Below the pieces are notes generated by a model, which was given only the letters and a program-made list of their open reading frames with translations, was not told the origin of the DNA and searched no databases. From positions 1-21,513 of the IMG/VR virus record IMGVR_UViG_3300005295_000058: a stretch of 21,513 bases of DNA. One strand, given 5' to 3'. This stretch comes from a virus. This document shows, piece after piece, positions 1 to 21,513 of this stretch. A program made the position numbers and the translations under genes. Position 1 is the stretch's first letter, and each line of letters opens with the position of its first letter.

Positions 1-315
1 ATGGCTAAGCGCGGCACCGTTTAAAGACCGGCTCATGCCACCGCCCCGGTGCCTTCCTCTGTGAGCGTCCAGGATCGACGCTAACGGCCGAAGCTCGAGT
101 GATTGGCACCGCACGCAACACGCGGCCAGGTTGTCCAGCTCGTCGCCGCCACCGAGCTTGCGCGGTACACGGTGGTCAACGGTGTTGGCCGGTTGTCCGC
201 AGTACTGACACAAGTACCGGTCACGCTTCAGCACAACGGCTCGGATACGTCGCCAAGCCTTGGTGCTGCCAGTCCGCGACAGTGCCGATGTTGAGACGTG
301 CGAGGGTCGCGGCAC
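1..315 (-). CDS. HNH endonuclease, 3' end cut by window edge
   Basis: Putative HNH homing-type or packaging-associated endonuclease. From a GTG at 313-315 the frame reads VPRPSHVSTSALSRTGST, then KAWRRIR, a first zinc pair C36-x2-C39, the core D47-H48, a GGG turn, D61-N62-L and a second cysteine pair near C67/C70. This is the usual layout of small phage HNH proteins located next to terminase genes, where they are needed for DNA packaging in several HK97-type phages. The start is inferred from the family-like N-terminus; no clear Shine-Dalgarno precedes it and the codon sits at the edge of a 12-bp stem. The frame is open to the window edge. Oddity: the position after the last zinc cysteine, normally Asn or His, is Gln, and the downstream residues do not look like the family (see findings). 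The fold is confident; an intact reading frame is not. Confidence 0.75.
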   Translation of the reverse strand, partial: MPRPSHVSTSALSRTGSTKAWRRIRAVVLKRDRYLCQYCGQPANTVDHRVPRKLGGGDELDNLAACCVRCQSLELRPLASILDAHRGRHRGGGMSRSLNGAALSH

Positions 316-342
316 CGGTACCGGCCGATAGCCGCGACCCTC
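302..342. repeat. 12-bp perfect inverted repeat (hairpin) at HNH 5' end
   Basis: GAGGGTCGCGGC at 302-313 is exactly complementary to GCCGCGACCCTC at 331-342, with a 17-base loop containing CCGGTACCGG, itself palindromic. The stem is very GC-rich and would be stable in RNA. No T-tract follows on either strand, so it is not a textbook intrinsic terminator. On the minus strand the 3' arm begins within the proposed HNH GTG start, so the hairpin could occlude translation of HNH, act as a processing site, or be part of a packaging or cos-type signal. The structure is seen directly; the role is inferred. Confidence 0.7.
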
Positions 343-400
343 TAGCACAATGCGCTTGACCGTCACGCTTGACGATGATCAGTCATTGACTAGTCAAGTG
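343..400. promoter_or_regulatory. Intergenic regulatory region with clustered TTGAC half-sites
   Basis: Gap between the 68-aa gene and HNH. On the plus strand TTGAC occurs at 356-360, 369-373 and 386-390, and the inverse GTCAA at 393-397 and 400-404 (the last reaching into the end of the 68-aa gene). The central pair makes the perfect palindrome TTGACTAGTCAA at 386-397. On the minus strand TTGACA lies at 399-404 and could be a -35 box, but I find no convincing -10 box at the right spacing. A similar 17-bp element occurs at 18569-18585. Best read as an operator/promoter region for the HNH-terminase side, by inference. Confidence 0.5.
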
Positions 401-607
401 TCAACGTTTGGTCTTGATCTTGTTCCCGTACTTGCGCCGGACAGCCTTGGCGACTGTCGCATACGAACCCTTGGTGTCCTTGCGTGCGGCATAGGCCAAC
501 GCCGCTCGAGCGCGCTTGAGGGTGTCGATGGGATAAGCCTTGGACTTCGGATACGCGTACGCGCCGGCGTTCTTAACCCTGGACTTGCGCGGCTTGCCTT
601 TCGCCAT
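401..607 (-). CDS. Small basic phage protein (DUF6582-like pattern)
   Basis: A 68-aa, strongly basic protein of unknown function. The N-terminus is Lys/Arg-rich (MAKGKPRKSRVKNAGAYAYP), followed by YPIDTLKRARAALAYAARKD and a TVAKAVRRKYG stretch. The pattern PID-x2-RARAALA...VAKAVRRKYG recalls a small domain (DUF6582-like) often found alone or at protein termini in actinophages; this is from memory and unverified. Its ATG shares one base with the stop of the preceding 24-aa ORF (TGATG at 605-609), so it is probably translationally coupled. It is the last gene before the regulatory gap. A nucleic-acid-binding role would fit the charge but is inference. Confidence 0.7.
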   Translation of the reverse strand: MAKGKPRKSRVKNAGAYAYPKSKAYPIDTLKRARAALAYAARKDTKGSYATVAKAVRRKYGNKIKTKR

Positions 608-681
608 CAGGTCAACCGAATGATGACGAACACGGCAAGGACAACAAGGATGAAGATGACCAACGCCCGTTCAATCGACAT
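607..681 (-). CDS. 24-aa single-helix membrane peptide
   Basis: A short ORF encoding 24 residues, MSIERALVIF followed by an almost continuous run of Leu, Val, Ile and Phe, ending IIRLT. It would form one transmembrane helix with a charged N-terminus. The ATG lies 5 bases after the stop of the LuxR-type gene, and its TGA shares a base with the ATG of the basic 68-aa gene, so it fits the coupling pattern of this operon exactly. A purine-rich stretch in the end of the upstream gene could serve as ribosome site. Possible roles (lysis accessory, superinfection exclusion) are guesses; the alternative is that this is only a spacer. Confidence 0.5.
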   Translation of the reverse strand: MSIERALVIFILVVLAVFVIIRLT

Positions 682-686
682 GTCGT

Positions 687-929
687 TCACGCCATCGTCT
701 CACTTGGTTCAAGGTCGGTGACGACCAACCAACCAAGCTTAGCGAACAATTCCATATTGCTCCCGACGCGCTCACGCGCTCGAGCCTTGAACGCATGGTT
801 CTTTACGTTCTGATAGCTGATGCCGAGCCGCTTGGCGACTTCGGCATATGACGCGCCAGACGCAAGCTGGACCATGACTTCCCGTTCACGGTCGGTCATG
901 CCGACGCCAAGCGAATAGCGGTTGGTCAT
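687..929 (-). CDS. Stand-alone LuxR/GerE-type HTH protein
   Basis: An 80-aa protein consisting of little more than a LuxR (GerE) helix-turn-helix. Residues about 11-52 read MTDREREVMVQLASGASYAEVAKRLGIS then QNVKNHAFKARARE, matching the family pattern (T-x-RE-x-EV...L-A-x-G-x-S...E-[IV]-A-x-x-L-x-[IV]-S...V-K-x-H). No receiver or ligand domain is present, so it would bind DNA constitutively. The tail FAKLGWLVV is common in actinophage members. It overlaps the next upstream gene by 4 bases (ATGA, 926-929). A likely role is phage transcription control, and the TTGAC cluster about 290 bp downstream in the same operon is a possible target; that link is inference. Confidence 0.85.
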   Translation of the reverse strand: MTNRYSLGVGMTDREREVMVQLASGASYAEVAKRLGISYQNVKNHAFKARARERVGSNMELFAKLGWLVVTDLEPSETMA

Positions 930-1249
930 TTTCGCTTCCTGGCGACGTCGACTACCGGTTCGACCGGCGGAACCGGATAGCTTCCATGAGTCGGAACGCC
1001 GGTGGCGGTCTCAAGCTTGTCAATCCGATTGTGAGCCGAGTCAAGCGGTCCCTTGACACCGTTGATGGTAGCCGCCGACCCGAAAACCGCGCCAATAGCG
1101 ATCAACGCCAACGTCGACAACCTATCAATCGACGTTTGGTCGATGTCCATTTGGCGTCCAAGAATCAGCGACAGCAAATACGTTCCGATAATCGCTACCG
1201 CAATGCCAGCCGCCACGATTTGGCTGTATTTGCCAAGCGGACTATTCAC
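926..1249 (-). CDS. Two-helix membrane protein, unknown function
   Basis: A 107-aa protein starting with GTG inside a GTGA overlap with the preceding zinc-knuckle gene (1246-1249). The N-terminal segment has a hydrophobic stretch at about 9-30 (IVAAGIAVAIIGTYLLSLIL), a polar linker with D/R, a second hydrophobic stretch at about 46-62 (LALIAIGAVFGSAATI), and a polar C-terminus with a heptad-like stretch (LDSAHNRIDKLETA) ending in RKRK. This layout resembles class II holins and other small phage membrane proteins. It is far from the lysis-like cassette at 5845-6717, so calling it a holin is tentative. It may instead anchor or signal at the membrane. Confidence 0.7.
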   Translation of the reverse strand: MNSPLGKYSQIVAAGIAVAIIGTYLLSLILGRQMDIDQTSIDRLSTLALIAIGAVFGSAATINGVKGPLDSAHNRIDKLETATGVPTHGSYPVPPVEPVVDVARKRK

Positions 1250-1470
1250 GCGGTGCCGTCTGCAACCTCACGCGGAACGTAGCCGCGTCCGTCGCAATCC
1301 GGACACGACTTGGTCACCGGCATGCGCTCGGGAAGCTCGCCGGATCGGAGCGCACGCCGGGTTTCCCTGGCGTGTTCGCGCTTTTGCTCTGGCGTCATCG
1401 CAACGACGCGTTGGCCGGCACCGTGACACGCGCGGCATGGGACGTCGAAGCCAAACCGGAAGCCGCTCAC
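1246..1470 (-). CDS. DnaJ-type zinc-knuckle protein
   Basis: A 74-aa protein with two CxxCxGxG zinc-binding repeats like those in the central domain of DnaJ: CRACHGAG near residue 12 and CPDCDGRG near residue 57, separated by a basic helix (MTPEQKREHARETRRALRSGE). The start chosen is the GTG at 1468-1470, because it forms a GTGA overlap with the stop of the VRR-NUC gene, the commonest junction in this genome. A longer ORF runs up to 1548 but only in the shadow of that gene. There is no J domain, so it is not a co-chaperone in the usual sense. Many phages encode such isolated zinc ribbons of unknown role. Confidence 0.75.
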   Translation of the reverse strand: MSGFRFGFDVPCRACHGAGQRVVAMTPEQKREHARETRRALRSGELPERMPVTKSCPDCDGRGYVPREVADGTA

Positions 1471-1814
1471 GCTAGCAGCTCGTCGACGTATCCGCGGCTC
1501 AAGTCGGACGGTCGAATGACGATCATGTTCGGCAAGTGAAGCTGCCATTCGGCTTGCTCAATCGACAGCACGCCGGCGTCGGCTTTCAGCTCGAGGAACA
1601 ACACGACGCCGTCCCTTGCCAAGACAAGGTCCGGAAAGCCGTTGGACGTCTTGTTCCGGACAGCTCGTTGGGTTGGTCCGTTCCTGGACCCTTGAGACGA
1701 TGGGTGAACGCGCCAACCTCGCAGCACGGCTAACCCGATCACGATGGATTGAAGCTCACTTTCGGACATCATTTGCGGTCTCGTCCGCGGTCGGACGGCT
1801 TCGGCAATCGTCAT
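1467..1814 (-). CDS. VRR-NUC domain nuclease
   Basis: A 115-aa stand-alone VRR-NUC nuclease (PD-(D/E)xK superfamily), the family of the FAN1 catalytic domain and many phage enzymes that act on branched DNA. Visible motifs: E20 in SESELQ, then NGFPDLVLAR with catalytic D62, ELK with E75 and K77, and Q87/W90 in EQAEW, in the canonical order and spacing. ATG at 1814 overlaps the stop of the winged-helix gene (ATGA, 1811-1814), and the C-terminus overlaps the zinc-knuckle gene. A likely role is Holliday-junction or flap processing of replicating or packaged phage DNA; the substrate is inferred from the family. Confidence 0.88.
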   Translation of the reverse strand: MTIAEAVRPRTRPQMMSESELQSIVIGLAVLRGWRVHPSSQGSRNGPTQRAVRNKTSNGFPDLVLARDGVVLFLELKADAGVLSIEQAEWQLHLPNMIVIRPSDLSRGYVDELLA

Positions 1815-2428
1815 ATGATGCCGGCTTCCCGCAGCTCGTCGACCGTCCAGGGTCGTTGCGTCGTCAATGTTGCGTTCATATCGTTACCGGTAACGGTAAC
1901 GGCCTTGGATACACCATACGTTGTCGATGGAACCATGGACGCAACATTGATTTCCAAGCGTGATTTGGCGTACTGGTACCACTTCCGGACCCGCGCTTTG
2001 GCCGCTTTCCGGAACCGCTCGAGACCGTCACCCTTGACCCGTCGAACGATGACCATTCCGGCATACCGGCCGCGTCCGACGACGTAAGCGATCAATCCCC
2101 ACGCGGCGAGCTTGGTCAACGCACGCGATACCGTCGACGGTGCCACGTTCAGCTCGAGCGCCATGGCGCGCATCGTTGGGAACCGCTTGTCGATGACCTC
2201 GAGCGCCAGGGTCAAGACCCGGTATTGCCGGACGGTCAGTCCGCGCGGGATGCCGTCGGCGTCATCGACCCAAACGACCGGTTCGCCAGGGTGGAACCGG
2301 CGGTACTTGCGCCATCCGTCCGACATCGGCTGGACAGCTCGTCCGCGCGCATCGCCCGACAGGCCGATTTGGTCTTTATCGAATGCTGCCGCCACTGAAT
2401 GGAAGTAGCGGTCGTCGTGAACGGTCAT
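1811..2428 (-). CDS. Winged-helix DNA-binding protein
   Basis: A 205-aa protein with a central winged helix at about residues 65-130: LTVRQYRVLTLALEVIDKRFPTM then MALELNVAPSTVSRALTKLAAWGLIAYVVGRGR, where NVAPSTVSRALTKLAAWGLI is a textbook HTH recognition helix plus wing. The N-terminal part (WRKYRRFHPGEPVVWVDD) and basic C-terminal helix (KAAKARVRKWYQYAKSRL) are unassigned. It ends with WTVDELREAGII. In small phages such proteins are either transcription regulators or replication-initiation proteins; as no other replication gene is visible, both remain open. It lies in the DNA-metabolism cluster with 4-base overlaps on both sides. A GTTAC-type palindrome lies inside its own 3' end at 1882-1902. 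Confidence 0.75.
   Translation of the reverse strand: MTVHDDRYFHSVAAAFDKDQIGLSGDARGRAVQPMSDGWRKYRRFHPGEPVVWVDDADGIPRGLTVRQYRVLTLALEVIDKRFPTMRAMALELNVAPSTVSRALTKLAAWGLIAYVVGRGRYAGMVIVRRVKGDGLERFRKAAKARVRKWYQYAKSRLEINVASMVPSTTYGVSKAVTVTGNDMNATLTTQRPWTVDELREAGII
1882..1902. repeat. GTTACCGGTAAC palindrome with extra half-site
   Basis: CGTTACCGGTAACG at 1882-1895 is a perfect 14-bp palindrome, immediately followed by a third half-site (GTAACGG, 1896-1902), giving GTTAC-CG-GTAAC-G-GTAAC. It lies within the coding region for residues AVTVTGND of the winged-helix protein, about 70 bp before the VRR-NUC start. The codons are unremarkable, so it may be chance, but the geometry is that of a small operator or iteron cluster. 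Structure seen; function inferred. Confidence 0.4.
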
Positions 2429-2658
2429 TTGATGTTCCTTCGATACCGCCGCATCGCTTCGGCAAGATCGGCCGGCGTGCGGGATGGAATGACGGTGAAG
2501 CCTTGTTCCAGCGGCGATAGCGGTCCCTCAGTGCGGAACGACGGACAAGCATGGTCGTCGACGTCCCGGACCTTCGACGGCCTTTCCGGGTCGTTGGTCC
2601 GGACCCATCGCGTCACGACGGTGTACGGCCGGCCGCAATGCGGACAAGGGTCCTTCAC
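2425..2658 (-). CDS. Small zinc-finger protein
   Basis: A 77-aa protein with an N-terminal CPHCGRPYTVVTRW zinc half-knuckle (C5-x2-C8) and a partner HACP motif about 30 residues later, enough to bind one zinc with Cys/His ligands. The C-terminal part includes a helix SRTPADLAEAMRRYRRNIK. Start chosen: GTG at 2656-2658, forming a GTGA overlap with the stop of the preceding 77-aa gene; the open frame extends further upstream only as an out-of-frame shadow. ATGA overlap (2425-2428) couples it to the winged-helix gene. Function unknown; nucleic-acid binding is plausible. Confidence 0.7.
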   Translation of the reverse strand: MKDPCPHCGRPYTVVTRWVRTNDPERPSKVRDVDDHACPSFRTEGPLSPLEQGFTVIPSRTPADLAEAMRRYRRNIK

Positions 2659-2888
2659 TCGATGACCCGCAAACGGCGTTCCCGCACGATACGCCGAATG
2701 GCTTTCCGTTGGAAGGTCTTTCCGCCGACGCCGTCGCAAATGGCTTCGACAATGGCGGCTTGCTCGGCCCGGTCAAGCGTCTCAAACGCGAGCTTGTCCA
2801 GGATGGCGTTGATCAGCGTCGCGGTCGTCAGTGTGTCGACCGAGACACCATGCCAACCAAGCGCCGGCAAGCCGTCATCGTCAAGCAT
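2655..2888 (-). CDS. Hypothetical 77-aa phage protein
   Basis: Not recognised. An acidic N-terminus (MLDDDGLPALGWHG) is followed by helical segments TLTTATLINAILDKLAFETLDRAEQ and IVEAICDGVGGKTFQRKAI and a basic tail RRIVRERRLRVIE. No membrane segment or metal motif is visible. Its ATG shares one base with the stop of the SSB-like gene (TGATG, 2886-2890) and its stop overlaps the GTG of the zinc-finger gene, so it is firmly embedded in the DNA-metabolism operon. A helical adaptor or nucleic-acid-binding accessory role would be guesswork. Confidence 0.7.
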   Translation of the reverse strand: MLDDDGLPALGWHGVSVDTLTTATLINAILDKLAFETLDRAEQAAIVEAICDGVGGKTFQRKAIRRIVRERRLRVIE

Positions 2889-3394
2889 CAGAACGGCAAT
2901 TCGTCGGTGTTCGGGTCCGGATCGGTCACCGGGACCTCAGTACCGCGGAACGTCGCCGTTTCGGCTTCCTGTGCCGCTTTCAGGTCCGCGGCATGCTGGC
3001 GACCCTCGCGGCCGGCCCGCAGCTCGTCCGACGCCGACATCGTCGGCGGCTTCATCGACTTGATGACGTTGGTAATCGTCAACCGGCCGTTCATGTTCGG
3101 TCCGTACGTGACGTCGAAAACCTGTCCGATCAGGTCGTCGGTGTTGTCACCGGGTTGCGGCGGTCGACCGAGCATGCCGGTGAAGAATTTGAGACCGTTC
3201 GACCGCGGCCGGAAACCCGGCGTCGTGAGCGTGTCCATTTCACCCATCGTCGTCGGGTCCGCAACCTCTTGGAAGACCCATCGCCAACGAATGACTTGTT
3301 CGTTCGTTTCCTTGTCGGTGATTTCGTAGTTTTCGTCCAGCGCGACGAATTTGCTCGGATACGTTCCAGGTCCGCGGTCTTTGAATTCGGGCAT
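2888..3394 (-). CDS. Single-stranded DNA-binding-like protein
   Basis: A 168-aa protein likely to bind ssDNA. The body (residues about 10-115) has the alternating beta pattern of an OB fold with aromatic residues: KFVALDENYEI, IRWRWVFQEV, the conserved-looking RSNGLKFFTGMLG and LIGQVFDVTYGP with NGRLTITNVI. A charged linker follows and the protein ends DPDPNTDELPF, an acidic tip ending Pro-Phe like bacterial SSB tails (D-x-x-x-P-F), which recruit partner enzymes. ATG at 3394 has the site AAAGGGA about 9 bases upstream. It lies between a RecB-type nuclease and small helical/zinc proteins, as in phage recombination modules. OB assignment is by pattern; the tail is directly visible. Confidence 0.72.
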   Translation of the reverse strand: MPEFKDRGPGTYPSKFVALDENYEITDKETNEQVIRWRWVFQEVADPTTMGEMDTLTTPGFRPRSNGLKFFTGMLGRPPQPGDNTDDLIGQVFDVTYGPNMNGRLTITNVIKSMKPPTMSASDELRAGREGRQHAADLKAAQEAETATFRGTEVPVTDPDPNTDELPF

Positions 3395-3439
3395 TGGTTC
3401 TAGTCCCTTTCTATACGGTGTCCGTCTAGGCCTAGAGGG
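3395..3439 (-). promoter_or_regulatory. Leader of SSB-like gene with 12-bp palindrome and strong RBS
   Basis: This 45-base gap holds the perfect palindrome TCTAGGCCTAGA at 3425-3436 and, closer to the gene, TATAGAAAGGGACTAGAACCA just before the ATG, with AAAGGGA as ribosome site. CTAG, rare in the coding DNA here, occurs three times in the gap. The palindrome may be an operator or an RNA hairpin; no clear -35/-10 pair is seen. Confidence 0.45.
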
Positions 3440-4240
3440 TCATAGGCGCCCCTTGACGGTGGTCAACCATCGGTGAAGGTCAAGACAGTCAAGGAACGCC
3501 ATCCGTTCGGCCTGTCCAACCGGGACGTCGATTTCCCGGACCTTGGTCGCTTGGACGTGGATGATGACGTAGCGGTCGACGACCGGCATCGGATAGGCTC
3601 GAGGGTCGCCGGGACGCGCGACGAGCGGTGCGAGACCGTACGCGGTCAATTGAACGATGGCCTCTCGGAATACGCCGGTCCCGGTTTTCAGGTCGGCCAG
3701 GACCGTCTTGCCGTCGGCGTCGTACGCCAGAAGATCGAACGTCCCGCCATAGCCGGTTCCCGGCGACACGACATACGCTTCCGATAAACGTCGCTTCCAG
3801 CCGGACGCTTGCCACCATTCGGCGTACACGTTGACCCGCTTCAGGACCGGTTCCGTCATGGACGCGATGTCGGCCGCGTCCAACCCGGTCGTTAGCAGCT
3901 TGTCAGCCCATGCGTGAACGCTCGAGCCGAGCTGTCCGGCGGCGTCCCGCTTGCGCGGCCCGGACGACGCCAGCGCTTTGGCGACACCCTCGGGTCCGAC
4001 GATGTCCAAGAGGATGTCCAGCGCCGAGTACGCGCCGACCTTCCGTTGCGCAAGATCAACCGCGGCTTCGGCCGCGGAATTCGCCATCCATTGGCCGATA
4101 GCGTCGGACTTGTCAAGGACACTGATGATGCCGGTCACGCCAGGAACCCATGTCCGGTTGCCGGCGTCGTCAAGGTATCCGTAATTGTGGTCCGGCGTCC
4201 GCACGATGGCGGCTTCGGCCGGCGCGTTGGTGGCGGTCAT
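3440..4240 (-). CDS. RecB/Cas4-family PD-(D/E)xK nuclease
   Basis: A 266-aa exonuclease-like protein of the RecB nuclease-domain superfamily. Motifs in order: GSSVHAWAD (H109), SEAYVV (E154), GGTFDLLAYD (D169), TVLADLKTG (D183, K185) and QLTAYGLA (Q197, Y201), which together form the complete catalytic set. I see no iron-sulfur cysteine cluster of the AddB/Cas4 type. Next to an SSB-like gene, it probably resects phage or recombination DNA ends; no ssDNA annealase of a known family is evident. ATG 4240 is preceded by AAGGACTAGGGA. It begins with a short disordered N-terminus. Substrate polarity cannot be read from sequence. Confidence 0.88.
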   Translation of the reverse strand: MTATNAPAEAAIVRTPDHNYGYLDDAGNRTWVPGVTGIISVLDKSDAIGQWMANSAAEAAVDLAQRKVGAYSALDILLDIVGPEGVAKALASSGPRKRDAAGQLGSSVHAWADKLLTTGLDAADIASMTEPVLKRVNVYAEWWQASGWKRRLSEAYVVSPGTGYGGTFDLLAYDADGKTVLADLKTGTGVFREAIVQLTAYGLAPLVARPGDPRAYPMPVVDRYVIIHVQATKVREIDVPVGQAERMAFLDCLDLHRWLTTVKGRL

Positions 4241-4253
4241 TCCCTAGTCCTTC

Positions 4254-4565
4254 CTATTCGTTTGGCTTCGTCTCCGTCTCGGCGAGGGCGGCGTATTCGT
4301 CGCGCGCCCGCTTCACGTCCACCATGACTGCGGCGTACTCGTCGCGGCTCAGTCCTGCCGCCGCCGCGTAGCCGGGCATCGTGTCCGCGTAGTAACGCAG
4401 TAGCGACTTCTGCCACCGTACGTTCAGCCCCTCCGCTCCCGGTTCGGAGTGGGCGGCGAGGATCGCCTGCCGCAACTTGTCAGCACCGCGAACCTGATCT
4501 GCTGATGTCAGGTCGAGTCCGCGGATGATGTCGTCCAGCGCGTCCCTCATCGTCCCGTCGGTCAT
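4254..4565 (-). CDS. Hypothetical 103-aa helical protein
   Basis: Not recognised. The ATG at 4563-4565 is chosen because it makes an ATGA overlap with the stop of the 44-aa membrane ORF; the frame is open further upstream but those residues look like a shadow (Arg/His/Pro-rich). The product begins MTDGTMRDALDDIIRGLDLT, has helices ADKLRQAILAAHSE and WQKSLLRYYADTMPG, then SRDEYAAVMVDVKRARDEYAALAETE, and is likely all-alpha. No catalytic or zinc motif is evident. It sits directly upstream of the RecB-type nuclease with a 13-base gap containing that gene's ribosome site. Confidence 0.65.
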   Translation of the reverse strand: MTDGTMRDALDDIIRGLDLTSADQVRGADKLRQAILAAHSEPGAEGLNVRWQKSLLRYYADTMPGYAAAAGLSRDEYAAVMVDVKRARDEYAALAETETKPNE

Positions 4566-4696
4566 GACAGGATGACCCGCAAGTCGTCGGCAATGTCCAG
4601 GATGCCGGCGATCAGGAACACGCCGATGAGAACGGCCATGAACAAGACCATGCCGAGAACGACAACCTGGACGAGAACGCCGACGATGCCGCTCAT
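4562..4696 (-). CDS. 44-aa hydrophobic membrane peptide
   Basis: An ORF encoding MSGIVGVLVQVVVLGMVLFM, then AVLIGVFLIAGILDIADDLR and VILS. Residues 4-33 are almost wholly hydrophobic, long enough for one helix or a tight helical hairpin, followed by an acidic amphipathic C-terminus. It has ATGA overlaps at both ends (4693-4696 and 4562-4565), the dominant junction type in this genome, which makes it much more likely to be real than chance. Function unknown; candidates are a lysis accessory, exclusion peptide or membrane anchor. Confidence 0.65.
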   Translation of the reverse strand: MSGIVGVLVQVVVLGMVLFMAVLIGVFLIAGILDIADDLRVILS

Positions 4697-4932
4697 CGGT
4701 TCCCGTCCATCGCGCGAAGCTCACTTTCGGTTGGTTCGGCGACACGCCGGCGGTCACGGTCGAACGCCGACCACAGGATGTCCAGAAGATCGGACGTTCG
4801 GCGCGCTTCGGTGCAACCGGCATCCCATGCGTGACCGGTCGTCCCCGGCCCGAAGCCGGTCCGGTGGCCGGCCTCATACAGTCGGGTTAGCTTGGCCTCG
4901 AGGGACCGGATGGACAGCTCGTCGGCGGTCAT
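4693..4932 (-). CDS. Hypothetical 79-aa protein
   Basis: Not recognised. Start ATG at 4930-4932 is chosen from the ATGA overlap with the preceding 57-aa gene; the longer open frame upstream has the biased composition of a shadow. The product MTADELSIRSLEAKLTRLYEAGH continues to a glycine-rich GFGPGTTGHAWDAG turn and a helical, charged C-terminus (ARRTSDLLDILWSAFDRDRRR). It looks like a small soluble helical protein. It is part of a run of small coupled genes between 5598 and 4254. Confidence 0.6.
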   Translation of the reverse strand: MTADELSIRSLEAKLTRLYEAGHRTGFGPGTTGHAWDAGCTEARRTSDLLDILWSAFDRDRRRVAEPTESELRAMDGNR

Positions 4933-5102
4933 GGCGCCGGCCACCGCAACACGATGACTCCCCAACGACCGACGAGCCGATAGCAATTGCCGAGCAAGGT
5001 ACGCTGGACGTGCGGCCGGCTCGAGTCGGACATGATGCGGCCGACACCAACCTGATACCGCCGAGCGCGGATGTTGACCCAAAAGGTTCGACGCGCGGTC
5101 AT
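4929..5102 (-). CDS. Hypothetical 57-aa basic protein
   Basis: Not recognised. ATG at 5100-5102 overlaps the stop of the preceding 61-aa gene (ATGA). The product begins MTARRTFWVNIRARRYQVGV and ends RWGVIVLRWPAP, is rich in Arg, Trp and Val, and may form a small beta barrel or strand-rich fold. The longer open frame to 5294 is not preferred because its N-terminal part shadows the neighbouring gene. Existence is supported mainly by the paired 4-base overlaps. Confidence 0.55.
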   Translation of the reverse strand: MTARRTFWVNIRARRYQVGVGRIMSDSSRPHVQRTLLGNCYRLVGRWGVIVLRWPAP

Positions 5103-5284
5103 CGGACGGCTTGCGCAATGCGCACGATTGGCGACGCCGGATGCGCGGATCGGGCCGCGTCCAGGATGTCGGCACGAACGGCGTTCTTGATTTGCTCGGC
5201 GGACGTTTCCGGCTGTCCGTAGTGCCGGCGGTATTCGTCCAAGTCGATGTCGGCAACGATCACGACGCGAACCTTGGTTCTCAT
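5099..5284 (-). CDS. Hypothetical 61-aa protein
   Basis: Not recognised. MRTKVRVVIVADIDLDEYRR suggests an opening beta strand followed by a helix; QPETSAEQIKNAVRADILDAARSA is a second helix and PIVRIAQAVR a final strand or helix. This beta-alpha-alpha layout is common among small actinophage proteins of unknown function. ATGA overlaps on both sides (5281-5284, 5099-5102) place it in the coupled run of small genes. Confidence 0.65.
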   Translation of the reverse strand: MRTKVRVVIVADIDLDEYRRHYGQPETSAEQIKNAVRADILDAARSAHPASPIVRIAQAVR

Positions 5285-5598
5285 CGGTCTTCATCCATCG
5301 GCGCGTATCCGGGAGTGAAGCGGCGCGCGCCGGCTTCCAGCTCGTCGCGGTGTTGCGTCGCGCCAGGGTAGCCGTACAGTCCGTCGAGACCGTAGGCGAT
5401 GGAAAGCTTGGTCGAATACAGGCTACTCGTCCAGCGGCGACCCTCGCGCCGCGCCAAAGACGCCAGAGCGCGTTCGCTCACGCGCACCGAAACGAGCTGG
5501 ACGGGTCCGCCACAACACGACAGGTTTGGATACGCTCCGGGAACGTGCTCCGGAACGGTGCCGCCGGTCAGAACGGCGGACTGATGCATGACGGTCAT
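5281..5598 (-). CDS. Hypothetical 105-aa protein, first gene of the early-like module
   Basis: Not recognised. It contains a CCGGP turn, a strand-like VQLVSVRVSERALASLARRE segment and a Tyr/Gly-rich LYSTKLSIAYGLDGLYGYPG region. ATG 5598 is preceded by a good ribosome site (AAAGGGAG, about 5 bases before the start). It is the first gene after the 83-base gap with a promoter-like sequence, and therefore probably the head of a transcript covering the small genes and DNA-metabolism genes down to 401. A nearby alternative ATG is three codons in. Confidence 0.65.
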   Translation of the reverse strand: MTVMHQSAVLTGGTVPEHVPGAYPNLSCCGGPVQLVSVRVSERALASLARREGRRWTSSLYSTKLSIAYGLDGLYGYPGATQHRDELEAGARRFTPGYAPMDEDR

Positions 5599-5625
5599 TT
5601 GCGCTCCCTTTCTAGGCTAGTCGGT

Positions 5626-5638
5626 GGTCCGGCGGACC
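5626..5638. repeat. GGTCCG-G-CGGACC palindrome
   Basis: A 6-bp perfect inverted repeat with a one-base centre in the gap upstream of the 105-aa gene, immediately downstream of the promoter-like boxes. Its position around the expected transcription start makes it a candidate operator. The symmetry is seen; the role is inferred. Confidence 0.4.
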
Positions 5639-5650
5639 CGATGCGAGAAC

Positions 5651-5678
5651 ACTAAAGCGGTACGGTGGTACTCGTCAA
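5651..5678 (-). promoter_or_regulatory. Candidate sigma70-type promoter for small-gene module
   Basis: On the minus strand TTGACG (5673-5678) is separated by 16 bases from TTTAGT (5651-5656), 5 of 6 and 4 of 6 matches to the TTGACA/TATAAT consensus. It lies in one of the few gaps of over 80 bases, between the acidic 53-aa gene and the first gene of the small-gene module. The palindrome at 5626-5638 follows it. By-eye match only; host sigma preferences are unknown. Confidence 0.45.
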
Positions 5679-5681
5679 GCG

Positions 5682-5843
5682 TTACTTTCCGTCGGCCGGC
5701 TCGTCGTCCGGATCGGTGTCGACCTCGGCTTCGGCCACGTCCGGAACGACGGCGTCGTCATCGGACACGATGACGTCGTCATCGGCCGGAACCGCATCAG
5801 TGGTCTCGGTCTCGTCGGTGGTCTCGTCGTTCGGCTCGGTCAC
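5682..5843 (-). CDS. Acidic 53-aa protein
   Basis: A very acidic, low-complexity peptide: VTEPNDETTDETETTDAVPA followed by DDDVIVSDDDAVVPDVAEAE and VDTDPDDEPADGK. The start is the GTG at 5841-5843, just after the peptidase stop, with AAAGGA as ribosome site 7 bases before it inside the peptidase's last codons. The longer open frame to 6071 lies in another frame of the peptidase gene and is Ser/Arg-rich, so it is a shadow. Probably intrinsically disordered. Possible roles include a DNA mimic or anti-restriction-like protein or a simple spacer; none is demonstrated. Confidence 0.65.
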   Translation of the reverse strand: MTEPNDETTDETETTDAVPADDDVIVSDDDAVVPDVAEAEVDTDPDDEPADGK

Positions 5844-5844
5844 G

Positions 5845-6534
5845 TCAGTATCCTTTCGGCTTGAATGTCGTCGTCGGCAACCATGCGAAGCGCGTTCCCG
5901 ACGTTGAGAATTGTTCCCACGCACGACGCGCGTACGCGGATCGGACGACGTCCCAGTCCGGTTTTTCCGGCCGGCTCGAGCTGCCGTGATTTGGTTCGTT
6001 GGCGATGATGCGCCAAACACCGTCGACCGTCTTGCGGCCGAGAAATAGGACGGCGTGTCGTCCTTTCTCAAAGCCGGTCAATTGCGTTTTGCCGTTCCGG
6101 TAGGCATACCCTCCAGGTTTCCCGTCGGCTTTGGTCCCGCCGTATTTGTAGCCAACCCATTCCGGCCAATAGCCGTAAATGATGCCAACCAAGACCGGAC
6201 CGCGCTTCATGCCGTCGACGATTTCTGTCCAGGTCGGGTTGCTCTTGTACCGGTACGGCAAGCCGAAGTGGTTGACGACGCGTTGGACCTCGGACGGATA
6301 CATACCGCGCCGGCCAGGGTTGTTCGCCGCGCTCGGATAGCCGGCAATCGAGCTAATCCGATCATGCGAGTAATAGACGCCGGTCTTGGCCTTGACGAGC
6401 CGTTGCAGGACCGTGTGCGTGCAACCGGTGGCGCCGTTGAACGTGCTTTCGTCGTCGCTCTGTCCGAATTGCTGAAGGTTCCGGTTGTTGGTTGAAAACC
6501 GCTTCCATGCGGCCAACAACGCCGTGTCCGCCAT
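5845..6534 (-). CDS. C39-like cysteine peptidase, endolysin candidate
   Basis: A 229-aa protein with the layout of the papain-like C39 peptidase superfamily. The N-terminal helix holds GATGCTHTVLQRLV with catalytic-type C38; H160 lies in GRHAVLFLGRK at the start of a beta strand; and ANEPNHGSSSRP offers N179 or N182 as the third residue. No signal peptide or cell-wall-binding domain is evident. It follows a 59-aa two-helix protein and the tail genes, the usual place for lysis genes, so an endolysin cleaving peptidoglycan peptide bonds is the best call. An alternative is a virion-associated peptidase. ATG 6534 has GGGAG upstream in the end of the holin-like gene. Confidence 0.68.
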   Translation of the reverse strand: MADTALLAAWKRFSTNNRNLQQFGQSDDESTFNGATGCTHTVLQRLVKAKTGVYYSHDRISSIAGYPSAANNPGRRGMYPSEVQRVVNHFGLPYRYKSNPTWTEIVDGMKRGPVLVGIIYGYWPEWVGYKYGGTKADGKPGGYAYRNGKTQLTGFEKGRHAVLFLGRKTVDGVWRIIANEPNHGSSSRPEKPDWDVVRSAYARRAWEQFSTSGTRFAWLPTTTFKPKGY

Positions 6535-6537
6535 AGC

Positions 6538-6717
6538 TCACTCCCGCTTTCTGATGCGCCAACCGATTGCCGACAGGACCGTGACGATGCCGGCCAGGAC
6601 CGCGCCACGCTCGGACACGCCAAGGCCGGCGTCGTTGGTCGTGAGGATGGCACCGATCAAGACCAAGCAAATGGCGATGATGGCGTACAGCGCGGCCGAT
6701 GCCGGGTCCAAGCTCAT
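6538..6717 (-). CDS. 59-aa two-helix holin candidate
   Basis: A small ORF encoding a class II holin-like protein. Helix 1 covers about residues 7-27 (SAALYAIIAICLVLIGAILT), a short turn TNDAGLGVSERG follows, and helix 2 covers about 39-53 (AVLAGIVTVLSAIGW), ending in the basic tail RIRKRE. This two-helix hairpin with a charged C-terminus, directly upstream of the peptidase, is the classic arrangement of a holin that times lysis. It shares one base with the preceding gene (TAATG, 6715-6719) and its stop lies 3 bases before the peptidase ATG. The function is inferred from topology and context. Confidence 0.75.
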   Translation of the reverse strand: MSLDPASAALYAIIAICLVLIGAILTTNDAGLGVSERGAVLAGIVTVLSAIGWRIRKRE

Positions 6718-7055
6718 TAGTTAGCGACGTACTCGCCCATGACCGTGATAACAAGCTTGGACGCGACCGACGCGATGCCGGACAGGAATTGCGTCGACGT
6801 CAAGCGCAACCCTGGCGCGAAATACAGGTCGACGGCGTCGCCAACCGCGACCGACTTGTCCTTGGCGATTTCGGTTCCGGCCGTGCTTCCGCCGGTGCCG
6901 CCGACGTACAGCGTGAACGTCCGCGCGGACGAGTCGGTGTTGACGACGCGGATATGCCTGATGAGCGTGTCAACGGCCGCGTTCGGCGGACTGTAAATGT
7001 TGGCCGCGCTATTGGAAATGTACGCCGGCGACGCGATCAGCTTAAGCGTTCCCAT
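6717..7055 (-). CDS. Small virion (tail-associated) protein
   Basis: A 112-aa protein of a type often found after tail fibre genes: N-terminal MGTLKLIASPAYISNSAANIY, then a beta-rich domain IRHIRVVNTDSSARTFTLYVGG and a strand LKLVITVMGEYVAN-like ending. The pattern RHIRVVNTDSSARTFTLY...V..G.A...Y..GLRL is shared with many small phage structural proteins that form a compact beta sandwich. ATG 7055 follows an excellent ribosome site (AAGGGACAAC before ATG). It is probably a head- or tail-decorating component. Exact place in the particle unknown. Confidence 0.7.
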   Translation of the reverse strand: MGTLKLIASPAYISNSAANIYSPPNAAVDTLIRHIRVVNTDSSARTFTLYVGGTGGSTAGTEIAKDKSVAVGDAVDLYFAPGLRLTSTQFLSGIASVASKLVITVMGEYVAN

Positions 7056-7076
7056 GTTGTCCCTTCCCTCTTTCCG

Positions 7077-7751
7077 TCACGCAATCAGGAACACTTGTCC
7101 AGCTCGCGCGAGCGCATCAGAACCTAAAGCGATGTCCCATTGTTGGAAGTCGGCACCGTTAGCCGACGACCAATTTGTTCCGGACGCGTTGGCGGCAGTC
7201 TGCGCTTTGTGAGAGGAACCAAGCTGGACGCCGCCGGTGCTTCCTTGTGACAGGTTTTGGTCGCGAGTGAAGCCGCCGGTTCCGCCGACGTTCAGCGTTG
7301 TGGCACCGCGCGAGATGCCAAGAAACGACAACACGACGGCGTCTTGTGCCGCGAACGTCAAGCTCGGGAAGGTCTGCGCAACGTTGGTCGGTGGATTGAT
7401 CAGAAATGACGTGTTGTGGTGAAGGTAGGTCCCGTCTATCACCGCCACGATGCCAATGATGGAATGCGCAGCGGCCAGACTGAAGCTAAACGTCGGTCCG
7501 GTGTCGCCGGCGACCGCTCGTCGCGTGAATAGCTGTGACCGGTAGTTATTCGCGCCGTTGTTGTCGGACCGTTGCGTCGCGACGGCGTCCCAGCCGGACG
7601 GCGGTGCGCTGATCGTCCACGCGCTGTTGTGCTTCCCGTATACGAACGCAACGAACAAGTCGCCGGCTTGCCAGCCGGTTGGCAGGGTCCCGGTAATCGT
7701 CGACGTTCCCGACGACCCGACGCCAGACGATGACCTCCACGATACGGTCAT
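7077..7751 (-). CDS. Beta-sandwich tail/fibre protein
   Basis: A 224-aa, Gly/Ser/Thr-rich protein of a jelly-roll type common among phage minor tail proteins. Key pattern: [52 protein letters not shown] and [13 protein letters not shown], followed by [14 protein letters not shown] and a C-terminal half with [14 protein letters not shown]. This succession (GD-L.....PPSGW......YRSQLFTR.A) matches a domain also visible in the N-terminal third of the collagen-repeat fibre next door. It overlaps that gene by ATGA at 7748-7751. Likely part of the adsorption apparatus, binding sugars or decorating the tail; the role is inferred. Confidence 0.72.
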
Positions 7752-9685
7752 GTCTTGGTGACCTTAAGCGATAGCGTGCATTTCTTGACCGACGTCACCG
7801 AGTCGACGTTGATCCCGATGATGTCGCCGGCCACGATTGCGACCGACGTCCATCCCGACGGCGTTCCCTGTGCACTTGTCGAAGTGGTCAACGTCGGCTT
7901 GGTCCCGCCGCCGACAATCGAGTCACCGACGACCGGCGGCGCGTTGGCGAACGTGTCGCGCCAAATGTCGAAGACGATGGACCCTGATACGTCGGGCAGG
8001 ATCGTCCAACGGTCGATGGTGCACGCGAACGGGATTTCGTAGTAACAAACCAAGCCGGTCGAAATCACCGCGACGCCGGTCCCGACAATGACTTCGATAG
8101 CCGAGACGTCAATTCCTGGCGCACCGGCGGCACCGTCCGCGCCGGCCGGACCTTGTTCGCCCGGTTCGCCTTGCTCGCCCGGTGGCCCCGGCGCGCCGTC
8201 TCGGCCGATGACGCCATCGGCACCGGCGGCACCGGTCGCGCCAGTCGGACCCGGCGGACCAACCGCGCCAGGGTCGCCCGGTGGTCCCTCGGGTCCTGGC
8301 GGTCCGGCCGGCCCAACCGTCCCGCCGCCGAAGCCGCCGGACCCGATTTCCTGTAGCGCGCCCTCAACCGTGTCACTGGTGAAGTAGCCGCCGGCGTCTT
8401 CGATGCTGATGGCGGACGCGTCGTGAGCGTCGGCCGGGTCAGTGACGTGTTCGTCCAGGTTTTCGGCGATGGTGTCGATTTCGGCTTCAATGGTGTCGTG
8501 GGAATGGTCCTGTCCCTGTGACGTGTCCGGTTCGTACAATTCCCACGTAAAGACCCGGCGGACCTCATCGGACCCGTCCAGCTCAAAGTACCGGTATGAC
8601 TCGGTCGTCGACCAAAGGATGTCCAGGTCGTCGGCGGTGAACGATCCGGTCGCGTCGAAGCTGATGGTTCCGAGCGTGACGAACGTGTCGAAGTCGGCGT
8701 CGTTGGTTCCCTTGATCGTATAAGTCCGTCCGCCGGCGTCTTCGGACCCGACCAACAACCTCGAGCGCACGATACGGAACGCTCCGCCAAGGTCGATCCG
8801 AAGAACGTTGGTCCCTTCGATTTCCATATACGTGGCGTCGTCGCCATCGACCGTCAACGGCGCGGCGACGTTCCATTCGACCGGTGTCGGTGTCGCGCCG
8901 ACGTCCAACGCGATGGACCCGGTTTGCGTGCCGGCGTACAGCGCCGTTGTCGTCAACGTCGGCGTATAGGACCCGGTCGTCGTGTCTTGATGGCCAACCC
9001 ACGCAACCGCTCGAGCGCCACCGCGCCGGCTGAATGCGTCGGTGACCAATGCACCTTGTGGCGTTTGCGTCGGGTCGCCGGCATACGTGGCGACCTTGCT
9101 AAAGAACGCCGCCAGAAGCACGGCCGGGTCATCGGTCGGTGTAATCGTCGGACCGACCAACGGTGAAGCGTTGCTTTGGTTGGACAGCTCGTCGCTTTGG
9201 TCGAATGACCCGGCGATTTCGTACAGGATAAGTAGCCGTGCACTTCCGCCGGTACCGGACGACGGAACGTGAACGCCAGTCGGCTCGGCCGCGCCGGCGA
9301 CCTTCGACCATGACGTCAGCTCATCGGAAGCCGATACATTCGCAGACTCGTCCATCGACCAACCGGCACTGTCGATGACCGACACCAACGTTCCCTCGGA
9401 CCAAAGGAAACCGATCAGCGTATTGCCGTTCGTCGGTGCGGTGTCGTAATTGAGCGTGAACGCCGCGCCACCGGAAACCCATGACCCAACCTTGACCTGG
9501 ACAATCCCGCCGCTCGCCGGCGCGCTAACGGTCACGCATTCTTGGTCTTCGGCCCGATCCGGCGGCGGTTCGCCGCCAGGGTCGCAACAATCAATCGGCT
9601 CCTCGCCAGGGTCCAAGCTCGGGTCGCCGCCGAGACCGGACCAAAGCGCGCCAATCGCGTTCTTTCCCTCGCGCGTGATCTTCAC
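7748..9685 (-). CDS. Tail fibre with collagen-like repeat, receptor-binding candidate
   Basis: A 645-aa modular tail fibre. N-terminus about 1-50 is Pro/Gly/Asp-rich; 50-265 resembles the beta-sandwich domain of the neighbouring 224-aa protein; 270-385 looks like a galactose-binding (F5/8 C-type) fold with [16 protein letters not shown] and [12 protein letters not shown]; 419-450 contains the phage-tail motif [20 protein letters not shown]; 458-523 is 22 uninterrupted Gly-X-Y triplets; and 525-645 is a C-terminal head with [20 protein letters not shown] and [20 protein letters not shown], a domain widespread at phage fibre tips. It should trimerise through the collagen stalk and bind the host surface through its C-terminal head. 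The GTG start sits in a GTGA overlap (9682-9685). Confidence 0.85.
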
Positions 9686-11328
9686 GCCAGGGACCCGCCG
9701 ACGATCTTGAGCGTTTCGCCGTTCTGTCCGGTGCCGGCCGGCGTCCGGCCGAAGTACATTGGACCTGTCCAGCCGAGTTGCAAGCTGATGATGTCGTTGG
9801 TCGCCACCGACACGCCGGTCATTTCGATGAGGCTATGACCCGTCCAGCCGGCGAGACCGCCGGACCAACCCGGCACAATCGTTTCAGACTCAATCGGCGT
9901 CCCGTTCTTGGCGACCGACACGGTAATCGTCACGGCACCGCCGACGACGCCAATCAGCGTAATGAACGAACGAATATCAATCGTCCCGGTGCCGAGCATT
10001 TTCCAACCGAGCCACGTTCGGTTCGGCTTGGTGACGACCGGGTCCAAGTACGGCGTGATGAGACCGGTTGTCGGATGCAACGGCCAACCCGGACCCGGAG
10101 TGTCGCCAGGGTTAGCCCAATCGACGTTTCCGGGATTGGCCGGATACGGACCGCCGGACCCTTGCAGCTCGCCGTACACCGGTGCCGGCGGCGGACCCGG
10201 CTCGGACCTGGACAGCTCGAGCGTCAGAACGAACGACGCGTCCGGCTCGTCGGACAGCTCGAGAACCTTCCGCGACAGAACGCGCATGGTCAAATAGTCG
10301 TCGGCGTAGCCGTGCGGCCAGTGCGACACGCGGACCGGAACGCCCATGCCGGGACGAATGAGGTTGACAAGCTCGCGCGGAACGGTCGTCTTGACCGTCG
10401 CCCGGTGTTCCGGCGTTTGAAGCTCGCGGACGTACTTGGATGCGCGGCGTTGCGCGGTCGTCGCTTTCTTGACGTTCTCGGCCGGCATGACCCGGTCCCG
10501 CCGGCCGTAGGTTTCAACGGTGCTGTCCAGGGACGCTGTCACGTAGCCGTTGGCGTACGGGACGACAACCTTGGAATAGATGCGTGACCCGTCGACCAAC
10601 AAGCTCGTTTCTTCCTCGAGACCGATATAGAAGATACCGTTCGGGATGTCGACTTCGGACAGGATGTTGGTCAGCTTGGCGTCCGACTGGTATTCGTCGG
10701 CTTCCGGTGGTCCGTACCAGAGACTGAACGAGCCGTACGGCGTCTCGGTCGTCACGCCGACGTCACCGAAGTACGTCAGAAACCAATTCTTGCCAGGGTC
10801 AGCTTGGTTTCCGCAATCGGTGTACACCGCCGACGCTTGTTGCGTGTTGTAGTCGGTTGCGTCCATATCGGCCGGATCGTCCGACAACAAGTACCGGCTA
10901 TCGTCGATGGCCTCACCTTCATGAGTCGACTCGACCCACGTAATGCGTTCGACATCCGTTTCCTCGGGTCGGTCGTTGTCGGGTCCGGTCATGACCCGAC
11001 GTTCCAGGATCGTGTTCGGGTCCGAGACTTCGACGGTGTAAATGCGCGACACGCCGGCGCGGAAGGTCCCGCGGGAAACCTTGATGTTGTTGACGAACCC
11101 GACAAAGATGAACCGGTTGTCGTTGTCGACGGCCTCGGTTTCTTCGACGGCGTAAATGCGGTGGTTGAAGACTTCCAGGTCGCCGTCCGGGTCGTCGATG
11201 ACGATGGTGTTGATCATCGTCGAACCTTCCTCGGCTTTCTCGCCAAGGTCGGTCACCCACTTGCGCATACGGCCACTGATGTCGACGAGCGTCCCGCCCG
11301 GTTCCTGTAGCCAATGGACGAGGCTCAT
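9682..11328 (-). CDS. Tail-tip/minor tail protein (Tal-like)
   Basis: A 548-aa protein directly downstream of the tape measure, where siphophages encode tail-tip components. The N-terminal 110 residues ([46 protein letters not shown]) and the middle region ([80 protein letters not shown]) follow the beta-rich pattern of gp27-like hub domains. A Pro/Gly linker at about 395-435 is followed by a carbohydrate-binding-like beta domain at 455-548. No separate distal-tail (Dit) gene is found between it and the tape measure, so the N-terminal domain may serve that role. ATG 11328 shares a base with the tape-measure stop. Confidence 0.75.
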
Positions 11329-13340
11329 CAGCCGATGAAATTACCGACCGACGGATTGCCGCCGGCCGATCCGTTAGCCGGCCCGACGCGGTCTTGCGTC
11401 GTAATCGACTTGGTGACTTCGCCGGCGGTCACGTAAACCTTGACGTCGGTCGTCACAATCGGCCGGTTCGCGGCAATCGCGCCGGCGACCTGATAGCCGG
11501 CGGACCGCGATGCTGCCGCGGCGGTGTTGCCGGCGGACGTGGCGGCGCCGGACGTCGATGTTGCCGCGGCTCCGATGGCTTGCGTTTGCGCGGCAAGATC
11601 GGTGGCGATGCGACCTTTCATTCCCTCGACTTCGGTGGTCACTTTCTCGGCCGCGGCAGCTTGAGAGTCGGTGATTGACTGTCCGAGACCTTCGGGACCG
11701 AATACGTTTCCCTTGGCCGTTTCGACTGCGGTAGTCGACCCGCCGGCCAACCCGGCAATTTGCGTCTTCAGGGACGTTTGCATGCCGCGCAGCTTGTCCA
11801 GCGCTTCACCCTGGACAAGCACGTTCAACGGATTGAATTCAAGATCGTGAATACCTTGTTCGACGCCGGACAAGGCACGTTCAAGACCTTCCTTGGACGG
11901 TTGCGACGCGATGAATTGCGCGGTTTGGGTTTGGAGACCGGTCGCTTGCGCGGTCGACGCCGAGCTGATTTGCGTCCGGACGTCGTTGACCGCGGCGACA
12001 AGGCCGATGGCCTCGCCTACCAGAAATAGCTTGCTAAGCGTGCTTAGTCCGGTCTTGGCCGCGCCGGCGACACCGCCGGCCGGAACGCCGGCACCGCCGC
12101 CGACAACCGTCCCGGCGGTGAGGTTGACGACGCCGGCGTTCATGCCAAGAACACCCTTGACGAGACCGCCGGCCAGGGTCCCGACGATGTCACCGAGCGC
12201 GCCACCGGTCAGCTTGTTGAGACCCCATCCGCCGATGACCGCGGCTTGGACCCATGACGGCATTTGCATGAACCAACCGACAAGCGTCCCGGCCGCGTCG
12301 GCGGCGACCATCAGCGTTGCGCCGATGGCGTTGAAGTCGACACCCTCGAGGAATGTGACGAGCGTGTCGGCCGCGCCGCCGAGCTTGACGCCGATCTTGT
12401 CGACGGTGTCCAAGAAACCCTTGTCGCTTAGTTTCTCGGTCAGGAACGTACCAAGCCGCTCGAGCGCCGGCAACGTGGCGCGCGCCAGGACTTGCGATAC
12501 TCCCTCGCCGGCATCCTCGAGCCGACGCATGACCGCTTCGGGACCCTTGCCGGCGGCTTCACCGGCTTTCCCGAATTCCTTGTTCAGCTCGGCCAAGATC
12601 AGCTTTTGCGACGCGACGAGCTTGTTGGCCTTGACGCCGGCCGCGTACCGCTCGGCCGCGGCTTTGTCCGACTTCCTCAGCTGGTTGTAATGCTTGGTTT
12701 CTTCCTTGGAAAGCTGATTGGTTCCCTTCAGGATTTTGATTTGCGCGTCATCGAAGCTCACGCCAGCTTTCTTGAGCGCGGTGAACCCGGTAGCAGGGTC
12801 GTTCAGTGCCTTGCCGAGCTGAATGGCGGTTCCCTTCAGGTCGACGGCTTCGACGTTGCCGCCGGCCATCGCCACCGCCATGTCCAACGCCGCTTTGGTC
12901 GCTTGAGGGAAGACCGTCGACCCGATGTTGGTGAAGGTCAACAGAAGGTTCTCACCGTCTTGGATGACCTTGTCGTCAACGGTGGTTACGTTCTCCAGGT
13001 TTTCGGCGTACTCGCGCACTTGCGCGGCCGATACTTTGGCCTTCCCTCCAGTCGACGCGATGACCGCGGCCGTTTGTTCCTGTGAGCGGTTCAGGTCCGC
13101 CAGGGAACGAACGCCAAGCGCAACCGCGCCGGCCAACGCGACGCCGCCGGCAACCGCGATCTTGCCGATGTTGCGCGCGGCGTTGTTGAGACCCTTGCCG
13201 ATACCCTGGCCGACTTTGAAGCTCGTCGACTCGAGCCGGCCAAGCGACTTCATCGCTTTGTTTGCGGTCGGTGTGAAATTGTCCTTCAGCTCGAGTGACG
13301 AAACGAGCTTGGCGGTTTCAGCGATTCCGGCCACCGGCAA
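11328..13340 (-). CDS. Tail tape measure protein
   Basis: A 670-aa, Ala/Gly/Lys-rich protein typical of tape measure proteins that set tail length. N-terminal helices LKDNFTPTANKAMKSLGRLE and VGQGIGKGLNNAARNIGKIA lead into a hydrophobic stretch at about 61-78 (IAVAGGVALAGAVALGVRSL), then the conserved phage-tail block with QEQTAAVIASTGGKAK and EYAENLENVTTVDD, coiled helices at 210-290, and Ala-rich hydrophobic segments near 340-400. Translation starts at TTG 13340 or GTG 13334; GAGG lies 4 and 10 bases before them. The start overlaps the end of the -1 frameshift product, as usual for this gene pair. At about 1.5 angstrom per residue it predicts a tail near 100 nm. Confidence 0.9.
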   Translation of the reverse strand: MPVAGIAETAKLVSSLELKDNFTPTANKAMKSLGRLESTSFKVGQGIGKGLNNAARNIGKIAVAGGVALAGAVALGVRSLADLNRSQEQTAAVIASTGGKAKVSAAQVREYAENLENVTTVDDKVIQDGENLLLTFTNIGSTVFPQATKAALDMAVAMAGGNVEAVDLKGTAIQLGKALNDPATGFTALKKAGVSFDDAQIKILKGTNQLSKEETKHYNQLRKSDKAAAERYAAGVKANKLVASQKLILAELNKEFGKAGEAAGKGPEAVMRRLEDAGEGVSQVLARATLPALERLGTFLTEKLSDKGFLDTVDKIGVKLGGAADTLVTFLEGVDFNAIGATLMVAADAAGTLVGWFMQMPSWVQAAVIGGWGLNKLTGGALGDIVGTLAGGLVKGVLGMNAGVVNLTAGTVVGGGAGVPAGGVAGAAKTGLSTLSKLFLVGEAIGLVAAVNDVRTQISSASTAQATGLQTQTAQFIASQPSKEGLERALSGVEQGIHDLEFNPLNVLVQGEALDKLRGMQTSLKTQIAGLAGGSTTAVETAKGNVFGPEGLGQSITDSQAAAAEKVTTEVEGMKGRIATDLAAQTQAIGAAATSTSGAATSAGNTAAAASRSAGYQVAGAIAANRPIVTTDVKVYVTAGEVTKSITTQDRVGPANGSAGGNPSVGNFIG

Positions 13341-13946
13341 CGGACCTCAGCTTGGATACCTTCATGTCTTGGATGGCAACGTGCCGGCGTTGGGTCGCCC
13401 CGAAGCCGACTTCGGCTATGAGCTGTAGCCGCCACCGTGCGATGCCGATATCGGTTCGATGACGTCCGTCCGGGAAGTGGTAATCAAGGATGGCTTCGAC
13501 GGCTTCCGGCGCGCGCGCGACGAACCACTCGTCCGAGACGTCAAGTCGGTCGTCGGCGTACGCGGCGATGACGTCGACGCCGCTTTCACTAAAGGGTCAA
13601 TCACCGCCGCGTAATAGGTCTCGACCGCGTCGTCCGAAACCTTCATCGCCTCGGTGACGTTGTCGTCCATGAATTGGCGGACGGCTCGGCGGCTCACCGG
13701 GACGAGCTTCCCTTTAGCGTCGACGAGTGACCAGGATTCGATGCCAACCATCAGGAACGCTTCCGCCATGGCCGCCATCATTTCGGCCTCGCCGGCGTCC
13801 GGGTCTTGCGTGCGAACGACGACGATGGTGTTCCGGCACCAAAGCGCGGACCGGAAGTCCAGCTTCGGCCGAAGCTTGATCGTGTCATGTTCGTGCCGCG
13901 GCGACCCGTCCGGCTTCGGCGGACAGACGCACGCGATGACGGTCAT
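13318..13946 (-). CDS. Frameshifted tail assembly chaperone (GT-like fusion)
   Basis: The long product of a tail assembly chaperone pair, made by -1 slippage. Residues 1-119 are shared with the unshifted protein; translation then moves back one base at CCCTTTA (13590-13596) and continues as SESGVDVIAAYADDRLDVSD, EWFVARAPEAVEAILDYHFP and so on to a stop at 13318-13320, giving about 209 aa. The second part is well-composed protein, unlike the Ser/Thr/Arg-rich zero-frame tail. It has no start codon of its own for most of its length, and a TGA in this frame lies immediately before the heptamer, so it can only be made by frameshifting. It overlaps the tape-measure start by 23 bases, as in lambda G/GT-type modules. 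Confidence 0.82.
13416..13946 (-). CDS. Tail assembly chaperone, unshifted (G-like)
   Basis: Tail assembly chaperone found between the tail tube and tape measure genes, thought to coat the tape measure before tube polymerisation. The folded part is residues 1-119: N-terminal strand region TVIACVCPPK, IKLRPKLDFRSALWCRNTIV, then helices EAEMMAAMAEAFLMVGIESW, RRAVRQFMDDNVTEAMKVSD and TYYAAVIDPL. After the slippery heptamer the zero frame continues to 176 aa with an Arg/Ser/Thr-rich tail that looks unconstrained, presumably just the default end. ATG 13946 overlaps the tail tube stop (ATGA). It is the major product if frameshifting is a minority event. Confidence 0.82.
   Translation of the reverse strand: MTVIACVCPPKPDGSPRHEHDTIKLRPKLDFRSALWCRNTIVVVRTQDPDAGEAEMMAAMAEAFLMVGIESWSLVDAKGKLVPVSRRAVRQFMDDNVTEAMKVSDDAVETYYAAVIDPLVKAASTSSPRTPTTDLTSRTSGSSRARRKPSKPSLITTSRTDVIEPISASHGGGYSS
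13562..13596 (-). promoter_or_regulatory. Programmed -1 frameshift signal: slippery CCCTTTA plus stem-loop
   Basis: On the minus strand C-CCT-TTA (13596-13590) fits X-XXY-YYZ in the frame of the chaperone gene. After a 6-base spacer (GTGAAA), GCGGCG (13583-13578) can pair with CGCCGC (13567-13562) across a 10-base loop, the usual stimulator position. The -1 frame has a TGA (13597-13599) directly before the heptamer and stays open to 13318. All of this is seen in the sequence; slippage efficiency is unknown. Confidence 0.82.
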
Positions 13947-15007
13947 AGAAGGGTCTCGTCGATGGTGTTGACAACGTCGGTCGTGAAGACTTGTTCCAGG
14001 TCTTCGACGTCGTAGAACGCGTGCGCAGTCAGAACGATGACCGTGTTGCCGCCAACCTCACCCTCGGTCCGCGTGTAGTACCGCATCGGCGCGGTGAATT
14101 GCCACGAATACGGCGTCGACGGCGCGTTGGCGATTTCGGTCGACGTAAAGACCATTTGGATATAGCGATTGACCGAGCTGTCCGACATCCATGCGTCCGA
14201 CTCGGACCCGATGCCGACGGTATCGGCGGTCTTGGCGAACGTGCATTCCAGCTCAATGGACCTGGACGCCAAGCCGTACGCGTCGATGTCAAACAATTGT
14301 TCGCCGTTGGCGTACCGCTTCAGGTCCCATTCATTGGTAACCCGGAGCGTGAACGCGTGAAGCGCGTCCGAGACCTGTGACGTGGCAAGGTCGTCCGGAT
14401 CGGACGCAATGTTAATCAGCCCATCCTTGAGATACACCATGATGTCGGTTGTCGACACGTCCAAGCCGGCCGTTGGCACCGCCGGACTGTCCGGCGAGTC
14501 GGTCGAACCGCTGGACGCCATCGTCCCGAAACGCCACGCCAGGGTTGCCGTCAACGGTCCGTCCGGGTCTCGAGTGCCGGTGATTTCCAACGACTCGAGC
14601 AAACCGTCGCCGAGCTGATACCAGTCGGTCAGAACGTCGTCACCGAATTCGTACGTGAACACGTCCGGGTCCGTCGGCGTCAACGACGCCGGCGTCCAAT
14701 TCCACGCTTCACTGTCGCCGGTTGTCGTCGGCGGTGTCGTCCCGGCAAGCGCGGCCGCGAACATGATCGGAAGGTTGTTGTACTTGACGGCAGGGTCGTC
14801 CAGGGACGCCGTGTAGTCGCCGGCGCCGCGGTACGGTGGCGAAACCGGGTCGATGGCCCCAACGTCAGCGTCCGGGTCCGTCCAATTCAATTCGACTTCC
14901 GGTACGCCGCTGAACGGATACGCACGCTTGGCCGCGATCTTTGTTCCCATCGCGGACTGCATGCCGAATTGGTGTTTGCGCAGTCGGACTAAACCCTGAA
15001 CCGGCAT
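13943..15007 (-). CDS. Major tail (tube) protein
   Basis: A 354-aa protein in the tail-tube position, directly before the assembly chaperones. N-terminus MPVQGLVRLRKHQFGMQSAM then GTKIAAKRAYPFSGVPEVEL resembles actinophage tube proteins that begin by listing an offset to the inner tube strand. The middle has the beta-rich repeats of the tube fold (FTYEFGDDVLTDWYQLGDGL, LESLEITGTRDPDGPLTATL, RSIELECTFAKT, RYIQMVFTSTE). It is longer than minimal tube proteins, so it may carry an extra outward domain. ATG 15007 has AAGGAACCAACCG as ribosome site, very like the one proposed for the internal capsid start. Should be among the most abundant virion proteins. Confidence 0.82.
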   Translation of the reverse strand: MPVQGLVRLRKHQFGMQSAMGTKIAAKRAYPFSGVPEVELNWTDPDADVGAIDPVSPPYRGAGDYTASLDDPAVKYNNLPIMFAAALAGTTPPTTTGDSEAWNWTPASLTPTDPDVFTYEFGDDVLTDWYQLGDGLLESLEITGTRDPDGPLTATLAWRFGTMASSGSTDSPDSPAVPTAGLDVSTTDIMVYLKDGLINIASDPDDLATSQVSDALHAFTLRVTNEWDLKRYANGEQLFDIDAYGLASRSIELECTFAKTADTVGIGSESDAWMSDSSVNRYIQMVFTSTEIANAPSTPYSWQFTAPMRYYTRTEGEVGGNTVIVLTAHAFYDVEDLEQVFTTDVVNTIDETLL

Positions 15008-15069
15008 CGGTTGGTTCCTTCCATCGTTCTTGCCGTACAGTCCCGGCTTGGACGTCTTCGGTTGTCGGC
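15008..15069 (-). other. 62-base gap with ribosome site for tail tube gene
   Basis: Gap between the tail-terminator gene and the tail tube gene. It ends in AAGGAACCAACCG, a good ribosome site for the tube start at 15007. No hairpin, TTGAC motif or convincing promoter boxes are seen in it. Confidence 0.5.
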
Positions 15070-15498
15070 TTAGTTAGTCCCGAAACCCTCCAACGTGACT
15101 TGAGTCGCATAGTAGGTTCGTTGCTCGTTCGGCGGTAGCCAATCCGGGACCCACGCCGGCAAGTCTTCGGTTTGGCTAATCCTGATGAGTGTATTGGCAC
15201 CGGCCGCGTGCGGACGAGCCGAAACCCATTCCAAGAGACCGTCGACGAACGTGTCTTTCTGATCAACGGCGTCCTTGGCGTCAAACAAGCCGTGAACCAA
15301 GATGACTTCGACAATCGGGACGCGTTGGAAATAGTGTTCGGTGAACGGCGTGAACGTCTCAAGTAGCCGGTCCACGAACGCCGTCGGGGGATACAGCGTT
15401 CGCGGACGGCCAGGGTAGGTTTGAAGCTTGACGCCGGCGAATGCGGCGTATTCGTCGAAGAACGTGACTGCCGCTTCACGGTAAGCCGATTGGGTCAT
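15070..15498 (-). CDS. Tail terminator/completion-type protein
   Basis: A 142-aa protein placed between the HK97 gp10-like gene and the tail tube gene, the usual slot of the tail terminator (gpU-like) that caps the finished tail. Pattern: MTQSAYREAAVTFFDEYAAF, the strand VPIVEVILVHGLFDAKDAVD, FVDGLLEWVSARPHAAGANT, then DWLPPNEQRTYYATQVTLEG and GTN. The start ATG 15496-15498 is chosen for its ATGA overlap with gp10; an ATG six codons upstream is less likely. Recognition is by position and general composition, not a diagnostic motif. Confidence 0.68.
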   Translation of the reverse strand: MTQSAYREAAVTFFDEYAAFAGVKLQTYPGRPRTLYPPTAFVDRLLETFTPFTEHYFQRVPIVEVILVHGLFDAKDAVDQKDTFVDGLLEWVSARPHAAGANTLIRISQTEDLPAWVPDWLPPNEQRTYYATQVTLEGFGTN

Positions 15499-15917
15499 CG
15501 CGCGGCCTTGTTCCATTCCTCGATGAGCGTTTGCGCCATCGGGTTTTTCCGCATTGCCTCATGAGCTGCGATGACTCGGAACGGACGCGCGCGGTAGCCG
15601 CGTGAATGGACCTTCCGCGCAAAGATCGTCCGTCCGCCGGCTTTGAAGATCAAGTGTCCGCCAACGTGCTTCGGACTGATGTCATGCGGCCGCGGGCCGG
15701 CGTCGACAAAGTACGCCGTGAAGTGACCGCCAACCCGGACCCGCTTGCCGGTCGATGACGTGACCCGAAACGACCGGCGTAGCCGGCCGCTTCGGACAGG
15801 GACCCTGGCGCGCATTTCCAGCACGTCAGCTCGGCCCCATTTGCGCGCAATCGGCTTCCAAACCTCGCGGATGGCCTTCAACCGCGCGCGCAATTCACGC
15901 CCACCTTGCAAGCTCAC
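15495..15917 (-). CDS. HK97 gp10-like head-tail joining protein
   Basis: A 140-aa basic protein of the HK97 gp10 family. Diagnostic stretch: RARVPVRSGRLRRSFRVT followed by SSTGKRVRVGGHFTAYFVDA and GPRPHDISPKHVG, matching the family core (A-P-V-[RK]-T-G-x-L-x-x-S ... Y-x-x-x-V-x-x-G); the C-terminal helix AHEAMRKNPMAQTLIEEWNK is also typical. The start is the GTG 15915-15917 from its GTGA overlap with the 36-aa ORF; the longer open frame to 16067 is a shadow with unlikely composition. The protein probably joins the head connector to the tail. Followed by the terminator gene with an ATGA overlap. Confidence 0.82.
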   Translation of the reverse strand: MSLQGGRELRARLKAIREVWKPIARKWGRADVLEMRARVPVRSGRLRRSFRVTSSTGKRVRVGGHFTAYFVDAGPRPHDISPKHVGGHLIFKAGGRTIFARKVHSRGYRARPFRVIAAHEAMRKNPMAQTLIEEWNKAAR

Positions 15918-16024
15918 GCCGGCTCCGCGTCCTTGTCGGCTTTCGGCTTGTCGGCTTTCGGTGCCGGCTTTGGTTTCTTGGACGCTTCCCGCTTGGCGAT
16001 GGCGTCCAGGACCTTGCCGCTCAT
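15914..16024 (-). CDS. 36-aa Lys/Ala/Pro-rich peptide
   Basis: A short ORF: MSGKVLDAIAKREASKKPKP then APKADKPKADKDAEPA. The N-terminal 15 residues could form a helix; the rest is disordered, with a KADKPKADKD repeat. It has ATGA overlap with the upstream gene (16021-16024) and GTGA overlap with gp10 (15914-15917), so it exactly fills the space between two confident genes. Such small linkers occur in other phage connector regions. Alternatively it may be a translated coupling spacer with no function of its own. Confidence 0.6.
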   Translation of the reverse strand: MSGKVLDAIAKREASKKPKPAPKADKPKADKDAEPA

Positions 16025-16377
16025 GCGTCGTACAGGATGATGACCTTCCCGGTTTTGGTGTCGCCACCGCCGGTCACGGCCACCTTGAGCGTTCCGATGA
16101 ACGGGAACGCCGTCGCGCCCTTCATCGCCGTTCCGACGAGCGCGGCGGACGTGCCGTCCGAAGCCTCAAGGAACGTCGACGGGTAGTACACCGTCGACGC
16201 GGCCACGCCGTTGACCGACAGAAGGGTCAATGAATGATCTTCGTCGGTGACGTCGATGTCCGGCGTCGACAGGTCGCCAATCTCAAAGTCGATGGCGCGG
16301 ATCGTCCCGCGAAACGACCGTTCCCACGAATAGGACCCGTCGGCCGCGGTGCGAATCGAAATCGTCTTGACACTCAT
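16021..16377 (-). CDS. Beta-rich connector-position structural protein
   Basis: A 118-aa protein between the adaptor-like gene and gp10, a slot often occupied by a head-closure (stopper) protein. It is beta-rich: MSVKTISIRTAADGSYSWER, GTIRAIDFEIGDLSTPDIDV, HSLTLLSVNGVAASTVYYPS, then GTLKVAVTGGGDTKTGKVII and LYDA. Similar sequences are common in metagenomic phage genomes with this gene order; I cannot name a characterised homologue. ATG 16377 lies in an ATGA overlap with the upstream gene. Role as head-closure protein is inferred from position only. Confidence 0.65.
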   Translation of the reverse strand: MSVKTISIRTAADGSYSWERSFRGTIRAIDFEIGDLSTPDIDVTDEDHSLTLLSVNGVAASTVYYPSTFLEASDGTSAALVGTAMKGATAFPFIGTLKVAVTGGGDTKTGKVIILYDA

Positions 16378-16667
16378 GAAACTGCAAACCTCTTTCTATG
16401 ACCGTACAGAAGACGCCAATACGTTGGATCGTCGGTTCCTTCGGTGCTAGCCGCGGGACGCTCTGCGATCAGCTCACCCATGCGCAGCGCGGCTTGCGCC
16501 AACGCGTCGTCCGGCTCGTCGACCAATTCGTCCCAGGAACCGACGTCAAGCTTCACGCGTGCGATGGACGCGGCCAAGATGCGATCAAGCGTCGTCGTCC
16601 AATTGTCGGCCTCAAGATCGACGTTGACGACTTGCTTGAATTCCTCAATGACCGGCCAGTCGGCCAT
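16374..16667 (-). CDS. Head-tail connector (adaptor) protein
   Basis: A 97-aa mostly helical protein directly after the capsid gene, the place of gp6/gp15-type adaptors that bind the portal. MADWPVIEEFKQVVNVDLEA, a helix WTTTLDRILAASIARVKLDV, the acidic turn DELVDEPDDALAQAALRMGE and a C-terminal TYWRLLYGHRKRFAVS fit the small four-helix adaptor pattern (A...AL....Y.RR). ATG 16667 is 3 bases after the capsid stop. Family assignment is by context and helical pattern. Confidence 0.75.
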   Translation of the reverse strand: MADWPVIEEFKQVVNVDLEADNWTTTLDRILAASIARVKLDVGSWDELVDEPDDALAQAALRMGELIAERPAASTEGTDDPTYWRLLYGHRKRFAVS

Positions 16668-16670
16668 GGC

Positions 16671-17729
16671 TCAGACAGCCCACGTCGTGAACGCGTCCGG
16701 ATACAGCGGCGCGTACCAGTCGATGACGACAAGCGCCACGTCTCGGCCGGCCTTGGACGGAACGTCGACCTGAAGCGTGAACGCGCCGTCTTCAGCCCAC
16801 GCGAAGCCGCGGGACGGGCCGATGATGACATCGGTCGCGGTGGCGTCCAGCGCCGGAACGTGAACCGGCCGAAGACCGCTGATGGTCCCGCCGGCACCGG
16901 CCGAAACGGTGATGTTCGACCCGATGTTGGAATACAGCGGCATGTTGGTCCCGTCGGCCTTGGCGTCGATGAACAACACCATTGCATCCGACGACATCCA
17001 AAGCGTGTCCGGCCGAAGACCGACCGTCTGCGCATTGGCCCATGCCTCACCGATCAGAAGCGATTCCGGGTCAAGCGTCCCGGTTCCCGGAGTGACACCG
17101 GACGCCAGAAGCGCGGCGATTGCCTCGGCTTCGGCGTTCTGTGACACCGCTTCGGCCAGAAGCTGAAGATACAGGTCAAGGTATGACGGGTCCGACCGCT
17201 TCAGAAGCTGAATGCTGATGTCGCCACCGCCGGCAATCGTCACGGCGTCGAAGCCGCTTGCGACGATGGACGTTTCGGTCGACTCGATGTCGTCTTTTTC
17301 GTTGACCTGAATGCCGGCCGTTGGACGCGTGACGAGCGTCGGGACGTTCAGGGTCATGCCGGACGCCGGCGTGTTGAGACGACGGGTCGTTCCAAGGAAC
17401 GGCCGCGACGCGTCGATAATCCCGATCAGCTCGGACAGGAACGCTTCCGGAACGACGCCAAGATTGTCGGACGTGATCAGGTCCGCCATGACGCGCATTT
17501 GCTCGGCCGGAATGACCTCACCGGTAAGCGCGCCAAGCACGGTCTTGAACCATCGACCCTTGTCGATGTCCGGCTTGCCGTCCGGACGCGGAATGACGAT
17601 GTCGCGTCGCGTGTTTTCCTCGATGGCCGCGATCCGGTCACCGAGCACGGCAAACGCCGTGTCGATGCTCCGGGTCAGCGGTGCAAGGTCGACCGGCTCG
17701 GCCGGCGATGTCTGGACTTCCTCGGCCAC
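16671..17729 (-). CDS. Nested in-frame start for free major capsid protein
   Basis: Inside the protease-capsid gene, AGAGGAACCAAACGTG (17729 is the G of GTG) places an AGAGG ribosome site 7-8 bases before an in-frame GTG at residue 183. The product, VAEEVQTSPAEPVDLAPLTR onward, would be 352 aa, starting with a scaffold-like delta segment and running through the HK97 fold. The ribosome site is nearly identical to that of the tail tube gene (AGGAACCAA), which also has to be expressed at high level. This would supply excess capsid over protease, as lambda C/Nu3 does for scaffold. Internal initiation is inferred from sequence, not shown. Confidence 0.65.
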   Translation of the reverse strand: MAEEVQTSPAEPVDLAPLTRSIDTAFAVLGDRIAAIEENTRRDIVIPRPDGKPDIDKGRWFKTVLGALTGEVIPAEQMRVMADLITSDNLGVVPEAFLSELIGIIDASRPFLGTTRRLNTPASGMTLNVPTLVTRPTAGIQVNEKDDIESTETSIVASGFDAVTIAGGGDISIQLLKRSDPSYLDLYLQLLAEAVSQNAEAEAIAALLASGVTPGTGTLDPESLLIGEAWANAQTVGLRPDTLWMSSDAMVLFIDAKADGTNMPLYSNIGSNITVSAGAGGTISGLRPVHVPALDATATDVIIGPSRGFAWAEDGAFTLQVDVPSKAGRDVALVVIDWYAPLYPDAFTTWAV

Positions 17730-18275
17730 GTTTGGTTCCTCTCTTTCCTCGGATCGCACGGCAAGAATCGCCGCCATATCACCGTATGCGGGTCGCGTCG
17801 TCATTGACGCGCCAGTGAGCTTTACGCGGTTGTGAACCTTGACCCGCCGGCCACCGCGCTTGACGGTTGTCGTCCCGCCAGGGACCTCTTGGAATTCGAC
17901 CGACACGCCGCGTACGATCTTGTCTTCGGCCAGTGCCAAAAGATCGTCGCCGGACGCGGTGCGGCCAACCCGGAACGCAACGTGCGGCCCGTCGTCGGCT
18001 TCCCAAACCTTGGTTGACCGACCGACCGCGTGACGGGTCAGCTTCGGTTCGCCCGTCTGTCCGATGCCGATATGCGCTTCATGCTCGAGACCCATCAGAA
18101 GTACGGCGTCGTCTGGCGTTCCGACGGTCGACCCTGGCGCGAATTCCTCGGGACCCGCGATGGTTTCAATCATCGTGTTCCACGGCAGAAGCCGGACTTC
18201 GATTTCCCGCTTGGCCGCGTCGCGGACGATGATGTCCGACGGCTCGACGTCGAACATGATCATTTCGTCAGTCAT
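16671..18275 (-). CDS. Fused prohead protease and HK97-type major capsid protein
   Basis: A 534-aa fusion. Residues 1-175 are an HK97 U35-type prohead serine protease: MFDVEPSDIIVRDAAKREIE, VRLLPWNTMI, LLMGLEHEAHIGIGQ with H65, then FRVGRTASGDDLLALAEDKI and VRGVSVEFQEV with S125, the usual His/Ser arrangement. A linker with many Glu leads to the capsid, about 200-534: SELIGIIDASRPFLGTTRRL, VTIAGGGDISIQLLKRSDPS, YLDLYLQLLAEAVSQ, ASGVTPGTGTLDP, DTLWMSSDAMVLFIDA and a C-terminal ALVVIDWYAPLYPDA, typical of the HK97 fold. ATG 18275 overlaps the preceding gene by 8 bases. A strong ribosome site and in-frame GTG at residue 183 suggest the capsid is also made alone. Confidence 0.88.
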   Translation of the reverse strand: MTDEMIMFDVEPSDIIVRDAAKREIEVRLLPWNTMIETIAGPEEFAPGSTVGTPDDAVLLMGLEHEAHIGIGQTGEPKLTRHAVGRSTKVWEADDGPHVAFRVGRTASGDDLLALAEDKIVRGVSVEFQEVPGGTTTVKRGGRRVKVHNRVKLTGASMTTRPAYGDMAAILAVRSEEREEPNVAEEVQTSPAEPVDLAPLTRSIDTAFAVLGDRIAAIEENTRRDIVIPRPDGKPDIDKGRWFKTVLGALTGEVIPAEQMRVMADLITSDNLGVVPEAFLSELIGIIDASRPFLGTTRRLNTPASGMTLNVPTLVTRPTAGIQVNEKDDIESTETSIVASGFDAVTIAGGGDISIQLLKRSDPSYLDLYLQLLAEAVSQNAEAEAIAALLASGVTPGTGTLDPESLLIGEAWANAQTVGLRPDTLWMSSDAMVLFIDAKADGTNMPLYSNIGSNITVSAGAGGTISGLRPVHVPALDATATDVIIGPSRGFAWAEDGAFTLQVDVPSKAGRDVALVVIDWYAPLYPDAFTTWAV

Positions 18276-18480
18276 CGTCGATGACCACTTCGGAATCCGA
18301 CTCGACCGGCTCGGGAACCGGCTTCGGCTCGGTCTTGGCCTTGGTCTTCCTGGTATACGCGCGCTTGACCGGTTCGGCTACGGCTTCCGGCTCGGCCACG
18401 ATGACGACTTCATCAGGGACGACGGAACGGACATACCGCCGGCCGGCGCGGGTCACTTTCCATTCGTATTTGACGGCCAT
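18268..18480 (-). CDS. Small charged protein between portal and protease
   Basis: A 70-aa protein with a conserved-looking N-terminus MAVKYEWKVTRAGRRYVRSV and a Glu/Lys/Pro-rich tail with PVKRAYTRKTKAKTEPKPVP and DSEVVIDDD. The start ATG 18478-18480 has AGGGAG 10 bases upstream; the open frame to 18585 begins with TTG and lacks a ribosome site. The N-terminal strand-turn-strand plus disordered acidic end recalls small phage proteins of unknown function near the capsid. A role in scaffolding is possible but unproven. Confidence 0.65.
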   Translation of the reverse strand: MAVKYEWKVTRAGRRYVRSVVPDEVVIVAEPEAVAEPVKRAYTRKTKAKTEPKPVPEPVESDSEVVIDDD

Positions 18481-18585
18481 GAGAAAACGGCTCCCTAAGC
18501 GCGCTCTGGCGGACGTTTCCGCGCGTAGGAAGCCGACGGTTTGAACGACATTGCGGACAGTGCCGACGAGTCGTTGACTATTCAA
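18481..18585 (-). promoter_or_regulatory. 105-base gap with repeated operator-like motif
   Basis: Gap between portal and the 70-aa gene. It contains the plus-strand sequence AGTCGTTGACTATTCAA (18569-18585), 15 of 17 identical to AGTCATTGACTAGTCAA at 381-397, and an AGGGAG ribosome site near its downstream end. On the plus strand TTGACT (18574-18579) with CATACA 17 bases later imitates a promoter, but no plus-strand gene follows. The shared motif suggests a common regulator or a transcription start for the capsid-tail genes. Confidence 0.5.
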
Positions 18586-19980
18586 TTACGCGGCAGCATA
18601 CACTTTCCCGCACCGTTCGCAACGGCCAATGAACGGCTCCGACTCGGCTAGCAGCTTGTTGCACGGTCGCATGATGCCGCGCAAGACGCGCGTACCATCG
18701 CAACGCACCGGCTCCGAGCGCGCAACCGGGACGGTATCGGGCACCGCCGCGGGAACCGCGAATGGGATCGGTGCATTTTCAACGTCGCCAGGGACAATCC
18801 CTTCCTTAGCTTGCGCAAGCTCGGCGGTGTAAACGCCGGCGTCGATGCCGAGCTTGTAAACCTCAAAGCGCGTCTTCAGGTCCGCGCGCTCGAGCGCGTC
18901 GATGTTGAACCGCGCCACCGTCGACCGGGTCAGAAGGTCGGACATTTCTTGTTCGATTTCCTCGAGATAGTACGGCCACAAACCGGCGCGGACCCACTTG
19001 GTGAATTCACCTTCCAGGTTCTGATACGTCAACGAGCTTCCTGGCGTCGAATAGTCCAGAAGCGAACCGGGAATGCCAAACATGCGCGCGGCCTCACCGG
19101 TTTGGAAGTCTCGAGCCTGTAGCAATTGCGCACCGACCGGCGACGGAACGTGATCTTCGACTGACTCAATCGCTTGGTCGATGACGCGCGGCATGTTGTT
19201 TGGTCGGTTGACCCATTCCGCGCGCAAGATGTCGGCTTCGGTGTTGCCGTCGGCATCCGGCGTCGGTGACAACGATCCGGCCGCTTTGATGACCGTCGAC
19301 GGATAGCCGCCATCGGCATAGAAATTCGCCGCGAAGTCCTGTGCTTCGACCGCCACCGACACGGCCGCGCCACACATTTGAAGTGGTCCGGTGCCGCGCA
19401 AGTCGCCGGCAAGCTGGACAAGGGTCAAGTGACGGAAGTCGTCGACTCGAGCGGCGCGCATGTTGGCCGGCGTCGGCCGGATCGTCGTCAGGTTCCGCCA
19501 GGTCACGTGCGGATAGCGCGGGTCGTCCGGGTTTGGTTCGATAAGGACTTCCTGGGGAGGGACGTTGATCAGGGACACGGCTTTGTCGTCGGCGTCGCGC
19601 TTGGCGACCCACCAAATTGCCTCACCGCGAGTCGCCATATTCCAGCCGGTGTCGCGGTAGAACGTGCGCGGCTTGCGGAACGGGTCCGGCCGGACCATGA
19701 CCGCCGGCCGGTCTTCCGGGTCCAGTAGCACGCCGTTGCGGTACGCGTTCATGGACAGCGCGCCAATCGTCGTTGCGATCAGGGACACGGCGCGATGAAT
19801 GGCCGGCACGCCGAGCGCTGAATTGACCCCTTGCGGCGTCCAGGGTTTCGGATAGTAGCCAAGCCGCTGGACAAGATCGTCGATGCTGTCACCGGACCGA
19901 GCGCGGACCGGCTCAGGAACGCCGATGCTTTCAGAGACCTGGAGTGTGAAGAACGTTTCCAGGAACGAGCGAACGCCCAT
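18586..19980 (-). CDS. Portal protein with C-terminal zinc ribbon
   Basis: A 464-aa HK97/SPP1-type portal protein that forms the dodecameric DNA gate. MGVRSFLETFFTLQVSESIG, then AIHRAVSLIATTIGALSMNA and YRNGVLLDPEDRPAVMVRPD, the clip/stem region with LHLTLVQLAGDLRGTGPLQM-like residues, AVEAQDFAANFYADGGYPST, EGEFTKWVRAGLWPYYLEEI and ALERADLKTRFEVYKLGIDA are all typical. The extreme C-terminus (about 424-464) is unusual: VRCDGTRVLRGIMRPCNKLL then AESEPFIGRCERCGKVYAAA, with C427, C440, C454 and C457. The start chosen is ATG 19980, overlapping the large terminase stop by one base; a longer ORF to 20025 begins within terminase. Confidence 0.88.
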   Translation of the reverse strand: MGVRSFLETFFTLQVSESIGVPEPVRARSGDSIDDLVQRLGYYPKPWTPQGVNSALGVPAIHRAVSLIATTIGALSMNAYRNGVLLDPEDRPAVMVRPDPFRKPRTFYRDTGWNMATRGEAIWWVAKRDADDKAVSLINVPPQEVLIEPNPDDPRYPHVTWRNLTTIRPTPANMRAARVDDFRHLTLVQLAGDLRGTGPLQMCGAAVSVAVEAQDFAANFYADGGYPSTVIKAAGSLSPTPDADGNTEADILRAEWVNRPNNMPRVIDQAIESVEDHVPSPVGAQLLQARDFQTGEAARMFGIPGSLLDYSTPGSSLTYQNLEGEFTKWVRAGLWPYYLEEIEQEMSDLLTRSTVARFNIDALERADLKTRFEVYKLGIDAGVYTAELAQAKEGIVPGDVENAPIPFAVPAAVPDTVPVARSEPVRCDGTRVLRGIMRPCNKLLAESEPFIGRCERCGKVYAAA

Positions 19981-21413
19981 CAGTAAACCCTCGGTGACGG
20001 AACGACCGGACCGCTTGCTAGCCAAACGGCACGAATGGATGCCAACGCCGTCGGAATGGGATGGTCGTCCGCCATCCGTACGGCTTGGAAGTGACCGGTC
20101 AAGTCATCGTGTGTCTTGCGTGACGTCCAAGACATTTCCCGCTGAAGGGTCCCGTCGTCTTGCCACCGAAGCCGGCCGGCGGTGACAAGGTTCACGAATT
20201 GAGCTGAAGCATTGGCGAACAACGGGCCGGTGACCCGTTCCGGCTTCGGCTTTTGGAAGTACTTGGCAAGCTCGGCGTCGGTCATCGGGTCGTATCCGAT
20301 CCTCTTGACGCCAAGCCGGCGCGCGTCCTTGACCATATCGGCTCCGAGCTTGGCGACGTCAATCGGGTTGCCGGTGACGTCGTACAGAAGCCGGACCGCC
20401 ACCGATTGGTCCAGCCGTTGCCACGCGATGGCCGCGGCAGCTCGCCGGCCATCCGGCGTCATCGACACGGCCATAGCCGGCATGCGCGGTTCGCCTAACG
20501 GACCCTGGCACGCGGCGAACGCGTATTCGTCGACGAGCCGTTCGCGGGTCGTCGAGACCCAACGGCACAAATGCTCGGTCTCAAAGATCGGCGTTTGTCC
20601 GGCCAGGGTATAGCTTTGGTACTTGCGCTCGAGATAGCCGAGCATGTCGTGACCTGGACGCTTGCCGACGGCCGGGTTGGCCTCGAGCCAACCGGCGCGG
20701 TCTTCGGTGTCGCGATCCGGCTTGGCGGACCACTCGAGATAGGCCAACGCGTCGTCGACGCCGTGACGCTTGCGGATACCGTTCAAGACCTCGGACGTGT
20801 CTTCACCGGCGTTCGACAAGTACAGCACTTGAGGATTGGCGGACGCGGCCAGAGTCGGTTCCGCCGCGGCAATGAAGTCGTGCGTCTCGAATTCCCGCAG
20901 CTCGTCAATGATCAGGTCATCGTTGGACGGTCCGCGCGCGCCACCGCGCGTCGGTGCCACGATCCGGTAACGGCCACCGTTGCGCATTTCGATGGTCTCT
21001 TGGCCGGACCCGAAACGCGGCTTGGTGCGCAGCTCGGACTTGAATTGATCGGTCATGACGTCGGCCACGCGGCCGAAGACCTCACGCGGCAATTCGCGGT
21101 TCTGTGCACTGTGCATGACCCGCCGGCCGGCCAATAATCGGCTCACGATATGCGGGATTAGTAGCTCGGTCTTGCCGTTTTGCCTCGAGACGACGACCGC
21201 GACTTCCGGCCACGTCCAGGTCCCGCCGCGGCCGGTGGCGTACAAATAGGTCGCCGCGATGTCTTGCCACGGCATCAGACTGATGCCGGCCGCGGCCGAT
21301 ACTCCGCGAAACGCGACGATATCGGACCGTACCGGCCGGGGTGGCGCGATCCTCGGACGGTCAACGCCGACGTCGCCGGAACGACGCCGGCGGACCGCCC
21401 CGGCGGCTTTCAC
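19980..21413 (-). CDS. terL: Terminase large subunit
   Basis: A 477-aa packaging motor. ATPase: LMPWQDIAATYLYATGRGGT, then PEVAVVVSRQNGKTELLIPH with a Walker A variant SRQNGKTE, a catalytic DDLIIDELREF Walker B and the coupling motif QVLYLSNAGEDTSEVLNGIR. C-terminal nuclease half: PRMPAMAVSMTPDGRRAAAA, LGVKRIGYDPMTDAELAKYF, ASAQFVNLVTAGRLRWQDDG and ADDHPIPTALASIRAVWLAS. It is of normal length for actinophage TerL. Start GTG 21411-21413 lies in a GTGA overlap with the preceding gene. Oddity: the first nuclease Asp, usually in a V-D-[VMP] context, appears as Ser (AVSMTPD). Portal follows with a one-base overlap. Confidence 0.93.
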   Translation of the reverse strand: MKAAGAVRRRRSGDVGVDRPRIAPPRPVRSDIVAFRGVSAAAGISLMPWQDIAATYLYATGRGGTWTWPEVAVVVSRQNGKTELLIPHIVSRLLAGRRVMHSAQNRELPREVFGRVADVMTDQFKSELRTKPRFGSGQETIEMRNGGRYRIVAPTRGGARGPSNDDLIIDELREFETHDFIAAAEPTLAASANPQVLYLSNAGEDTSEVLNGIRKRHGVDDALAYLEWSAKPDRDTEDRAGWLEANPAVGKRPGHDMLGYLERKYQSYTLAGQTPIFETEHLCRWVSTTRERLVDEYAFAACQGPLGEPRMPAMAVSMTPDGRRAAAAIAWQRLDQSVAVRLLYDVTGNPIDVAKLGADMVKDARRLGVKRIGYDPMTDAELAKYFQKPKPERVTGPLFANASAQFVNLVTAGRLRWQDDGTLQREMSWTSRKTHDDLTGHFQAVRMADDHPIPTALASIRAVWLASGPVVPSPRVY

Positions 21414-21513
21414 GTGTAATCCCGTCGAACGGTCGGTTGGTCGCCCTGTGATGACCGGGTCGGGCTTGGGTCGCCCTGTGATGACGGTTTCAATGTAGAA
21501 AACCGTGGGACAG
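21410..21513 (-). CDS. C-terminus of gene before terL, probably small terminase
   Basis: An open frame entering from the window edge and ending at TGA 21410-21412, overlapping the terL GTG (GTGA). The visible 33 residues are VPRFSTLKPSSQGDPSPTRS then SQGDQPTVRRDYT, a polar disordered tail with the repeat SSQGD every 10 residues. In this phage type the gene just before terL is nearly always the small terminase, whose C-terminus binds the portal or terL. Identification is by position only, since no folded part is visible. Confidence 0.6.
   Translation of the reverse strand, partial: VPRFSTLKPSSQGDPSPTRSSQGDQPTVRRDYT
21439..21485. repeat. Direct repeat, 17 bp, 30-bp period
   Basis: GGTCGCCCTGTGATGAC occurs at 21439-21455 and again at 21469-21485. 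The period of exactly 10 codons means it encodes the repeated SSQGD stretch in the tail of the gene before terL. It could be a protein-level duplication or, given the place next to terminase, a DNA element such as part of a packaging recognition site. Confidence 0.6.

Follow-up and report, generated by a model that had tools for sequence, protein, structure and literature searches.

G/GT frameshifting in the tail assembly chaperone genes of phages is long established. The locus described here raises the question of what is kept by selection downstream of the slip site: the -1 frame extension, the unshifted end of the chaperone, or both. The window that we analysed is the whole of a 21,513-base IMG/VR virus record, and its genes, including all features given below, lie on the minus strand. 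An earlier note on this stretch had proposed a -1 frameshift in the tail chaperone gene, and its coordinates were borne out: the heptamer CCCTTTA (13596-13590) reads C CCT TTA in the frame of G, i.e., in the correct X XXY YYZ phase, it is followed by a 6-nt spacer, and the -1 ORF runs to 13318. The protein-coding look of the unshifted frame downstream of the heptamer had been overlooked.

G, the common N-terminal part of the chaperone, starts with the ATG at 13946 and comprises 119 codons including the TTA of the heptamer (13590..13946). T, the C-terminal part that the -1 frame contributes to the GT fusion, has 90 codons after the heptamer (13321..13590) and a TGA stop (13320-13318); the -1 frame is open from 13596, which makes 92 codons with CCC TTT included. 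In the unshifted frame, G continues into a Ser/Thr/Pro-rich, basic C-terminal tail of 57 codons (13419..13589) with zero Cys and zero Trp, which is closed by a TAG (13418-13416), and the overlap of G tail and T occupies 13416..13590. The gene directly 3′ of G/T encodes the tape measure protein (11328..13334; phrog_27166, tail length tape measure, E 1.3e-15); its probable start, GTG 13334, was picked by comparison with relatives and overlaps the end of T. The ORF upstream of G (13943..15007) is placed as the major tail protein by its position and had no match in PHROG or Pfam, and neither a tRNA nor an Rfam family was found in the source contig. Taken as a whole, the locus is best explained, with high confidence, as encoding the tail assembly chaperone of a siphovirus-like phage from an uncultured lineage. 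As no relatives were present in cultured phages or in 84,980 prokaryote genomes, no host was assigned.

On its own, CCCTTTA is common enough, with 2 matches in the 21.5 kb when both strands are counted. Scanning IMG/VR with the T and G sequences yielded 50 further contigs, and CCCTTT[A/G] is located exactly at the G/T codon junction in 51/51 contigs (the source contig and the 50 others), among which the nucleotide identity of the T region goes down to 51%. The final search patterns were T codons 30-50, so that the heptamer was outside the bait. The last base of the heptamer varies: among the 50 contigs tabulated, 24 carry CCCTTTA, which the earlier note had named as the exact heptamer, and 26 carry CCCTTTG, as does additionally L017, and the exact heptamer was therefore too narrow a definition. 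In the 15 contigs checked, the product P(CCT|Pro) x P(TTR|Leu) was approximately 0.000-0.016 per contig. Because the same junction bears the heptamer in all 50 other contigs and its codons are rare there, the heptamer is beyond chance. Comparison with homologous loci had been suggested as a check, and all homologues that were found have an open -1 ORF and keep the heptamer. The TGA that directly precedes the heptamer, which had been regarded as making the case unusually clean, does not belong to the signal: it is present in 1/50 tabulated loci, namely the source contig, and several relatives have a -1 frame that is open for >100 codons upstream of the heptamer. From these alignments, a programmed -1 frameshift of the lambda G/GT type at this locus is nearly certain.

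Past the heptamer, the unshifted frame is open for 45-76 codons in 50/50 tabulated contigs. When 15 contigs were tested singly, this openness was not significant, and high-GC codon usage could suffice to account for it; the signal emerged only after 40 lineages (below 85% nucleotide identity to one another) were pooled and the feature was widened to Trp, Cys and NTG codons. Compared to a codon null built for each contig from 3-10 kb of its flanking sequence, the unshifted frame reaches 45 codons in 40/40 lineages (23.9 expected), and early stops within these 45 codons were found in 0/40 lineages (about 16 expected). The statistics were picked after the first 15 sequences had been inspected and, as the lineages are related, the z values below are descriptive; neither they nor the product of probabilities (2.8e-11) can be taken as strict p-values.

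Wherever a T codon ends in TG, the unshifted frame reads Trp, Cys or a stop. In the full tails of the 40 lineages, each delimited by the unshifted stop of that lineage, NTG codons for Leu/Val occur 4 times (124.3 expected), i.e., they make up 4/350 Leu/Val codons compared to roughly one third in the other genes of these contigs, whereas after the unshifted stop they occur 95 times (66.4 expected). This depletion extends beyond the positions at which a stop would arise, the next codon being irrelevant. Trp and Cys together number 4 in the unshifted frame of the full tails (113 expected, z -13.4) and 2 when tails are capped at 45 codons (77.8 expected, z -12.8). With the same cap, there are 0 stops (20.1 expected) and 110 hydrophobic residues (268 expected), and the unshifted frame is enriched in Ser/Thr/Pro/Ala relative to the T-synonymous null. 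In the controls, G and three tape-measure segments submitted to the 45-codon test, |z| did not exceed 2.6. Synonymous identity in the T frame is 1.19-1.54 times the expectation at codons 3-40, with its highest value right after the heptamer (T3-10, ratio 1.54), and about 1.0 from codon 41; the constraint thus spans about 120 nt and ceases near the unshifted stop. The ratio of 1.0 in this downstream part suggests that silent sites retain few traces of common descent. Mild deviations are also seen in the third frame of the overlap (Trp+Cys z -3.9, hydrophobic z -6.6, Ser/Thr/Pro/Ala z 11.7), which implies that part of the unshifted-frame signal is a general codon shift, and our reading of the third-frame values is that they are a side effect of that shift. 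Because the frame is open, Trp and Cys are depleted, the constraint ends near the stop and the controls are normal, the overlap is very probably dual-coding, specifying both the G tail and T. Taken together, the comparison shows the conservation of the heptamer, the T reading frame and the constraint on the unshifted frame.

From these data we infer that slippage takes place, which of its products predominates, and what G, GT and the tail do, as follows. Ribosomes would translate G as far as C CCT TTA, where a minority would slip back by one base, exchanging CCT for CCC and TTA for TTT, and would finish GT, a 209-residue fusion with the helical T domain as its C-terminus. Most ribosomes would stay unshifted for 57 more codons and produce the 176-residue G with its basic Ser/Thr/Pro-rich tail, G being in excess of GT. 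If the lambda model applies here as well, coating of the tape measure protein would fall to G, and recruitment of the major tail protein to GT, the rarer product. Selection appears to act in both frames: the protein sequence of T is kept, while silent choices in T keep the G tail long, hydrophilic and devoid of Trp, Cys and stops. Tails have a median of 57 residues, with 43% Ser+Thr, 12% Pro, no Cys and a mean net charge of +4.5 (range +1 to +12), a composition that points to disorder. The chances that the G tail has a specific function are about even. We attach the same even chances to the fuller proposal, in which the frameshift would pick between two functional C-termini of the chaperone that overlap and evolve jointly. 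On G this would be a disordered brush, basic and rich in Ser, Thr and Pro, that takes part in tail assembly in its own right; on GT it would be a folded helical domain that serves as recruiter. The brush might, for example, keep the tape-measure complex soluble or delay the polymerisation of the tail tube.

The same observations could be accounted for if the frameshift were of the lambda type and the unshifted tail a tolerated by-product, kept soluble and harmless but itself idle. When regional codon usage is taken as the null, position-specific ratios are only 1.07-1.20, and because they are this small the composition of the tail, and not its exact sequence, seems to be selected. A mostly compositional constraint of this kind is what a by-product would show, as is the depletion of hydrophobic residues, Trp and Cys with enrichment of Ser, Thr, Pro and Ala. 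However, early stops are avoided too, although an early stop would eliminate a harmless by-product, and this avoidance argues against an idle tail. We therefore consider the by-product explanation the less probable one, while it is the strongest of the alternatives.

The constraint on silent sites could also reflect an RNA stimulator of the -1 frameshift, a stem-loop or pseudoknot, instead of a coded tail. The peak of the constraint right after the heptamer is compatible with such an element. The earlier note had pointed to a stem, GCGGCG (13583-13578) and CGCCGC (13567-13562) separated by 10 nt (13562..13583), which is present as printed in the source contig; across the relatives, however, its register is not conserved, with 60% of cells paired and no pair changed on both sides, and this putative stem-loop is unsupported as a conserved element. 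An alternative hairpin (columns 16-23/29-36) is paired in 78% of cells, with a single compensatory pair that comes from one clade, and a scan of all 6-bp helices, over all registers, against the codon null gave a best p of 0.048, which is not compelling; the lineages are, moreover, related. Downstream folding energies were compared to those of sequences encoding the same T protein with the codon usage of the same contig. The mean z in the 40 lineages was -0.09, 0.04 and -0.12 in three windows, and it was likewise about 0 in the first 15 sequences, although a few contigs fold well. These values leave a family-wide stimulator unsupported; individual contigs may have their own. In addition, the constraint extends over about 120 nt and ends near the unshifted stop, and NTG codons are avoided regardless of the codon that follows. 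An RNA element in place of a coded tail is thus unlikely, and dual coding of the overlap remains our preferred reading.

Two further features were noted around the heptamer. In the relatives, the T codon that comes after CCC TTT (columns 7-9 after CCCTTT) nearly always ends in T, and as a consequence the first unshifted codon past the heptamer is mostly Val or Leu; this may provide a 3′ context for the slip. GAG GCG GTG is frequent 10-14 nt upstream of the heptamer in a subset of relatives and resembles a weak Shine-Dalgarno enhancer. An upstream Shine-Dalgarno-like enhancer was not retained: such sequences occur in 18/40 lineages (12.9 expected), which is weak, and the source contig lacks one.

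T is conserved as a protein in the 50 other contigs, with 43-65% identity in 49 loci, and its third codon positions are the most variable downstream. Its model is mostly helical, with a long C-terminal helix (pLDDT 86), and gave no structural match in the PDB. T closely overlaps both G and the tape measure gene, an arrangement that would also suit T as an independent gene, translated from a start codon of its own or by reinitiation. This explanation is very improbable: no start codon lies near the beginning of T in the source contig, in agreement with the earlier claim that the second ORF has no usable start, and conservation of the protein sets in at the heptamer, in which the rare codons do not vary. 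A sequencing error or a pseudogene splitting one ORF is hardly credible and is refuted by conservation, since 51 contigs, which come from many metagenomes, share the arrangement and both parts are under purifying selection.

G was aligned in 15 sequences, in which the relatives are 30-54% identical to the G of the source contig, an alignment too variable for profile searching. The AlphaFold2 model of its 119 residues has a pLDDT of 92. In VIA-align, 2ob9, the tail assembly chaperone of HK97, came third with a Z of 4.3, which is too low to settle homology, and comparison with BFVD returned many "tail assembly chaperone" matches, with probabilities of up to 1.00 and E values no better than 5e-3. 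The profile phrog_313 ("Tail assembly chaperone") was matched by 2/15 G members (best E 0.0025), while no Pfam match to G was obtained and the sequence search of solved structures found nothing. These models suggest a weak resemblance of G to the HK97 chaperone in predicted fold, and the assignment of G to this family was made because of its position, the frameshift and the weak fold match. The start of G (13946-13880) displays a C-x-C ... H ... D pattern in which C6, C8, H18 and D21 are invariant in the 15 sequences; in this tail chaperone these residues might form a metal-binding knuckle.

The founding case of this type of frameshift is lambda gpG/gpGT (PMC5009743). We compared the length of the unshifted tail in three other phages: lambda, HK97 and Biscayne. 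As here, the chaperone gene of lambda precedes the tape measure gene and has an X XXY YYZ heptamer and a -1 C-terminal extension; however, its heptamer is GGGAAAG instead of CCCTTT[A/G], and its unshifted frame goes on for 5 codons past it, compared to 45-76 codons with evidence of dual coding at this locus. The HK97 gp13/gp14 chaperone likewise uses a -1 frameshift, but its unshifted frame stops about 5 codons past the slippery stretch, and no sequence match to it was detected. As the unshifted products of lambda and HK97 end this soon after the slip, attention went to T. In the Orlajensenviridae and the Microbacterium cluster EE phages (e.g., Biscayne), the portal protein is ~30% identical (over 73-77% of the query in the best hits), the gene order is similar, a capsid-protease fusion is present and the tail assembly chaperone is annotated as joined. 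In contrast, the probable slip site of Biscayne is GGGAAAC, and about 11 codons lead from it to the unshifted stop. G, T and the upstream tail proteins of the source contig had no match in the phage collection. In the G/T genes of Escherichia phage 9g, the slippery stretch starts with CCCUUU as it does here, whereas the shift is reported as -2, on CCCUUUUUUU (PMC4276943).

Thus the slip itself is known, and what is new is a long unshifted tail that is, to judge from its sequence, apparently dual-coded; no report of such a doubly used stretch was found in the searchable open-access literature. Comparative sequence here puts the unshifted side of the frameshift decision under selection, and the avoidance of Trp, Cys and stops in an unshifted frame provides a general test for which product of a frameshift matters. 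If the overlap is dual-coded, the G tail is testable, because stops that are silent in T can end it early.

Two other ORFs of the window were noted. The ORF at 16671-18275 (534 aa) weakly matches both prohead protease and capsid families and resembles the capsid-protease fusion of Orlajensenviridae. The ORF at 7748-9685 (645 aa), downstream of the tail genes, contains collagen-like Gly-Pro-Pro repeats, which occur in some phage tail fibres.
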